DNA of 64,000 nt from Frigoriflavimonas asaccharolytica. Its GTDB lineage: Bacteria; Bacteroidota; Bacteroidia; Flavobacteriales; Weeksellaceae. The notes under the pieces were generated by a model, which saw only the letters and a list, made by a program, of their open reading frames with translations, was not told the DNA's origin and did no database searches. Below are positions 1 through 64,000 of the stretch, piece after piece. The position numbers were made by a program, and so were the translations under genes. Position 1 is the stretch's first letter, and each line of letters starts with the position of its first letter. The stretch covers positions 1-64,000 of the forward strand of contig NZ_JABSNO010000016.1 in assembly GCF_013294015.1 (NCBI RefSeq), read 5' to 3'.

Positions 1-1
1 A

Positions 2-103
2 CTTTATCTGGGAATACAAAAATGGTTATTGCGATATCACAACAGAAGTCATCAAGGAATTAAACTCAAAAAGCCATTGGAAATGTATAAATTAGCAGCA
101 TAA
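2..103 (+). pseudogene. C-terminal fragment of a DDE (integrase-core) transposase, cut by the window edge
   Basis: The first 33 codons form an open frame that enters from outside the window and ends at a TAA. The visible tail has a tryptophan-rich helix followed by YHNRSHQGI and a KKPLEMY ending. This is the usual C-terminus of IS3/IS481-type rve-domain transposases, where a Y-N-x-x-R-x-H-Q block is followed by a K-x-P-x-E-x-Y block. The catalytic DDE residues would lie upstream of the window, so it cannot be judged whether the enzyme is intact. The stretch after it contains stops in all frames and then a 5'-truncated ORF, which fits the right border of an inserted element. The IS family is an inference. 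Confidence 0.6.
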
Positions 104-154
104 AAACAATTAAGAAACAACTAATTGTGGTCTAAAGAAATGAGGGTAGAATAA

Positions 155-502
155 GGCGAGAACATTTTTTCCTCTGATAGAAGAATTATTTGGAAGCATA
201 AAGTTAAAGAAGGACATTTTCCAAATACTGGTCTGACTAAAATAAAGTCTATTACTGAATCTTTTCGTAAAAAAAGTGGAAAATGGAAAAAATTTAGAAC
301 TTCAATTTCTTCGGGATATAATGGTAACATAACTGATTACTATTCGTGTGCACCTGGAGGCACACTATCAAGTAATAAACAAAAAAATAGAAAAAGGTTA
401 AAGAAAATTGAAACATCATTACCATTTGGGTTTAAACAAAATAGTTTTTTTAGCACTCATAGTCAAGACAGTAATATATTTAATAAAGATATTTTCCAGT
501 AA
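155..502 (+). pseudogene. 5'-truncated ORF of unknown function
   Basis: A 115-codon open frame runs to a TAA just before a strong palindromic terminator. It has no ATG, GTG or TTG start near its 5' end, and an in-frame stop lies directly upstream. The product is basic and polar, rich in Lys, Ser and Asn, with no signal peptide or membrane segment. I do not recognise the family. Its position after a transposase tail and before a terminator suggests the 3' part of a gene whose start was lost when a mobile element inserted. It could also be a chance open frame in AT-rich DNA. Confidence 0.35.
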
Positions 503-510
503 ATAATAAT

Positions 511-542
511 AAAAATTCCTCTTAATATTAAGAGGAATTTTT
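511..542 (+). terminator. perfect 32-nt palindromic terminator
   Basis: The 32 bases are a perfect inverted repeat with no spacer. GC pairs lie in the stem middle (TTCCTCTT/AAGAGGAA) and A-tracts and T-tracts lie at the ends, so it can act in both directions. It closes the truncated ORF upstream and separates it from the beta-barrel gene. Confidence 0.75.
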
Positions 543-581
543 AAATTGTGTAATACTAAAAACCAATTTTTAAAATATAAT

Positions 582-1136
582 ATGAAAAAGTTAACATTAT
601 TAACTACATCTTTATCAATGTTCGTTGGAACGATATTCAGCGGACAAATTCAAACCGAAAAATATTGGAAGTTTGGGCTTAAAGGTGGTTTAAATCAGTC
701 AAATATTAGAGCATTAGATAATATGGGTGATAAATCTGGATATATTGGGACTGAACTATATGGAGGTTTTGTATCTGAATATCATTTTGATGATTCAAAC
801 GCTATACAAGGTTCAACCATTGTTTCATATACGCAAGCTGTTACTATTATAGAAATACCGATATATTACAAATATAAGTTGAAAAAGGACTTTTCTATAT
901 TCGCAGGACCAAAACTAAACTATATTCCGGATCCACAAGGAAATTCTTTTTATTTTTTTCCCAATCGCTTAGGAATTTCTGCAGATATTGGTGTAGATTA
1001 TCAAATCTTAAATAATTTTTTTGTTGAGGGAAGTTTTTCAAAAGGATTTACTGAACAAATAAACCAAAATGCGTTAGAATATTACAATGGAAAAAGAGAT
1101 GTATTAAGACTTGGCCTTGTCTACTTTCTTAAATAA
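582..1136 (+). CDS. outer-membrane beta-barrel protein (porin-family-like)
   Basis: The protein has 184 residues. A signal peptide (MKKLTLLTT, a hydrophobic core, then FSGQ) is followed by alternating amphipathic strands rich in Gly and aromatics, such as WKFGLKGGLN, IYYKYKLKKDFSIFAGPKLNY and FVEGSFSKGF. It ends in LGLVYFLK, a terminal aromatic strand typical of barrels inserted by BAM. This matches the small PorT/OMP_b-brl barrels common in Bacteroidota. A frame opens earlier at a TTG at 546, but the ATG at 582 directly precedes the signal peptide and is the better start. The substrate or role is unknown. It is a single gene between a terminator and the atpD promoter. Confidence 0.7.
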   Translation: MKKLTLLTTSLSMFVGTIFSGQIQTEKYWKFGLKGGLNQSNIRALDNMGDKSGYIGTELYGGFVSEYHFDDSNAIQGSTIVSYTQAVTIIEIPIYYKYKLKKDFSIFAGPKLNYIPDPQGNSFYFFPNRLGISADIGVDYQILNNFFVEGSFSKGFTEQINQNALEYYNGKRDVLRLGLVYFLK

Positions 1137-1156
1137 TAGGCATAAAAATATGATAA

Positions 1157-2734
<1,578 letters not shown>

Positions 2735-2748
2735 AAAAGAATATAGAC

Positions 2749-2802
2749 GGATAGATGATAGACTTTTAGACTTTTTAAGAAGTTACAACCTATTATCTAT
2801 CC
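2749..2802 (+). repeat. intercistronic hairpin between atpD and atpC
   Basis: Two 13-nt arms (2749-2761 and 2790-2802, GGATAGATGATAG/CTATTATCTATCC) pair with one G-U wobble around a 28-nt loop in the 94-nt gap. A further TCTATTATCT repeat follows before the atpC start. It has no T-run directly after it, so an mRNA-stability or attenuation role is more likely than full termination. The role is an inference. Confidence 0.45.
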
Positions 2803-2828
2803 ATCTTTTATCTATTATCTAAAAAAAA

Positions 2829-3110
2829 ATGAATATAAAAATTTTAACTCCAGAACACGTTATTTTTGAAGGCGAAGTGAAATCAGTTTTGCTTCCTGGT
2901 AAAAATGGAGATTTTCAGATAATGAAAGATCACGCTGCTATTGTAGCATCTTTGGTTGGTGGAGATATTAAATTGTACACCAATTCTATCGATGAGCAAT
3001 TTTCTAAAAATTTCAAAAAAGAAAGTGAAAAAGAAAGTGTTTTTTCTTTCAAAGTAAAAAGCGGAGTTATAGAATTTGCAGGCAATAAAGGAATTATCCT
3101 TGCTGAGTAA
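2829..3110 (+). CDS. atpC: F1Fo ATP synthase subunit epsilon, short form
   Basis: This is the epsilon subunit of the F1 rotor stalk. The 93 residues correspond to the N-terminal beta-sandwich domain only: MNIKILTPE, the LLPGKNGDFQIM strand turn, HAAIVASL and the closing GVIEFAGNKGIIL. The regulatory C-terminal helical domain present in E. coli AtpC (about 135 residues) is missing, which is normal for this phylum. An insertion rich in Lys, Glu and Ser sits in the middle. The gene follows atpD after 94 nt and is closed by a bidirectional terminator. Confidence 0.93.
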   Translation: MNIKILTPEHVIFEGEVKSVLLPGKNGDFQIMKDHAAIVASLVGGDIKLYTNSIDEQFSKNFKKESEKESVFSFKVKSGVIEFAGNKGIILAE

Positions 3111-3135
3111 ATTTTAAATTTTCAAAATATATAAT

Positions 3136-3165
3136 TCCCAGACTTTTGTTTGGGATTTTTTTTTG
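3136..3165 (+). terminator. terminator after atpC, convergent
   Basis: A TCCCAGAC/GTTTGGGA stem (one G-U pair) with a TTTT loop is followed by nine T residues. It ends the atp operon and lies tail to tail with the radical SAM gene on the other strand. Confidence 0.75.
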
Positions 3166-3253
3166 GTAAATAAGTTAAATTCCAAATTTTAGACAAAATT
3201 TATCAAAGACGAACTTCCTGTTCTTAATTCCTTTACCAAATTTATTAGTAAAA

Positions 3254-5461
3254 TCACAAACTCAAAATCACCCCATTTTCCTTCAAAGATTGCATCGGTT
3301 TAGAAAACCAAAATAATTCAAAATTTTCAAACTGATTTTCAAAATCGGTTTTCAACTGTTGAAGTGTGAGTTTATTTGAATTTTGTAAAGTGTTTGTTTT
3401 AAAGCTTTTAATTAGCCAATTTGCTCTTTCTACTTCTAGTTCAATTTCTACAATGTTTGTATTTAGATGAAAAATTAATTTAGATAAATTGATTGAATTT
3501 CCTTTTTTTGTTTTAGTGAAATTCTCGCAGATAGGATTTTTAGCAACAAAAAGAATTTTAGAATTTCCTTTGAATTTAAAATCTTCCTCTTCCAAAAGAC
3601 AATCATGTATATAATCAGGATGTATGCTGGTTTTTGGCGTTTTAAAATCAAACCAATCTTGCAAGCGCAACTCAAAATGAACTCCGTGCATGTAATTAAA
3701 CAAAGATTTTTTTAATCCATCACTAAATTTATTGTGATCTATACCTGTTTTGTCTATAAAATCTATATCGTTATGCGCGAATTGTATGTCTTGAAGGATT
3801 GGCGTCACCCCAAATTCTTCAGGATTTTTTCCAACTGGCGAATGTGCCGTCATTGCAAATTGATGCCAAAAACCACTTTGCAAAATTCCCATTTCAAAAA
3901 GTTGACGCACCATTTCTAAAGAATCTACAGTCTCTTGGATTGTTTGAGTAGGGTAGCCATACATCAAATAAGCATGCACCATAATTCCTGCTTCCGTTAA
4001 ATTTCGGGTCACTTTGGCAACTTGTTCTACGGAAACTCCTTTGTCAATTAGTTTTAAAAGCCGATCGCTTGCCACTTCCAATCCACCAGAAACGGCGATG
4101 CAACCAGATAATTTTAGCAAAACACATAAATCTTTGCTGAAACTTTTTTCAAATCGAATATTCGTCCACCAAGAAACTACTAAATTTCTACGTAGAATTT
4201 CTAAGGCAACTTCTCGCATCAATGCTGGTGGTGCTGCCTCATCTACAAAATGAAATCCAGATTCTCCAGTTTGAGCCATCAATTCTTCCATTCTATCTAC
4301 CAAAATCTTGGCAGAAATGGGCTCGTATAATCGGATATAATCCAAAGAAATATCGCAAAAAGTACATTTTCCCCAATAGCAACCATGCGCCATCGTGAGT
4401 TTGTTCCATCTACCATCACTCCACAAACTGTGCATGGGATTGGCAATTTCTATAACGGAAATATAATTATTTAAAAGTAAATCTGTATAATCTGGTGTTC
4501 CAATTTCTGCCTGTTTGTAATCCTGTTTTGTTGAATTATTTTTATAAATAACTTCTCCATTTTCAAGAATAAATGTGCGTTTTAAAATCCTGTCCTTCGT
4601 ACAACTCTCCAAAGTTGGAGAATTTAATATAGCAATACAAATTAATTCTAAAGGCAGTTCCCCATCATCTAATGTGATGAAATCAAAAAATTCGAAGACT
4701 CTACTATCTTTTAATTCTCGCAGTTCTGTGTTCGGAAAACCTCCTCCCATTGCAATTTTTATGTGGGGATAGTTTAATTTAATAAATTGAGCACATTTAA
4801 AAGCAGCATACAAATTCCCTGGAAATGGTACGGAAAAACAAACTAATTTTGGTTGAACTGCGTCAAGTTTTTCATTTAAAATTTTTAAAGTAAATTCATC
4901 GATGAAACTTTGCTCATTATTTAGTTTAGTATATAATTCATCAAAAGAATTGGCACTTTGTCCTATTCTTTCCGCGTAACGGCTAAAACCGAAATCTGCA
5001 TCTACGTTTTCTACAATATAATCTGATATATCTTCTAAATAAAGGGTTGCAAGATGCTTTGCTTTGTCTTGTAAACCCATATTTCCGAAGGCATATTCTA
5101 TATCGTCCAAATTATTGAACCGAGATGCTTCTGGCAAAAAATTCATACTAGAAATTTGCCTTGCTAAGGTAGGATTTCGGTTTTGAAGAAATAAAATAAC
5201 TTGATCTATAGTTTTTATATAATCATATTTTAAAGCAAATATCCGTTGAGAATTTTCTGAAACATTTTGTAAATTAATTTCTTTTTCAAAAATTTTTTCT
5301 AGACCAGTTTTAGAAAAAATTTTTAAAATAACTTCTATCCCCAAATCCATTTGAAAACTCGAAATATTTTTCGTGTTTAGAAATCCTTTTATATAAGCAG
5401 TTGCCGGATAAGGTGTGTTGAGCTGCGTGAAAGGTGGAGTAATAAGAAGGGTATCTTTCAA
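3254..5461 (-). CDS. B12-binding-domain radical SAM protein
   Basis: The protein has 735 residues. The N-terminus (LLITPPFTQLNTPYP and further blocks up to about residue 300, with LVCFSVPFPGN and IAMGGGFPN) resembles a cobalamin-binding Rossmann domain. Around residues 360-368 lies the radical SAM cluster motif CYWGKCTFC, preceded by AHG and followed by a TIM-barrel-like region with GGLEVASDRLL and AYLMYGYPTQT. It therefore probably cleaves S-adenosylmethionine at a 4Fe-4S cluster, possibly with cobalamin. The substrate cannot be told. The HDPD-type cobalamin ligand was not seen clearly. It stands alone on the minus strand, with the PLP-enzyme pair upstream separated by a terminator. Confidence 0.85.
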   Translation of the reverse strand: MKDTLLITPPFTQLNTPYPATAYIKGFLNTKNISSFQMDLGIEVILKIFSKTGLEKIFEKEINLQNVSENSQRIFALKYDYIKTIDQVILFLQNRNPTLARQISSMNFLPEASRFNNLDDIEYAFGNMGLQDKAKHLATLYLEDISDYIVENVDADFGFSRYAERIGQSANSFDELYTKLNNEQSFIDEFTLKILNEKLDAVQPKLVCFSVPFPGNLYAAFKCAQFIKLNYPHIKIAMGGGFPNTELRELKDSRVFEFFDFITLDDGELPLELICIAILNSPTLESCTKDRILKRTFILENGEVIYKNNSTKQDYKQAEIGTPDYTDLLLNNYISVIEIANPMHSLWSDGRWNKLTMAHGCYWGKCTFCDISLDYIRLYEPISAKILVDRMEELMAQTGESGFHFVDEAAPPALMREVALEILRRNLVVSWWTNIRFEKSFSKDLCVLLKLSGCIAVSGGLEVASDRLLKLIDKGVSVEQVAKVTRNLTEAGIMVHAYLMYGYPTQTIQETVDSLEMVRQLFEMGILQSGFWHQFAMTAHSPVGKNPEEFGVTPILQDIQFAHNDIDFIDKTGIDHNKFSDGLKKSLFNYMHGVHFELRLQDWFDFKTPKTSIHPDYIHDCLLEEEDFKFKGNSKILFVAKNPICENFTKTKKGNSINLSKLIFHLNTNIVEIELEVERANWLIKSFKTNTLQNSNKLTLQQLKTDFENQFENFELFWFSKPMQSLKENGVILSL

Positions 5462-5498
5462 GAAATATTTTTTGTAAAATTATTTATTTTAAATGAAA

Positions 5499-5522
5499 AA
5501 ACCGCTGAAAATTCAACGGTTT
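5499..5522 (-). terminator. terminator after the alpha-oxoamine synthase gene
   Basis: An AAACCG-TGAA/TTCA-CGGTTT stem with one mismatch is followed on the minus strand by a T-run. It lies 21 nt beyond the stop codon of the gene at 5544-6806 and before the start of the radical SAM gene. Confidence 0.65.
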
Positions 5523-5543
5523 AAATTTATTTTAGAGATTAAT

Positions 5544-6806
5544 TTAGCTTTCTTTGTAAACCAAATTCATTTCTTCTTCCATTTTTTTGTAGTGTCCGCT
5601 AGAAAGTTTTTCACTAATAGCATCAAATGCCTCCAAAGTTTCATCAATTTCTGCGTCTGTATGCGATGCTGTAGGTATTAATCTTAGCAAGATATTTCCT
5701 TTTGGTATTACAGGATAGATAACTACAGATGTGAAAATACCGTAATTTTCTCTTAAATCTTTCACTAAAAGTGTAGCTTCTACGGTTGTTCCTTTCATAA
5801 AAACTGGAGTTACACAAGTATTGGTGTTTCCCAAATTATAACCTCTTGCTTTCAATCCGTTTTGTAATTTACCAACGTTTTCCCACAATTTTGCTTTTAT
5901 TTCTGGCCTTGTTCTTAAAAGTTCTAATCTTTTTCTTCCACCAATTACCATTGGCATCGTGAGAGATTTAGCATAAATTTGAGAACGAAGATTGTATTTT
6001 AAAATTCTTATAATATCTGCATCTCCTGCTATGAAAGCACCAAAACCTGCCATAGATTTTGCAAACGTAGAGAAATAAACATCTATTTTGTCTTGGCAAC
6101 CTTGCTCTTCTCCAGCTCCAGCTCCAGTTTTACCTAGAGTTCCGAAACCATGCGCATCATCTACAAGTAAACGGAAATTATACTTATCTTTTAAATCGGT
6201 AATTTCTTTCACTTTTCCTTGCATTCCACTCATCCCGAAAACACCTTCCGTGATTACTAAAATTCCACCGCCACTTGCTTCTGCAACTTTCGTAGCTCTT
6301 ATCAAGTTTTTTTCTAGACTTTCTAAATCATTATGACGGTACATAAAGCTTTTTCCCACGTGCAAACGTACACCATCTACAATACATGCGTGAGCATCAG
6401 AATCATATACGATGACATCGTGACGACTTGTTAGTGCATCCACAGTGGAAACCATTCCTTGGTATCCAAAATTCAATAAATATGCAGCTTCCATCTTTAC
6501 GAAATCTGCTAATTCTTTTTCTAATAGTTGATGTTGATCTGTTTCTCCAGACATTGCTCTTGCTCCCATTGGATAGAACATACCATATTCTGCAGCAGCT
6601 TTTGCATCTGCTTCCAAAACTTCTGGGTGATTACACAAACCTAAGTAATCATTTGCACTCCAAAAAATTACTTCTTTACCTTGAAAAATCATTCTTGGTC
6701 CAATTTTACCTTCCAATTTTGGAAAAACAAAGTAACCTTCTGCATAATCTGCGAATTGACCTAATGGGCCAGGATTTTTTCTTAATCTGTCGAATATATC
6801 TACCAT
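5544..6806 (-). CDS. PLP-dependent alpha-oxoamine synthase, candidate cysteate acyltransferase (CapB-like)
   Basis: The 420-residue protein belongs to the alpha-oxoamine synthase family (serine palmitoyltransferase, KBL, BioF). Visible marks are FWSANDYLGL, SGETDQH, the DDAHGFG block with the PLP-binding Asp/His, and STFAKSMAGFGAF holding the Schiff-base Lys. These enzymes condense an amino acid with an acyl-CoA and release CO2. The sequence differs clearly from typical bacterial serine palmitoyltransferases at the N-terminus. Upstream is a cysteine-synthase paralog. The published capnine pathway of Bacteroidota uses exactly such a pair (cysteate synthase, then cysteate C-acyltransferase), so CapB is my favoured role. 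Serine palmitoyltransferase or glycine C-acetyltransferase remain possible. A terminator separates it from the upstream gene. Confidence 0.8.
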   Translation of the reverse strand: MVDIFDRLRKNPGPLGQFADYAEGYFVFPKLEGKIGPRMIFQGKEVIFWSANDYLGLCNHPEVLEADAKAAAEYGMFYPMGARAMSGETDQHQLLEKELADFVKMEAAYLLNFGYQGMVSTVDALTSRHDVIVYDSDAHACIVDGVRLHVGKSFMYRHNDLESLEKNLIRATKVAEASGGGILVITEGVFGMSGMQGKVKEITDLKDKYNFRLLVDDAHGFGTLGKTGAGAGEEQGCQDKIDVYFSTFAKSMAGFGAFIAGDADIIRILKYNLRSQIYAKSLTMPMVIGGRKRLELLRTRPEIKAKLWENVGKLQNGLKARGYNLGNTNTCVTPVFMKGTTVEATLLVKDLRENYGIFTSVVIYPVIPKGNILLRLIPTASHTDAEIDETLEAFDAISEKLSSGHYKKMEEEMNLVYKES

Positions 6807-6860
6807 ATTTCTGAAATCGTTTTAAGATGTAAAGTTAAGGAAAAAATCAATAATAAAAAA

Positions 6861-6883
6861 CCCTTTTCAAATTTTGAAAAGGG
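6861..6883 (-). terminator. terminator between the two PLP-enzyme genes
   Basis: A perfect 11-bp stem (CCCTTTTCAAA/TTTGAAAAGGG) with a 1-nt spacer is followed on the minus strand by a T-rich run. It lies 26 nt beyond the stop of the upstream cysteine-synthase-like gene. The two genes may therefore be transcribed separately or only partly together. Confidence 0.7.
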
Positions 6884-6908
6884 TAGTATGTTAAAAATCA
6901 TAAGGTTA

Positions 6909-7955
6909 TTACTTTATGTGCTCAGTTTTAAAAACTTCATCATAGTTATGTACCAGATTATTGGTAAAACCTTGCTCTTTCATCCATTCATCACTGTATA
7001 CTTTCGTGATATATCTAGAACCATGATCTGGAAATATTAAAACAACTAAATCTGTATCGTTAAATGGATTTTCTGCTGCATATTGTACAAGACCTTGTAC
7101 TACAGCTCCAGTTGTGTAACCACCCATTATTGCTTCTTTCAAAGCAATTTCTCTGGTTTTGTAGGCTGCCAATTCATCATTTACACGTACAAATTCATCA
7201 ATTTGATCAAAAAGAAGCGCTTTTGGAATTAAATTTTTGCCCATTCCTTCTATCTGATATGGATGAATGTCTGATTTATCTATCTCGCCAGTCTCATGGA
7301 AAGTTTTGAGTATAGAACCATCTGCATCTACTCCGATTACTTTTATATCAGGGTTTTTCTCTTTCAAAAATTTTGCAGAACCACTTAAAGTTCCACCTGT
7401 TCCTGTACAAGCAAATAAGTGCGTCACCTTTCCTTCGGTTTGTTTCCAAATTTCTGGTCCTGTAGTTTGGTAGTGCGCTTCTATATTTAATTCATTAAAA
7501 TACTGATTGATGTATATAGAATTTGGAGTTTCTTCTGCCAATCTTTTTGCAACTTCATAGTAAGATCTTGGATCTTCCGCAGGTACATTTGCAGGGCAAA
7601 TATAAACTACTGCTCCTAAAGCTTTCAAATAGGCTATTTTTTCAGCCTTAGTTTTATCGCTTACGGATAAAATACATTTGTAACCTTTGATGATACTCAC
7701 CATCGCGATAGAGTATCCAGTATTACCAGAAGTTGTTTCTATTATCGTTGCGCCAGGTTTCAACAATCCCATCCGTTCTGCTTGCTCTATAATGTGCAAA
7801 GCAATTCTATCTTTTGTAGAATGTCCTGGATTAAAAGATTCTAATTTTGCAAGTATGGTTGCTGGTATATCTTTGGTAACTTCGTTGAGTCTTACCATTG
7901 GACTTTCTCCAATTAATCCCAGGATGTTATCAAATACGTTATTCATTTGTGTCAT
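6909..7955 (-). CDS. cysteine synthase/CBS-like PLP enzyme, candidate cysteate synthase (CapA-like)
   Basis: The 348-residue protein is a fold-type II PLP enzyme. The Schiff-base Lys is at about residue 48 in NPGHSTKDR, followed by the TSGNTG substrate loop and the phosphate-binding GTGGT loop. The C-terminus (DHGSRYITK, then WMKEQGF) is CBS-like. The usual NPG-x-SVKDR motif is altered to H-S-T before the Lys. A second, more canonical paralog (NPGNSVKDR) lies at 36076-37059, so this copy probably has a different substrate. Its neighbour is an alpha-oxoamine synthase. Together they suggest that it makes cysteate from phosphoserine and sulfite for sulfonolipids. That role is inference. A second in-frame ATG three codons later is also possible as the start. 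Confidence 0.75.
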   Translation of the reverse strand: MTQMNNVFDNILGLIGESPMVRLNEVTKDIPATILAKLESFNPGHSTKDRIALHIIEQAERMGLLKPGATIIETTSGNTGYSIAMVSIIKGYKCILSVSDKTKAEKIAYLKALGAVVYICPANVPAEDPRSYYEVAKRLAEETPNSIYINQYFNELNIEAHYQTTGPEIWKQTEGKVTHLFACTGTGGTLSGSAKFLKEKNPDIKVIGVDADGSILKTFHETGEIDKSDIHPYQIEGMGKNLIPKALLFDQIDEFVRVNDELAAYKTREIALKEAIMGGYTTGAVVQGLVQYAAENPFNDTDLVVLIFPDHGSRYITKVYSDEWMKEQGFTNNLVHNYDEVFKTEHIK

Positions 7956-7977
7956 TTCTCTCTAAAAATTCCGTTTG

Positions 7978-7985
7978 CAAAAATA
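7978..7985 (-). promoter_or_regulatory. -7 box of the cysteate synthase-like gene
   Basis: On the minus strand TATTTTTG matches TAnnTTTG and lies 22 nt before the ATG. No convincing TTG is seen at the -33 spacing, because that area is an A/T tract. Confidence 0.5.
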
Positions 7986-8161
7986 CAAAAAAAAAAATTT
8001 ATAATTATAATTATAAAGTAAAACTTCGTTGTGTATTAGCTTTCAGTTGTTTATACGAAATAAAGAGTGGTTTGGTTGTAATTAACGTTAATATTTAAAA
8101 TTTGTTAAATTGCCATAAGAATCAACTAAAATCATTATTTTCGCACAATTGATTTAAATTT

Positions 8162-11100
8162 ATGAAAAATTGGACATTTAAAAGATGGAATACCGTCTTA
8201 GGTTGGGGAGTTTTTGCAATTGCATTCATTACTTACCTTTCTACCATAGAACCAAATTTTAGCTTTTGGGACTGTGGGGAATACATATCTTCTGCTGTAA
8301 AACTGGAAGTTACCCATGCTCCAGGAGCAGCACTTTTTCAATTGGTAGGTGCAGTTGCTGCGATGTTTGCCTTTGGAGATGGCGGAAATTATTCTATCGT
8401 TATCAATGGAATGTCTGCACTTTTTAGTGCGCTTACTATTTTATTTTTATTTTGGACAATTACGCATTTAGTAAGACGGCTTTTAAATAAGGAATTCGAA
8501 GATGTTAGTTTAAATCAGGAAATTGCAATTTTATTTTCTGGTGTTATTGGTGCATTAGCTTTCACATTTTCAGATACTTTTTGGTTTTCTGCGGTAGAAG
8601 GGGAAGTTTATTCTATGACGTCTATGTTTATAGCAATGATTGTTTGGCTCATAACAAAATGGGAAAATGAATATCATGCAATAGATAATGAACGTTGGAT
8701 TATCCTAATATTCTTCGTTATTGGTCTTTCTGTGGGTGTTCACATGATGTGCATGTTGGCAATTCCGGCGGTTTGTTTTATTTATTATGCAAGAAATTAC
8801 GAATTTTCTTGGAAAAGTTTTATTCTGGCAAATTTTTTCACATTAATAATTTTAGCAATCGTTTTTAAAGGAATATTTCCTTTTATAATGACACTATTTG
8901 GAAAATTAGAAATTCTAGCGGTAAATGAATTGGGAATGCCTTTCCATTCTGGGACTATTATCGCCTTTGTTTTGTTGGTTTCAATTTGTGTTTTAATCAT
9001 TAAATATGCTCAAAAATACAAGAAAAATTTATTTATCACGATGGCATTGTCCGTTGTTTATATGTTAATAGGATTCTCTTGTTGGATGGTAATTCCTATT
9101 CGAGCCAACGCAAATCCACCGATGAACTTGAACAATCCAGATAATGCAATCGGCATGAAAGATTATTATAATCGTGTTCAATATGGAGATTGGCCAACAA
9201 GCTACGGGCAAAATTATACAGCATACTTAGATGCAAACGGAATTCAGAAAAATGAAGATGGTAGTTTTAAAACAAATAAAACAGACGATGTTTACGAAAA
9301 AGATGAAAAATCTGGATTGTACAGAAAAGTAGGCGAAAGATTTGATTATGTTTACGCACCAGAACATGTAGGTTTTATGCCAAGAATGTTTAATGAAGAT
9401 AAGGATGTAATGCAGAATTACATTTCTATGTATGGAGCGCCAGATTTTAGTTTCAATTATGAGAATAAAGATATAGCTGAAAGTCCAGAAGCGATGAAAA
9501 TTTTTGATGAATTGCGTGCAAAATATGAAGACAAAACGATAAAAGCGAGCGATTATCTTCAAGTTCGAGAATATAATTTATTAAAGGTTCAAAAACCAAG
9601 TTTATCTCAAAACCTAGATTATTTCTTTAGTTTTCAAAATGGGTATTATTTTGTAAGATATCTAATGTGGAATTTTGTTGGTCGTCAAAATGATTTGGAG
9701 GGTCACATGGAAAATACCAACGGAAATTGGATTTCTGGTTTTTCTTTTATAGATGATGCAATGTATGGAAATCAGGATAAAATGCCTGCAAAATTTAAAA
9801 ACGAAAGTACTGTTGCCTTCTTTTTCTTACCATTATTGCTGGGAATTTTTGGTTTCTTTTTCCAACTAAATAAAGATTTCGGTAGATTTTACGCAATTTT
9901 ATCCTTGTTTATATTAACCAGTATTGGTATTGTATTTTACACCGGTGTAAAGCCTTTTGAACCACGAGAAAGAGATTACGCAATGGTTGGTTCTTTCTAT
10001 GTATTCGCCATCTGGATTGGAATTGGAGCAGCTGCAATCTTCATGTTTCTACAACAAAAAGTAAAATCAAGAGTTGCAAGTATTATCACTGGAATTGTAC
10101 TTCTGGGAATTCCATTGATGATGGGTTTTCAAAATTATAATGCGCATGATAGAAGCAATCATTACACAGCACATGATTATGCACATTCTATGTTGGCTTC
10201 TTTGCCAAAGGATAATATTTTGTTTGTATATGGAGACAATGATACCTATCCTGTTTGGGCAATGCAAGAGACAGAAAATTTTCGAGATGATGTGAAAGTT
10301 GTGAATTTTACGTTACTTTCTACACCTTGGAATATAGATCAGGTGAAACGCCGAACCTATAATGCACCAGGAATTCCTTCTAGTTTGGTTCACGAAGATT
10401 ACAGAGAAGGTAGCAATGATCAAATTGTGATTTTTGATACAGAAACTTTAGGTAGAATTATTAAAAATTATACAGAACAAGGTTATCCTGCATCTACATT
10501 CGCACCATTTACGAAATATCTTACCCAAGATTCTATGACCGTGCAAGAAGCAATGAAATTCATTAGAACAAAATCACCTGAAAAAGATGAAATGGTGAAG
10601 ATTTTATTTGGAGAAGATCGTTACGAAAAATTTAATTTTTTACCAGTTTCTAAATTTACAATTCCTGTAAATAAAGCAAACGCTATAAAATCTGGAACTG
10701 TAAAACCTGCTGATGCAGATAAAATGGAAGACAATTTGACCATCAATTATACCAGTGGAACAATGTATAAGAACAATTTGATGCTATTGGATATTCTTGC
10801 AAATTTTGATTGGAAAAGAACGATCAATTTTTCTTCGGGTGGAGTTTATGATGATGAAAATTTATTCTATCTTCAAAATTATCTACAATTTGATGGTTTT
10901 AGTTATCGTTTAGTTCCTATTAAAACAGAACAAAGAGCAGATGGAGAAATGGGTAGAGTAGATGCCGACGAACTGTACAAAGTTGTGAAAAACTTTAAAT
11001 GGGGGAATTTTAAAAATTTAAAAAATCATTTTGATGAAACTGCAACATCAAATATAATGAGCTACAGAAATACAACAGGTAGAGCAGCAGAAGCACTTTC

Positions 11101-11647
11101 TTTGGCAGGAAAAAAACAACAAGCTATAGAAATTTTAGATCTTGCATCCAAAGAAATTCCTGTAGAGAAGTACAATGATGCCAGATCTTTAAGCAGTATT
11201 GTGTACGCCTACATCGTTTCTGGCCAAGAGCAAAAAGGATTGAAATTAGCAGAAGAATTGAAGAAAGGAATATTTGAGGAGTATGATTATTATGCAACCT
11301 TATCAGATGCAGATCAAAGATATGCAAGAAGGCAAATGGGAGCAAAACCAATGGAATACTCTCTTGTGGTTGCTGCAGTATCAGACAGTTATAAAAAAAT
11401 TGGCCAATCAAATAAAGGTTATGCTTATCTCGTAAAATCTTTGTCTGTGATTGATAAAAGATTAAATAATTTCTTAGGAGATCTAAAAGCAATGGGAAAA
11501 GAAAAAGCACGTAATGAAACGGATAAAGTTCAAATTATTACGCCTTTCTACACCTATTTATTTGATGTGATGAAACCCTATGATTCCACTTACGCAGACG
11601 AAAAGGAGGCACAAATAACGAAAGCAATAATGGAGGCAAATAATTAA
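8162..11647 (+). CDS. DUF2723 polytopic membrane protein (GT-C glycosyltransferase-like, TMEM260-related)
   Basis: The protein has 1161 residues. The N-terminal half holds roughly ten to twelve hydrophobic segments. It starts with GWGVFAIAFITYLST and the conserved FSFWDCGEYISSA, in which the acidic residues resemble the catalytic loop of GT-C enzymes. A soluble part begins near residue 670 (DNILFVYGDNDTYP). The last third is helical with TPR-like repeats (LSLAGKKQQAIEIL, KGLKLAEELK). DUF2723 proteins are related to TMEM260, a protein O-mannosyltransferase, so transfer of a sugar from a lipid donor is plausible but unproven here. It is a single-gene unit closed by a strong terminator. A weak TATTTTCG box lies at 8136-8143. 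Confidence 0.85.
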   Translation: MKNWTFKRWNTVLGWGVFAIAFITYLSTIEPNFSFWDCGEYISSAVKLEVTHAPGAALFQLVGAVAAMFAFGDGGNYSIVINGMSALFSALTILFLFWTITHLVRRLLNKEFEDVSLNQEIAILFSGVIGALAFTFSDTFWFSAVEGEVYSMTSMFIAMIVWLITKWENEYHAIDNERWIILIFFVIGLSVGVHMMCMLAIPAVCFIYYARNYEFSWKSFILANFFTLIILAIVFKGIFPFIMTLFGKLEILAVNELGMPFHSGTIIAFVLLVSICVLIIKYAQKYKKNLFITMALSVVYMLIGFSCWMVIPIRANANPPMNLNNPDNAIGMKDYYNRVQYGDWPTSYGQNYTAYLDANGIQKNEDGSFKTNKTDDVYEKDEKSGLYRKVGERFDYVYAPEHVGFMPRMFNEDKDVMQNYISMYGAPDFSFNYENKDIAESPEAMKIFDELRAKYEDKTIKASDYLQVREYNLLKVQKPSLSQNLDYFFSFQNGYYFVRYLMWNFVGRQNDLEGHMENTNGNWISGFSFIDDAMYGNQDKMPAKFKNESTVAFFFLPLLLGIFGFFFQLNKDFGRFYAILSLFILTSIGIVFYTGVKPFEPRERDYAMVGSFYVFAIWIGIGAAAIFMFLQQKVKSRVASIITGIVLLGIPLMMGFQNYNAHDRSNHYTAHDYAHSMLASLPKDNILFVYGDNDTYPVWAMQETENFRDDVKVVNFTLLSTPWNIDQVKRRTYNAPGIPSSLVHEDYREGSNDQIVIFDTETLGRIIKNYTEQGYPASTFAPFTKYLTQDSMTVQEAMKFIRTKSPEKDEMVKILFGEDRYEKFNFLPVSKFTIPVNKANAIKSGTVKPADADKMEDNLTINYTSGTMYKNNLMLLDILANFDWKRTINFSSGGVYDDENLFYLQNYLQFDGFSYRLVPIKTEQRADGEMGRVDADELYKVVKNFKWGNFKNLKNHFDETATSNIMSYRNTTGRAAEALSLAGKKQQAIEILDLASKEIPVEKYNDARSLSSIVYAYIVSGQEQKGLKLAEELKKGIFEEYDYYATLSDADQRYARRQMGAKPMEYSLVVAAVSDSYKKIGQSNKGYAYLVKSLSVIDKRLNNFLGDLKAMGKEKARNETDKVQIITPFYTYLFDVMKPYDSTYADEKEAQITKAIMEANN

Positions 11648-11664
11648 TTTTAGCTTTCAATAAC

Positions 11665-11696
11665 AAAAAAACCACGAAATTTTTCGTGGTTTTTTT
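11665..11696 (+). terminator. terminator after the DUF2723 gene
   Basis: A 15-bp stem (AACCACGAAA/TTTCGTGGTT core flanked by A and T tracts) with a 2-nt loop. It is symmetrical and followed by a T-run. Confidence 0.85.
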
Positions 11697-11769
11697 GTAT
11701 AAATTAAAAAATTTAGAAATTTAGAAATAGTTTCTACTAATTTTATAAAAAAAGAAAATTAAATATTCT

Positions 11770-11777
11770 TAATTTTG
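11770..11777 (+). promoter_or_regulatory. -7 box of the egtB operon
   Basis: TAATTTTG matches TAnnTTTG, 17 nt before the egtB ATG. No clear TTG sits at -33. Confidence 0.5.
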
Positions 11778-11794
11778 CCACGTAAATATAATTT

Positions 11795-12946
11795 ATGCGA
11801 GATTTATTACCCTATTATCTACAAACCAGACTCTTTACAATCAATCTATGCGCACCGCTGCAGTTAGAAGATTATATACCACAACCTGTAGATTTTGCAA
11901 GTCCACCAAAGTGGCATTTAGCTCATTCTACATGGTTCTTTGAAGAAATGATTCTAAAAAAATTCTATCCAGAATATCAAATTTTTCATCCGGATTTTTC
12001 TTTTTTATTTAATAGCTATTATCAAACAATTGGCAAAAGAGCGGTAAGAAATCAACGTGGTTTGATCACGAGACCAAGTGTGGAAGAAGTGTATAAATAT
12101 AGAAAATATGTGGATGCTAAAATAGAAGAATTGCTTACTGACGAAGATAACTTGGAAATCCGAGAGCTTATAATTCTAGGGATCAATCACGAGCAACAAC
12201 ATCAAGAATTACTAATTACAGATCTTAAACATACATTTTCTTTTAATCCAATAAATCCTGTTTATAAAGAAAATTTTGACTTAATTAATCAAGATAATGA
12301 GGAAACAGGCTGGCTAGAAATAGAAAAAGGATTGTATCAAATAGGTTTTGAAGGGGAAGGTTTTCATTTTGATAATGAAGTAGGTAGACATCAAGTATAT
12401 TTAAATGATTTTCAAATCTCGAAAGCATTGGTTACTAATGGAGAATATATTGAATTTATTGAGGCGGGAGGTTATCAAAATTTTAAATTTTGGCTAGACG
12501 AAGGTTGGAGTTGGGTAGAAGAAAATAAAATTGATGCACCTTTATATTGGGAAAATATAGATGGAGTTTGGCATCAATACACTTTGGGCGGATTAAAAAT
12601 TGTAGAAAAAGATAAAATTCTTGCACACATTTCTTTTTATGAAGCTCAAGCTTTTGCAAATTGGAAAGGTTGCAGATTGCCCACAGAATTTGAATGGGAA
12701 GCAGCATCTGCAAAATTTAAATGGGGAAAAAGATGGGAGTGGACTTATTCTGCATACCTTCCTTATCCAAAATTTGAAATTGCAGAAGGCGCAGTTGGAG
12801 AATACAATGGCAAATTTATGATCAGCCAAATGGTTTTGAGAGGAGCTTCTACAGCTACACCAAAAGGACATGAAAGATCAACATACAGAAACTTTTTCCA
12901 TCCAAAATATAGATGGCAATTAACAGGAATAAGATTAGCAAAATAA
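11795..12946 (+). CDS. egtB: ergothioneine-type sulfoxide synthase
   Basis: EgtB is a non-haem iron enzyme that uses O2 to join a thiol (cysteine or gamma-glutamylcysteine) to hercynine. The 383-residue protein has an N-terminal DinB-like domain with WHLAHSTWFFEE (His at about 41-44) and NHEQQHQELL (about residues 131-140), which supply the three iron-binding histidines. A C-terminal formylglycine-generating-enzyme-type domain follows (CRLPTEFEWEAAS, WEWTYS, VLRGAS, YRNFFHP, TGIRLAK). It precedes egtD by 3 nt, so they form one operon. No EgtC or EgtE gene is adjacent. The thiol donor cannot be told from sequence. Confidence 0.88.
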   Translation: MRDLLPYYLQTRLFTINLCAPLQLEDYIPQPVDFASPPKWHLAHSTWFFEEMILKKFYPEYQIFHPDFSFLFNSYYQTIGKRAVRNQRGLITRPSVEEVYKYRKYVDAKIEELLTDEDNLEIRELIILGINHEQQHQELLITDLKHTFSFNPINPVYKENFDLINQDNEETGWLEIEKGLYQIGFEGEGFHFDNEVGRHQVYLNDFQISKALVTNGEYIEFIEAGGYQNFKFWLDEGWSWVEENKIDAPLYWENIDGVWHQYTLGGLKIVEKDKILAHISFYEAQAFANWKGCRLPTEFEWEAASAKFKWGKRWEWTYSAYLPYPKFEIAEGAVGEYNGKFMISQMVLRGASTATPKGHERSTYRNFFHPKYRWQLTGIRLAK

Positions 12947-12949
12947 AAT

Positions 12950-13903
12950 ATGGAATATAATGCACAGTTTCTAGAAGACACACAAAACGGACTAAGCGAT
13001 AGTCCAAAAAGATTGCCTTCTAGATATTTTTATGATAAAATTGGTGATAAAATTTTTCAAGAAATAATGGCGATGCCAGAATATTATCTTACAAATAGTG
13101 AAACAGAAATTTTCAAAATTCAAGCAAAAGAGATTATAAATTCTTGGAAAATTGACAAAGACATTCCTTTTGAATTGATAGAATTAGGAGCTGGAGATGG
13201 CACGAAAACTATATTTCTTTTGGAAGAATTGCTACATCAAAATTATAACTTCAGTTATTTACCGATTGATATTTCTCAAAACGTTTTGGACGATTTGGTG
13301 AATAATTTATCTGAGAAACTACCAGATTTAAAAATTGAACCAAAACAAGGTGATTATTTTATGATTTTGGATGAGCTTTCCCAAGATGATAAGCAAAAGA
13401 TTGTTCTATTTATTGGTTCAAATTTGGGTAACTTAGAAGATAAAATTGCTGCAGAATTTTTGAAGAATGTGACTGCAAGTTTTAGAAATAAAGATAAATT
13501 GCTTCTTGGTGTAGATTTAAAAAAAGATTTTAAAACAATTTTGCAAGCTTATAATGATGAGAGCAAAATTACAGCAAGATTTAATCTTAATCTCTTGCAA
13601 AGAATGAACAATGAATTAGGCGCAAATTTTATTGTTGAAAATTTTCTGCACGATCCAGAATATGACGAAGAAGAAGGTGCTGCAAAAAGTTACTTGAAAA
13701 GTCTAACCAATCAAAGTGTTCATTTTTCCATTAATGATAAAGTATTCCATTTTGAAAAAGATGAAAAGATTCTAATGGAAATTTCTAGGAAATATGATGA
13801 CGATGTTTTAAATAATCTTTTAATAGATTCAGGAGTTCAAATTAAAGCGAAGTTTGTAGATTCTCGAAGCTATTTTGCAGATTACATTTTAGAAAAGAAG
13901 TAA
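12950..13903 (+). CDS. egtD: L-histidine N-alpha-methyltransferase
   Basis: EgtD trimethylates the alpha-amino group of histidine with three S-adenosylmethionines to give hercynine, the substrate of EgtB. The 317 residues match the family length. They show the N-terminal SPKRLPSRYFYD block, MPEYYLTNSE, the SAM-binding LIELGAGDGTKT, IDISQNVL, and FIGSNLGNLE, which is typical of the DUF2260/EgtD family. It lies between egtB (3-nt gap) and a racemase-like gene (1-nt gap), so the three are probably co-translated. The eastern end ADYILEKK is complete. Confidence 0.9.
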   Translation: MEYNAQFLEDTQNGLSDSPKRLPSRYFYDKIGDKIFQEIMAMPEYYLTNSETEIFKIQAKEIINSWKIDKDIPFELIELGAGDGTKTIFLLEELLHQNYNFSYLPIDISQNVLDDLVNNLSEKLPDLKIEPKQGDYFMILDELSQDDKQKIVLFIGSNLGNLEDKIAAEFLKNVTASFRNKDKLLLGVDLKKDFKTILQAYNDESKITARFNLNLLQRMNNELGANFIVENFLHDPEYDEEEGAAKSYLKSLTNQSVHFSINDKVFHFEKDEKILMEISRKYDDDVLNNLLIDSGVQIKAKFVDSRSYFADYILEKK

Positions 13904-13904
13904 G

Positions 13905-14549
13905 GTGAAAAAAGGAATTTTAGGTCTGGGAAATGCTTCCACAATTTTTTATATTGATGAAATAAATTCTCAGTACAACAAAATGAATGGTGGTTTTTCT
14001 ACCTGTCCTTTTCTTTTATATCAAACAAACTTTGACGAAATTAATCCATATTTGCCTAATCAATTCGATATTTTAATTCCAAAAATTGAGAATTATTTTT
14101 CAGAAATTAAATCTTTAGGTATTCAAAAACTACTGATTCCAAATATAACTTTGCACGAGACGATTGATAAAATTTCAAGTGATGTGGAAATTATTCATGC
14201 AGTAGATTTCACAATAAAGAAATTGAAGAAATATGAAATTGATGAAATCGTAATTTTCGGAACTATTTTCACTATGAATTCACTATATTTAAAAAAGAAA
14301 TTTGGTGAAGTAGGTATTGCATTTAATCTTCCTAGTAAAGAGCATCAAATTTCTATAGACGATTTTAGGAAAAAAGTGTACGAAAAGAGAGAAACTCCGG
14401 AAGAAGTTTCTCAATTTCAAAATTTATGCTATCTTTATTCGCAACATAGCCATGTGATTTTGGCGTGTACTGAATTATCTATTCATGCGGAGAAATCTCC
14501 TCATATACTAGATATGGCTCAAATTCAAATTGAAGAATTTTTAAAATAA
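13905..14549 (+). CDS. aspartate/glutamate racemase-family protein lacking one catalytic cysteine
   Basis: The 214-residue protein starts at a GTG one base after the egtD stop. It has the Asp/Glu racemase fold marks ILGLGN and, near the end, ILACTEL, with the second catalytic Cys. The first Cys motif of aspartate racemases (C-N-T-x-H) is replaced by LIPNITLHE, so a normal two-base racemization is doubtful. The gene is tightly linked to egtB-egtD, which suggests a job linked to hercynine or a thiol-histidine product, but nothing in the sequence shows it. It may instead be a separate amino-acid enzyme. Family assignment is good, function unknown. Confidence 0.7.
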   Translation: MKKGILGLGNASTIFYIDEINSQYNKMNGGFSTCPFLLYQTNFDEINPYLPNQFDILIPKIENYFSEIKSLGIQKLLIPNITLHETIDKISSDVEIIHAVDFTIKKLKKYEIDEIVIFGTIFTMNSLYLKKKFGEVGIAFNLPSKEHQISIDDFRKKVYEKRETPEEVSQFQNLCYLYSQHSHVILACTELSIHAEKSPHILDMAQIQIEEFLK

Positions 14550-14553
14550 ATAA

Positions 14554-14904
14554 ATGAAAACAATCTTAAAATTACTAGTAACTGCGGGAGTTGCGTTTGG
14601 TTTAACGAAAATTTTGACAGGCGTTCATATAGACAATTTTATGACCGCAATTGTATTCGCATTGGTGTTAGGTTTGCTCAATTTTTTTGTAAAACCAGTT
14701 CTAAAAATTATTGGTTTGCCATTTACAATTATTACTTTAGGATTATTTACTTTTGTGATAAATGCTGCTATCATACTTATTGCAGCCCATTTTATAGATG
14801 AAATGTCTGTAGATGGCTTCTTTTGGGCGTTAATTTTTAGTATCGCATTATCTTTAATATCATCTTTAATTAATGGTATTTTTCTTTCAGACGACAAAGA
14901 TTAA
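14554..14904 (+). CDS. phage holin 4-2 family (YvlD-like) membrane protein
   Basis: The 116 residues contain four hydrophobic segments with short loops (LVTAGVAFGLTKIL, AIVFALVLGLLNF, FTIITLGLFTFVINAAIILIA, LIFSIALSLISSLI). The motif VKPVLKIIGLPFTIITLGLF is the hallmark of the YvlD/Phage_holin_4_2 family, which is chromosomal and not phage-derived. The role is poorly known, with links to envelope stress in other bacteria. It begins 4 nt after the racemase-like gene and may be the last gene of that operon. Its end faces the cytidine deaminase gene. Confidence 0.8.
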   Translation: MKTILKLLVTAGVAFGLTKILTGVHIDNFMTAIVFALVLGLLNFFVKPVLKIIGLPFTIITLGLFTFVINAAIILIAAHFIDEMSVDGFFWALIFSIALSLISSLINGIFLSDDKD

Positions 14905-14915
14905 CATTCCATTTT

Positions 14916-15398
14916 TTATAAAAAACTTGCATCAAAAGTAAAAGGTAAGAGAGATCTTATAGATTTTACCTTGCAAATTTCGTCGTCCATATTTGCGAAA
15001 TATATTTCTATTTCCGAACTCTGTTTGTTTTCGTATTCAGAAATTACTTGTCTACAAGCTCCACAAGGTGGAGTTGGTACGGCTTTATTTAGATTTTCAA
15101 GAGAAGCACCAAGTACAAATAATTTTAGAATCTTCACATCTGGAAAATTTGCAGATGCATAAAATATAGCCGTTCTTTCTGCGCAAATTCCTGATGGATA
15201 AGCTGCATTTTCTTGATTGTTTCCGGAGATAATTTCTCCATTTTCTAACAAAATTGCGCATCCTACCAAAAATTTTGAATAAGGCGCATAAGCTTTCAGA
15301 CGCGAAGATTTTGCAAGATTAAACAATGTTTTTTCAATCTCGGAAAGATTGTTAGAATTTTCAAAATAGTCGTAATCTATACTGATGTTTTTGGTCAT
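14916..15398 (-). CDS. cdd: cytidine deaminase
   Basis: It hydrolyses cytidine or deoxycytidine to uridine in pyrimidine salvage. The 160-residue protein has the zinc-site motifs CAERTA (Cys ligand and proton-shuttling Glu) and PCGACRQV with two more Cys ligands. It also has the Y-x-K-F-x-V-G block YSKFLVGCAIL. This is the tetrameric small CDD type, slightly extended at the N-terminus. It is a single minus-strand gene, convergent with the holin-like gene (11-nt gap). A weak TATCTTTA box lies upstream. Confidence 0.93.
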   Translation of the reverse strand: MTKNISIDYDYFENSNNLSEIEKTLFNLAKSSRLKAYAPYSKFLVGCAILLENGEIISGNNQENAAYPSGICAERTAIFYASANFPDVKILKLFVLGASLENLNKAVPTPPCGACRQVISEYENKQSSEIEIYFANMDDEICKVKSIRSLLPFTFDASFL

Positions 15399-15507
15399 AA
15401 TTTCTGCTTAATACTAAGTAAAGATAAATGTTTTCATCAAATTATCAAAATTGAATTTATGCTAAAAAATAATTATGTTTAATATTTTAAAATCATTTCT
15501 ATTCATT

Positions 15508-15515
15508 TATCTTTG
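15508..15515 (+). promoter_or_regulatory. -7 box of the old yellow enzyme gene
   Basis: TATCTTTG matches TAnnTTTG exactly. The ATG is 92 nt further on, which would leave a long 5' leader. I see no strong hairpin in the leader and no TTG at -33. Confidence 0.4.
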
Positions 15516-15607
15516 TGATAGCAATACCTCTGTCATTATATATAGAAGAAACATTGATAGAGTTTAAATGACAATAACATTTATTTAAGTAAATTAAAAA
15601 TTTAAAA

Positions 15608-16669
15608 ATGAAAGATAGTATTTTATATTCCCCTATAAAATTTAGAAATTTAGAGCTTAAAAACCGTTGGGTAATGTCGCCAATGTGTATGTATTCTGCA
15701 ACAGAAGGATTTCCAAATGATTTTCATTTTGTTCACTATGGGAGTAGAGCGCAAGGTGGAACAGGATTGATAATAGTAGAAGCAAGTGGTGTAGTTCCTG
15801 AAGGTAGAATTACCAATAAATGCACCGGAATTTGGAATGATGAGCAAGCCAAATTTTTCTCAAAAATAAATAAATTTATACACGATAATTCGGAATCCAA
15901 AACTGGAATTCAACTATCTCATGCAGGTAGAAAATCGTCTACTTGGAAAAGTGAACAATTATCATTAGAAAATGGAGGTTGGGAAACTTTTTCTGCATCT
16001 AATATACCTTATAATGAAGAGGAAAGATCGCCGACTGCTTTATCTATTTTAGAAATTAAAAATTTAGTTCAAGAATTTAAAAATTCAGCGAAAAGATCTA
16101 TTGATGCAGGCTTTGATTTAATTGAAATACATGCGGCACATGGCTATTTAATACATCAATTTCTTTCTCCGCTTTCTAATGTAAGAACCGATGAATACGG
16201 TGGAAGTTTTGAAAATAGAATACGTTTTCTAGTGGAGATTGTAGATGCTATTAATGAAGTTTTAGACGAAAATCATCCACTTTTTGTTAGGATTTCTGCC
16301 ACAGAATATTCTGAAAATGGTTGGGATTTGGAAGAGAGTGTAGCTTTGTCTCAAATTTTGAAAACTAAAAACGTAGATTTGGTAGATGTTTCTAGTGGCG
16401 GAAACATTCACGGTGCAAAAATTTCTGTTTTTGATGGGTATCAAGTTCCATTTTCTGCAAAGATAAAATCAGAATCTAGCATCAATACTGGAGCCGTAGG
16501 TTTAATTACAAATGCTGAACAAGCAGAAGAAATTTTGCAGAAAAACGAAGCAGATCTTATTTTTGTAGCAAGAGAATTACTAAGAAATCCATATCTTGCG
16601 ATTGAAGCTGCTTTTGAAAACGAAGCATCATGCTTTTTTCCGAAACAATACTCTCGTGCAAAAATTTAA
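15608..16669 (+). CDS. namA: NADPH dehydrogenase, old yellow enzyme family (NamA/YqjM-like)
   Basis: This is an FMN-dependent ene-reductase that reduces activated C=C bonds with NADPH. The 353 residues begin YSPIKFRNLELKNR and show MSPMCMYSA (the Cys-containing FMN site of YqjM-type enzymes), LSHAGRK, the IEIHAAHGYLIHQFLSP active-site block, DEYGGSFENRIRF, and the FMN phosphate loop FVARELLRNP. Length and motifs fit the YqjM class rather than the classical OYE class. It is followed after 17 nt by a DUF2752 gene, so the genes may share a transcript. Substrate unknown. Confidence 0.88.
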   Translation: MKDSILYSPIKFRNLELKNRWVMSPMCMYSATEGFPNDFHFVHYGSRAQGGTGLIIVEASGVVPEGRITNKCTGIWNDEQAKFFSKINKFIHDNSESKTGIQLSHAGRKSSTWKSEQLSLENGGWETFSASNIPYNEEERSPTALSILEIKNLVQEFKNSAKRSIDAGFDLIEIHAAHGYLIHQFLSPLSNVRTDEYGGSFENRIRFLVEIVDAINEVLDENHPLFVRISATEYSENGWDLEESVALSQILKTKNVDLVDVSSGGNIHGAKISVFDGYQVPFSAKIKSESSINTGAVGLITNAEQAEEILQKNEADLIFVARELLRNPYLAIEAAFENEASCFFPKQYSRAKI

Positions 16670-16686
16670 TTTAAAATTTAACTAAA

Positions 16687-16971
16687 ATGGTTCTGGAAGA
16701 ATATATGTTACCTTGTCTAAGCAAATCATTATTTGGTATAGAATGCTTTGGTTGCGGTATGCAACGTTCCGTAGTAATGGTTTTCCAAGGTAGATTTTTA
16801 GATGCTTGGAAACTTTTTCCAGCAGTTTATCCTTTTTTTTTCTTTGCAGCATTTTTGGCAATAGATTATTTTGATAAATCTAAAAGTTATGGCAAAATGA
16901 TTATTATTTCTGCAGTCATAATGTCTTTTACGATGGTCATTTCCTATTTTTTTCGTCATCCATTGTTTTAA
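16687..16971 (+). CDS. DUF2752 small membrane protein
   Basis: The 94-residue protein has a cysteine cluster ECFGCGMQRS (Cys 20 and 23, plus Cys 10) just before the first membrane helix. Two further hydrophobic segments follow (FFFFAAFLAIDYF, IIISAVIMSFTMVISYFF). The C-P/F-G-C-G-x-x-R block defines the DUF2752 family, whose function is unknown. The gene lies 34 nt before a CCC-motif membrane protein gene, a pairing common in flavobacteria. A metal- or redox-sensitive role for the cysteines is only a guess. Confidence 0.8.
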   Translation: MVLEEYMLPCLSKSLFGIECFGCGMQRSVVMVFQGRFLDAWKLFPAVYPFFFFAAFLAIDYFDKSKSYGKMIIISAVIMSFTMVISYFFRHPLF

Positions 16972-16976
16972 ATTAT

Positions 16977-16984
16977 TATATTTG
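16977..16984 (+). promoter_or_regulatory. -7 box before the CCC-motif gene
   Basis: TATATTTG matches TAnnTTTG and lies 20 nt before the ATG at 17005. This suggests the CCC-motif gene also has its own promoter. No TTG is seen at the usual spacing. Confidence 0.45.
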
Positions 16985-17004
16985 CTGTAGAAAAATAAAA
17001 AACT

Positions 17005-17358
17005 ATGAACGAACAAAATTTTCAACCACTTGGGCAAAAATTGCCGAATGCAACAGCAAGTTTGGTACTTGGTATACTAGGAATTTTAGGAACCTGCTGC
17101 TACGTTGTTCCTGGATTAATAATGGGAATCATCGGCTTGATATTAGCAGGAATGGATACCAAAAAATACAAAGCAAATCCAGCAATGTATGATAACTATA
17201 GCACTGTGAAGACTGGAAAAATTCTTTCCATTATTGCAATTGTTATTTCATTTATTTTCATTGCCTTCGTCGTTTGGATGTTCGCTTACATTGGTTGGGA
17301 AAATATGCAAAATGAAGAATTAATGAATCAAAGAATAGAGGAATTATTTGGACAATAA
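17005..17358 (+). CDS. CCC-motif (DUF4190-like) membrane protein
   Basis: The 117-residue protein has an N-terminal soluble start and an Ala/Gly-rich first helix containing GTCCYVVPG, the cysteine-proline turn of the family. A Gly-rich GLIMGIIGLILAG segment and a C-terminal helix (ILSIIAIVISFIFIAFVVWMF) follow, then an acidic tail. Proteins of this type occur across Flavobacteriia next to DUF2752 genes and have no assigned function. The gene ends at a strong bidirectional terminator shared with the DUF4136 gene. Confidence 0.75.
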   Translation: MNEQNFQPLGQKLPNATASLVLGILGILGTCCYVVPGLIMGIIGLILAGMDTKKYKANPAMYDNYSTVKTGKILSIIAIVISFIFIAFVVWMFAYIGWENMQNEELMNQRIEELFGQ

Positions 17359-17375
17359 AATAATAACTGATAATT

Positions 17376-17404
17376 AAAAAGACCGCAAATTTTGCGGTCT
17401 TTTT
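17376..17404 (+). terminator. bidirectional terminator
   Basis: A 14-bp perfect stem (GACCGCAAA/TTTGCGGTC with A and T flanks) and 1-nt spacer lie between two convergent genes. Confidence 0.88.
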
Positions 17405-17423
17405 CTTTTAATAAATTTAAATG

Positions 17424-17954
17424 CTATCTTTTTGGAGGAAAGTTCAACATTATTTTTTCTATAATTGCAGGTATTTGTTTTTGTTTTGCTTTTGGTGCAT
17501 CCACGGAAATTCCACTTCCTACACCTTGCCAAACTAATTTCTGTGTTCTCGCATCTATCAAATCTAAGATCAACGCACCTTGGTTGTAATTAGAAGACCA
17601 TGTTCTCTGCATTCCCATTCCCCAGCCAAATGATCCTCCCCAACCAAATCCGCCACCAAAATTTCCACCTTGGTTGATGTCTGTTATTTTCTTATGATTC
17701 GCTTTCACATTCACGATTAAATCGGGAGTATCGCTCACAGTTAAGCCTTTCATTTGTAGTTGTTTAGAAACCTCGTTCAACACTCTATCTTGGTCCAGAT
17801 CATTCAACTTCAAATCATCAACTCTTAGTTTGTAGGTTTTGTACATATTAAAATTGGTAGATTCGGCATAATCTGTTCTTACATTAAAAGGACTGCAAGA
17901 AGATAATCCTAAAGCAGCACATATTAAAATCGGGAAAATATACTTTGTACTCAT
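17424..17954 (-). CDS. DUF4136 lipoprotein
   Basis: The 176-residue protein has a lipoprotein signal (hydrophobic stretch then GLSSC, acylated Cys at about residue 20). It then has a DUF4136 domain: the DYAESTNFNMYKTYKL start, a helix-rich middle, and a Gly/Phe-rich loop with GGNFGGGFGWGG. The strand ALILDLIDARTQKLVWQGVG matches the family core. It is probably anchored in the outer membrane facing the periplasm. Function unknown. It is monocistronic, with the terminator downstream shared with the CCC-motif gene. Confidence 0.82.
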   Translation of the reverse strand: MSTKYIFPILICAALGLSSCSPFNVRTDYAESTNFNMYKTYKLRVDDLKLNDLDQDRVLNEVSKQLQMKGLTVSDTPDLIVNVKANHKKITDINQGGNFGGGFGWGGSFGWGMGMQRTWSSNYNQGALILDLIDARTQKLVWQGVGSGISVDAPKAKQKQIPAIIEKIMLNFPPKR

Positions 17955-17992
17955 ATTGTTATTTTTATGTTAAAAATTATTTTTTATAAATT

Positions 17993-18187
17993 TTACTCCG
18001 GACTATTAACTTCCGACTTCGGAATTTTCTTGAAAGAATCCGTATTTTTATCGTATCCAAAGGGACAATGTTTGCATCCACTTTTGCAGCAATAACCACG
18101 TTTTAAATGATATTTTTCTGTGAAAACCTTATAGCCTTGCTCATTATAATAGAAATCTACATTTTCTTGTAATAATATTTTTTCCAT
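17993..18187 (-). CDS. DUF5522 small cysteine-rich protein
   Basis: The 64 residues from the ATG at 18187 carry YYNEQGYKVFTEKYHLKRG, then a cluster of four Cys in YCCKSGCKHCPFGYD. This is the DUF5522 signature, suggestive of metal binding. The frame extends upstream to an ATG at 18241, but that extension overlaps the divergent promoter and gene at 18224. The internal start just before the conserved part is therefore preferred. Function unknown. It is divergently oriented to the small HEKIH protein gene. Confidence 0.75.
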   Translation of the reverse strand: MEKILLQENVDFYYNEQGYKVFTEKYHLKRGYCCKSGCKHCPFGYDKNTDSFKKIPKSEVNSPE

Positions 18188-18190
18188 TAA

Positions 18191-18219
18191 TTGTTTTTTA
18201 ATAAACTTTTCTACTTTTG
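18191..18219 (+). promoter_or_regulatory. promoter of the small HEKIH protein gene
   Basis: A TTG at 18191-18193 and TACTTTTG at 18212-18219 (perfect TAnnTTTG) are spaced by 18 nt. The likely transcription start is within a few bases of the ATG at 18224, so the mRNA may be leaderless. Confidence 0.55.
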
Positions 18220-18223
18220 TAAA

Positions 18224-18550
18224 ATGATAATTGTGTGCCAAACTCTTCTGAAAAATACAAAAATTAATGGAATTACACTATTTCCTTTTATAATTTTAAG
18301 TAATAAGTTGGATAAAGATAATAAAGTATTATTAAATCATGAAAAAATTCACATTCGTCAGCAATTGGAATTGCTGATTATTTTCTTTTATATTTGGTAC
18401 GTTGTTGAGTATTTCTACCATTTTGTAAAATTAAAAAATGGAAATTTAGCATATAGATCTATTTCTTTCGAAAAAGAAGCTTATGCAAATGAAAATAATT
18501 TTGATTATTTAGATCGTAGAAATTTATGGACTTTTTGGAAATATATTTAA
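18224..18550 (+). CDS. small conserved protein with an HEKIH zinc-type motif
   Basis: The 108 residues from the ATG at 18224 contain LLNHEKIHIRQQLELL, an HExxH motif like that of zincin peptidases (M56/M48 type). One membrane segment follows (LLIIFFYIWYVVEYFYHF), then a conserved acidic block FEKEAYANENN whose Glu could be the third zinc ligand. This looks like the core of a minimal membrane metalloprotease, but no protease has been shown for the family, to my knowledge. The frame opens earlier at 18191, but those codons overlap the promoter. It is a short single gene, divergent from the DUF5522 gene. Confidence 0.65.
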   Translation: MIIVCQTLLKNTKINGITLFPFIILSNKLDKDNKVLLNHEKIHIRQQLELLIIFFYIWYVVEYFYHFVKLKNGNLAYRSISFEKEAYANENNFDYLDRRNLWTFWKYI

Positions 18551-18737
18551 AATTTTACTAATCGCGATAATCTGCCTTGTGTCTTTAATAACTAAAAATG
18601 AGTTTTAAAGTTTCTTATCAATAATAAAATGATGCGTTAATCTTTACTTTTTAAGAAAAAAATACTTTTTCAAGTCCAAGCGCAAAGTCTTGGAATTAAA
18701 AACGAGTATCTACAATTATAAATTTATTTTAAATAAA

Positions 18738-19649
18738 ATGAAATTTCCCCAAAATTCTGCTCCACTTATTCATTTATATTCCAGGAATGGAGTACAAGTC
18801 CATATGAAAAGAGAAGATCTTGTACATCCAGAAATTTCTGGAAACAAATTTTGGAAACTTTTTTATACTATTCAAAATTATCAAAATGAAAAGAAGGAAA
18901 AACCATTGATAATAACTTTTGGCGGAGCTTTTTCTAATCATATTGCAGCCGTTGCAAAAGTTGGACAATTAGAAAATATTCCAACTTTAGGAATTATAAG
19001 AGGAGATGAATTAGAAAAAAATTGGCAAAAAAATCCAACATTGAAATTAGCCCATGAAAATGGCATGAATTTTCGTTTTGTAAATCGTGAAACTTATAGA
19101 AATAAAGAAAGTTTAAGTGAAAAATTACTTGCAGAATTTCCACAATCTTGCATCATTCCAGAAGGTGGAACCAATGATTTTGCGGTAAAAGGAATTCAAC
19201 ACATGTTGAATTTTGAAACCGAACAATTTGATTATCTTTGCAGTGCAGTAGGAACTGGTGGAACATTGGCAGGAATTTCAAAGTTTTGCAAAGAAAATCA
19301 GCAAGTTTTAGGATTTTCTGTGGTGAAAGATTTAGAGCAAAAAAAATTGATCTCACAACTTTCTGGTAAGCGTAATTTTGAATTAGTAGATGCAACATTT
19401 GGAGGATATGGAAAAATAAATGAAGATTTAATTTATTTTATCAATAGCTTTAAAAAAGAATTTAAAATTCAGTTAGACGCCATTTACACAGGAAAAATGA
19501 TGCAAAAATTGCAAATGATGATCGACGAAAATTATTTTCCTCAGAACACAAAAATTGTAGCTTTTCATACGGGAGGTTTGCAAGGAAATTTTGGCGTAAA
19601 TCTGCAATTGACAAAGAAAAAGAAAGTATTACTAAACTTAGAGCACTAA
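18738..19649 (+). CDS. ACC deaminase/D-cysteine desulfhydrase-family PLP enzyme
   Basis: The 303-residue protein is a fold-type II PLP enzyme. The Schiff-base Lys lies in HPEISGNKFWKL, GGAFSNHI is the substrate loop, and VGTGGTLAG is the phosphate loop. KREDL near the N-terminus is typical of this family. Such enzymes deaminate 1-aminocyclopropane-1-carboxylate or D-cysteine to an oxoacid and ammonia (or sulfide). The residues deciding between these were not resolved. The start at 18738 (MKFPQNS) is chosen over an upstream ATG at 18690 because the family begins there. It is monocistronic. Confidence 0.78.
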   Translation: MKFPQNSAPLIHLYSRNGVQVHMKREDLVHPEISGNKFWKLFYTIQNYQNEKKEKPLIITFGGAFSNHIAAVAKVGQLENIPTLGIIRGDELEKNWQKNPTLKLAHENGMNFRFVNRETYRNKESLSEKLLAEFPQSCIIPEGGTNDFAVKGIQHMLNFETEQFDYLCSAVGTGGTLAGISKFCKENQQVLGFSVVKDLEQKKLISQLSGKRNFELVDATFGGYGKINEDLIYFINSFKKEFKIQLDAIYTGKMMQKLQMMIDENYFPQNTKIVAFHTGGLQGNFGVNLQLTKKKKVLLNLEH

Positions 19650-19735
19650 ATTCGTAATCTGTATTACGCGATATGTAGGCAAAAGTGAACGAAGATTACG
19701 TAATAAAATTTAAATAAAAAAATAAATATCTTCAT

Positions 19736-20788
19736 ATGAATAGATTTTTTATAATCGCCGGTTTGATTATTATTTCAAATTTTAAAGCACAAGGTTGGAA
19801 AACAGACGAGCAATATATCCAAAAATTTGCGCCTTATGCTGTGGAAGAAATGGAAAAATATAAAATTCCAGCTTCTATCACGCTTGCGCAAGGTTTGCTA
19901 GAAACTGCAGGTGGACAAAGTAGATTGGCGCAAGAAGGAAACAATCATTTTGGAATTAAATGCAAAGAAGATTGGACAGGCAAGACCATGAAACATACGG
20001 ATGATGCTCCAAATGAATGTTTTCGAGTATATGATGATCCGAAAGATTCTTACGAAGATCATTCGAAATTTTTAGCTTTTCGTAAATTTTACGTGAAGCT
20101 TTTTACTTTAGAAATGAAAGACTACAAAAGTTGGGCACATGGATTGAAAAAGGCTGGATATGCTACAAATCCTAGATATGCTTACATCTTGATAGATAAA
20201 ATTGAAAAAAATAATTTGCAAGAGTTTGATAACGCCAACTCTAAAGAAGTGATGTACACCATTTTGAAAATGTACCCAGCTTTGAAAGAAGATAAACTTT
20301 TCATGGCGAAAGTGATGCAAGAAAAAGCTGTACCAGAACCAAAAACAATAAAAGTACCGTATAAACCAACATCTTATAAAAAACAACAAGAGACGGTAGA
20401 AAAAATAAGAACAAAATCTAAATACGAAGTTTTAGCTACAATTTTGGTGAAAAATCATCCTAATGATCAGCTTAAATATTTTGTTGTGCCAGATGATTTG
20501 GAATTGAAATTGATTTCTCAGAAATTTGGAATTAGCGAAAAACGATTGGAAAAATACAATGAATTAGACGGTTCTGATTTGAAAAAAAATGAAATCATCT
20601 TTCTAGAATCTAAAAATTCTAAAGGAAATGTAGCAATTTACACGGCAGAAGTTGGTGAAAATATGCACGATATTTCTCAGAAATTTGGAATAAAATTGTC
20701 CTCGCTTTTATCTAAAAATAGAATGAGTGAAAGTGAAAATCCGAAAGTTGGTCAATTAATTTATTTACAGGATAAGAAACCAAGATAA
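19736..20788 (+). CDS. peptidoglycan N-acetylglucosaminidase with LysM domain
   Basis: The protein has 350 residues. A signal peptide (MNRFFIIAGLIIIS to FKAQ) is followed by a GH73 glucosaminidase domain: ITLAQGLLETAGGQSRLA with the catalytic Glu, GIKCKEDW, and a Tyr-rich YATNPRYAYILIDKIE end at about residue 155. A linker rich in Lys and Pro follows, then two LysM-like repeats (FGISEKRLEKYNEL and FGIKLSSLLSKNRM). It is predicted to cleave GlcNAc-MurNAc bonds in the periplasm or at the cell surface during growth or separation. It stands alone, followed by a structured intergenic RNA. Confidence 0.88.
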   Translation: MNRFFIIAGLIIISNFKAQGWKTDEQYIQKFAPYAVEEMEKYKIPASITLAQGLLETAGGQSRLAQEGNNHFGIKCKEDWTGKTMKHTDDAPNECFRVYDDPKDSYEDHSKFLAFRKFYVKLFTLEMKDYKSWAHGLKKAGYATNPRYAYILIDKIEKNNLQEFDNANSKEVMYTILKMYPALKEDKLFMAKVMQEKAVPEPKTIKVPYKPTSYKKQQETVEKIRTKSKYEVLATILVKNHPNDQLKYFVVPDDLELKLISQKFGISEKRLEKYNELDGSDLKKNEIIFLESKNSKGNVAIYTAEVGENMHDISQKFGIKLSSLLSKNRMSESENPKVGQLIYLQDKKPR

Positions 20789-20870
20789 ATGTAAGTTTTT
20801 TGCTTTTATTTTTAGGTCTTAGAAATTTTCTTGGTAAAAAAATAATTTCGTAAAACAGCAAAAATCTTCT

Positions 20871-20970
20871 AGCCCCGATTGTAACGGCATCCTTTTCTGC
20901 TGTTCAAAAATTTTTCTACTTCAAAATTGCTTTCTAGCAGAAAAGATATAGTGGAAAGCGGGATTAAGCT
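20871..20970 (+). ncRNA. Flavo-1-like structured RNA element
   Basis: The 224-nt gap before hemL contains AGCCCCGATTGTAACGGCAT, a perfect 9-bp stem (TTTTCTGCT 20893-20901 with AGCAGAAAA 20936-20944), and then GATATAGTGGAAAGCGGGAT. This order of AGCCC-GA, purine-rich GG-ATCC, hairpin, AAAGAT and GGAAAGCGGGA matches the Flavo-1 RNA motif, as far as I remember its consensus. Two shorter relatives occur at 58322 and 60797. It lies between two genes on the same strand and may be a small RNA or a mobile repeat. Confidence 0.6.
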
Positions 20971-21012
20971 TCAAAAAAAAATCATCAAAATTTGAAAAAT
21001 TAAAAATATATA

Positions 21013-22302
21013 ATGAAATACGAGAGAAGTTCGGCTTTGTTTGAAGAGGCCAAAAAATATATTCCAGGAGGCGTAAATTCACCAGTGAGAGCTTTTAAAT
21101 CTGTTGGTGGAACTCCAATTTTTGTAAAATCTGCGAAAGGAGCTTACTTGCATGATGAGGACGGAAATTCTTATGTGGAATATATCAATTCTTGGGGACC
21201 TGCGATTCTCGGCCATACACATCCAGAAGTTTTGGAAGCGATAAAACTGCAAGCTGAAAAAGGATTTTCTTTTGGCACGCCCACAGAATTGGAATCTGAA
21301 ATGGCGAAATTTATCATCGATAATGTACCAAATGTAGATCAAATCAGGATGGTTTCTTCGGGTACAGAAGCTTGTATGAGTGCTATTCGCGTTGCGAGAG
21401 GTTTTACCAAAAGGGAAAAAATCATCAAATTTGAAGGTTGTTATCATGGTCATTCGGATTCATTTTTGATAAAGGCAGGAAGTGGTGCCGCAACATTTGG
21501 TACGCCAAGTTCTGCAGGAGTTACGCAAGGAACTGCGAAAGATACCTTGAATGCAAAGTATAATGATATAGAAGACGTTGTAGAATTATTTGCTAAAAAT
21601 GAGGGTGAAATTGCTGCCGTAATTATAGAGCCAGTTGCAGGAAATATGGGTTGCGTGTTGCCAGAAAATAATTTTCTACAAAAATTGAGAAAATTGTGCA
21701 CAGAAAATGGTGCGGTTCTTATTTTTGATGAAGTGATGACGGGTTTTCGTCTTGCTTTTGGTGGTGCACAAGAAATGTATGGAGTAGATGCAGATATGGT
21801 TACATATGGTAAAATAATTGGTGGCGGATTGCCTGTTGGCGCTTTTGGTGGAAAGCAGGAAATTATGGATTGTTTGGCACCCAATGGAGATGTATATCAA
21901 GCTGGAACTTTGAGTGGAAATCCTTTGGCGATGCGTGCTGGTTTATCGACTTTGCAACTCATAAAAAAAGATGAAAATTTCTACAAAAATTTAGAAAAAA
22001 ATACAGAAACTCTGGATTTCGAAATTGCTAAGATTTTGAATGAGAAAGATATAGTGCATAGAATTAATAGAAAAGGCTCCATGATGAGTATCTTTTTTCA
22101 TACGAATGCAGTTTCTAATTTTGATGAAGCAGCAAAAGCCAACCATCCTTTATTCAATAATTTTTTTCATCACTGTTTACGAAATGGTGTTTATTTGCCA
22201 CCAAGTGGATATGAAAGTTGGTTTATTTCTCAAGATATTAAGGAAATTGAGATTGAGAAAACTTTGGAAGTTGTGAAGAAATTTGAGTATTCTAATAAAT
22301 AA
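21013..22302 (+). CDS. hemL: glutamate-1-semialdehyde 2,1-aminomutase
   Basis: It makes 5-aminolevulinate from glutamate-1-semialdehyde, the branch point of tetrapyrrole synthesis. The 429-residue PLP enzyme shows [13 protein letters not shown] at the start, [13 protein letters not shown], the PLP-binding block [10 protein letters not shown], and the Schiff-base Lys in [17 protein letters not shown]. Length is the family's usual one. It is a single gene ended by a strong bidirectional terminator. No strong TAnnTTTG box is seen before it. Confidence 0.97.
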
Positions 22303-22345
22303 AATAGAGTAGAAAAGAAATTAAAGTTAAAAATTGTGACAAAAC

Positions 22346-22379
22346 AAAAATCCTTCGAAAATAAATTCGAAGGATTTTT
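22346..22379 (+). terminator. bidirectional terminator after hemL
   Basis: 14-nt perfect arms (AAAAATCCTTCGAA/TTCGAAGGATTTTT) with a 6-nt loop, between convergent hemL and the lipoprotein gene. Confidence 0.88.
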
Positions 22380-22416
22380 CATTATAAATAAAAAATTATT
22401 GAAAAATTAAAATTAA

Positions 22417-23637
22417 TTATAATGTTGTTAAATCTAAACCATTAACTGTAGACCAATTTCCACCTGGGATAGAAACTTTGGTAACTGTAGCAGTTTGAGA
22501 AATTGTTTTTGGTGCTGTAGATGTAAATCCTACATAATACCAAGCTAAATCGTTATCAGAATTTACCGTTCTGATTGGTGAAACTGTTACTTTCCCTCCT
22601 AAAACCTGAGACACATCTGTTGGAGAGTCTTGAATTACAATTGGATAAGCACTTTTGCCACCTGTATTTTTGTAACCTTCTATATATACATTGCTAAATT
22701 TTCCACTACCATGTTTTTTAAATTGTATTGCAGAAATTTCTGTAGAACCTGCAACTTCTGGATTTGTACCGGCTGCTCTAATCAAAGTAATTCCAACAAC
22801 TTTTGGTGCATTAGCAGAAGCATTATTAGAGGATTCAATTTCCATTCCAAAATTACCTGTTCCTGTTTGATATGCGAACCAATTGCTATTATCTTGTCCG
22901 TACCAACCATCTTGCCAGTCAAAAGAATCATCAAAATTTCCGTAAGAAATGAAGTTTTTTGCACTTACAGTTCCTCCAAAAAATTCTACACCATCATCTG
23001 TTCCTTTGTAAGATACGATATTTTCTAAGATAGTTCCTGCTCCTACGGCATAAAATGTTAATCCATTAAATTCTGAACTTCCATCTCCAATTTTTTTACC
23101 ACCATATTCTACTCTTATGTAGCGAAAAATACCAGAGTTAGAGCCGATATCAGATCCACCGTATATTTGGTTCAATCCATCTTCAGATGTTGCAGTAGTT
23201 CCGCCACCATTTGCAAGAATTGGTGCATCTCCGTATACTGTAATACCACACCAACCTCCAGGAATTTTGTCTGCAGTAGTAAATACAATTGGTTTTGAAG
23301 CTGTACCGTCTAATGCTGCTTTAGATCCTTTTAGAAATATTAAACCACTTGTAGTAGTAGTGCTTGCTGTAAAAGTTGCACCTGGCTCTATAGTTAATTT
23401 TACTCCGTCTGCAATTTTCACAAGACCTACCAAATTGTAGTTTCCTTCTTTTATCAATAAATCTTTGGTGATTGTACCAGATAGAGTGCCACTGCCGCTT
23501 AATTCATTTCCTACAATAGTAGTTCCAGATTGAGAAGTTGGAGAATCCGAATCTTCACGTATTTCTATGCTACAAGATTGTAAAGCAAAGGCGAAAATTG
23601 CCGATAATGAAAGTAATTTTAAAGTTCTTGTTTTCAT
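22417..23637 (-). CDS. beta-helix-like secreted lipoprotein paired with a TonB receptor
   Basis: The 406-residue protein has a lipoprotein signal (FAFALQSC, acylated Cys at about residue 22) and a Ser/Thr/Gly-rich linker. A long repeat-rich domain follows, with short beta-strands and turns such as GLVKIADGVKLTIEPGATF, GTILENIVSYKGTDDGVEFFGGTV and KFSNVYIEGYKNTGG. This pattern suggests a right-handed beta-helix or beta-solenoid exposed on the cell surface. It follows the TonB-dependent receptor gene after 58 nt in the same direction, so the pair probably forms a receptor-lipoprotein unit. The divergent PhoB/PhoR-like genes hint at phosphate or phosphate-ester control, which is inference only. 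Confidence 0.7.
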   Translation of the reverse strand: MKTRTLKLLSLSAIFAFALQSCSIEIREDSDSPTSQSGTTIVGNELSGSGTLSGTITKDLLIKEGNYNLVGLVKIADGVKLTIEPGATFTASTTTTSGLIFLKGSKAALDGTASKPIVFTTADKIPGGWCGITVYGDAPILANGGGTTATSEDGLNQIYGGSDIGSNSGIFRYIRVEYGGKKIGDGSSEFNGLTFYAVGAGTILENIVSYKGTDDGVEFFGGTVSAKNFISYGNFDDSFDWQDGWYGQDNSNWFAYQTGTGNFGMEIESSNNASANAPKVVGITLIRAAGTNPEVAGSTEISAIQFKKHGSGKFSNVYIEGYKNTGGKSAYPIVIQDSPTDVSQVLGGKVTVSPIRTVNSDNDLAWYYVGFTSTAPKTISQTATVTKVSIPGGNWSTVNGLDLTTL

Positions 23638-23695
23638 TTTAATAATTTTTTTGATTTAATTAAATTGTAATTTATATAGATATTTATGTTTTATA

Positions 23696-26260
23696 TTAAA
23701 AAGTGTATGCTACACTAAAATTGAAAGAAGTTCCACGTTTATAATCTTCCATTAGCAAAGTATTTGATAGGATATCCACCTTACTATTTTCACCTAATTC
23801 TAATCTGTAAGTAGAATCTAGAATATTTAATATTCCCAATTTTGCAGTTACATTTTTAGAAATTTCTGTTTGTAGAACAAGATCTAATTGATGGAAAGGT
23901 AATTCTATCACATTGTCCAAATTCCCAAAACCTACACCGTATATTTTTTTACCAGAAACATTATAAACTAAAGATGCTGTACTTTTCAATCTGCTTGCAT
24001 TTTTAAATTCATACTTCAAATCTGCATTCACAATCCAAGGAGCTGCACCTTGTAGTGTTCTTTTGTCGTTAAAGTTTGTCTCGTTTATCTGATCAATAGA
24101 GCGTTCTACATCAGAATATAATACAGTTGCATTGGCGCCTAAAGAAAAATTGCTTAAACTTTCTGAAATTCTATCTAAGCCAACATTTACTTCTGCTTCT
24201 GCACCAAATAAGGTTGCCGATTTAGCATTAAAAAATGTAATTACCGTTCCAGTAGAATTTCCAGATGCGATGTAACTTCTTTCTATTGCTTTATCTATTT
24301 TTTTACCAAATATATTTAAAGCGATAAGTTCATTATTTTTCGGAAAGTATTCAATCTTCAAATCTACATTGTAGTTTTGGCTATTGTCTATATTTGGATT
24401 TCCTACAATATTGTTGTTATCTGGACTGATATATTCTATCGGCAAAGTTTCGATTAATATAGGTCTGGTAATAGTTTTACTTCCTGCAAATCTTAAATTC
24501 AATTTAGAATTAAGAGATTTTTTCACCGCTAAAGATGGAAGGAAATAGGTTCTGTTTTTTTCAATATTTCTAAAGCTGCCATTAATATCATCAGAAATAG
24601 ATTTGTACCTGATAATCGACATATCATTCTCTGCACGCAAACCTGCAAGTACATCCCAAGAATTATCTGGTTTGTAGTTGATGCTTGTGTATCCTGCATT
24701 TACAAATTGATATAAAAAGTTCTTATAATTTGGTTGGTCACTTTCTTGAAATGTGAATAAACCAGCATTGTTTTGTTGTTGCAAAAGTGCATCTGGTTGA
24801 TCTATATTTAAAGTATATGGCGAAGAATTTTGCGTTCTAGAGAAAACAAATCTATAAGACATGTCTCTTTTGTCTGCAAAACCATTGTAGCCAGCTTTTA
24901 CAGTAATAGGATAGTAATTATCATCTTCATTCTTTTTGCCCAAAGAAAGTTGGTATTCCGCATTTCCAGAGAAATAATTATCACCTTTTAAATCTAGGTA
25001 TTGACGGATGAAATTGTTTCCACCATAGCTGAAAAGTATCGTGTTGTCGCCATTTGGAACTCCGTAGATTGTTTTTCTATCTGGTTGTGAAAAATAATTG
25101 TTCACCCAACTTCCACCTGCTTTTAATAATTGTCTTTCACCAATTTTTTGGCTTACCAATACTTGTATATCTGTCAAGCGAGAAATATCTTGCTGATTGG
25201 TGCGAAAAAACTGAATATTATCTTGCAAATTATCCTTAAAACCTAAATTATCTTGAATTTGATTTTCAGAATTTTGTAGAAAAGAACCAATAATATCTAC
25301 TTTGGTGCTTTTATTTTTAAAATTTAGACCAAGAAGCGCATTAGATTGCAAATTATAATTGTATTCTGTTTTTCTCAATTTATTTTTATACTGCCCACCA
25401 TTATCAAAAAGGTTGTCATTTCCTTCTCTGTATTGGTACTCGCTGCTTTGGTTTAAATTAAAAAGAAAACCAAATTTATCATTATTCTCTGCACGGAAAG
25501 TCCTTGCAACCGTTAAACCTATCGCTGTATTTGGCAAAGATTTTACGCTATTTACATTCCAAGTATCTTGGAAAGATGAGAATGGTATTGTAGTAGAACT
25601 TGGTCGGAAACCTTTGATTTCAGCAGGCAGTTGTCTGTCTTCACTATTTAAACCAACGTAACCTTCCATGGTGTAAGCGTTTTCGTTAATTTTAAAATTA
25701 TTTCGAAAACTGCTTAGCGTATTTACTCCTACAGAAAATTCTATTTTTGTGATGTCTTTTTCTGGTACCAAAGTTTGGATATCAAAAGTTGCACCAGCAA
25801 AATCTCCAAACAAATCTGGTTGATATGTTTTGTAAATATCTAGTTTGCTCACAATATCTGTAGGAAATTGATTGAGCGCTATAATTTTTTGGAAAGGATT
25901 GTTGGATGGGGTTGCCAAACCATTTAAAAGTAGATTGTTGTATCTTTCTTCCAAACCTCTCACAAATAAACCTCTAGATTCTACAGTATTTATACCTGTA
26001 ATTTTCGTAAGTCCTTGTTCTAAATTTGAAATCCCTTTACGAGATATTTCTTCAGATCCAATAGATTGTTTTTGAATGATGGCTTTCTTTTGATCTAGCA
26101 GAATAGCAGTTTCTGTAGATTTATTTCTGCTGCCTTGTATCAAAACACCTTCTACATTCTGTTCTTTTCTTATGGTATCTTTTTGCGTATTCTGTGCAAA
26201 TACTACCGTTGTAGCACCAAATAAAAATAAAACGCCTATACTTAATTTCCTTAGTTTCAT
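23696..26260 (-). CDS. TonB-dependent outer-membrane receptor
   Basis: The 854 residues begin with a signal peptide (MKLRKLSIGVLFLFG to VFAQ). The plug domain follows: GISNLEQGLTKITGINTVESRG, RGLEERYNNLLLNG, then LDIYKTYQPDLFGDFAGATFDI. A 22-strand-type barrel ends in the aromatic FNFSVAYTF strand. There is no N-terminal carboxypeptidase-like domain, so it is not a classical SusC. It imports a ligand by TonB energy at the outer membrane. Ligand unknown, though the neighbouring two-component genes suggest a phosphate-linked nutrient. It is transcribed with the downstream lipoprotein gene and divergent from the response regulator. Confidence 0.88.
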   Translation of the reverse strand: MKLRKLSIGVLFLFGATTVVFAQNTQKDTIRKEQNVEGVLIQGSRNKSTETAILLDQKKAIIQKQSIGSEEISRKGISNLEQGLTKITGINTVESRGLFVRGLEERYNNLLLNGLATPSNNPFQKIIALNQFPTDIVSKLDIYKTYQPDLFGDFAGATFDIQTLVPEKDITKIEFSVGVNTLSSFRNNFKINENAYTMEGYVGLNSEDRQLPAEIKGFRPSSTTIPFSSFQDTWNVNSVKSLPNTAIGLTVARTFRAENNDKFGFLFNLNQSSEYQYREGNDNLFDNGGQYKNKLRKTEYNYNLQSNALLGLNFKNKSTKVDIIGSFLQNSENQIQDNLGFKDNLQDNIQFFRTNQQDISRLTDIQVLVSQKIGERQLLKAGGSWVNNYFSQPDRKTIYGVPNGDNTILFSYGGNNFIRQYLDLKGDNYFSGNAEYQLSLGKKNEDDNYYPITVKAGYNGFADKRDMSYRFVFSRTQNSSPYTLNIDQPDALLQQQNNAGLFTFQESDQPNYKNFLYQFVNAGYTSINYKPDNSWDVLAGLRAENDMSIIRYKSISDDINGSFRNIEKNRTYFLPSLAVKKSLNSKLNLRFAGSKTITRPILIETLPIEYISPDNNNIVGNPNIDNSQNYNVDLKIEYFPKNNELIALNIFGKKIDKAIERSYIASGNSTGTVITFFNAKSATLFGAEAEVNVGLDRISESLSNFSLGANATVLYSDVERSIDQINETNFNDKRTLQGAAPWIVNADLKYEFKNASRLKSTASLVYNVSGKKIYGVGFGNLDNVIELPFHQLDLVLQTEISKNVTAKLGILNILDSTYRLELGENSKVDILSNTLLMEDYKRGTSFNFSVAYTF

Positions 26261-26397
26261 TGCTTATTATATCTGAATATTTATAAGTGCAAAGAAATAG
26301 ACTTCAAGATTAAAATAGATTGATACAAGTTTAACAATGTATGAACGTTGTTTGAACAAATCCGTACCAATGTTACATTAAGGTTAATAATCTTAAA

Positions 26398-26431
26398 TTT
26401 GTAAAAAGACCATCATTTTTTTGTAATTTTG
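26398..26431 (+). promoter_or_regulatory. probable promoter of the response regulator gene
   Basis: TTTG at 26398-26401 and TAATTTTG at 26424-26431 are spaced 22 nt apart, slightly longer than ideal. The region just upstream (26330-26365) has related TTTAACAATG/ATGAACGTTG/TTTGAACAAA blocks that may be a regulator-binding site shared with the divergent receptor gene. Confidence 0.4.
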
Positions 26432-26448
26432 ATAGTTGAAACTAAAAC

Positions 26449-27129
26449 ATGGGAAACAAGAAAATTTTGCTGATAGATGATGAACAAGATATCTTGGAGA
26501 TTCTTTCTTATAATTTGAAAAAAGAAGGATATGATGTGTATACTGCTATCAATGGTACGCAAGGAATTAATATGGCAATAGAAATAGAACCAGATTTAAT
26601 ACTTTTAGATGTCATGATGCCAGAGAAAGATGGCATAGAAACTTGCCAAGAATTAAGACAAATAAAAAAATTGCAAAAAACCTTAATCGTGTTTTTATCT
26701 GCAAGAAGCGAAGAATTTTCTCAATTAGCTGGTTTTGATGCAGGCGCGAATGATTATGTCGTAAAACTCATCAAACCAAAAATTTTAATTTCCAAAGTAA
26801 ATGCACTCTTCCAATTAACGGCGCAAGTGTATGATGATGCTAAAAAAATAGTAATTGGTAATTTAACAATAGATAAGGATAACTTCAAAGTTTTGCAAAA
26901 TGGAAAAAGTTTTCTTTTGCCCAAAAAAGAATTTGATTTGCTATTTTTACTAGCTTCAAACACAGAAAAAGTTTTCAAAAGAGAGGAGATTTTAGAAAAA
27001 GTTTGGGGAAATGATGTTGTAGTTGGAGAGCGAACCATAGATGTTCACATCCGAAGATTACGCGAAAAATTGGGAATACAATCCATTCAAACGCTAAAAG
27101 GAATTGGCTACAAATTAATTTCTCAATAA
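26449..27129 (+). CDS. phoB: OmpR/PhoB-family response regulator
   Basis: The 226 residues comprise a receiver domain (acidic pocket D10-D11, phospho-acceptor D54 in LILLDVMMPEKDG, switch Ser84, Lys106) and a C-terminal winged helix (VFKREEILEKVWG, VGERTIDVHIRRLREKLG, IQTLKGIGYKL) that binds DNA. The usual cis-proline after Lys106 is replaced by Leu107 (YVVKLIKP instead of K-P), which may alter activation. It lies 24 nt before the partner kinase. The PhoB name rests on overall likeness to flavobacterial PhoB/PhoR pairs and on the linked receptor. Other OmpR-family roles are possible. Confidence 0.75.
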   Translation: MGNKKILLIDDEQDILEILSYNLKKEGYDVYTAINGTQGINMAIEIEPDLILLDVMMPEKDGIETCQELRQIKKLQKTLIVFLSARSEEFSQLAGFDAGANDYVVKLIKPKILISKVNALFQLTAQVYDDAKKIVIGNLTIDKDNFKVLQNGKSFLLPKKEFDLLFLLASNTEKVFKREEILEKVWGNDVVVGERTIDVHIRRLREKLGIQSIQTLKGIGYKLISQ

Positions 27130-27153
27130 TTCTCATCCTTAAATTTTTTATTA

Positions 27154-28197
27154 TTGAAATCTAAAAAATTAACTTTCGCCGCTGCATTTTTCCTAACATT
27201 GGTGATGATGTTGGTTGTGTTTACTTTTAGATGGGTTTCGAATTCAATTATATTTTCTGATCAAGATTATTGGTTGACAGTCACTTTTTCTATCAGCATT
27301 TTATTTGTCATTAATTATATCGTTCTCAATTTTTTGTTAAATTATTACGGCAATAAACAAATCAACGAAATTTCTACCATTCTTCCTTTTGAACTTTATG
27401 AAAATGACAATGAAACTTTAACTTTCAAATCTTTTAATGAAAAAGTTTCCGAATTAAGTGAAAAAAGAGCATCCGAAATGGATACAATGCGAGAAATGGA
27501 GACCTACCGAAAAGAATATGTTGGCAATGTATCTCATGAATTAAAAACGCCATTATTTTCTATTCAAGGTTATGTAGAAACATTGATAGAAGGTGGAGTA
27601 GAAGATTTAAGTATCAGAGATAAATATTTGGACAGAATTGATAAATCTGTAGAAAGATTATTAAATATTGTGAAAGATTTAGACATGATTAACCAATATG
27701 AAGCTGGAGAAATTAATCTGAATATTTCTAATTTTGATATCAATCTGCTTATCAAGGAAATAAAAGAAATGCTAGAATTTGAAGCCGAACAGAGAAATAC
27801 AATTGTGAAATTGCAGACCACGCAAACGCAAACATTTGTAGAGGCAGATAAGCAGAAAATAGCACAGGTTCTTATTAATTTAATCTCCAATGCAATATAC
27901 TACAGCAATAGAGAAAAGGCCCAAATTACCATTACAACAAGTATTCTTCGCAACAAAGTCTTTGTAGAAGTGAAAGATAATGGAATGGGAATAAAACAGG
28001 AAATTTTGCCGAGAATATTCGAAAGATTTTACAGAGTAGAATCTAGTAGAAGCAGAAGAGAAGGTGGTTCTGGTTTAGGACTTGCCATCGTAAAACATAT
28101 TTTGGAAGCACACAACCAAAACATTTCTGTGGAAAGTGTCTATTTAGAAGGAGCGAAATTCAGCTTTATGCTAGATAAATCCGTTAATTATTCATAA
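27154..28197 (+). CDS. phoR: PhoR-like sensor histidine kinase
   Basis: The 347-residue protein starts at a TTG 24 nt after the response regulator. Two membrane segments near residues 7-60 (TFAAAFFLTLVMMLVVFTF, TFSISILFVINYIVLNFL) flank a very short periplasmic loop, so it has no real extracellular sensor. A HAMP-like linker is followed by the HisKA H-box NVSHELKTPLFS with the phosphorylated His. The ATPase domain has the N-box INLISNAIYYS, DNGMGI, and GGSGLGLAIVKHI. It phosphorylates the upstream regulator. The lack of a sensor loop is typical of PhoR proteins that read their signal from a partner in the membrane. Confidence 0.8.
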   Translation: MKSKKLTFAAAFFLTLVMMLVVFTFRWVSNSIIFSDQDYWLTVTFSISILFVINYIVLNFLLNYYGNKQINEISTILPFELYENDNETLTFKSFNEKVSELSEKRASEMDTMREMETYRKEYVGNVSHELKTPLFSIQGYVETLIEGGVEDLSIRDKYLDRIDKSVERLLNIVKDLDMINQYEAGEINLNISNFDINLLIKEIKEMLEFEAEQRNTIVKLQTTQTQTFVEADKQKIAQVLINLISNAIYYSNREKAQITITTSILRNKVFVEVKDNGMGIKQEILPRIFERFYRVESSRSRREGGSGLGLAIVKHILEAHNQNISVESVYLEGAKFSFMLDKSVNYS

Positions 28198-28254
28198 ACT
28201 TTCTAAATTTTGAAAAAAAAGTGATAAAATTTTTTTTCAATTTTTCAATTATTC

Positions 28255-28262
28255 TATATTTG
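28255..28262 (+). promoter_or_regulatory. -7 box of the pRiA4b ORF-3-like gene
   Basis: TATATTTG matches TAnnTTTG, 42 nt before the ATG. No TTG at -33. Confidence 0.45.
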
Positions 28263-28304
28263 CAAAAGCAAACAATAATCAAATTTTTAAAAATTCAATT
28301 TTAA

Positions 28305-28859
28305 ATGGTTTTCAAAATCAGAATAATTTTAGACTCAAAAGAAGATGTTTTCCGAGATGTGGAAATTAAAGGAAAACAAACACTTTGGAATCTACACAAC
28401 GGAATAAAAAGCGCTTTCAGCTTAAGTGGAGAAGAACTTTCAACTTTTAATCTTTTAGAACCAGATGGTACGATTGTAAAATCTGTGCCTCTAGAAGATA
28501 TGAGCGATGAAGGAGATGGCGAAATAATGAGCGACATCTACATTAGCGAAGCCTTTGAAAATGTAGGAGATAAAGCTCAATTTCAATACGGTTTTATAGA
28601 TTTATGGGAGTTTTTCTGCGAATTGATAGAAATAAAAGACGATAAAAATGGAATAAACTATCCAATCACCATTTATCGATTTGGTAGTGTACCCATGAAA
28701 GCTCCAGGAAAACCAGCTGCTGGAAAAAAGAAACCTTCGATAATCGCGATAGACGACGATTTTGGAATGGATGAATTTACAGATGGCTACGATGATGAAG
28801 AAGACGATTTTGATGATGAAGAAGACTTCGCAGATGATTTTCCAGAAGAGGAAATATAA
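28305..28859 (+). CDS. plasmid pRiA4b ORF-3-family protein
   Basis: The 184-residue protein has the family core: FKIRIILDSKEDVFRDVEI, TLWNLHNGIKSAF, then QFQYGFIDLWEFFCELI, where the F-x-Y-D/G-F-G-D-x-W block is partly altered. A strongly acidic tail of about 30 residues (GYDDEEDDFDDEE pattern) follows a Lys/Pro-rich linker. The name comes from an old plasmid ORF and tells nothing of function. The fold is ubiquitin-like. In flavobacteria the gene is chromosomal and nearly universal. It is monocistronic, with a terminator 10 nt after the stop. Confidence 0.78.
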   Translation: MVFKIRIILDSKEDVFRDVEIKGKQTLWNLHNGIKSAFSLSGEELSTFNLLEPDGTIVKSVPLEDMSDEGDGEIMSDIYISEAFENVGDKAQFQYGFIDLWEFFCELIEIKDDKNGINYPITIYRFGSVPMKAPGKPAAGKKKPSIIAIDDDFGMDEFTDGYDDEEDDFDDEEDFADDFPEEEI

Positions 28860-28868
28860 AATAATTTC

Positions 28869-28891
28869 AAACCCTGATTTTTTCAGGGTTT
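28869..28891 (+). terminator. terminator after the pRiA4b ORF-3-like gene
   Basis: A 9-bp AAACCCTGA/TCAGGGTTT stem with a 5-nt T loop and a T-run. Confidence 0.82.
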
Positions 28892-28934
28892 TTTTGTACT
28901 TTGTCATTGATTTTAAATCTAACATAAAATAGTA

Positions 28935-30209
28935 ATGAACTGGAAACATACCACAAATATCTACGAAGTTAATATTCGTCAATATACTATTGAAGGTACT
29001 TTCAAGGCTTTTCAAGCACATCTTCCGAGGTTGAAAAAAATGGGTATAGAAACCATTTGGTTAATGCCGATCACCCCAATTGCCGAAAAAAATAAAAAAG
29101 GAACCTTAGGAAGTCCATACGCTTGCAAAGATTACAAAAGCATTAATCCAGAATTTGGGACTTTAGAGGATTTTAAAAATTTAGTAAATGAAATTCATCA
29201 ATTAGATTTAAAAATAATCATAGACTGGGTTGCAAATCACACCGGTTGGGATCATATCTGGACAAAAACGCACCCAGAATATTATAAAATAGATCCTAAA
29301 ACAAAAGATTTTCAAATCGCTTCTGGAATGGACGATATTATTGAATTGGATTTTAACAATTCAGCATTGCGAAATTCCATGATTAAAGCGATGAAATTCT
29401 GGGTGAAAGAATTCAATATAGATGGTTTTCGCTGTGATTTGGCAACTTGGGTAAAAGTTGATTTCTGGCAAGAAGCTAGACCAAAATTGGAAGAAATTAA
29501 GCCGCTTTTTTTCATTGGTGAGTATGATGAATTGGAAAATCCGGAATACGGAAATGTTTTTGATGCCAGTTACTCTTGGAAATGGATGCACAAAACCGAA
29601 GATTACTGCAAACAGAATTTGGCGCTGCAAGATTTGAGACATTTGCTAATACAATATTCCGCAATTGGAGACCAATCTATGCGAGCTTGGTTCACGAGCA
29701 ATCACGACGAAAATTCTTGGAACGGTACAGAATATGAAAAATATGGGGAAATAGCGCTTCCATTAGCGGTTTTTTCTGCAACTTGGAATGGGATTCCATT
29801 GTTGTATTCTGGACAAGAATTGCCAAATAATAAGCGTTTAGAGTTTTTTGAAAAAAATGCTATAGAATGGAAAGCTTCCTTTAAATTAGAAAATTTTTAT
29901 ACAATTTTATTCAATTTAAAATCAAAAAATACCGCATTAAAGGGCGGAGATCAAGAAACTAAAACTTACTTTGTGAGTACTTCTGCAGATGATAAAATTC
30001 TAGCCTACTTGCGAAAAAATGGAAACGATGAAGTTTTGGTTTTGTTGAATTTTTCTAAAGAAGAGGTGGATTTTAGAATTAATGATGAAATGGTTTCTGG
30101 AAAATTCACAGAGATATTTAGCAAAAGTAAAATAGATTCTGACAAAGAGAAGGATTTCAATTTGAAAATTGGTGGATATTTAGTTTTTGAAAAAGAGCAA
30201 TCAATTTAA
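28935..30209 (+). CDS. GH13 alpha-amylase-family glycosidase
   Basis: The 424-residue protein has no signal peptide, so it is cytoplasmic. The four GH13 motifs are present: DWVANHTGWD, DGFRCDLATWV with the nucleophile Asp, FFIGEYDE with the acid/base Glu, and FTSNHDENSW with the transition-state Asp. It starts IYEVNIRQYT, like cytoplasmic maltodextrin- or sucrose-type enzymes. It acts on alpha-glucans or oligosaccharides, probably stored or imported ones. The C-terminal 80 residues form a small beta domain. It is monocistronic and lies between two short intergenic gaps. Substrate specificity is not fixed. Confidence 0.85.
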   Translation: MNWKHTTNIYEVNIRQYTIEGTFKAFQAHLPRLKKMGIETIWLMPITPIAEKNKKGTLGSPYACKDYKSINPEFGTLEDFKNLVNEIHQLDLKIIIDWVANHTGWDHIWTKTHPEYYKIDPKTKDFQIASGMDDIIELDFNNSALRNSMIKAMKFWVKEFNIDGFRCDLATWVKVDFWQEARPKLEEIKPLFFIGEYDELENPEYGNVFDASYSWKWMHKTEDYCKQNLALQDLRHLLIQYSAIGDQSMRAWFTSNHDENSWNGTEYEKYGEIALPLAVFSATWNGIPLLYSGQELPNNKRLEFFEKNAIEWKASFKLENFYTILFNLKSKNTALKGGDQETKTYFVSTSADDKILAYLRKNGNDEVLVLLNFSKEEVDFRINDEMVSGKFTEIFSKSKIDSDKEKDFNLKIGGYLVFEKEQSI

Positions 30210-30283
30210 TAGGAATTGCTTATTTACCATATTTTAAAATATAATTCTTCAAGGGCTTTTGCCGACATCTATTAATTTAACCA

Positions 30284-30724
30284 ATGAAAAAATCTGAAAT
30301 TTTAAATATTGTACACGAAAAATTAGATTTAAAAATTAAAACTTTAGAAAATCTAATTGCAGAAACGCGTGCTTCCAACAACGAAACTAAATCTTCGATG
30401 GGAGATAAGTACGAAACTACGCGTGAAATGGTGCAACAAGAAATAAATAATCTTCAAGTTCAATTGAATGAAAATTTGCGTGCTAAAACTGTTTTAAAAA
30501 ATGTGTCTACTGATTTACAAACGAAAGTAAAATTGGGTTCTTTGGTAGAAACAGAAAATGGTTTCTTTTACATTGCTATTTCTTTGGGTGATATACTATT
30601 TAATGGCAAAAAAATCTATCTAATTTCAGAGGAAAGTCCCTTGGCAAAAGCGATGATTGGCTTTAAATCTGGCGAAATATATGTTTTAAATAATGTGAAG
30701 CAGAAAATTTTAAAAATTTGGTAA
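30284..30724 (+). CDS. GreA/GreB-like C-terminal domain protein with coiled-coil N-terminus
   Basis: The 146-residue protein begins with a helical coiled coil (residues 1-75; MGDKYETTREMVQQEI is the most conserved part). It ends in a small domain with LGSLVETENGFFYIAIS and ISEESPLAKAMIGFKSGE, close to the transcript-cleavage factor C-terminus (S-P-L-G-K-A-L-L-G pattern). The acidic tip residues of GreA are not obvious. It is often misnamed 3-oxoacyl-ACP synthase in databases. An RNA-polymerase-binding role is plausible. Neighbour: a decaying gene directly downstream. Confidence 0.7.
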   Translation: MKKSEILNIVHEKLDLKIKTLENLIAETRASNNETKSSMGDKYETTREMVQQEINNLQVQLNENLRAKTVLKNVSTDLQTKVKLGSLVETENGFFYIAISLGDILFNGKKIYLISEESPLAKAMIGFKSGEIYVLNNVKQKILKIW

Positions 30725-30745
30725 AATGAAAGTAAACTTGACGCG

Positions 30746-31438
30746 ATAAAAAAAATCTTTTTCTTCCTTTTTTTTCTACATATTTTTTCAAATGCAACAG
30801 CACAAAAAATTACTAAGCTAGTTGCAAACGTGAAAGGAAATTCGATTGATTATATTGAAATACATACAGAAGATTATTTATTTGTATTAAGTGGAAACGG
30901 TCAGATTTCTTCTATTTCTACCCCTATATTAAATGGGAATTTAGATTATTTTAATGATCCGCATTATCAAAAAGAAAAATTTGGACAATTGCAAAGTATC
31001 GACAATCAACAGATAGATTATTGGCTTACTGCTAATGAAGCAGATGCAAGATTTGGTAAAGTAAAGAGAATTGGCAACATTGATGTTGATTATTGGAACA
31101 GTTTAAATTACGAAAGAGATAAATTTGGTTAAGTAAAAACCATTGGAAACATTCCAATAGATTATTGGGAAAAGTTTGGAACCGACAGCAATGTCAATGG
31201 AAAAATAAAAAGTATTGGGAATATTTTCTTAGAATATTATCTAAATGAACCTTTGAATAGTGGTAAAACTGGTAAATTAAAAACTTTTGGACCAATAGAA
31301 TTTGATTATTGGAATGATTCTTTTAATCAGCAAGGTAGATTTGGAAAATTAAAATCAATTACGGGAAATAGCGAAAAATTACTTGTGCAATTTAGAGATT
31401 TCACTATTTTTCAAAATGGCAAAGTAATATCCTATTAA
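30746..31438 (+). pseudogene. secreted DYW-repeat protein, interrupted by a stop and lacking a normal start
   Basis: One frame runs from 30746 to 31438, broken by a single TAA at 31130-31132. Its first codon is ATA (in place of ATG), followed by KKIFFFLFFLHIFSNATAQ, a signal peptide. The body has about five units of roughly 25-30 residues containing F-G-K/Q-x-K/Q-S/T/R-I-G-N-I-x-x-D-Y-W. At the stop, a Lys codon (AAA) in the other repeats has become TAA, so both defects are single-base changes. The rest is well preserved, which suggests recent loss. The family is not recognised, and the repeats suggest a secreted beta-rich protein. A sequencing error could also explain it. Confidence 0.7.
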
Positions 31439-31491
31439 ATTTATTATTTTTACAAACAATATCATTTTTCAAATCATTAATTACAATTTTA

Positions 31492-32286
31492 ATGCAAAAT
31501 TATTTAGATCTTTTAAAACATATAAAACAAAACGGAACCGATAAAACCGATAGAACCGGAACCGGAACTCGCAGCGTTTTTGGCTATCAACTGCGCTATG
31601 ATCTTTCCGAAGGTTTCCCGATGGTTACTACCAAAAAAGTGCATTTAAAATCTATTATTTATGAACTGCTTTGGTTTTTAAAAGGTGATACAAACGTAAA
31701 ATATTTGCAAGATAATGAAGTGAAAATCTGGAACGAATGGGCAGATGAAAATGGAGATTTAGGACCAGTTTACGGTGCGCAATGGCGAAGTTGGGAAGGA
31801 GCAAATGGAAAAATGGTGGATCAAATTTCTGAAGTAATAGATCAAATTAAAAAAAATCCAGATTCTCGTAGACTCATCGTTTCTGCTTGGAATGTTGCAG
31901 AAATTCCAAACATGGCTTTAGCACCTTGTCACGCTTTATTTCAGTTTTACGTTGCAGATGGAAAATTGTCTTTGCAATTGTATCAAAGAAGTGCAGACGT
32001 GTTTCTCGGCGTTCCGTTTAATATTGCTAGTTATGCGCTTTTATTAATGATGGTTGCGCAAGTTTGCGATTTAGAAGTTGGAGATTATGTACATTCTTTT
32101 GGCGATGTTCATATTTATAACAATCATTTTGAGCAAGTCAACAAACAACTATCTCGAACGCCAAAATCCTTACCAACCATGAAATTGAATCCAGAAATAA
32201 AAGATATTTTCGATTTTGATTTTTCAGATTTTACTTTAGAAAATTACGAACCTTATCCTGGAATTAAAGCGCCAGTTGCAATTTAG
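31492..32286 (+). CDS. thyA: thymidylate synthase
   Basis: It makes dTMP from dUMP with methylenetetrahydrofolate. The 264-residue protein equals the E. coli length. Marks are [12 protein letters not shown], the dUMP-phosphate Arg region, [10 protein letters not shown], the catalytic Cys in [32 protein letters not shown], and the C-terminal [10 protein letters not shown] closing the active site. It is a single gene, 53 nt after the interrupted repeat gene and followed by decayed sequence. The surrounding degenerate genes do not affect it. Confidence 0.97.
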
Positions 32287-32311
32287 AAAATTCATTAAAT
32301 TATATATATTA

Positions 32312-32665
32312 ATGAAGAATAAAATAAAAAAACCAAGTAAATTAAAGATTGATGGTCATCTAGACATCACCGTTCATAATAGAAAAATAAAATATTAAGG
32401 AAAAAAAATTACACAGAATCAAGTATTAATACACGGAGATTCAAAAGGGTTAAAATCTTTCTCTAAACTTTTGTTAAAATTATCAAAATTGAATCAGGAG
32501 AGTATTGAAGATAATATTTTACCAATTGGTGCAAGAGAACATCTTCATTTAATTCCAAACTTAGAAATATCAAAAAGTTCTGTAGAAGTGATTTTAGGAA
32601 GACTTGATGCAAAAGGAACTGGTAATTTTTATGAAGATTATAATCCAAAAAATAATAAAAAATGA
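32312..32665 (+). pseudogene. Imm32-like small protein gene with an in-frame TAA
   Basis: An ATG at 32312 opens a 118-codon frame broken by one TAA at 32396-32398. The remaining product contains ITQNQVLIHGDSKGLKSFSKLL and AREHLHLIPNLEISKSSVEVIL. This pattern (GD-x-x-GL, then H-x-H-L and a hydrophobic end) resembles Imm32-type immunity proteins, which protect against polymorphic toxins, but the likeness is weak. The stop codon overlaps the ATG of the next gene by four bases (ATGA). The part after the stop (from an ATG at 32471) could still be translated separately. Confidence 0.5.
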
Positions 32666-32898
32666 AATCACTAAAAATAAACCTCGAAGAAAATACCGAT
32701 TTCGGTAAATTAATGGAAGTTTTATACCAAATAAAAGGTATTAAATCAGTAGAAATATTAGATGAAGACAATTCTGAAAGTGATCTAAAAAAAGCCGTCA
32801 ACAAAAGCAAAGAACAACTAAAAAGCGGAGATTACGAATCTTTTGTGAATGATCTTTTCGAAACTTTTGTTAACAGGGAATCCAATTCTAAACGATAG
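32662..32898 (+). CDS. small acidic antitoxin-like protein
   Basis: The 78-residue protein has a beta-alpha start (LKINLEENTDFGKLMEVLY), a strand KSVEIL, and a helical Lys/Glu-rich C-terminus (DLKKAVNKSKEQLKSGDY, FVNDLF). This order recalls small antitoxins of Bacteroidota, but no HTH or ribbon-helix-helix motif is seen, so the name is tentative. It overlaps the preceding pseudogene by four bases, so the two were once coupled. The toxin partner would be expected downstream, but only decayed sequence lies there. Confidence 0.4.
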   Translation: MKSLKINLEENTDFGKLMEVLYQIKGIKSVEILDEDNSESDLKKAVNKSKEQLKSGDYESFVNDLFETFVNRESNSKR

Positions 32899-32915
32899 AT
32901 TTTAGATACGATTAA

Positions 32916-33236
32916 AAATATTTATTTAAACGAAAAAACTCCTCATTGCTCTTGGATTCAAAAGATTATCCGGCGTAATATTTTTCCGTAAAAGGTGCTG
33001 CTAAAAATCTTGCAACTTTAAAAACTTTAGCTACAGCTTTGAAAAATCTATTTTTTAGAATTAAAAATGAGGCTCTAAATGCTTTAGATTTATCAAATTC
33101 AGAAGATGGAAAAATGTTTGACGTCCGAAAAAGGTTTCAATAAGAAACAAGTAGTTTTTACTTTAAGATTATTTATTTTCAAGCTTTGCCAACATTGGAA
33201 AGGTTATTTTTAATTAAATTTTCAGAAATTTAAATT
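32916..33236 (+). other. degenerate region with coding remnants
   Basis: The 340 nt after the antitoxin-like gene hold one frame (32916-33143) split by a TAA at 32976. The second half reads as a plausible helical segment (GAAKNLATLKTLATALKNLFF) and ends at a TAA. Neither half has a start codon in place. I do not recognise the family. It looks like a decayed gene, possibly the missing partner of the upstream cassette. No terminator or repeat is seen. Confidence 0.35.
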
Positions 33237-34676
33237 TTATTTTAAAATATTTCCTCTTGGCTGGTTGCCTTGTATCAATACTTTTTCAGTATGAAGAAAT
33301 TCGGCAGCATTTCTAGAATCTTCCACTTTAGTTGCCGATCTTTTTAGCATTTCTTCTTCAAACTGATTTAAAACGGAAGTTCTTATTCCATTTTTTCGCC
33401 AATCCGAGTTTTTACAATTTTTAAGTATCAACTTTGCCAAATTCAAAGCATCAAGCAGCGCCTGGTTTGCACCCTGACCTTTAAACGGACTCATTGGATG
33501 AGCAGCATCGCCCAAGAAAGTGATTGTTTTATTTTTTTGCAAAATTTCTATGTTTAATAATTCCCGATCATAAACTGGATATCCGGAAATAAGATCTTCC
33601 GAAGTTGCAGAAATAATTTCAGGAATTGGTGCGTGCCAATTTTTCACTCTTTCAAAAACATCTTTTTTCAATACTTTAGAACCTTTTTCGCTTAGAATTT
33701 TCGCATCTTTTTCAGAAATTTGATAACTGAATTGCCACATAATTTCGTCTTGAGAATAAGGCATCATATACATTCTTTCTATTCCATTTGCAGTTTGAAA
33801 TACGGTTTCAGAATCTAATAATATATTATCTACATTTTTTATCTTATCTAAAGAGCAAATTCCTAATATTACGATACAATCCAAATATCTCAACGGAAAT
33901 TCACTTTCATCTATCGTTAAACTACGAACGGTACTACGAATTCCATCTGCTCCAACTATTAAATCTGGCTTGGTAAAAACAGATTTTCCTTCGTTATTAA
34001 ATTCTATTTCTATACTTCCGTCTTCACAATTTTTTAAATTTAACAATTGATGTCCCCATTTTACAGTATTATTTGCATCTAGTTGATTTAATAATTCTAA
34101 TCTCAAATTTTGTCTGCCAATGTGAATGTTTTTTCGCCGAGAAATGTAGTTTGTATTTTCTCCCAACCATTTTCGCATTCCCCATTCACCAAGAATTTTA
34201 CCCTCTTCATTGTGAACAACATGTCTGGTAGAAATTAATCCCTTAGATAATTTTGAAATTCCAAGAGCATTTATTGCTTTGCTGGCTTGCTGTAATGTTA
34301 AACCATATCCTTGCTTTCTTGAATCGAAACTTATATCTTTTTCATATAAAATAAATGGTATACCGCGATGCAAACATGCTGCTGCCAAAGCAATTCCACC
34401 AATTCCTCCGCCAATAATTGCTATTTTGGGTAGAGTTTCAAAATTTGGAGGTAGATTTTGGTCGGCGCGTAGAATTCCGGTTCCATCGCAAATTTCACAT
34501 TTTAAAAGTGGGTTTTCTGGAGGAACTGGTTTTGCGCCTTGTTGATCAGAATCTTGGTAAAATTTCAATTGCTTTTCATAGCGCAATTTTATTTTCTTCC
34601 TAATACGAAGTCTGTTTTTTCCAATGCCATCGCAGTCTTCACAATATTTCCAGAAATTTTGACTTTCGTTTTTCAC
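33237..34676 (-). CDS. FAD-dependent monooxygenase with N-terminal DnaJ-type CxxCxG zinc-finger module
   Basis: The 479-residue protein begins with two CxxCxGxG-like half-sites, C12-x2-C15-D-G and C60-x2-C63-D-G-T-G, the type that binds zinc in DnaJ. A basic helix separates them. From residue 85 a Rossmann FAD domain follows (IAIIGGGIGGIALA, later LIVGADGIRSTVR with the DG motif, and FLGDAAHPMSPFKGQGANQAL), as in PheA/TetX-type aromatic hydroxylases. The reaction is probably NAD(P)H-dependent hydroxylation, substrate unknown. It is divergent from cbpA, whose J-protein lacks this zinc module. That is suggestive but unproven. Related proteins with the same N-terminal module seem to exist in other bacteria. 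Confidence 0.82.
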   Translation of the reverse strand: MKNESQNFWKYCEDCDGIGKNRLRIRKKIKLRYEKQLKFYQDSDQQGAKPVPPENPLLKCEICDGTGILRADQNLPPNFETLPKIAIIGGGIGGIALAAACLHRGIPFILYEKDISFDSRKQGYGLTLQQASKAINALGISKLSKGLISTRHVVHNEEGKILGEWGMRKWLGENTNYISRRKNIHIGRQNLRLELLNQLDANNTVKWGHQLLNLKNCEDGSIEIEFNNEGKSVFTKPDLIVGADGIRSTVRSLTIDESEFPLRYLDCIVILGICSLDKIKNVDNILLDSETVFQTANGIERMYMMPYSQDEIMWQFSYQISEKDAKILSEKGSKVLKKDVFERVKNWHAPIPEIISATSEDLISGYPVYDRELLNIEILQKNKTITFLGDAAHPMSPFKGQGANQALLDALNLAKLILKNCKNSDWRKNGIRTSVLNQFEEEMLKRSATKVEDSRNAAEFLHTEKVLIQGNQPRGNILK

Positions 34677-34759
34677 TTTTTTAATTGTTTCTACTTTCGT
34701 TTTAAAATTAATTATGGAACGGAAGATAACAATTTTGTTAATATATTCTTCTATTAAAA

Positions 34760-34790
34760 TTGAAAATCTTCCTAAATTTCCGTAAATTTG
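34760..34790 (+). promoter_or_regulatory. promoter of cbpA-cbpM
   Basis: A TTG at 34760-34762 and TAAATTTG at 34783-34790 (perfect TAnnTTTG), 20 nt apart. The ATG at 34809 is 18 nt downstream. The earlier TTG codon at 34788 lies inside the box and is not a start. Confidence 0.7.
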
Positions 34791-34808
34791 GATAAAACAA
34801 AAACTGAG

Positions 34809-35714
34809 ATGGCGTTTATAGATTATTATAAAATTTTAGAAATTGCTAAATCTGCCAAAGCAGACGAGATAAAAAAAGCGTACAGGAAATTAGCACGAAA
34901 ATATCATCCCGATCTTAATCCCGATAACAAAGAAGCAGAAAGAAAATTTAAAGAAATAAACGAAGCCAACGAAGTGCTCTCAAATGTAGAAAATCGGAAA
35001 AAATACGATCAATACGGGGAAAATTGGAAGCATGGTGAAGAATATTCCAAAGCTCAAGAACAACAGAGAAAATACAATCAACAAAATCAACAGCATGATT
35101 TTGGACAAGGAGAAGATTTTTCAGATTTTTTCAGCAGCATGTTTGGCGGTAGTGGTGGACAAACTTCTGGTTCTGGTGGAAATTATAGAGGTAGTGCTTC
35201 TGGAAAATACAAAGGACAAGATGTTTCTGCAGAACTCAATTTAAGTTTAGAAGAAGCTTCAAAAACACACCAACAAACCTTTGATATCAATGGGAAAAAA
35301 GTGAGGATTACCATTCCTGCTGGAGTTGAAAATGGACAGAAAATACGTTTGAAAAACTATGGGAATCCTGGAGTAAACGGAGGTCCAAATGGAGACTTAT
35401 TAATAACATTCCATATTCTTGCAGATGCGAAATTTACCAGAGTTGGGAATGATTTAAAAATGGAACAAGAGATAGATTTGTATTCTGCAATATTAGGTGG
35501 AGAAGTTATTATTAATACTTTTGATGGCGATTTGAAGTTGAAAATAAAACCGGAAACCCAAAATGGAACTGCAGTAAGATTGAAAAATAAAGGTTTTCCA
35601 AAATACAAAAAAGACAATGAATTTGGTGATCTATACATCACTTTTCAAGTGAAATTGCCTACTAATTTAACAGAAAAAGAGAAAGAACTTTTTCAACAAC
35701 TTAAAAATTCTTAA
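34809..35714 (+). CDS. cbpA: DnaJ-type co-chaperone CbpA
   Basis: The 301-residue protein has an N-terminal J domain ([23 protein letters not shown], the HPD in KYHPDLNP, then a QYG end). A Gln/Gly-rich linker follows (residues 80-130, [22 protein letters not shown]), then the DnaJ C-terminal substrate domains ([37 protein letters not shown]). The cysteine-rich zinc domain is absent, as in CbpA. It stimulates DnaK ATPase and delivers clients. It lies 2 nt before cbpM and is divergent from the zinc-finger monooxygenase. The start at 34809 is fixed by the promoter. Confidence 0.88.
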
Positions 35715-35716
35715 TC

Positions 35717-36016
35717 ATGGAAAATAAAATTTCAAGAGAAGAACTCATAAAAATTTATAAGGTAGAAATTACTTTTTTTGATCGTCTAGAAGAGTGCGGC
35801 CTTTTGCAAACGATAGAAGAAAATAATACAAAATATTTGCTATTTGAAGAAATAAATAATTTTGAAAAATTTGCAAATTTCCATTATGATTTGGAAATAA
35901 ATCTTCCAGGTTTAGAAGTGATCCATCAATTGCTGCAACAAATAAAACTTTTGCAATCTGAAAACATTAGCCTTCAAAATAGAGCCAATTTACCAGAATA
36001 TTTTGAAGATTTCTAA
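35717..36016 (+). CDS. cbpM: chaperone modulatory protein CbpM
   Basis: The 99-residue protein is a MerR-like modulator that binds the J domain of CbpA and limits its DnaK-stimulating activity. The order is an N-terminal helix pair (ISREELIKIYKVEITFFDRLEECGLL), a central strand with KYLLFEEINNFEKF, and a C-terminal coiled coil (VIHQLLQQIKLLQSENISLQNR). It begins 2 nt after cbpA, so both are translated from one message. A bidirectional terminator follows within 20 nt. Confidence 0.8.
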   Translation: MENKISREELIKIYKVEITFFDRLEECGLLQTIEENNTKYLLFEEINNFEKFANFHYDLEINLPGLEVIHQLLQQIKLLQSENISLQNRANLPEYFEDF

Positions 36017-36030
36017 AAATTAGTCATAAA

Positions 36031-36054
36031 AAAATCCTCAAATTTTGAGGATTT
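36031..36054 (+). terminator. bidirectional terminator between cbpM and the cysteine synthase gene
   Basis: An AAATCCTCAAA/TTTGAGGATTT perfect stem with 1-nt spacer and T-run, between convergent genes. Confidence 0.85.
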
Positions 36055-36075
36055 TTTTTTAAATAGTTTCTTATA

Positions 36076-37059
36076 TTAATCTAGCCAACCTTGCTCTTTC
36101 ATCCAATCATCATTATAGATTTTTGCTACATATCTGGATCCGTGATCGTGTAATAATACGACGATAATATCATCTTTTGTAAACGTGTCTTGCATTTGCT
36201 TCAAAGCACTAATAGCGCTACCTGCAGAATATCCACAGAAAATACCTTCTTCTTTTGCCAATTTTCTTGCCCAGATTGCACCGTCTTTATCAGTCACTTT
36301 TTCAAAATGATCGATAACAGTCATGTCGTAATTTTCTGGAATGATATCTTCCCCAATTCCTTCTGTGATATAACTATAGGCATTTTCAGGATTCAAAATT
36401 CCTGTTTCATGATATTCTTTTAAAATAGAACCGTAAGTGTCTATTGCTATATTTTTGATGTTAGGATTTTTTTCTTTCAAAAACGTTCCAACACCAGTAA
36501 TGGTACCGCCAGTTCCTGCTCCTGCTACAAAATGCGTTAATTTTCCTTCCGTTTGTTCCCAAATTTCTGGCGCAGTTTGCTCGTAATGTGCAGTTCTGTT
36601 GGAGATATTATCATATTGGTTCACATACCAACCATTTTCTGTTTCTGCCGCCAATCTTTTGGAAACAGAATAGTAAGAACGTGGATCTGTAGGTTTAACA
36701 TCTGTAGGACAAACAATTACTTCTGCACCAACTGCTCGCAAAATATCGCATTTTTCTTTAGATTGTTTCGCATTTGTAACGAAAATACATTTGTAGCCCT
36801 TCACAATTCCTGCAAGAGCAAGTCCCATTCCTGTATTTCCAGAAGTTCCTTCTATGATGACACCTCCAGGTTTTAAAATACCGCTTTTTTCCGCATCTTC
36901 CACCATTTTCACTGCCATTCTATCTTTTACAGAATTACCAGGATTAAAAGTTTCTACTTTTGCCAAAACTAAGGCTGGAAAGTCTTCTCCCAAAACCTTG
37001 TTTAATTTTACAAGTGGCGTGTTTCCAATTGTTTCTAATATATTTTCTGCGTACTTCAT
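36076..37059 (-). CDS. cysteine synthase/cystathionine beta-synthase-type PLP enzyme
   Basis: The 327-residue protein has IGNTPLVKLN, the Schiff-base Lys at about residue 45 in NPGNSVKDR, EGTSGNTG, and the phosphate loop GAGTGGT. The C-terminus has HDHGSRYVAK and WMKEQGW, features shared with the CBS branch rather than E. coli CysK. It likely makes cysteine from O-acetylserine and sulfide, or condenses serine with homocysteine; no regulatory CBS domains follow. The paralog at 6909-7955 shares the C-terminal pattern but has a changed Lys loop, so this copy is the better candidate for ordinary cysteine or cystathionine synthesis. Confidence 0.85.
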   Translation of the reverse strand: MKYAENILETIGNTPLVKLNKVLGEDFPALVLAKVETFNPGNSVKDRMAVKMVEDAEKSGILKPGGVIIEGTSGNTGMGLALAGIVKGYKCIFVTNAKQSKEKCDILRAVGAEVIVCPTDVKPTDPRSYYSVSKRLAAETENGWYVNQYDNISNRTAHYEQTAPEIWEQTEGKLTHFVAGAGTGGTITGVGTFLKEKNPNIKNIAIDTYGSILKEYHETGILNPENAYSYITEGIGEDIIPENYDMTVIDHFEKVTDKDGAIWARKLAKEEGIFCGYSAGSAISALKQMQDTFTKDDIIVVLLHDHGSRYVAKIYNDDWMKEQGWLD

Positions 37060-37102
37060 GAAATAATTTTTAAAAAAATAATCCCGAAACTATTCAGGAT
37101 TG

Positions 37103-37110
37103 CAAATTTA
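37103..37110 (-). promoter_or_regulatory. -7 box of the cysteine synthase gene
   Basis: TAAATTTG on the minus strand, 43 nt before the ATG. No TTG at -33. Confidence 0.45.
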
Positions 37111-37158
37111 CAAAAAATTGATTGGTTTACTATGTAGAATAATATTCTCCTCAATGTT

Positions 37159-37323
37159 TTATTTTTTGAATTTAGATACTATAAAAATAATTAAACCAAC
37201 AACTAACGCCATTAGTATAAATGCCCACCACATTCCTGCTTCAAATATAGTTCCAATAGCATCACAACTAGTTAATGTCAATAATAGAAAAATGGACAAT
37301 GTAATAAAAGTATATTTTTTCAT
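37159..37323 (-). CDS. small lipoprotein with one membrane helix
   Basis: The 54 residues from the ATG at 37323 contain a lipoprotein signal (LLLTLTSC) and a second hydrophobic segment, WWAFILMALVVGLIIFIVS, ending in a KFKK anchor. The frame extends upstream to 37383, but the signal peptide starts at MKKYTF. Similar short proteins recur in flavobacteria, sometimes wrongly called phosphatidate cytidylyltransferase. Function unknown. It is monocistronic, with no recognised regulatory site. Confidence 0.6.
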   Translation of the reverse strand: MKKYTFITLSIFLLLTLTSCDAIGTIFEAGMWWAFILMALVVGLIIFIVSKFKK

Positions 37324-37487
37324 AATAAATTTTTTAATTAATTTTTGTTGATTTGAGTTAACGAAATTCAAACGCTTTTTCAAATGTAAATTAAAAAATT
37401 ATTTCTGAATAAATATGGTGTAAATTTTATAAGAATTTTGAATAGAATTAAAAAATAGTAGGTTTTTACTCCTAATATTTTTTCCCT

Positions 37488-38717
37488 TTATTTATATTTT
37501 AAGGATTTTACAGGAGAAATTTTACTGATGTAATGGCTTGGTAAAATCATTGCGACCGCGGCAATAATTAGAATTCCTATTGTAATTCCCAAAATCATAA
37601 AAATATTTAAGTCTACGGGAACAACGCTTACATAATATTGCTCTGGATTTAAGGTAATGATACCAAAAATTTTCTGAAGACCCAACAAACCAAGACCAAT
37701 TGCATTGCCAATAAAGATGCCGGGAATCATTATCAATAGCGTGTAATTAATAAAAATTGTTCGTATTTGTCGGTTCGTTGCACCAAGAGTTTTTAAAATT
37801 CCAATAGAATTTGTGCGTTCAATAATCATAAAAAACAGAACCATAATAATATTGATAATCACAACGATGACCATTAATAAAATAATAATTCCAATATTAT
37901 TATCAAAAAGTTGAATCCAATCTACGATTTGCGGATATTTTTCAGTGGCTTTTTCTGCAAAATTTTTGATGCCAGAAAGTTGTTCAATTTTTGGAAAGAC
38001 TTCGTCAATATCATTAATGTTATTAAGGAAAATATCTACGCCGCCAATTTCATTGTCCTTCATGTCCAAAATCTTACGAGCTTGGTTGATGTCTCCAAGT
38101 ACATAATTATCATCAATCATCTTGATGTCGGTTTTATAAATACCTACAACCTCAAATTTTCGGTAAATTGGTTGTTGATTTTCTCTAGAAAATATGGAAA
38201 CGATAGAATCTTTCACTTTCAGATTCAACTCTTTAGCTATCTTTTGAGAGATAGTAACTGTATTATTATAACCTTTTCCCGTCACTTTTGGAGTTGTACC
38301 TTCCAATAAAAATTTTTCAAATCTTTCGTGATCAAAATCTTTGTCAATACCTTTGTATACGATGCCTGCAAAATTATTCTCAGTCCGGAAGATACCAATT
38401 GCAGCTGTATAATTTTGTATTGTACTTACTTCTGGAAGCGCTTTTATTTTTTGTAAATCCAGACCTTTTACATCCAATACTGAAGAATTGTAAGAGGCAT
38501 TGGATCTGGTAGATTTTACAGAAATGTGCCCACTAAAGTCTGCCATTCTCTCTTTGATGGCTTTTTTGGAACCCAAACCAACGGAAAACGTAATTAAGGA
38601 AACAATGATGCCCAAAGCTACAGAAAGCCTACCAATAAAGATAATAACCCGTGAGAGATTATTTTTATTATCTTTGGAACGTGCTATTTTATTAGAAAAA
38701 TATAAAGGAAATTTCAA
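37488..38717 (-). CDS. FtsX/MacB-type ABC transporter permease (LolCE-like)
   Basis: The 409 residues start at a TTG at 38717, immediately opposite the namZ start. The first membrane segment is VIIFIGRLSVALGIIVSLITFSVG. A periplasmic MacB core of about 210 residues follows, then three C-terminal membrane segments (IIILLMVIVVIINIIMVLFF, MIPGIFIGNAIGLGLL, ILGITIGILIIAAVAMIL) with TNSIGILKTLGATN, the FtsX coupling loop. It likely forms part of a lipoprotein-export or efflux complex; the ATPase is not adjacent. The frame continues 58 codons upstream, but that part runs antisense to namZ and is not family-like, and a -7 box sits at 38736-38743. Confidence 0.8.
   Translation of the reverse strand: MKFPLYFSNKIARSKDNKNNLSRVIIFIGRLSVALGIIVSLITFSVGLGSKKAIKERMADFSGHISVKSTRSNASYNSSVLDVKGLDLQKIKALPEVSTIQNYTAAIGIFRTENNFAGIVYKGIDKDFDHERFEKFLLEGTTPKVTGKGYNNTVTISQKIAKELNLKVKDSIVSIFSRENQQPIYRKFEVVGIYKTDIKMIDDNYVLGDINQARKILDMKDNEIGGVDIFLNNINDIDEVFPKIEQLSGIKNFAEKATEKYPQIVDWIQLFDNNIGIIILLMVIVVIINIIMVLFFMIIERTNSIGILKTLGATNRQIRTIFINYTLLIMIPGIFIGNAIGLGLLGLQKIFGIITLNPEQYYVSVVPVDLNIFMILGITIGILIIAAVAMILPSHYISKISPVKSLKYK
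38669..38676 (+). promoter_or_regulatory. -7 box of namZ, inside the opposite permease gene
   Basis: TATCTTTG matches TAnnTTTG, 42 nt before the namZ ATG, within the N-terminal coding part of the permease. Confidence 0.45.
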
Positions 38718-38718
38718 G

Positions 38719-39915
38719 ATGAAGAATTTATCTGTCAAAATTAAATATTTAATGCTGTTCTGCCTAATTTTTTTAGGACTTCCGACCGCTTTTGCCCAAA
38801 ATTTAGATAAAAATTGTTTTAAAACAGGAGCAGATCGTCCAGAATTGTATCTACCGCTCTTAAAAGGAAAGAAAATAGGAATTGTGACCAATCAAACTGG
38901 CTTGTTAAAAGATAAAACACATTTGGTAGATTTTTTGGTGAAAAACAATATTGAAATCACCAGAATTTTTGCTCCAGAGCATGGTTTTCGTGGTGATGCA
39001 GATGCAGGAGAGCATGTAAAAAATGGCGTTGATAAAAAGACGGGAATTTCTATTTTTTCTTTGTACGGTGCTAATAAAAAACCTACAGCGCTGCAAATGA
39101 AAGGTATAGATATTGTGCTTTTTGATATTCAAGATGTTGGTGTGAGATTCTATACCTATATTTCTACATTAAGTTATGTGATGGAAGCTGCAGCAGAAAA
39201 TGGAGTAGAAGTGCTTGTATTAGACCGCCCAAATCCGCACGATGGATATATAGATGGACCAATTTTAGAAAAGAAATATACCACTTTTGTAGGTTTGCAT
39301 CCAGTTCCAATTGTTTATGGATTGACGATTGGAGAATATGGCAATATGGTGAACGGCGAAAAATGGTTAAAAAATGGTATCAAGGCAAAATATTCTGTAA
39401 TACCAATGCAAAATTATCATAAAAACCAACGCTACGAAACTTTGGAAAGACCATCTCCAAATTTACCAAATGATAAAGCTATAAATCTCTATCCTAGTTT
39501 ATGTTTTTTTGAAGGAACAGAAGTTTCTGTAGGACGTGGAACAGATTTACCATTTCAGATTTATGGTTCGCCTTTCACAAAAAATCTACCCTATACGTTC
39601 ATTCCAAAACCTAATTTCGGGGCGAAAGATCCGCCAATGAATGGGCAAATTTGTTTTGGTGAAGATCTGAGCACAAGCAAGGAAAATTTAAAAGAAATAA
39701 ATTTAACCTATTTAATTAATGCATACAAAAACTACAAAAATCCTGCGAAAAGCTTTTTCTTATCAAATCTTTGGATAGATAAATTGGCAGGAACAGATCA
39801 ATTGAGAAAGCAAATTATCGCGGGAAAATCTGCTACAGAAATCAAGGAATCTTGGGAACAAGGTTTGCAACAGTTTGAAAAAATTAGAGAAAAATATGTG
39901 ATGTATGAAGATTAA
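38719..39915 (+). CDS. namZ: exo-beta-N-acetylmuramidase (DUF1343)
   Basis: NamZ (GH171) removes non-reducing-end N-acetylmuramic acid from peptidoglycan fragments. The 398-residue protein has a signal peptide (LMLFCLIFLGLPTAFAQ) and DUF1343 marks: GKKIGIVTNQTGL, FAPEHGFRGDADAGE, LFDIQDVGVRFYTYISTL, VLDRPNPHDG, GLTIGEYGNMVN, and LCFFEGTEVSVGRGT. It acts in the periplasm. The start is the ATG at 38719, since the upstream frame to 38500 lies antisense inside the permease gene. The two start codons are one base apart, so each promoter lies in the other gene. Confidence 0.88.
   Translation: MKNLSVKIKYLMLFCLIFLGLPTAFAQNLDKNCFKTGADRPELYLPLLKGKKIGIVTNQTGLLKDKTHLVDFLVKNNIEITRIFAPEHGFRGDADAGEHVKNGVDKKTGISIFSLYGANKKPTALQMKGIDIVLFDIQDVGVRFYTYISTLSYVMEAAAENGVEVLVLDRPNPHDGYIDGPILEKKYTTFVGLHPVPIVYGLTIGEYGNMVNGEKWLKNGIKAKYSVIPMQNYHKNQRYETLERPSPNLPNDKAINLYPSLCFFEGTEVSVGRGTDLPFQIYGSPFTKNLPYTFIPKPNFGAKDPPMNGQICFGEDLSTSKENLKEINLTYLINAYKNYKNPAKSFFLSNLWIDKLAGTDQLRKQIIAGKSATEIKESWEQGLQQFEKIREKYVMYED
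38736..38743 (-). promoter_or_regulatory. -7 box of the permease gene, inside the namZ signal-peptide region
   Basis: TAATTTTG on the minus strand matches TAnnTTTG, 18 nt before the TTG start at 38717. It supports that start over the longer frame. Confidence 0.5.
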
Positions 39916-39949
39916 ATTGCGCTTGCAGATCGCAAATTATTAAAATCTT

Positions 39950-40159
39950 TTAATCAAATTTCTCTGGTGGAAAATCATCATCTTTATTCTTGTACAGAAA
40001 CCAAACACCAATGGTTAAGCCTACAATTCCTGCGGTGGCATTCATCAAAGCGCTAGATAATTTGTCTTCATTTTCATTACCAATGTAATTCATCAAAAAA
40101 ACTATCACAAAAGTAATAGCTGCGAAAATCCAATATTTTTTACTTTTTATGCTGATCAT
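39950..40159 (-). CDS. small two-helix membrane protein
   Basis: The 69-residue protein has two hydrophobic segments (YWIFAAITFVIVFLMNYIG and MNATAGIVGLTIGVWFLY) and a short acidic tail (NKDDDFPPEKFD). No family is recognised. Its ATG directly abuts the stop codon of the upstream DUF3575-like gene (TAAATG), so it is probably translationally coupled and the last gene of a three-gene unit with the thioredoxin-like gene. Function unknown. Confidence 0.6.
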   Translation of the reverse strand: MISIKSKKYWIFAAITFVIVFLMNYIGNENEDKLSSALMNATAGIVGLTIGVWFLYKNKDDDFPPEKFD

Positions 40160-40729
40160 TTATCTTAATTTATAACTTATCATTATTCCACCTTTATAAG
40201 GCAAAAACTCGCCGCTTTTATTCAGTTTTTCAGCCGCATCATACCTTGTCAAAGTCGTAGGTGTCTCTTCGTATCCGCGGTAAAATGATTGAACTGTGCC
40301 GCCACCCAAAAATATATCTATATTCCAATTTTCTCGCCACTGGAATTGATAACCAACCGTAGCTCCAAATGTTAGGGCGATTCCTTTTTGATATCTACTC
40401 GTATCAAAATAATTATATTTTGTAACATCAAATAGACCTGAACCTGCATTTAAACCGACATACCAATGTTGGAAAGCTTCTTTAAAATAATATCTGCCTT
40501 CTACATTACCAAAATAAATTTGCGCATGATTGCCAGAAATAGATTTCCAAGGTGAAATAAGGAAATCTCCTTGCAGCGTATATTTTGAAGAAAGTTGATA
40601 TTCCAAACCAACATTGATAACTCCAATAGGAGCCAGTAATAAATTACCTTTTACAAAAATAGAATTTTCTTTTTGTGAAAAACAAAACAAACTCGAAAAA
40701 GTGAGTATTAACAGTAATGTTTTTTTCAT
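40160..40729 (-). CDS. DUF3575-like outer-membrane protein
   Basis: The 189-residue protein has a signal peptide (MKKTLLLILTFSSLFCFSQ). Beta-strand repeats of a small barrel follow: KGNLLLAPIGVINVGLEYQL, YTLQGDFLIS, VEGRYYFKEAFQHWYVGLNA, ALTFGATVGYQFQW, IDIFLGGGTVQSF, ending in KGGIMISYKLR. The DUF3575 assignment rests on the APIGVINVGLEY block. Probably an outer-membrane protein of unknown role. It begins 3 nt after the thioredoxin-like gene and abuts the small membrane protein gene. Confidence 0.72.
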   Translation of the reverse strand: MKKTLLLILTFSSLFCFSQKENSIFVKGNLLLAPIGVINVGLEYQLSSKYTLQGDFLISPWKSISGNHAQIYFGNVEGRYYFKEAFQHWYVGLNAGSGLFDVTKYNYFDTSRYQKGIALTFGATVGYQFQWRENWNIDIFLGGGTVQSFYRGYEETPTTLTRYDAAEKLNKSGEFLPYKGGIMISYKLR

Positions 40730-40732
40730 ACA

Positions 40733-41905
40733 TTACTGTATGCTTTGCAGTAGTTTCTCTGCAAGTGAAGAATCTTTTTGGCTAGATTTTGCCAACTGAA
40801 TAGAATGTTTCGCATATATTTTCGCTTCTTGCTTTTTACCAGCTTTTAAATATAAATTTGCTAGAATATACGTGCTTTCAGAGGTTTCAGATTGCATTAA
40901 AATTTTTTCTGTCCACATTGTTGCCATTTTTATAGATTGTGGATCTGTTGCTTTCTCAGAGAAAATCCATGCTGCTTTTAATACTTCTGTTGGTGGAAAA
41001 CCATCAGGATTTTCATATTGTTTCAATGCAGCTTTTTCATACAAAGGAAAATTATCAGAAAGCTCGTAATAATTTAACTTTAATTGATTTAAAGTTTCCA
41101 ACGCCGCTTCTCTTCCAATAATTGGTGTGGCTTGAGCAAGAAATTGATCGTCTTTTATTAATTTAGATTTTTCGTCTATGGCTTCAGACGTTATTTTACT
41201 CATCAAAATTTGATTTCCAAAATCTGTGTAATCTTTTTCTGGGACAATCTTCAAAATCTCTGACTTATCGCTCACAAAATTTTTATAATTAACGTCCTTT
41301 TCATCCTTAATGAAGTATAAAAGAAAACCTACTTCATCTTTGGTATATTCTTTATTTATTTTGTTTTTAAAATACCTTTCCGATGCTCTCTTGGCTAATT
41401 CATAATCAGTATTTGCATACGTTTGAATCATTTTTGCAAGAAATTCTAGGTTTTTTTCACCTTTTTCAAATTTAGCTTTTAAAGTTTCACCAATACCAAT
41501 ATTTGCTTGAGCTTCTTGCCCAATTTGCAAAAAATTACTTTCAGATTGATAGCCCATATTTTTTGTAATCACTTGGCCATCTCCGTCTATAAAAAAATAG
41601 GAAGGGTAAGATCGCACCGCGTATTTTCTGGCAAATTCAAGACCTTCGCCTTTTTCCATATCCAATTTTGCATTGATGAAATTTGCATTATAGAAATCTC
41701 CTACAGATTTAAGTGGAAATATATCTCTATCCATCATTTTACACGGTCCACACCAAGATGCCATTGCATCCACAAAAATTAGTTTTTTTTCTTTTTTAGC
41801 TTTAGCTAATAATTCTGTAAAGCTTGAATTTTCAAATTTTAAACCTTCTTGTGCGAAAAAAGATATTGAAAAGAGAAGTGATAGTGCTAAAAATATATTT
41901 TTCAT
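40733..41905 (-). CDS. secreted thioredoxin-family protein
   Basis: The 390-residue protein has a signal peptide (MKNIFLALSLLFSISFFAQ). A thioredoxin fold follows with the active-site WCGPC (Cys 52 and 55), then the cis-Pro region YPSYFFIDGDG. A helical C-terminal part of about 230 residues has TPR-like pairs (TYANTDYELAKRASERYF, ATMWTEKILM, ANLYLKAGKKQEAKIYAKHS). Periplasmic disulfide exchange is likely, and the C-terminal helices may bind a partner. It is the first gene of a minus-strand group with the barrel and small membrane protein genes. Confidence 0.85.
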   Translation of the reverse strand: MKNIFLALSLLFSISFFAQEGLKFENSSFTELLAKAKKEKKLIFVDAMASWCGPCKMMDRDIFPLKSVGDFYNANFINAKLDMEKGEGLEFARKYAVRSYPSYFFIDGDGQVITKNMGYQSESNFLQIGQEAQANIGIGETLKAKFEKGEKNLEFLAKMIQTYANTDYELAKRASERYFKNKINKEYTKDEVGFLLYFIKDEKDVNYKNFVSDKSEILKIVPEKDYTDFGNQILMSKITSEAIDEKSKLIKDDQFLAQATPIIGREAALETLNQLKLNYYELSDNFPLYEKAALKQYENPDGFPPTEVLKAAWIFSEKATDPQSIKMATMWTEKILMQSETSESTYILANLYLKAGKKQEAKIYAKHSIQLAKSSQKDSSLAEKLLQSIQ

Positions 41906-42010
41906 TAAAAATTTTTAAGATGGGTAAAGTTAATTATATTAAATTAATTTTTCGATTATCGAGCTTCAAAATTGATACCACAATTTTTTATCATTAATAT
42001 AAAAACAAAA

Positions 42011-42032
42011 AACCCGAACTTTCATTCGGGTT
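42011..42032 (-). terminator. terminator after tRNA-Phe
   Basis: An AACCCGAA/TTCGGGTT stem with a 6-nt loop and a T-run on the minus strand, directly 3' of the tRNA. Confidence 0.8.
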
Positions 42033-42035
42033 TTG

Positions 42036-42108
42036 TGGTCTCTCCAGGGTTCGAACCAGGGACACATGGATTTTCAGTCCATTGCTCTACCAACTGAGCT
42101 AAGAAACC
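42036..42108 (-). tRNA. tRNA-Phe (anticodon GAA)
   Basis: The minus strand gives a 73-nt cloverleaf. The GGTTTCT/AGAGACC acceptor stem has one G-T pair, the D arm is AGCTCAGTTGGTAGAGC, the anticodon loop is ACTGAAAAT with GAA, and the T arm is CCTGGTTCGAACCCTGG. The 3' CCA is not encoded. A terminator follows at once. Confidence 0.95.
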
Positions 42109-42198
42109 ATTGGTTACTTGTTTAGAGTGGTGCAAAAGTAGTATCTTTTTCTATACAAACCAAATCTATCACGCATTTTTTTTAAAAAAAAATAGAAC

Positions 42199-44037
42199 TT
42201 ATTGATTATCAGAATTATTATTTTCTTCATTCCTTATTTTTTCACTCATTTCTTCCAAAACGGGTTTGATTGTACTCTCCGGAATATCACTAATTCTAAT
42301 GTACATCAAGCCATCAATGGCATCATTAAAACTAGGGTCTACATTAAAGGCGATCATCTTTGCATTTTGTTTGATGTATTTCTTAATTAGTACAGGCAAT
42401 CGTAAATGCGGTTCCAGATCATCTATCAATTTATCTAGTTTGTTAAGGTCTGCCTCCACTTCATTCAAGAAAATGCCTCGATCTCTTTCTTTTAGTTGTA
42501 CTTTAAATTCATTTTTGGGATGCACATATTGTGCAACTGCAGAATCAAAATAATTTGATCTCATAAATTCTATCATCAATGATTTTGAAAAATCAGAAAA
42601 TTCATTGGATATACTTACTCCGCCCATCAGAAATTTGTGTTCTGGATTTCTAAGGCAAACGTGAACTATACCGCGCCATAGAAGAAATAGTGGTAGTGGT
42701 TTTTGCTGATACTCGTTAGAAATATAAGCTCTACCCATCTCGATTACTTTTCGAAAAAATGGTTGCAGCTCTTGGTCAAATTCAAAAAGTGAACTGGTAT
42801 AGAAGCCTTTAATTCCATGTTCCTTCATCACTTCTACTCCAAGCGCCATTCGGTATGCACCTACAAGTTTTTCTGCTTTATTGTCCCAAAGAAACAGATG
42901 TCTGTAATATTGATCATATTCATCCAAATCAAATGGCAAATTGGTACCTTCTCCTACATGTCGAAAAGTAATCTCTCTTTGCCTGCCAATTTCCCTCATT
43001 ATCGATGGTATTTCGGCATAGTCTGCGAAGAAGATTTCATAATTACCATTAATAAATAAACATTTATCGTTGGTTTTCAAGGTTTCAATTTCTAATAAAA
43101 TATCTTCTTTCGGAGTTTCATCAATAATATTTTGAATGATATTTTCTCCTTTTTGCGAAGGTAATTTTAAACCAAGGTTGGGCAATTTCAGCAAATCTTG
43201 GAGCGATTTTCTTTTTTCATAGTAAGATTTCATCAGATAGACTTTTCTCCTCAAAAATTCTCCCAATTCTGGTATCGTCTCTTGTTCTTCCAGAGATTTT
43301 ACAGAAATATGTTTTCCTATTCTAATTCTAATTGGATCTTCTCGCTCATTCATCATTTCTGCAGGCAACAATAGCGTTTGCAAACCTGCATGAATTTTGG
43401 AAACTCTATAAAAAAAAGCGCTATTTTTCGCATGAAAATACATTGGCACTACTGGAACCTTTGCTTTTTTTATAAGTTTTAAAGCTGTTTTCTCCCATGG
43501 TCTGTCAAGAATTTCGCCATATTCGTTATTTTTATTAGAAACTTCGCCCGCAGGAAATATTCCCAAGCAACCTCCATTTTCTAGGTGTTTCAAGGTTTCT
43601 CGCATTCCGTTTGCGCTACTGTGTAATTCTTTTTTATCTTCAAATGGGTTCACAGAAATCACGAATGGTTCCATTGGTTTTATTTTTGCCAATAGAAAAT
43701 TTCCCATCACTTTGAAATCTGGGCGTATCTCCATCAATATTTTTGTCATCAATACGCCATCTAAAGCTCCAAGTGGATGATTGGCAACTACAATAAAAGG
43801 CCCCGTTTTTGGAATTTTAGCAAGATCTTCGGCAAAGACGATGTATTTTAAGTTTAATTCGTGTAGGAATTTGTCAAAAAATTCTTTGCCTTCTTTATCT
43901 TTAAGCTTCTCATGCAAAGCATTGACTTGATTAATTTTGGTGAATTTCATGACCATCGCTGCAACGGGATTTTTCAGAAATCCAATCTTGCTCAAACCTG
44001 TAGCTTGTATTAAGTCTTGTTTAGAAATAAGGCTCAT
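42199..44037 (-). CDS. olsF: OlsF-like bifunctional acyltransferase (PlsC plus GNAT N-acyltransferase)
   Basis: The 612-residue protein joins two acyltransferases. The N-terminal PlsC-type domain (residues 60-270) has NHPLGALDG (H-x4-D) and FPAGEVS. The C-terminal part (residues 330-560) resembles OlsB-type N-acyltransferases (FRHVGEGTNLPFDLDEYDQYYRHLFLWD, VGAYRMALG, MGRAYI). This is the OlsF layout, which makes amino-acid lipids such as ornithine or glycine lipid in two steps, N-acylation then O-acylation. It lies 21 nt after the aspartate kinase gene on the same strand. Which amino acid it uses cannot be told. Confidence 0.8.
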   Translation of the reverse strand: MSLISKQDLIQATGLSKIGFLKNPVAAMVMKFTKINQVNALHEKLKDKEGKEFFDKFLHELNLKYIVFAEDLAKIPKTGPFIVVANHPLGALDGVLMTKILMEIRPDFKVMGNFLLAKIKPMEPFVISVNPFEDKKELHSSANGMRETLKHLENGGCLGIFPAGEVSNKNNEYGEILDRPWEKTALKLIKKAKVPVVPMYFHAKNSAFFYRVSKIHAGLQTLLLPAEMMNEREDPIRIRIGKHISVKSLEEQETIPELGEFLRRKVYLMKSYYEKRKSLQDLLKLPNLGLKLPSQKGENIIQNIIDETPKEDILLEIETLKTNDKCLFINGNYEIFFADYAEIPSIMREIGRQREITFRHVGEGTNLPFDLDEYDQYYRHLFLWDNKAEKLVGAYRMALGVEVMKEHGIKGFYTSSLFEFDQELQPFFRKVIEMGRAYISNEYQQKPLPLFLLWRGIVHVCLRNPEHKFLMGGVSISNEFSDFSKSLMIEFMRSNYFDSAVAQYVHPKNEFKVQLKERDRGIFLNEVEADLNKLDKLIDDLEPHLRLPVLIKKYIKQNAKMIAFNVDPSFNDAIDGLMYIRISDIPESTIKPVLEEMSEKIRNEENNNSDNQ

Positions 44038-44058
44038 TTAGGATGGTGTTTTTAGTTT

Positions 44059-45297
44059 TTATTTTGCAACAATTTGCAACGTTCCTCTCGAAATCTGCTC
44101 CAAAAGTATATCTTTATTTTTATAAAACTTCTCTATATTCGTAAGATTTGTATTTCTAACCGTAAATAAAGATACATTTTCTATTTTTTCTAGTCTAAAT
44201 TGTTCTTGCAATTCATCAATCAAAAAATTTTTATTTTTAAAAGGGTCATCAAAACACAGAGCTAAAGAAATTGCAGAATTTTGCATTAAAGAAACTTTAA
44301 TCTTTAATTTGCTCAATATATTAAAAATCAAACTAATATGGTTTTCCGCGATAAAGGAAAAATCTTTCGTAGAAATATGTATTAAGTGTTGATTTTCTTT
44401 TAAGATATAGGTTTCTTCCTTTAAATTTATTTCGCTAACACTTACTTTTGTGCCTTTTTCCGAAGGTTTCAAAAATGATTTTACAAAAAAAGGAATATTT
44501 TTCTGTTTTAAAGGTTGCAATGTTTTCGGATGAATAATGGAAGCACCATAATAAGCCATTTCTATCGCTTCCTCGTAGGAAATATTAGAAAGTAGAGTAG
44601 TATCTTCAAATTTTCTTGGGTCGCCCGTCATTACACCCGGTACATCTTTCCAAATCGTCAAAGCTTCTGCATTTAAGCAATAAGCGAAAATTGCAGCAGA
44701 ATAATCAGATCCTTCTCGTCCTAATGTAGTAGTATTTGCATTTAAATCTGAACCGATAAAACCTTGTGTCACAAAGTTTTGAGTTTTATTTAAAGTTGCA
44801 ATACGCTCTTCTGTCTCAATCCAATTTACAATTCCGTCTCGAAAATTGCTATCAGTTTTTATGAAATTTTTGGCATCTAAATATTCATTTTTAAAACCTG
44901 CAACATTTAAATACAAACTTAAAATTTTTGACGAAATTATCTCACCAAAACTTACAATCTGATCGTAAATAAAATTATAGTCTGTTGAATTGTTCTCTCT
45001 AAAAAAATGTTCAATTTTATCGAAAATACCATCTAATTCGCTGAATGCTGAATGATTTTTCTCAAAGAGTTCGGAGCAAATTTGCACATGCTTTTCTTTA
45101 ATTAGTGCAATTTCTACATTGAAATTTTCTTTATTGATGTATTTTTCTATAACTATTTCTAGCTCGTTGGTGGTTTTTCCCATTGCAGAAACGATGAGCA
45201 TACAACCATCAAATCCTTCAGATTTCAATACTGTAGCTACATTTTTCACGCCATTTGCATCTTTTACGGATGCTCCTCCAAATTTAAAAACCTTCAT
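44059..45297 (-). CDS. lysC: aspartate kinase
   Basis: It phosphorylates aspartate, the first step to lysine, threonine and methionine. The 412-residue monofunctional enzyme begins KFGGASV. It has TTLGREGSDYSAA, the DVPGVMTGDPR block (substrate and ATP site), and MAYYGASIIHPKT. ACT domains follow (IHISTKDFSFIAENHISLIFNIL and LMQNSAISLALCFDD), which usually sense an end product. It is upstream of olsF and may share its transcript. A near-consensus promoter box (TAAATTTTG) lies before the ATG. Confidence 0.92.
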   Translation of the reverse strand: MKVFKFGGASVKDANGVKNVATVLKSEGFDGCMLIVSAMGKTTNELEIVIEKYINKENFNVEIALIKEKHVQICSELFEKNHSAFSELDGIFDKIEHFFRENNSTDYNFIYDQIVSFGEIISSKILSLYLNVAGFKNEYLDAKNFIKTDSNFRDGIVNWIETEERIATLNKTQNFVTQGFIGSDLNANTTTLGREGSDYSAAIFAYCLNAEALTIWKDVPGVMTGDPRKFEDTTLLSNISYEEAIEMAYYGASIIHPKTLQPLKQKNIPFFVKSFLKPSEKGTKVSVSEINLKEETYILKENQHLIHISTKDFSFIAENHISLIFNILSKLKIKVSLMQNSAISLALCFDDPFKNKNFLIDELQEQFRLEKIENVSLFTVRNTNLTNIEKFYKNKDILLEQISRGTLQIVAK

Positions 45298-45427
45298 AAT
45301 ATTTGTACAAAATTTAATTTTTCTGCAATTCTAATCTGTCAAATTTATTAATTCAATTTCACATAAAAAAATATGTGGTTTCATCTATTTTAACGAACTT
45401 TGTGAAAACCAAATAAATTTTTGCAAA

Positions 45428-46438
45428 ATGGCAGATCAAACTTTTCAAACGCTGGGAGAATTTTTAATAGAAAAACAAGATGATTTTAAATATTCAAGTG
45501 GAGAACTTTCGCGACTTCTAAGTGCGATTCGTTTAGCCTCAAAAGTTGTAAACAGAGAAGTGAATAAAGCCGGAATTGCAGAAATAATAGGACAAGCCGG
45601 AATGGAAAACATACAAGGCGAACAGCAGCAGAAATTAGATGTGCTTGCAAACGATATTTTTATTGAAGCGCTTTCTCAACGAGAAGTAGTGTGTGGTATT
45701 GCTTCCGAAGAAAATGATGATTATATAGAGATTATTTCTAAAGAGAATGCACATTTAAGTAAATATGTAGTATTGATGGATCCTTTGGATGGTTCTTCAA
45801 ATATTGATGTAAATGTATCTGTGGGAACTATTTTTTCTGTTTATAGACGCGTATCGGAACCGGGAACTCCAGTAGAATTACGAGATTTTCTGCAAAAAGG
45901 AGTAAACCAAGTTGCTGCAGGATATGTGGTGTATGGATCTTCTACAATGATTGTATACAGTACAGGAAATGGAGTAAATGGTTTTACATTAGATCCTTCC
46001 ATCGGTACTTATTATCTTTCTCATCCGAATATGATGTTTTCAAAATCTGGTAAAATCTATTCTATAAATGAAGGGAATTATGCCAAATTTCCAAAAGGTG
46101 TAAAGGAATATTTAAAATATTGCCAAGAAGAAGAAGGTGATAGACCCTATACTTCTAGATATATCGGTAGTTTGGTTTCAGATTTTCATAGAAATATGAT
46201 CAAAGGTGGAATCTATATTTATCCATCTACTTCGCAATCACCAAAAGGAAAATTGAGGCTTTTGTATGAGTGCAATCCGATGGCATATCTTACAGAACAA
46301 GCTGGTGGTAAATGCAGTGATGGTTTCCAAAGAATTATGGAAATTGAGCCAACAGAATTGCACCAACGTGTTCCATTTTTCTGTGGAAGCAGTGATATGG
46401 TAGAAAAAGCGGAGGAATTTATGCGTAATGCGCAGTAA
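45428..46438 (+). CDS. fbp: class 1 fructose-1,6-bisphosphatase
   Basis: It removes the 1-phosphate of fructose-1,6-bisphosphate in gluconeogenesis. The 336-residue protein shows [24 protein letters not shown], the metal-binding [28 protein letters not shown], and [22 protein letters not shown]. Length equals class 1 enzymes. It is a single gene closed by a terminator at 46480. The regulatory N-terminus is typical. Confidence 0.95.
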
Positions 46439-46479
46439 TTTTAGAGAATTATTTACAAAAAATTAAAATTTTATTTATT

Positions 46480-46508
46480 TTGCCAAAGCTTAAATCTTTG
46501 GCAATTTT
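46480..46508 (+). terminator. terminator after fbp
   Basis: A TTGCCAAAG/CTTTGGCAA perfect stem with 7-nt loop, followed by five T. Confidence 0.8.
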
Positions 46509-46532
46509 TATTAATATCTACGCGTATAAAAT

Positions 46533-47591
46533 ATGAAAACGGCAAAATTTTCAAAATATATTCTCAATTTTAAAAACCCAAGTGGAACTTCTCGTGGCAT
46601 TTTAAAAACAAAAGAAACTTTTTTTTTAGAAATATTTGAAGAAAATAAAAAAGGAGTAGGAGAATGTGCTCTTTTCCGAGGTTTGAGTTTTGATGATGTT
46701 CCAGAATATGAAGAAAAACTCCAGTGGTTGTGCAATAATATTAATGAGAATCCTGAAAAATTAAAAAATGAATTACTAAATTTTCCTTCTATTTGGTTTG
46801 GATATGAGCAAGCGTTTTTGAACTTAAACCTTCCCGAAAACATTTATTTTCCTAGTGAATTTAATAAAGGGAAATCATCAATAAAAATTAACGGACTGAT
46901 TTGGATGGGCGATCCAGATTTTATGCAAACTCAAATTGAAGAAAAACTTGCGCAAGGTTTTGATTGTATAAAATTAAAAATTGGTGTTGATTGGAATTCG
47001 GAGTATGAAATTTTGAAAAATCTAAGACAAAAATTTCCTGCAAATATTTTGGAATTGCGGGTAGACGCAAATGGTGGCTTTACTTTTGACGAAGCCAAAA
47101 TTGTATTGCAAGAGTTGGCAGATTTAAAAATTCATTCTATTGAGCAGCCCATCAAAGCAATGCATCCAAAGTCTCAGAATGACAAAGATTGCTTCGTTGC
47201 TCGCAATGACGATCGTTCACACATGGCGGAACTTTGTGCAGAAACTCCTACACCTATTGCTTTGGACGAAGAATTAATTGGTGTTGTAAATTTTGAAGAG
47301 AAAAAAGCACTTTTAGAAAAAATAAAACCACAATTTATCATCTTAAAACCAGCATTAGTTGGTGGGTTTTCTGGCTGCGATGAATGGATTTTTATAGCAG
47401 AAAAAATGAAAATAAAATGGTGGATTACTTCTGCTTTGGAAAGTAATATAGGTTTGAATGCAATTGCACAATATACATTTACCAAAAACAATACAATGCC
47501 ACAAGGTTTGGGAACTGGCGGACTTTTTACCAATAATCTTAATTCTGCTTTAGATTTGCAAGGAGATCAATTGTCTTTCAAAACCTCTTAA
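46533..47591 (+). CDS. menC: o-succinylbenzoate synthase, with an in-frame repeat insertion
   Basis: MenC dehydrates SHCHC to o-succinylbenzoate in menaquinone synthesis. The 352-residue protein of the enolase superfamily has IKLKIG with the K-x-K pair, LRVDANGG, SIEQPI, IALDEELIG and FIILKPALVGG. Between SIEQPIKA and MAELC lies an unrelated 21-residue stretch (residues 210-230), including NDKDCFVARNDDRS, encoded by a palindromic DNA repeat. Without it the length would fit the family. The catalytic Lys, Asp and Glu residues are intact, so the enzyme may still work. It is a single gene with a terminator downstream. Confidence 0.88.
   Translation: MKTAKFSKYILNFKNPSGTSRGILKTKETFFLEIFEENKKGVGECALFRGLSFDDVPEYEEKLQWLCNNINENPEKLKNELLNFPSIWFGYEQAFLNLNLPENIYFPSEFNKGKSSIKINGLIWMGDPDFMQTQIEEKLAQGFDCIKLKIGVDWNSEYEILKNLRQKFPANILELRVDANGGFTFDEAKIVLQELADLKIHSIEQPIKAMHPKSQNDKDCFVARNDDRSHMAELCAETPTPIALDEELIGVVNFEEKKALLEKIKPQFIILKPALVGGFSGCDEWIFIAEKMKIKWWITSALESNIGLNAIAQYTFTKNNTMPQGLGTGGLFTNNLNSALDLQGDQLSFKTS
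47160..47222 (+). repeat. palindromic repeat inserted in frame within menC
   Basis: The 63 bases contain AATGACAAAGATTGCTTCGT followed by TGCTCGCAATGACGA. The reverse of this (GTCATTGCGAGCAACGAAGC and then AATCTTTGTC) belongs to the widespread GTCATTGCGAGG-type intergenic repeat seen in many bacteria. It encodes 21 residues without shifting the frame or adding a stop. Family identity is from memory and not checked. Confidence 0.65.
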
Positions 47592-47602
47592 TAATTACCA
47601 AA

Positions 47603-47635
47603 AAACAGCCATTAATTTAAAATTAATGGCTGTTT
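47603..47635 (+). terminator. bidirectional terminator after menC
   Basis: Perfect 15-nt arms (AAACAGCCATTAATT/AATTAATGGCTGTTT) with a 3-nt loop between menC and the convergent FKBP gene. Confidence 0.82.
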
Positions 47636-47667
47636 CAATATTTTTATTTCTTAGATTACAATTTAAA

Positions 47668-48378
47668 TTATTGTGCAGGATCTTTGAAATCTACTAATTT
47701 AATTTCGAAAATTAGCGTAGCTCCAGGTGGAATTACGGCACCACCACCTTGATCTCCGTATCCCATATCCGAAGGAACGTAAAATTTGTATTTTGCACCT
47801 TTACTCATTAATTGTACACCTTCTGTCCAACCTCTGATTACACTATTCAAGGGAATATCTAATGGTTTTCCACCTTGTTTTTCGCTAGAATCAAAAACGG
47901 TTCCGTCTAATAAAGTTCCCTTATAAATTACTGTTACTACATCTGTCGCTTTTGGTTTTGCACCAGCACCAGCTTTTAAAACTTCATATTGCAAGCCAGA
48001 AGCTGTGGTTTTCACAGAAGCATTGCTTTTGTTTTTAAGCATAAAAGCAGCACCTGCTTTTTTATTATCTTCCGCTTTTAGTTTAGCAGCTCCCATCGTT
48101 TTTTCTTGTTGCTTCTGACCAAAAGATTGCATAAAACTTTGCATTTCTTCTTTAGGCAAAAGTGTTTTTCCGCCAGCAATTTCTTCTTTCATTGCTTGGG
48201 CAAGTAAATCTACATCTACTGCGAAACCTTGTTGTTTCATATTTTCGGCGATATTGAGACCGATGTAGTAGGATGCTTTTTGATCTTCGGTTAATTTAGT
48301 AGCATCTTCCACTTTTTTCTGAGCGCATGTTAGGCTTATAAAGCATATAACAGGTAGTAATAGAATGTTTTTTTTCAT
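47668..48378 (-). CDS. FKBP-type peptidyl-prolyl isomerase lipoprotein
   Basis: The 236-residue protein has a lipoprotein-like signal (LLLPVICFISLTC) and an FKBP_N dimerization domain (residues 30-110, YYIGLNIAENMKQQGF, KEEMQSFMQSF). The FKBP domain follows with ASGLQYEVLKAGAG, VTVIYKGTLLDGTVFDSSEKQG, VIRGWTEGVQLM, VPSDMGYG and IPPGATLIFEIKL. It catalyses prolyl isomerization in the periplasm or at the outer membrane. The start at 48378 (MKKNILL) is preferred because a -7 box overlaps the longer frame to 48399. Monocistronic. Confidence 0.88.
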   Translation of the reverse strand: MKKNILLLPVICFISLTCAQKKVEDATKLTEDQKASYYIGLNIAENMKQQGFAVDVDLLAQAMKEEIAGGKTLLPKEEMQSFMQSFGQKQQEKTMGAAKLKAEDNKKAGAAFMLKNKSNASVKTTASGLQYEVLKAGAGAKPKATDVVTVIYKGTLLDGTVFDSSEKQGGKPLDIPLNSVIRGWTEGVQLMSKGAKYKFYVPSDMGYGDQGGGAVIPPGATLIFEIKLVDFKDPAQ

Positions 48379-48396
48379 TTTAATTTTTTCAAGCGA

Positions 48397-48404
48397 CAAA
48401 ATTA
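48397..48404 (-). promoter_or_regulatory. -7 box of the FKBP gene
   Basis: TAATTTTG on the minus strand, 18 nt before the ATG at 48378. Confidence 0.5.
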
Positions 48405-48457
48405 CATTTTTTAAAAATATTTTGGATACCTGTTTTTAAAATTTATATAAAATTGTT

Positions 48458-49588
48458 TTACGCTAAAATATAGGAATTATTGTTTAACACTTTTCGGTTT
48501 GCAATCAAACTTTGATCTGTGCCACCCAAAACGGCGACGATATCTTTTTGAACTTCCGAACTGGATAAATAATTCCAATGATTGCCAAAATTATATTTGG
48601 CCGAAGTAAGCAAATTATTTTCAGAACCAGTAACATCAATTATCGAAACCGTTTCATACAATTTAGAAATTTGAGATGGTCCCATTTTTCCTAATCTTGG
48701 CGACAATATATTTTTTGAAAATTGCGAAATCCCCAAAATATTATCTTTCTTATTTACATAAATTGATATTCTATTGGCCAAAAGTGGCAGTTTAATGAAA
48801 GAATCTTCTGCTTCTTCAAAAACGCGGAAACTTACGTCTGCACTTAGCAATACAACTTGATCTATAACTCTAGAAATATTTTCTGTTTTTAAACTATACA
48901 ACATGCTCTGCAAAAGTCTATTACCCATAGAATGTGCCATTAGATGTATATGTTGGTTGCAAGGTTTAAGATCTTTATCTGCAAAAATATCCTTCAAAAA
49001 TTGAGTATAAAAATAAAAAAGTCTGAGCAATGAGTTTCCAGAATTTATGCTTGCCGCACGATCATCAAAATAGGTGAGCGGAAAAATGCTACTAGAAGCT
49101 GGCCAACTTATAAATAATATATGATTAATGGGCGAATCCTTATTATCTATGTACAACTTTTTAAGAGTCAAAATCGCTTTCAATTCATCGTCAAAAGTAT
49201 AGGCAAAACCATGTATGAAAATTAAAACATCATTTTGAGATTTTGTGGTAGACATCTCTTTATACAAATCATAAAACATCTTTTGTGTACCACTCAAATT
49301 GCTGCTCGTAAGTTCCGAATCGTTTAATCCTTTTTCCTTTTTTAAAATATCCACCACTTCTTGATATCCAGTTTTATTGGGTTCTCCAAGAATTTTGCAG
49401 TCTAAAATGGCTCTTCCTTGGTAGTTTTTTGATTTTTCTTGCGCTTTTGTTGGTTCCTTAAAATTGTCAAAATTGCATTTGGCAATTCTAAAATTTGGGA
49501 TAGACATTTCATCATTTGAGAAAGAATCTTTATCATCTTTATTTTTCTTCAAAATGATTTTCCTATTGCTTAAAATAAAAACAGCCAT
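48458..49588 (-). CDS. DUF900-type alpha/beta hydrolase
   Basis: The 376-residue protein has the alpha/beta-hydrolase core: DVLIFIHGFAYTFDDEL (oxyanion strand), HILFISWPAS, the nucleophile elbow LMAHSMGNRLLQ (Ser in A-H-S-M-G), and VVLLSADVSF. A C-terminal His in YNFGNHWNYL may complete the triad. The N-terminal 100 residues are variable. It lacks a signal peptide. Such DUF900 enzymes are uncharacterised and their substrate is unknown. Monocistronic, divergent from nothing obvious. Confidence 0.75.
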   Translation of the reverse strand: MAVFILSNRKIILKKNKDDKDSFSNDEMSIPNFRIAKCNFDNFKEPTKAQEKSKNYQGRAILDCKILGEPNKTGYQEVVDILKKEKGLNDSELTSSNLSGTQKMFYDLYKEMSTTKSQNDVLIFIHGFAYTFDDELKAILTLKKLYIDNKDSPINHILFISWPASSSIFPLTYFDDRAASINSGNSLLRLFYFYTQFLKDIFADKDLKPCNQHIHLMAHSMGNRLLQSMLYSLKTENISRVIDQVVLLSADVSFRVFEEAEDSFIKLPLLANRISIYVNKKDNILGISQFSKNILSPRLGKMGPSQISKLYETVSIIDVTGSENNLLTSAKYNFGNHWNYLSSSEVQKDIVAVLGGTDQSLIANRKVLNNNSYILA

Positions 49589-49797
49589 AATTTTTTTGAT
49601 TTTTCGAATTAATAAGGGTAGGTATATTTTAAAAAAAATTAATTTTTCTCAACTGTTTTTGCTTTTTATAAAAACTAAAATTTTTCAGAACTAAAATAAT
49701 TAATTTGATCGAAATTTTCAGGATATTGATGCAATAATTAAAGAAAATTTATTGATAAAAAAAGGCTTATATTGAGTTGAAATTTGTTTTATAGAAA

Positions 49798-49825
49798 AAT
49801 AATCTCAATACATTATGAGATTATT
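49798..49825 (-). terminator. terminator after the YARHG gene
   Basis: AATAATCTCA/TGAGATTATT arms with an 8-nt loop, just after the stop of the minus-strand YARHG gene. Apart from it, the gap at 49589-49835 shows nothing I can name. Confidence 0.7.
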
Positions 49826-49835
49826 TTCAAAATCT

Positions 49836-50762
49836 TTATCTTCCAAAAGAATCATATTTATCTTCGGCATATTTGGTAAAACGTGCAAGAAGTGCCACAT
49901 TTTCTTTTTCCAAAGGTGTAATTTCTGCATCTACATTATCGGAAACGGGTATGTACCAATCTGTTTGCTCAAAGAAATAGCGGAATGTTTCTTTTTTAAA
50001 AGAATATCCGTGTCTTGCGAAAACAGAATTTTTTATAATTTCTAGATCAAGTTTTCTTAAATTTTTAAGATCTTTCTCTGTAAGTTTTTGTTTAGAAGCA
50101 TTTATTTTAAAAACAGCATCAGAAGCAACTCTATTTTTCGAAGTGGTGTAAGATTCAGATTTGCCAGTTTCTTCATCCGTATATTTTTCTTTAAATTCTT
50201 TTGGGTTTGTCCAGTCTATGATATCAGAATCTTTGTCTATCATAAAATTTGGGTTGTACACAAACTCTTTTTTTATCAGTTTCAATTTTTTATTTGGTAT
50301 TTTAACAGCAGATTTATTATAAACATTCCATTTTCCGGTTAGGCTGTCATTTTTTAATTTTAATTCAAATCTACCGTCGCTTTTATTATTTCCGGGTTCA
50401 TCTAGTACAAAAGATTTGGCACTTTCGTTAAAAACTCCACGAAAAGGACGTTGGTTTCCGTTCACAATGCTTTGGCCGTAAACGCTATCCTGCGTGATTC
50501 TATTTATTTTTAATGACAATCTTTTTCTGCCGTAATAATCGTCAAAAATTTCATCTGAAATTTGATCTGCTTGCATTCCGGTTCCAGAAAATTCTCCGGT
50601 GTAAATACCATAATATTCCGTGTAAATTTCTGGAATAACTACAGAATCTTTCACCACTACCAAAGAATCATTGGTAGAAATTACTTCTTTTTTTTCGTTT
50701 TTTTTACAACTGATAATCAGCGCTGCAAATGCTGCGGCTGCAATTAAATTTTTTGTTTTCAT
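49836..50762 (-). CDS. YARHG-domain lipoprotein
   Basis: The 308-residue protein has a lipoprotein signal (AAAAFAALIISC, acylated Cys at about residue 19). A middle region of beta-strands follows (YYGIYTGEFSGTGMQ, GRFELKLKNDSLTGKW), and a C-terminal YARHG domain (LEIIKNSVFARHGYSFKKETFRYFFEQTDWYIP, with the F-A-R-H-G core). YARHG proteins are extracellular or periplasmic and may bind cell-wall material. Function unknown. Monocistronic, and followed by a terminator. Confidence 0.82.
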   Translation of the reverse strand: MKTKNLIAAAAFAALIISCKKNEKKEVISTNDSLVVVKDSVVIPEIYTEYYGIYTGEFSGTGMQADQISDEIFDDYYGRKRLSLKINRITQDSVYGQSIVNGNQRPFRGVFNESAKSFVLDEPGNNKSDGRFELKLKNDSLTGKWNVYNKSAVKIPNKKLKLIKKEFVYNPNFMIDKDSDIIDWTNPKEFKEKYTDEETGKSESYTTSKNRVASDAVFKINASKQKLTEKDLKNLRKLDLEIIKNSVFARHGYSFKKETFRYFFEQTDWYIPVSDNVDAEITPLEKENVALLARFTKYAEDKYDSFGR

Positions 50763-51103
50763 ACTTGGTTTTTTTAATGTTCGTGCTAAGGTTTTAAATT
50801 TTTACCAATAAATATTTTAGTAACGTGATTGAAAAACTAATAAATTAAACGCTGCAGTCCAAATTAAACTTATAAAATTATATGTCAATCTAACGCATTT
50901 GGAAAGATTAAATATACAATAATTACTTTTTACAATTTAAATTAAATTGTCTGTAAACCAAAAGCAAAATTGAGATGCTTTTCGGTATTTTTCAAACTAA
51001 ATTTTTCGTTTTTAGTTAAATATAAATTGATAACAAGCGGAAAATTTTCTGAAGAAACTTTGGTTAAATTAGCTAAAAAATTCTGAATTATTAACTTCTA
51101 AAT
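50763..51103 (-). other. intergenic region of 341 nt
   Basis: AT-rich DNA with no RNA gene or strong hairpin. A roughly 46-codon open stretch on the minus strand follows the flavin oxidoreductase stop (reading ANLTKVSSENFPLVINLYLT in part), without a start codon. It may be a remnant or chance. No repeat seen. Confidence 0.3.
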
Positions 51104-52351
51104 TTATTTTTGATTCAAATTATTGATTATAGCCAATGCGGCACTTTCTCCACAAAGCATTGCAGCATTTAGAGAGCCATTTGCCAAAGTATCTCCTGCC
51201 AAAAATATGGTTTCAGAAAATTGTGTCTCTTCGGGTTTTAAATTAGATTTAATATTTTGTAAATCGGGTAGGGCTTTTGGGATTTCGTAAGTTTTGATAT
51301 GTCTTGAAACTTCAATTTTGAAATATTTTTTTAACTCTTCTTTTACTTTTTCTATCAAATTTGTGCCTTCCAATTCCTGATGATCTACAATCGTTACAGA
51401 AAGTAATTCTTTCCCGCCATTTTGTGTAGTTTCTAAACTGGTGTGGTAAAATATATTATTAATTAGAGCATTTTTCGAAGGTAAAAGTCCGATAATTGCT
51501 TTTTCCATCACCCGCTTTTCAGTTTCAAAATAGAGAGTAAAGCAAGATTTCCATTTTAAATTTTCTTGTTTAGAATTAGCAATTAAATTATTTGGGTCGG
51601 TAGCAATTATGGTAAAATCTGATTGCAAAATTTTTCCATTTTTTAAAGATATTTCGCCATCTTTTACAGAATCAACCTTTGTGTTAAATAAAATTTTAGT
51701 TGATTTTAAATTTTCAAATAGTTGATTTGGAATTGCTTGAATGCCTGCTTTTGGAAGCGCAGCATTTCCTTCGCCAAACATTTTGTACACAAATTCAAAC
51801 ATTCTGCTGGAAGTTTTTAATTGATTTTCCAGAAAAATGCCAGAAAAAAACGGACGAAAAAACTGTGAAATTGTTTTATCAGAAAATCCAAAATCTTTTA
51901 AATATTGTAAAGTGGAAATTTCTTTTTCATGGAAAATTTCCTCAATACTTTTAGTTTTCAATTTGAGATTTAATTTAAGAATTTTTATTTTATCTAAAAT
52001 CGAAATATTATTTGCGAAAATAGTTGGGAATAGTAAAGAAAAATCTCGCAACGGATCTCCGATAGTTTGAGATTTACCATCATTAAAGATACTTGCACCT
52101 GGAAGAAAATTCTGTAATTCTAATTTTTTATAATCTAAAAATTTCTGTGCAGCCGGATAATTGGTCAGCAAAACTTGAAAACCGTGATCTAATTGATAAC
52201 CATCTACTAGATCTGTTTTCACGCGACCACCTACAGAATTTGTAGCTTCTAAAATAATTGGCGAAAATCCGCTGTTTTCTAAAGTTTGCGCAGCAATCAG
52301 TCCGGAAACTTCGGCTCCAATGATGTGGATTTTGGGGTTGGTTTTGTTCAT
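51104..52351 (-). CDS. FAD-dependent oxidoreductase (amine oxidase/phytoene desaturase-like)
   Basis: The 415-residue protein has a Rossmann FAD-binding N-terminus, with HIIGAEVSGLIAA then ILEATNSVGGRVKTD, and a C-terminal FLAGDTLANGSLNAAMLCGE block that closes the FAD site. The motif reads G-A-E-V-S-G, so the second glycine of GxGxxG is Glu (codon GAA, one base from GGA). This could weaken FAD binding or be tolerated. The reaction is unknown. A degraded copy of the first 90 residues lies at 55384-55650. Confidence 0.8.
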   Translation of the reverse strand: MNKTNPKIHIIGAEVSGLIAAQTLENSGFSPIILEATNSVGGRVKTDLVDGYQLDHGFQVLLTNYPAAQKFLDYKKLELQNFLPGASIFNDGKSQTIGDPLRDFSLLFPTIFANNISILDKIKILKLNLKLKTKSIEEIFHEKEISTLQYLKDFGFSDKTISQFFRPFFSGIFLENQLKTSSRMFEFVYKMFGEGNAALPKAGIQAIPNQLFENLKSTKILFNTKVDSVKDGEISLKNGKILQSDFTIIATDPNNLIANSKQENLKWKSCFTLYFETEKRVMEKAIIGLLPSKNALINNIFYHTSLETTQNGGKELLSVTIVDHQELEGTNLIEKVKEELKKYFKIEVSRHIKTYEIPKALPDLQNIKSNLKPEETQFSETIFLAGDTLANGSLNAAMLCGESAALAIINNLNQK

Positions 52352-52401
52352 TAAATTTTAAATAAAAGATTTCATTAATACTTTTTTTCTATCCTGATAT
52401 T

Positions 52402-53625
52402 TTATTTACCACCTTCATTTAAATTAGAAAATTTTTCACTCATTGTGGGATTTCCTTTTGTTAATTTTTTAATAGTTAAATCTTCAGCTTTAATATTTGC
52501 AAGTCGTAGATTGTTAACTGAGGATAAAAGCGCATCTTTCGTTTTTTGAAGGTGCAACATTGTTTTATCAATTTCATCGATGGCAGTTTTAAATTGTCTG
52601 CTTGCTAAATCGTAATTTTTAGCAAATCCTTCTTTAAAGGTATTGATGTTATCTTCGAAATTAGTGATATCAATATTTTGATTTTTCACCAATGCAAGTT
52701 CAGCTTTTGTAGCTAAAGAATTCATTGCTGCATTGCGAAGAAGCGTAATCATCGGCACAAAAAACTGCGGTCTAATCACATACATTTTGTTGAATCTGTG
52801 AGAAACATCCACAATTCCGGTATTATAAAGTTCATTATCTTCTTCTAATAAACTAACCAGAATTGCAAATTCACATTTTTTATCGTTTCTATCTTTGTCT
52901 AGTTTTGCGAAGAAAGTTTCATTTTTACTTTTCGTGGTAGAATTTTCTTCTTTATTTTTCATTTCAAACATGATGGAAATTATTTCATTCCCAAATTCGT
53001 CTGATTCTTTATAAATATAATCGCCTTTATTTCCACCTCTTGCATCATTATCTTTTTCAAAATAGGCATTTCCAAAACCTATGGTTCTTATTTTATTAAA
53101 TTCAATTTCGCAGTGCTGTTCCAGTGTTTCACCCACTAATTTTGTAGATAATTTCGACCGTAAATCTTTTAACCGATCTATCATTTCATTTTTGGAACTA
53201 AGCTCAAAATCGTATTTTTCTTTTAAATTGTTTTTTTCATTTTTAAAATCATCTCTCTCTCTTTCAATTACTCTCACAGCTTTTGATATTGCTAATTCTT
53301 TTTCCGTTTCGAAACTTAAAATTTTTGAATTTAGTGCGGAAATGGATAAATTTTGAGAGTTTTTCAAGGCTGATAATTCTTTTTCTTTATCGCTTTTCAA
53401 TTTTAAAATCTCAAATTCTTTAGTTGCTAATTCATCCTTAAATTTTTGTTGAATTTCTATTTTAGACAAATTAAATTCAGAATTTTTTAAATTATTCAAA
53501 TTTTCCAGTTTTTCCCTTACGTCTTTATTAAATTCTTCATCACGAACTTGCTTTAGGATATTTGCGAAACCAGCTTCATCTATTTTAAAAGCTGTTTTGC
53601 AACTAGGACAAATTATATCATTCAT
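52402..53625 (-). CDS. DUF2130 coiled-coil protein
   Basis: The 407-residue protein starts with [13 protein letters not shown] (a CxxC pair). A long coiled coil follows (residues 20-170, rich in Lys, Glu and Leu), then the DUF2130 core ([82 protein letters not shown]). Function unknown, but the family core resembles a nuclease-like fold with acidic residues. The start at 53625 is chosen because a -7 box lies at 53650. It follows the aldehyde dehydrogenase gene after a terminator. Confidence 0.82.
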
Positions 53626-53649
53626 GTTTTTTATTTTTGATTTTGAAAC

Positions 53650-53657
53650 CAAATTTA
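53650..53657 (-). promoter_or_regulatory. -7 box of the DUF2130 gene
   Basis: TAAATTTG on the minus strand, 24 nt before the ATG at 53625. It overlaps the longer ORF start at 53652, so that start is unlikely. Confidence 0.5.
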
Positions 53658-53684
53658 CAAATATTAAATTTCAATACATGAAAA

Positions 53685-53708
53685 AAAGCCCCAATTTCTT
53701 GGAGCTTT
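53685..53708 (-). terminator. terminator after the aldehyde dehydrogenase gene
   Basis: An AAAGCTCCAA/TTGGGGCTTT stem (one G-U) with a GAAA loop and a T-run on the minus strand. Confidence 0.72.
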
Positions 53709-53731
53709 ACTTTTACTTTTTAAAATAAGAT

Positions 53732-55135
53732 TTAGAAAGGTTTATCTGGACTTGTAGTTCTTATCAATTTGGTATTTACAAATTCTAATAATCCTTCTTT
53801 TCCTTGTTCTCTACCATAACCAGAATTTTTTGTTCCGCCAAATGGTAGTTGTGGTGCAACACCAGTTGCATGATTGATGTAGATCATTCCAGAATCAATT
53901 TTACGAGCAACTTCCGCTGCTTTTTTTGTATCTGTGCCAAAAACTGTTCCGCCTAAACCAAACTCGGTTCCGTTGGCAATTTCTAGTGCATCTTCAATCG
54001 TTTCATAACGGTAAAGCATAAATACAGGGCCGAAAACTTCTTCAAAATACATGTCCATTTTTGGGGTGATATCGGTAATAAATGTTGGTTCTAAGAAAGC
54101 ACCAGCTCTTTCCATTCTTTTACCGCCCAAAACAATATTTGCTCCTTGTTCTGCAGCTTTTTTAATCTGTGCGGCAACATCTTCTGCAGCTTTCTCTGAA
54201 CTTAATGGTCCTAATGTAGTTCCTTTCTCCATCGGATCTCCCACAACAATTTTTGCAAAAGCCTCTTTTGTTTTAGCTAAAAATTCATCATAAATTTTTC
54301 CAGCAACGATAATTCTTTTTGGTGAAGTACACACTTGTCCACCATTTGCCATTCTACCATTTACTGCAGTGTCTACAGCTAATTGCACATCTGCATCTTC
54401 CAAAACAATAAATGGATCACTACCACCTAATTCTAATGTAGATTTTTTCACCACCTTTGCAGCAGCTTCAGCGATGCTTGCACCAGCAGGTTTGCTACCA
54501 GTTAAGGTTACTGCTTTAATTTTTGGATTGGCAACAATAGGTGCAATATCTTTTCCGGACACATACAAATTGGTGTAAACCCCTTCTGGTAAACCGGCTT
54601 CTTTAAAAATATCTTCCATCATTTGTGCACATTGCGGTACGTTGGATGCATGTTTTAAAACCATAGTATTTCCTGCAGTGATGTGTGCTGCAGCAGATCT
54701 TGTCATCTGATAAAAAGGAAAATTCCAAGGTTGAACGCTTAATATGACACCAATTGGTTCGTAAGTTAGGAATGCATCGCCATCTGGAACTTCAATAGGT
54801 TGATCTGCTAATAATTTTTCTGCATTCGTTGCATAATATTCGAAAATAGCGGCAGAGATTTTTACTTCTCCAATGGCTTGACCTAAAACTTTACCCATCT
54901 CCAAAGTCGCCAGTTTTCCTAAATCTACTTTTCTTTCCAGCATAATTGCTGAAACTTTGTGCATAATTTCTGCCCGGTCTTTTACAGAAGTATTCTTCCA
55001 AGTTTTAAAAGCTTCATCTGCATCATCAATTATTTTAGCAACCTGCTCCTCGGACATTGCTTTAAATTCTTTTACGACTTCATTATTAAATGGATTAACC
55101 GTTTTTATACTTGATATTTCTTTTGTAGTACTCAT
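53732..55135 (-). CDS. NAD(P)-dependent succinate-semialdehyde dehydrogenase
   Basis: The 467-residue protein belongs to the aldehyde dehydrogenase superfamily. It has VQPWNFPFYQMTRSAAAHITAG, the NAD-binding VTLTGSKPAG, the catalytic Glu in LELGGSDPF and the nucleophile Cys in GGQVCTSPKR, EVFGPVFMLYRY, and the C-terminal PFGGTKNSGYGREQG. The sequence is closest to succinate-semialdehyde dehydrogenases (GabD/Sad type) of this phylum. No partner genes of a GABA shunt are adjacent. Monocistronic, with a terminator downstream. Confidence 0.88.
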   Translation of the reverse strand: MSTTKEISSIKTVNPFNNEVVKEFKAMSEEQVAKIIDDADEAFKTWKNTSVKDRAEIMHKVSAIMLERKVDLGKLATLEMGKVLGQAIGEVKISAAIFEYYATNAEKLLADQPIEVPDGDAFLTYEPIGVILSVQPWNFPFYQMTRSAAAHITAGNTMVLKHASNVPQCAQMMEDIFKEAGLPEGVYTNLYVSGKDIAPIVANPKIKAVTLTGSKPAGASIAEAAAKVVKKSTLELGGSDPFIVLEDADVQLAVDTAVNGRMANGGQVCTSPKRIIVAGKIYDEFLAKTKEAFAKIVVGDPMEKGTTLGPLSSEKAAEDVAAQIKKAAEQGANIVLGGKRMERAGAFLEPTFITDITPKMDMYFEEVFGPVFMLYRYETIEDALEIANGTEFGLGGTVFGTDTKKAAEVARKIDSGMIYINHATGVAPQLPFGGTKNSGYGREQGKEGLLEFVNTKLIRTTSPDKPF

Positions 55136-55306
55136 AATATTTTATTTAAAAGTGTTGATTCCAAAATTATTCCAATGAGCATTTAACAATTCAATTAAAA
55201 ACAATCGCAGTGATTAATAAAAATGATGGAATTTTATTTGATACTATCTCGAGTTAATTAAATTGGAAATATTTTATTTTTAAAAATTGCCTAAAGTTTG
55301 AGAAGT

Positions 55307-55339
55307 AACCTTGTCAAGGTTTTAAACCTTGACAAGGTT
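55307..55339. repeat. 33-nt palindromic repeat (AACCTTGTCAAGG type)
   Basis: AACCTTGTCAAGGTTT and AAACCTTGACAAGGTT arms of 16 nt with a single base between them. A similar 33-nt palindrome occurs at 59452-59484. Repeats of this kind are common between genes in flavobacteria. It lies in the 548-nt gap between the aldehyde dehydrogenase and hicB. Confidence 0.8.
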
Positions 55340-55383
55340 TTTCATAAGGGAAGTTTAAATTATACAGCCGAGAAATCGGCTTG

Positions 55384-55650
55384 GTTCGGAAAATACTTGC
55401 ACTAGAAGGTAAATTCTCTAAATAAAAATTTTTTAACCTAAAATTTCTTTGCAGTCGGTTATTTTCAGCAAAACTTGAAAACCGTGATCTAATTGATAAC
55501 CATTTACTAGATTTGTTTTCATGCGATCGCCTACAAAATTTGTAGCTTCAAAAATAATTGGCGAAAATTCGTTGTTTTTTAAAGTATGCGCAACGATTAA
55601 TCTGGAAGCTCCGGTCCGATGATGTGGATTTTGGGGTTGGTGTTTGTCAT
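55384..55650 (-). pseudogene. degraded duplicate of the 5' end of the flavin oxidoreductase gene
   Basis: This stretch aligns with 52085-52351 on the same strand, ending at the start codon (GTTTGTCAT against TTTTGTTCAT in + orientation). About 40 nt in the middle (CAGCAAAACTTGAAAACCGT followed by GATCTAATTGATAACCA) are identical, and the rest shows many substitutions and some small gaps. It corresponds to residues 1 to about 90 of the intact protein, and the frame is lost, so it makes no working protein. It lies directly after the palindromic repeat and before hicB. Confidence 0.85.
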
Positions 55651-55683
55651 ATCAATTAAAAATCAACAATAGTCTTAAATATT

Positions 55684-56070
55684 TTACGCAATTTCTAGTT
55701 GCATCAATTCTTTACCCAATTCTTTGACACCTGTTAAAATTCTACTAATCTGTTTTTCAGAAGGTTCTTTTTTACCAGTTACATATTGCGAAAGTAAAGA
55801 TTCATTCATATTAATTCGTCTACTTAAAGCCTTGGCATTAATAACTGAATAAAAATCGAAAAAACTTGGCAAATCAATTTTAAATATAATTTGTTCTGTA
55901 GTTGCCAATGTTTCTTTTTTTTCTTTTAGATATAAATTGATAGCATCAAACATATTTATTTTTAATTCTGCTAAATTCTTCCCCGTTGTTGATACCATCA
56001 GATTATCATCTTCAGTAAATGCAGAATATCCTGTATTGGTTCTTTCTATAATAAATTTATATTTTTTCAT
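55684..56070 (-). CDS. hicB: HicB-type antitoxin
   Basis: The 128-residue protein has an N-terminal HicB fold (KFIIERTNTGYSAFTEDDNLMVSTTG, NLAELKINMFDAINLYLKE) that blocks the toxin. A C-terminal helix-turn-helix follows (AKALSRRINMNESLLSQYVTGKKEPSEKQISRIL) that likely binds the operon promoter. It follows hicA after 44 nt, and the toxin-first order is normal for this family. The pair may be self-regulated. The gene is intact. Confidence 0.85.
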   Translation of the reverse strand: MKKYKFIIERTNTGYSAFTEDDNLMVSTTGKNLAELKINMFDAINLYLKEKKETLATTEQIIFKIDLPSFFDFYSVINAKALSRRINMNESLLSQYVTGKKEPSEKQISRILTGVKELGKELMQLEIA

Positions 56071-56114
56071 TTTGATCTAATTTCTAATTTTAATATTCTT
56101 AAACAAATTTTTGA

Positions 56115-56291
56115 TTAAATTCCCGCAATTTTCTTCTCTAAACCTTTTCCAATCTCTTGTGAACCATGATTTGGAATTACAAATTCTTTTTGCGTTATTG
56201 GGCTGTACCAAATTTCATGACTTCCCTTTCCTTGACGAGTTAAATAACAACCAGCTTTTGTAAGTTTTCTAATTAATTCACTGCTCTTCAT
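56115..56291 (-). CDS. hicA: HicA-type mRNA interferase toxin
   Basis: The 58-residue protein is a small dsRBD-fold RNase that cleaves mRNA. MKSSELIRKLTKAGCYLTRQ is followed by KGSHEIWYSP with the catalytic His, then VIPNHGSQEIGKGLEKKIAG. The ATG at 56291 is preferred over the upstream frame to 56339, since a perfect promoter (TTG-N19-TACCTTTG) lies between them. It is paired with hicB downstream, and both genes are intact. Confidence 0.85.
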   Translation of the reverse strand: MKSSELIRKLTKAGCYLTRQGKGSHEIWYSPITQKEFVIPNHGSQEIGKGLEKKIAGI

Positions 56292-56309
56292 TTTAGATGT
56301 GTTGTGTAA

Positions 56310-56339
56310 CAAAGGTATATTATTATTTACTTCTAGCAA
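56310..56339 (-). promoter_or_regulatory. promoter of hicA-hicB
   Basis: TTG at 56339-56337 and TACCTTTG at 56317-56310 on the minus strand, 19 nt apart, both exact. The hicA ATG follows 18 nt later. HicB would be expected to bind near here. Confidence 0.7.
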
Positions 56340-56418
56340 AATATAATGTAAATAATTATTTACCTTTTTCTACGTTTTTATCATTTTATAGTAAATGTTT
56401 TTATTAAAAATAAAAGAA

Positions 56419-56444
56419 AAACGCCCCAATTTCTTGAGGCGTTT
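56419..56444 (-). terminator. terminator after the acyl-CoA dehydrogenase gene
   Basis: An AAACGCCTCAA/TTGGGGCGTTT stem (one G-U) with a GAAA loop and T-rich tail on the minus strand. Confidence 0.75.
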
Positions 56445-56500
56445 AATTTAGTTGAAAAAGATTGCTTTTCCCTTTAGTTATCGGGATCGCAATAAATTTA

Positions 56501-58291
56501 TTAGTATTTCCCTTTCTCTACAAAATGCGCTGCAATTTTTTCTGTCAATGCAACCACATTTGGTAAGTTGGTATATTTTGTAAATCTTCGTAAACCAGAA
56601 AGCATCATTCTTTGTTCGTCGCCTTCTGCAAAGGAAACAATGCCTTCTTTTGCGGCTGTATTTATGGCTTCTACAGCTTTATATAAATTAAGTTGTGCCA
56701 TAGATGCTTCTACAGAATCTTTATCAAAATGCTTTTCTGCTCTCAAAATTGCAGATTCTGCCATGTAGATTTGGTTTAAGATTTCAGATGCATTTAATAA
56801 TAAATGCTGCTGTTTTTCTATTTCCATCATGTATTTTTGAAGTGCTGCTCCTGCAACCATCAAGAATACTTTTTTCAAATTGTGAAGGATAGATTTTTCT
56901 TCAGACATATATTCTGAAAAATCTGGAACATCAAAAGAAGGAATTCCCATCAATTCTTTTCCGATTGCCATGGCTGGTTTTAGCAAATCGAGTTCGCCTT
57001 TCATTGTTTTTTTAATGAGCATTCCTACGGCAAGAAGTCGGTTGATTTCGTTGGTTCCTTCGTAGATTCTACCAATTCTGGCATCTCTCCAAGCCGCTTC
57101 CATTGGTGCATCTGCAGAGAATCCCATTCCACCATAAATCTGAATTCCTTCATCTGCAATATGTTGCGTCAAATCTGAAACAAAAACTTTTAAAATAGAA
57201 CATTCTACAGCATATTCGCTGAGTGCTTTCAATTCTGCTTGTTCGTGCGTCATTCCACCTGAAGTCAGTTCCGTAATTTTATCTTCTACATTTTTAGCAG
57301 CTCTGTAAGAACCAGCTTCTGATACAAAAATTCCCGTGCTCATTTCTGCGATTTTCTTTCTGATAGCTCCAAAAGTAGAAATAGAAACGCCAAATTGTTT
57401 TCTTTCGTTTGCATAATTAATTGCTAACGAAGTGATTCTTCTTTGTCCGTCGATATTTGCTGCGGCCAATTTAATACGACCTGCATTTAAAGCATTAATT
57501 GCGATTTTAAATCCATTATTTCTTTCTCCTAAAAGATTTCCAACAGGCACTTTCATGTCATTAAAGAAAACCTGGCGTGTAGAAGAGGCGCGAATTCCCA
57601 ATTTGTGCTCTTCTTCGCCCATTGTCATGCTTTCTGGGTTTTCCAATTCGGAACGGTTGATTACAAAACCAGTAATATTTTTATCGTCTTCAATTCTGGC
57701 GAAAAGGGTGAAAGTATCTGCAAATCCTGCGTTAGAAATCCACATTTTTTGTCCTGTGATGATGTAATGTTTTCCATCTTCGCTTAAAACTGCTTTAGTT
57801 TTTCCGGAATTTGCATCAGATCCTGCGTCTGGTTCTGTTAAACAATACGCTCCAAATTTTTCACCATTTGCTAAAGCTGGAAGATATTTTAATTTTAATT
57901 CTTCGGTACCGTATAATAAAATTGGTAATGTTCCAATACCTGTGTGTGCGCCATATGCCGTTGCTAATGAGCCATTTGCGCCAGAAACAATGTCGCAAGC
58001 AAGCATTGTGCTCACAAATCCCATTCCCAATCCGCCGTAAGCTTCTGGTACTGCGATTCCTAAGATTCCCATTTCGCCCAATTTGCGCATGGTTTCTTCG
58101 GTAAGAGCGTAATCTTTATTTTCAAAACGTTCTCTGTGAGGAATTACGTCTCTTTCTATAAATTCCGTGATGGATTCACGAAGCATTTTTTGTTCTTCAG
58201 TTAGTTCTTCTAAGCTGAATGATTCTGCTGCAGGAATATCTTTGATGATGAATTCACCGCCTTTTAGTGTTGTTTGTGTTGTATCGTTCAT
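56501..58291 (-). CDS. acyl-CoA dehydrogenase, long form
   Basis: It oxidises acyl-CoA to enoyl-CoA with FAD, the first step of beta-oxidation. The 596 residues include LGEMGILGIAVPEAYGGLG, the FAD/substrate block YCLTEPDAGSDA, MWISNAGFAD, GGMGFSADAPMEAAWRDARI and the catalytic Glu in IYEGTNEINRLL. A C-terminal extension of about 170 residues beyond the usual 380-400 places it with VLCAD-like enzymes. It is the last gene of the minus-strand fad block, separated from the others by a YhcG-type gene and a structured repeat. Confidence 0.9.
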   Translation of the reverse strand: MNDTTQTTLKGGEFIIKDIPAAESFSLEELTEEQKMLRESITEFIERDVIPHRERFENKDYALTEETMRKLGEMGILGIAVPEAYGGLGMGFVSTMLACDIVSGANGSLATAYGAHTGIGTLPILLYGTEELKLKYLPALANGEKFGAYCLTEPDAGSDANSGKTKAVLSEDGKHYIITGQKMWISNAGFADTFTLFARIEDDKNITGFVINRSELENPESMTMGEEEHKLGIRASSTRQVFFNDMKVPVGNLLGERNNGFKIAINALNAGRIKLAAANIDGQRRITSLAINYANERKQFGVSISTFGAIRKKIAEMSTGIFVSEAGSYRAAKNVEDKITELTSGGMTHEQAELKALSEYAVECSILKVFVSDLTQHIADEGIQIYGGMGFSADAPMEAAWRDARIGRIYEGTNEINRLLAVGMLIKKTMKGELDLLKPAMAIGKELMGIPSFDVPDFSEYMSEEKSILHNLKKVFLMVAGAALQKYMMEIEKQQHLLLNASEILNQIYMAESAILRAEKHFDKDSVEASMAQLNLYKAVEAINTAAKEGIVSFAEGDEQRMMLSGLRRFTKYTNLPNVVALTEKIAAHFVEKGKY

Positions 58292-58321
58292 TTTGGTTGA
58301 TTTTAATTAATTATTTTTTTT

Positions 58322-58403
58322 GGGCAGCATTTCCGCCTTCCGTTCCCAATCTTTTTTTTTCAAATGCAAAAAAAAAAGGATTTCCACTCAAGTCGGGCTG
58401 CAA
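58322..58403 (-). ncRNA. Flavo-1-like element (minus-strand copy)
   Basis: Read on the minus strand it begins GCAGCCCGACTTGAGTGGAA, passes through a hairpin of long T and A tracts, and ends AAGATTGGGAACGGAAGGCG then GAAATGCTGCCC. It differs from the copy at 60797-60873 only in tract length and one base. Outer GCAGC/GCTGC ends can pair. It lies in the gap before the acyl-CoA dehydrogenase gene. It shares the layout of the element at 20871. Confidence 0.6.
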
Positions 58404-58425
58404 GTAATTCTAAATTTTAATATTT

Positions 58426-59439
58426 TTATTCCTTATTCTCATTAGTTTGAAATTCATCTAGTTCCATTTTCAAAGCCTCTAAAAGTTGACTTTCTGTTGG
58501 TAAATACAATTCGTATTTGCTTGCAAGAACACTTTTATTATTTTCTGGTAAAGTAAATTTTACTAGAGAATTATTTTTATCGGCACATAAAAGAATTCCA
58601 ATAGTTTTGTTTTCATGTTCTAATTTTTCCTTTCGGTCGAAGTAGTTAACATACATTTGCAATTGTCCCAAATCTTCATGATTCAATTTTTTTGTTTTGA
58701 TTTCGAATAGCACAAAACATTGCATCAATCTATTATAGAAAACCAAATCAACAAAAAAATCATCTCCATCTAAATGAATTCTCTTTTGCCTAGCTACGAA
58801 TGAAAAGCCGTTTCCAAGTTCAAGCAAAAAATCTTGTAAATGTGTAATAATGGCTTGCTCAAAATCTTTTTCATAATAAGCAGACTCTCTTTTTAATCCC
58901 AAAAATTCTAAAATCATCGGGTCTTTAATAATTTGTAATGGTTCTATTGGTAGCACGTCACCTTTCGCAATTGCTAAAACACTTTCTTTATCATTGCTGA
59001 TCAACAATCTTTCGTATAAACTGCTATTTATTTGTCTTTCTAATTGTCTCGCCGACCAATTATTTTTTACGGATTCGGCAATATAGTATTCCCTTTTGTG
59101 CTCATCATCAATAGACGTTAGTAATTTATATTGAGTCCAGTTCAATTGTGTCCGCAGTGCGGACACAATTGGAAAAGTTTTATAAAATTGACGATACCAG
59201 TTCAATTGTCTATAAGAAAAACCGCTTCCAAATTCTGGTTGAAGTTCTTCTGAAAGAGATTTTATAAGGTAAGTTCCATATTCTGCGCGGTCTTCTCCGT
59301 GTTGCTCTTCTTCAAAAATTCTTTGTCCAATATGCCAATACATCAAAGTCCGTTGATTATCCACCGAGCGAACCGCCTTTTCTCTAGAATGAGAAATGAT
59401 ATTTTTGATTTCGGAAATTAATGTTTTGTTGGTAAGCAT
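58426..59439 (-). CDS. YhcG/DUF1016 PDDEXK nuclease-family protein
   Basis: The 337-residue protein has an N-terminal DUF1016 domain (ISHSREKAVRSVDNQRTLMYWHIGQRI, FSYRQLNWYRQFY, SIDDEHKREYYI, WSARQLERQI) with helix-turn-helix character. A C-terminal PDDEXK nuclease fold follows (DFFVDLVFYN, then CFVLFEIKTKKLNHEDLGQLQMYV with the E-x-K pair). It probably cleaves DNA, and the family is linked to mobile DNA and defence contexts. It sits inside a beta-oxidation gene block and is flanked by repeats, which suggests acquisition. Function unproven. Confidence 0.85.
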   Translation of the reverse strand: MLTNKTLISEIKNIISHSREKAVRSVDNQRTLMYWHIGQRIFEEEQHGEDRAEYGTYLIKSLSEELQPEFGSGFSYRQLNWYRQFYKTFPIVSALRTQLNWTQYKLLTSIDDEHKREYYIAESVKNNWSARQLERQINSSLYERLLISNDKESVLAIAKGDVLPIEPLQIIKDPMILEFLGLKRESAYYEKDFEQAIITHLQDFLLELGNGFSFVARQKRIHLDGDDFFVDLVFYNRLMQCFVLFEIKTKKLNHEDLGQLQMYVNYFDRKEKLEHENKTIGILLCADKNNSLVKFTLPENNKSVLASKYELYLPTESQLLEALKMELDEFQTNENKE

Positions 59440-59451
59440 ACTATTAATTCG

Positions 59452-59484
59452 AATCCATCAAGGATTTAAAATCCTTGATGGATT
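59452..59484. repeat. 33-nt palindromic repeat (AATCCATCAAGG type)
   Basis: AATCCATCAAGGATT and AATCCTTGATGGATT arms of 15 nt with a 3-nt centre. It closely resembles the palindrome at 55307-55339 and fills most of the 52-nt gap between the thiolase and YhcG-type genes, where it may act as a terminator or stabiliser. Confidence 0.8.
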
Positions 59485-59491
59485 ATTTGGT

Positions 59492-60676
59492 TTAAAGTAG
59501 TTCAAATATTGAAGCCGCTCCTTGTCCAGTTCCAACACACATGGTGACCATTCCGTATTTCATGTTGCCGCGTTTTTTCATTTCGTCTAATAATTGCACG
59601 GTTAATTTAGTTCCTGTACAACCAAGAGGATGTCCCATTGCGATGGCGCCACCATTAACATTTACGATGTCAGAATTTAATTTTAATTCATTCATCACTG
59701 CTACAGATTGAGAAGCAAATGCTTCGTTTAATTCTATAAGATCAATATCTTTTAGATCTAAACCTGCTTGTTTCAGCGCTTTTGGAACGGCATATAATGG
59801 TCCCATTCCCATTATTCTTGGTTCTAAACCTGCGGCTGCATAAGCTACTAATCTTGCTTGTGGTTCCAAACCTAATTCTTTCACCATGTCTTCACTCATC
59901 ACGATTACGAAGGCAGCTCCATCACTCATTTGTGAGGAATTACCTGCTGTAACTGTTCCGCCATTTGCGAAAACTGGACGTAATTTTGCTAAAGCTTCTA
60001 GAGATGTTCCTAATCTTGGACCTTCATCTACAGAGAAATCAAATTTCTTAGTTTCTGATTTTTGATCTTCATTTAAAAAATTATATTCCACTGGAATCGG
60101 AACAATTTGATCTTTGAATCTACCTTCTGCATTAGCTTTTAAAGCTTTTTCGTGCGAGTAAAATGCAAATTCATCTTGTTGCTCTCTCGTGATATTGTAT
60201 TGTTTTGCTACTTCTTCTGCAGTGTAACCCATTCCCCAATAATAATCTGGATTTGATTTGGCGTAATTAGGTTCTGGAACTGGTTTGTAACCTCCCATTG
60301 GAATGTAACTCATAGATTCTGTACCACCTGCAATGATGCAATCTGCCATTCCTGCTTGGATTTTTGCGGATGCAATTGCAATGGCTTCACTTCCAGAAGC
60401 GCAATATCTATTTACTGTAACACCAGGAACTTTGTCTGTATTTAATCCCATTAATGAGATTAATCTTGCAACATTTAGACCTTGTTCGGCTTCTGGCATT
60501 GCGTTTCCAACGATTAGATCGTCTATTCTATTTTTATCCAATTTTGGACAGTCTGCCATTAATTTTTCAATTACGGTGGCTGCCATCACGTCTGGACGCG
60601 TGAATCTTAAACTTCCTTTTGGCGCTTTGCCGACTGCGGTTCTGTAACCGGAAATTATATATGCTTGTTTTGACAT
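59492..60676 (-). CDS. fadA: acetyl-CoA C-acyltransferase (thiolase)
   Basis: It cleaves 3-oxoacyl-CoA with CoA, the last step of beta-oxidation. The 394-residue protein has the nucleophile Cys in VNRYCASGSEAIA (about residue 90), the substrate loop NAFASQSVAV (here NEAFASQSV), the catalytic His in GGAIAMGHPLGCTG, and the second Cys in MCVGTGQGAA. Length and motifs are typical of degradative thiolases. It follows the fused dehydrogenase gene after a 208-nt gap holding two repeats, so it may still share that transcript. Confidence 0.92.
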   Translation of the reverse strand: MSKQAYIISGYRTAVGKAPKGSLRFTRPDVMAATVIEKLMADCPKLDKNRIDDLIVGNAMPEAEQGLNVARLISLMGLNTDKVPGVTVNRYCASGSEAIAIASAKIQAGMADCIIAGGTESMSYIPMGGYKPVPEPNYAKSNPDYYWGMGYTAEEVAKQYNITREQQDEFAFYSHEKALKANAEGRFKDQIVPIPVEYNFLNEDQKSETKKFDFSVDEGPRLGTSLEALAKLRPVFANGGTVTAGNSSQMSDGAAFVIVMSEDMVKELGLEPQARLVAYAAAGLEPRIMGMGPLYAVPKALKQAGLDLKDIDLIELNEAFASQSVAVMNELKLNSDIVNVNGGAIAMGHPLGCTGTKLTVQLLDEMKKRGNMKYGMVTMCVGTGQGAASIFELL

Positions 60677-60700
60677 TTTTTAATTTTTTTTTATTGATTT

Positions 60701-60752
60701 CATCGGGCTTTGCCCGACGCTACTTTATGTCGCCCTTTCAGGGCTTGACTTG
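60701..60752. repeat. REP-like double hairpin (ATCGGGCTTTGCCCGA, GCCCTTTCAGGGC)
   Basis: Two hairpins lie side by side: TCGGGCTTTGCCCGA, and CGCCCTTTCAGGGC, separated by CGCTACTTTATGT. This resembles a dispersed intergenic repeat of Bacteroidota that I have met before with the same core; the identity is from memory. It lies upstream of the thiolase gene in the gap to the fused dehydrogenase gene. Confidence 0.65.
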
Positions 60753-60796
60753 TATGCTTTCGATTCTTACTAAAATCTTTATTTTATATCGATAAT

Positions 60797-60873
60797 TGCA
60801 GCCCGACTTGAGTGGAAATCCTTTTTTTGCATTTGAAAAAAAGATTGGGAACGGAAGGCGGAAAATGCTGCCC
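60797..60873 (+). ncRNA. Flavo-1-like element (plus-strand copy)
   Basis: Same sequence as the minus-strand copy at 58322-58403 apart from shorter T and A tracts and one extra A. The central CTTTTTTT/AAAAAAAG stem and the outer GCAGC/GCTGC ends can pair. It lies opposite in orientation, 2.4 kb away, so the thiolase and YhcG-type genes are bracketed by an inverted repeat. Confidence 0.6.
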
Positions 60874-60884
60874 AAACCTTACAA

Positions 60885-63290
60885 TTAATTTCTCAATGGT
60901 TTTCCTTTCGTCAACATAAATTGAATTCTTTCCAAAGTCTTTCTTTCACCACACAGCTGTAAAAATGCTTCACGTTCTAGATTTAACAAGTATTGCTCTG
61001 TAACTAAAGTTGGTTCTGAAAGGTTTCCACCCACCATAACGTACGCTAGTTTGTCGGCAATTTTCTTATCGTGCTCAGAAATGTAATTTCCGGCGAGCAT
61101 TTGGTCTGTTCCTACGTAAAACATTCCTAAAGCGTCTTTACCTACAACTTTTACTTTCTGCTCGATAGGTTGCGTATAGCCGTGAGATGCAAGACTCATA
61201 GCAAGCATTTTCGAAGTTTTTAATTGCGTTTTTTTATCTACAACAACGATATCTTTTCCGTGTTCCAAAATTCCCATATCGTAGGCTTCATAAGCAGAAG
61301 TAGCTACTTTTCCCATGGCAATATTCATAAAAGCATCACGTAAACGGTTGTTTTTTACATCGTCATTGTGGAAATCTCTGGAAGTTCTTAAAGTCATTTC
61401 TTTAGTTCCGCCACCACCAGGAATTACGCCGACACCAACTTCTACCAATCCTATGTAGGTTTCTGCTGCGGCAACAACTCTGTCTGCATGCATCGTCATT
61501 TCGCAACCACCACCTAAAGTCATCCCGAAAGGTGCAACTACAACTGGAATTGATGAATAACGAACGCGCATCATAGATTTTTGAAAATAAGCAATTGCCA
61601 TATTGAGATCATCCCAATCTTGATCAACTGCCATCATCATGATCATTGCAAGATTTGCTCCTACAGAGAAATTTGTACCCTGATTGGCGATTACTAAACC
61701 GTCGTATTCTTTTTCGGCTAAATCTATTGCTCTATTCAAACCATCTAAAACACCACCACCAAGGGAATTCATTTTAGATTTGATTTCAAAATTGATGATT
61801 CCGTCTCCTAAATCTTGAATTTGCGCTTCAGAATTGCTCCAAAGCGTTTTATTTTTTCTGATATTATCTAAAATAATAAATGAATCCTGTCCTGGAATTT
61901 TAGAATATTCGCCAGAATCTTTGTTTACGAACGTGCTTTGACCTTCATTATTTACCTTATAGAAAGTTTGATTTTTCTCGGCTAAATTTTTCACCCAATC
62001 AGAAACTTCGTAACCTTCCGCTTTCGCAAGTTCTATACCTTTGTTTACACCAACTGCATCCCAAATTTCGAAAGGACCATTTTCCCAACCGAAACCGGCG
62101 CGAAGTGCGTCATCAATTTTATAAACTTCATCAGAAATTTCTGGTACTTTGTGAGAAACGTAAGCGAATAGGGAACCTAAAGATTTTCTGTAAAGTTCTC
62201 CAGCTTTGTCTTTTCCAGCAATTAACACCTTGAATCTATCAAGAGGCTTATCTATATTTTTGGTTAATTCTAATGTTGGGAAAGAGTTTTTGTCTTGCAA
62301 TTCGTATTCTAAAGTTTCAAGATTTAATCCTTGAATTTCAGATTTTCCTGCTGCATTTTTTACTTTTTTGTAGAATCCGCCATCAGTTTTAGAACCTAGC
62401 ATTTTCTTCTCCATCATAAAATCTATGTAGGATGGCATTGCAAAACCTTTTTGAAACATATCTTGCTCTGTTCCGCTACCTTCTACACCTTTTGCAACGT
62501 GTACCAAAGTATCTAAACCTACAACATCCGCAGTTCTGAAGGTTGCAGATTTTGGACGACCGATGACAGGACCAGTTAATTTATCTACATCAGAAACATT
62601 TAATCCAAGCTCTTTTACGCTGTGCAATAAATTCATCATAGAGAAAACTCCAATTCTATTGGCGATAAAAGCAGGCGTATCTTTAGCTAAAACAGTTGTT
62701 TTCCCTAAAAATTTAGCACCGTAAGACATATAGAAATCAATAATTTCTGGATCTGTATCATTGGTAGGAATAATTTCTAGCAATGGTAGGTATCTTACTG
62801 GATTAAAAAAGTGCGTTCCTGCGAAATACTTTTTAAAATCATCGCTTCTTCCTTCTACCAATTGATTGATAGGAATTCCAGAAGTATTAGAAGAAATTAA
62901 AGTTCCGTCTTTTCTTAGGGCTTCAATTTTTTCGTAAACCGATTTTTTGATGTCTAGTCTTTCCACTACAACTTCTATAATCCAATCTGTTTTTTTAATC
63001 TTTGCTAAATCATCATCAAAATTTCCAACAGTAATTCTATCTGCAAATTTTGGCGAATAGAGTAGTGCAGGACTAGATTTCTTCAGCTTCGCAAAATTTT
63101 CGTTAGCAATTCTATTCCTAACGATTTTATCTTCTTTCGTTAAACCTTTTTTGGTTTCAGCTTCAGTCAATTCAAAAGGTACAATATCCAGTAAAAGCAC
63201 TTGTACACCAATATTGGCAAAATGTGCAGCAATTCCGGATCCCATAATTCCTGAACCGAGAACGGTTACGTGTTTTATGTGTCTTTTCAT
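60885..63290 (-). CDS. fused 3-hydroxyacyl-CoA dehydrogenase/enoyl-CoA hydratase
   Basis: The 801-residue protein carries an N-terminal NAD-binding 3-hydroxyacyl-CoA dehydrogenase (VTVLGSGIMGSGIAAHFA, SSNTSGIPI, THFFNPVRYLPLLEII). Then comes the C-terminal dehydrogenase domain (NRIGVFSMMN, FGWENGPFEIWD), then an enoyl-CoA hydratase domain (QGTNFSVGANLAMI, FGMTLGGGCEMTMHADRVVA, IPGGGGTKEM). The domain order is the reverse of E. coli FadB, as usual in Bacteroidota. It performs steps two and three of beta-oxidation. It begins 3 nt after the marR gene, so both are co-transcribed. Confidence 0.92.
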   Translation of the reverse strand: MKRHIKHVTVLGSGIMGSGIAAHFANIGVQVLLLDIVPFELTEAETKKGLTKEDKIVRNRIANENFAKLKKSSPALLYSPKFADRITVGNFDDDLAKIKKTDWIIEVVVERLDIKKSVYEKIEALRKDGTLISSNTSGIPINQLVEGRSDDFKKYFAGTHFFNPVRYLPLLEIIPTNDTDPEIIDFYMSYGAKFLGKTTVLAKDTPAFIANRIGVFSMMNLLHSVKELGLNVSDVDKLTGPVIGRPKSATFRTADVVGLDTLVHVAKGVEGSGTEQDMFQKGFAMPSYIDFMMEKKMLGSKTDGGFYKKVKNAAGKSEIQGLNLETLEYELQDKNSFPTLELTKNIDKPLDRFKVLIAGKDKAGELYRKSLGSLFAYVSHKVPEISDEVYKIDDALRAGFGWENGPFEIWDAVGVNKGIELAKAEGYEVSDWVKNLAEKNQTFYKVNNEGQSTFVNKDSGEYSKIPGQDSFIILDNIRKNKTLWSNSEAQIQDLGDGIINFEIKSKMNSLGGGVLDGLNRAIDLAEKEYDGLVIANQGTNFSVGANLAMIMMMAVDQDWDDLNMAIAYFQKSMMRVRYSSIPVVVAPFGMTLGGGCEMTMHADRVVAAAETYIGLVEVGVGVIPGGGGTKEMTLRTSRDFHNDDVKNNRLRDAFMNIAMGKVATSAYEAYDMGILEHGKDIVVVDKKTQLKTSKMLAMSLASHGYTQPIEQKVKVVGKDALGMFYVGTDQMLAGNYISEHDKKIADKLAYVMVGGNLSEPTLVTEQYLLNLEREAFLQLCGERKTLERIQFMLTKGKPLRN

Positions 63291-63293
63291 ATT

Positions 63294-63743
63294 TTATTTT
63301 AAATTATTAATATTATTAGCCGTTTTAAGTATGGTTTCCATTACTTCTTTGAAAATTTCTAATTTCTGTGGATCTACTTTTTCGATGATTGTATGATTAA
63401 AATTTACAACCACATCTTTGGAAATCTCCCTGTGTTTCATTCCTTTTTCCGTGAGTTTAATTATGACTTCTCTTTTATCTGTTTCGGTTTTTACTTTATA
63501 AATGAATCCATTGTCTTCCAAAAGTTTGATAATTCTTGTGAGAGAAGTTGGTTCTATCGCCATTTTAGGACCTAAATTGGTACTTCTTGTTCCTTCTTTA
63601 GGATCTATTTTCAATAAAGTTAGTGCTTGCACAGCTGTAGAATCATAGGCGCTCGCCATTTCTGCGTACATTTTAGATACTGCTAACCAGGTACTTTTTA
63701 AAATCAAATCTATTTCAAATTTTTCTTTTTTAATTTTAGACAT
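63294..63743 (-). CDS. MarR-family transcriptional regulator of the fad genes
   Basis: The 149-residue protein has the MarR winged-helix core: LTLLKIDPKEGTRSTNLGPKMAIEPTSLTRIIKLLEDNGFIYKV, then TDKREVIIKLTEKG (the wing). N- and C-terminal helices for dimerization flank it. It directly precedes the fused dehydrogenase gene (3 nt) and so probably senses acyl-CoA or fatty acid and represses the cluster. The promoter region holds two palindromes fit for a dimer. Ligand unknown. Confidence 0.85.
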   Translation of the reverse strand: MSKIKKEKFEIDLILKSTWLAVSKMYAEMASAYDSTAVQALTLLKIDPKEGTRSTNLGPKMAIEPTSLTRIIKLLEDNGFIYKVKTETDKREVIIKLTEKGMKHREISKDVVVNFNHTIIEKVDPQKLEIFKEVMETILKTANNINNLK

Positions 63744-63764
63744 CGTGTTTTTTTTCTATACCAT

Positions 63765-63772
63765 CAAAGTTA
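63765..63772 (-). promoter_or_regulatory. -7 box of the marR-fad operon
   Basis: TAACTTTG on the minus strand, 21 nt before the marR ATG. A palindrome lies 8-20 nt upstream of it. Confidence 0.55.
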
Positions 63773-63780
63773 ATAAATAT

Positions 63781-63826
63781 TATGCATGCATAGTACTTTT
63801 AATTAGTTAATATTATTTAACTAATT
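63781..63826. promoter_or_regulatory. two palindromes, candidate MarR operators
   Basis: TATGCATGCATA (63781-63792) is a perfect 12-nt palindrome between the -33 and -7 regions. AATTAGTTAA/TTAACTAATT (63801-63810 and 63817-63826) is a perfect 10-nt inverted repeat with a 6-nt centre. A looser TATGCATAGCATA follows near 63852. MarR dimers bind sites of this size. The role is inferred from position. Confidence 0.5.
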
Positions 63827-63909
63827 GATAATCAATGATAATATTTATATGCATAGCATAAATAACGATCATATGTAAAGAAATAACGGAAAAACGAAAT
63901 AGAAATTTG

Positions 63910-64000
63910 TTAAAGATTTGTTAAAATATCAATTATATCTTCAAATTTTTTAGCAATAATTTCTTGATTATTGGAAGAAATATTCCAATTGTTATTTAAG
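63910..64000 (-). CDS. partial CDS entering from the right edge (C-terminal 29 residues)
   Basis: A minus-strand frame enters at the window end and stops at a TAA at 63912-63910. The visible tail includes NQEIIAKKFEDIIDILTNL, an amphipathic helix. The family cannot be told. It may be the end of a gene upstream of marR, or a chance open frame. Confidence 0.35.
   Translation of the reverse strand, partial: LNNNWNISSNNQEIIAKKFEDIIDILTNL

Follow-up and report, generated by a model that had tools for sequence, protein, structure and literature searches.

Between a GreA-like gene and a gene that we take to be thyA, the forward strand of Frigoriflavimonas asaccharolytica carries a reading frame with two disabling changes. 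Throughout, the window is the whole analysed stretch of 64,000 nucleotides. The features at the locus are as follows.

30284..30724, + strand: intact GreA-like gene directly upstream, with weak matches below cut-off; a family-wide neighbour of the repeat gene
30746..31438, + strand: very probable pseudogene of a predicted exported hairpin-repeat protein, judged from its lesions and from intact orthologs at the syntenic site
30746..30805, + strand: signal-peptide-like stretch IKKIFFFLFFLHIFSNATAQ, judged by eye, starting with ATA where orthologs have ATG
30809..30979, + strand: N-terminal region, residues 22-78, modelled mainly as beta sheet in an intact ortholog
30980..31339, + strand: five 24-residue units, starting at 30980, 31052, 31124, 31196 and 31268
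31130..31132, + strand: in-frame TAA in the third unit, read from the sequence
31340..31435, + strand: half unit FGKLKSITGNSEKLLVQF and tail, from the sequence and the ortholog alignment A1
31492..32286, + strand: intact downstream flank, presumably thyA, with ~88-93% identity to relatives

The broken frame opens with ATA at 30746-30748 and ends at 31436-31438. All 31 intact relatives that were read have ATG at the position of the ATA. The ATA lies 21 nt past the stop of the GreA-like gene. Among the 24 aligned orthologs this gap measures 3-20 nt in 22, and the other two have the gene order swapped. No ATG, GTG or TTG occurs in frame from the preceding in-frame stop to the ATA, and the first in-frame start is a GTG at 30830, downstream of the signal-like stretch. 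The second lesion, the TAA at 31130, sits in the third repeat unit at a position occupied by K or R in all 24 aligned orthologs, as judged by eye. The initial annotation had proposed a secreted repeat protein broken by exactly these two changes, with ATA replacing the start and TAA standing where sister repeats have AAA. Both changes are confirmed in the frame 30746-31438, and the existence of intact orthologs at the same site supports the proposal as a whole. In this assembly the start codon is disabled, as is one internal codon. A full-length product would not be expected in Frigoriflavimonas asaccharolytica.

The repeat units begin at residues 79, 103, 127, 151 and 175, a spacing of exactly 24, and an additional half unit was recognized by eye from residue 199. 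The self-score at lag 24 is 163, compared with a top best-lag score of -31 among 2000 shuffles. The frame has a coding score of 0.22 and the remaining five frames score negative. A period this far above the shuffles, in the sole frame with a positive coding score, argues that the observation is not due to chance. The repeat units and signal peptide had been described as well kept, and this holds for the 24-residue period as well as for the signal-like start, the latter assessed by eye. The coding score is nevertheless below the minimum of 0.42 among 34 long training genes, which were scored on themselves, and can be compared with 0.39 for the GreA-like gene and 0.27 for the 78-aa gene at 32662. 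Such a low value weakly suggests relaxed constraint, or simply a lineage-specific gene. Promoter-like sites are not enriched (7 against a shuffle mean of 8.5), and two terminator-like sites lie on the opposite strand (shuffle mean 0.6).

Other parts of the window contain features of separate interest. Downstream of the presumed thyA, a second broken-looking gene of Imm32-like type spans 32312-32665 on the + strand, with a TAA in frame at 32396. The Imm32-like match (31.4 bits, cut-off 27) is located behind this stop, no usual start occurs from the TAA until a TTG at 32471, and the coding score is 0.26 overall and 0.36 behind the stop. The gene at 33237-34676 on the - strand encodes what is presumably an FAD-monooxygenase-like protein with two CxxCxGxG motifs ahead of it (by eye), which we take to be DnaJ-zinc-finger-like. 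Two adjacent genes at 11795-13903 on the + strand have, by eye, the look of EgtB-type and EgtD-type genes, presumably an ergothioneine-type pair.

Intact versions of the broken gene are widespread in the family. Matches were found in 66 of 320 Weeksellaceae genomes, with the window genome included. By score and frame, a hand count assigns 58 of these to the ortholog type (window included) and the other eight have weak second-branch matches only. An open frame of at least 213 aa is present in 53 of the 58 ortholog-type genomes, and five genomes carry broken or fragmentary copies. Frames were read for 31 of the 53 open orthologs, all complete from ATG, and the other 22 were judged by frame length. 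Carriers of an intact copy include Chryseobacterium daecheongense DSM 15235 (L006/L073), a species placed in Weeksellaceae. The A1 alignment holds 24 of the 31 read orthologs, seven having been omitted as close to others. The closest relatives of the window protein (G255, G277 and G269) share 50-51% identity with it, and in the gene tree the window clusters with g8 and g22, at a support of 0.98. The comparison with relatives called for by the initial annotation hence yields full-length ortholog frames in 53 of the 320 genomes. A shared stop combined with the lack of any intact copy did not occur among the relatives read.

The broken gene appears to be single-copy. No credible second copy was found in its own genome, and the second-branch profile A2 finds the window gene only. 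One candidate on contig C9 (E 0.006, 35% identity, 85 aa) was rejected as spurious, having two internal TAG codons. The second branch itself, read in four loci (L043, L044, L047 and L048), has about four units and different gene neighbours. By weak scores it also occurs in four further genomes and beside an ortholog in G194.

The locus is conserved well beyond the window. Among 17 loci retrieved around matches, 11 show the order GreA-like gene, repeat gene or fragment, thyA. Two more (G225 and G240) have the repeat gene adjoining the GreA-like gene without thyA, and the four second-branch loci have neither flank. In two g12 genomes (L041 4280-5368 and L042 3652-4751), the pair is adjacent on one strand with the order swapped relative to other genera. 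The label GreA-like is itself a loose one, as GreA_GreB (20.7 bits, cut-off 26.9) and TIGR01462 (23.9, cut-off 139) both match below cut-off. The repeat gene would share one transcript with its GreA-like neighbour.

Broken and missing copies recur at this site. Besides the window, the G251 copy is divided between two frames, only the back part of the gene was found in G091, and G021 and G181 each retain ~66 residues. The GreA-like gene has matches in 301 of 320 genomes, most with two or three matches, some of which may be other family members. Among these, 20 genomes without an ortholog match were hand-picked, one of which (G193) carries a second-branch gene at another place. For 17 of the 20, tblastn edges put 53-1022 nt between the GreA-like gene and thyA, with no more than 279 nt in 16 of these. 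No remnant of the repeat gene was found in those 17 sites using the 24 orthologs at E 0.01, and thyA was not found in the fetched stretch of the remaining three genomes. Absence of the gene at the syntenic site is, given these 17 of 20 sites, common. The presence of the gene at one site in several genera, together with the fragments, speaks for probable vertical descent with losses. The gene would be useful in certain habitats only, hence its repeated loss.

The loss in the window seems young. Among conserved columns (at least 90% of non-redundant orthologs), the window is altered at 6 of 43, including the start. For intact orthologs that are about as diverged, the count is 5 of 47 (L003), 4 of 47 (L005) and 9 of 51 (L007). 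It rises to 16-17 of 55 in the two g12 proteins and amounts to 0-9% in the g6 proteins, whose references are closer. The branch of the window gene relative to g22 has a ratio of 1.43-1.47, near the top of the span of 0.61-1.49 for five neighbour genes: the histidine kinase (1.16-1.34), the amylase-like gene (1.35-1.49), thyA (1.30-1.43), the GreA-like gene (0.87-1.31) and gene 28305 (0.61-0.79). Relative to g8, the ratio is 0.69 for the window gene versus 0.85-1.55 for the five neighbours. The response-regulator gene was omitted from the branch comparison, having only 22 shared columns. No clear acceleration of the broken copy is evident against the five neighbour genes, which is what a young loss and a read error both predict. 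A point change in the frame creates a stop in about 4.1% of cases, so that one internal stop corresponds to ~24 neutral changes, an estimate whose error is very wide. As most conserved residues are kept and no clear acceleration is seen, the loss is young or the lesions reflect read errors. On the scale of the genus, here represented by one genome, the loss would be recent unless a read error lies behind either lesion or both, and a recent pseudogene is the most likely case.

The initial annotation had offered recent loss, phase-variable loss and a sequencing error as options, and recent loss fits best. A sequencing or assembly error, leaving the gene intact in the living organism, is unlikely. 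In its favour, neither the conserved residues nor the branch length clearly betrays relaxed constraint, and the assembly is made up of 67 contigs. Yet two damaging differences would have to fall within a single 690-base frame, in an assembly with a completeness of 99.71% and a contamination of 0.07%. Coding scores across the window picked out three stops with coding sequence on both sides, all ordinary gene ends, at a threshold that missed both this gene and the Imm32-like gene. Loss is also evidently tolerated, as four further genomes have a broken copy or a fragment.

The good preservation of motif and reading frame could alternatively mean that the gene still functions, either by initiation at ATA and read-through of the TAA or as two pieces making separate proteins. 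AUA initiation is known at low rates. This reading is very unlikely given the consistent ATG start of the intact relatives, and a piece translated from the in-frame start at 30830 would be without the signal peptide. Least credible, to the point of being negligible, is a phase-variable gene in its off state. A run of eight A residues adjoins the ATA, beginning at the third base of that codon, and could have served as a slippage tract. However, the nearest upstream ATG, at 30726, is out of frame and runs into a stop (30747-30749) right at the run's edge, so that slippage cannot connect it whatever the run length. The TAA at 31130 lies, by eye, in no homopolymer or short tandem repeat. Phase variation was rejected on these grounds. 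The preferred reading, held with considerable confidence, is a recently inactivated, single-copy Weeksellaceae ortholog of an exported hairpin-repeat protein, perhaps a dispensable periplasmic or surface binding or scaffold protein that has been lost repeatedly. The event is an ordinary one, a young gene loss, and greater interest attaches to the protein family.

The initial annotation could put no name to the repeat family, and no Pfam or NCBIfam model exceeds its cut-off for the window protein. Pfam returned one row at E <= 10 (E 0.14, below cut-off), NCBIfam none for the window protein and two for ortholog L003, both below cut-off. Searches with the 24 orthologs gave weak, unrelated Pfam rows, the best being YolD at E 3.5e-4 in three of the 24, and the four second-branch proteins likewise gave weak rows. 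Sequence searches of the PDB reached at best E 0.82 with the window protein and E 0.21 with the A1 profile. A literature search on the repeat found no paper. The family is present in 58 of 320 Weeksellaceae genomes (broken copies included) and beyond, and no family accounting for it emerged from Pfam (window protein and 24 orthologs) or NCBIfam (window protein and L003).

Relatives outside Weeksellaceae emerge with a profile search. A contig scan with the single window protein recovered no relative from 370 candidate stretches, and a scan with the A1 profile recovered at least 30 loci. Among the matches listed, those beyond Weeksellaceae include Segetibacter, Pleomorphovibrio, Niastella, Pedobacter, further Bacteroidota bins and Zophobihabitans. 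Two of the proteins, L098 4959-5312 from Zophobihabitans entericus and L100 2448-2798 from goat gut, have a signal-peptide-like start and consist almost solely of 16-residue YW.DG.IRSIG units. These units are KVEYWSDGKIRSIGD-like. The hhalign comparison of the 16-residue profile with A1 aligns the two unit by unit (98.7%, E 2e-16), a score of the kind that repeats inflate. The difference between the 24- and the 16-residue unit is an 8-residue loop. L098 matches MORN_2 (31.0 bits, cut-off 29.6) and DUF2963 (23.4, cut-off 22.6) over cut-off, and L100 has no MORN_2 row. MORN_2 (PF07661) did not match the window protein at E <= 10 or the 24 orthologs at E <= 1. Searching the genome of the window with MORN_2 gave 14 rows, none over cut-off and none in the broken gene.

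The fold of the intact ortholog L003 was modelled with AlphaFold2, using A1 (pLDDT 82.6, pTM 0.76). Strands lie between residues 25 and 69. Strand pairs then recur at 24-residue intervals between 83 and 189, and 203-207/213-217 make up the last one. The intact ortholog is accordingly modelled as an N-terminal sheet followed by one beta-hairpin per 24-residue repeat, in which K-x-K-x-I-G and x-I-D-Y-W would form the strands and a long polar stretch the loop between them. A Foldseek search of the model against the PDB found nothing at E <= 1e-3, and the next rows were teneurin-2 (3.2e-3 and 3.8e-3) and Rhs-type effectors. Rows 1-9 of a VIA comparison were Rhs or teneurin chains at Z 7.8 to 6.2 and rmsd 3.8-8.3, Tse5 being counted as Rhs on our assumption. 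The best match, at Z 7.8 and rmsd 6.7 over 145 residues, possibly reflects a common arrangement according to the tool. Many lower rows were WD40-type propellers that match residues 20-60 only. The modelling suggested by the initial annotation hence produced hairpins every 24 residues, whose nearest folds, weakly, are the hairpin spirals of Rhs/YD proteins. A model of L098 built from two sequences (pLDDT 81.8, pTM 0.64) had Rhs, teneurin or Tc proteins in 24 of 30 VIA rows, with a best Z of 5.3.

The intact protein would leave the cytoplasm through Sec and end up in the periplasm or on the outer face of the cell, where it would act as a non-enzymatic binding or scaffold surface. No conserved lipobox cysteine was seen by eye in the orthologs and no recognised sorting tail was found. 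No enzyme family matched the window protein above cut-off, and the eight far and second-branch loci showed no common neighbour theme, as judged by eye from first residues. The signal-like start and the lack of a lipobox, an enzyme match and common far neighbours together point to a periplasmic or surface role in binding or scaffolding. This is the most likely function but a tentative one, at less than even odds, as the enzyme-less reading follows from an absent signature. The pairing with the GreA-like gene in both orders is a hint and the sole functional lead. The GreA-like gene gave no match near 12 far relatives and one same-order locus. Intact and broken copies occurring naturally at one syntenic site provide a simple handle on function.

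Among known systems, Rhs/YD proteins (Rhs effectors, teneurins and Tc B/C) have tandem beta-hairpins in common with the modelled family, and share with it the Tyr-aromatic-Asp ... Gly-Lys/Arg-hydrophobic pattern of the YD motif. Unlike Rhs/YD proteins, the family has only 5-6 hairpins, its own signal peptide and its own N-terminal sheet. The family could still be a member of, or have decayed from, Rhs/teneurin-type YD proteins as a fragment of a toxin shell, as the top VIA rows of two separately built models, for the 24- and the 16-residue units, are Rhs, teneurin or Tc shells, all with Z < 8. We consider such an origin improbable. No Rhs Pfam row appeared for any member scanned (the window protein, 24 orthologs, four second-branch proteins and seven far relatives), the Pfam rows of the 24 orthologs include no toxin or protease domain, and 53 genomes carry a short, full-length gene that brings a signal peptide and an N-terminal region of its own.

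Further protein families offer a second comparison. Bacteroides proteins appear low among the structural matches of the 16-residue model (BVU_2266 3tzg Z 3.0; DUF3836 4r8o Z 3.4 and 4r03 Z 3.3), and BVU_2266-like proteins also give weak sequence rows (E 0.38 and 0.19), all below any trustworthy threshold. The beta-flower fold (PF21784-PF21786) is portrayed as a closed barrel, built from 8, 10 or 12 strands, with short beta-hairpin petals and [DNEQ]XXG tips, some members being annotated as a MORN repeat variant and some having lipoprotein motifs that suggest membrane association (PMC10584680). Short hairpins and the MORN-variant annotation are points of likeness, and the 24-residue model adds an N-terminal sheet. 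No beta-flower Pfam row was found for the 24 orthologs or the far relatives scanned. For MORN_2, the likeness comes through the 16-residue relative L098, which matches over cut-off and whose profile aligns with the window family. Unlike MORN_2, the 24-residue units carry eight extra loop residues, and the window protein and 24 orthologs are without a match. The modelled family resembles a hairpin-repeat protein of the Rhs/YD or MORN_2 kind, and is at most a candidate member of either. A bolder and more doubtful reading is that a widespread, unnamed family of exported 16- and 24-residue hairpins, made of the same strand pair with or without the 8-residue loop, links MORN_2 and Rhs/YD and, in Weeksellaceae, forms a conserved two-gene unit with the GreA-like gene, whose two orders hint at a functional pair and not at chance neighbours. 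The repeats may show a relation between the short hairpin repeats of MORN_2 type and the long shells of Rhs/YD proteins.
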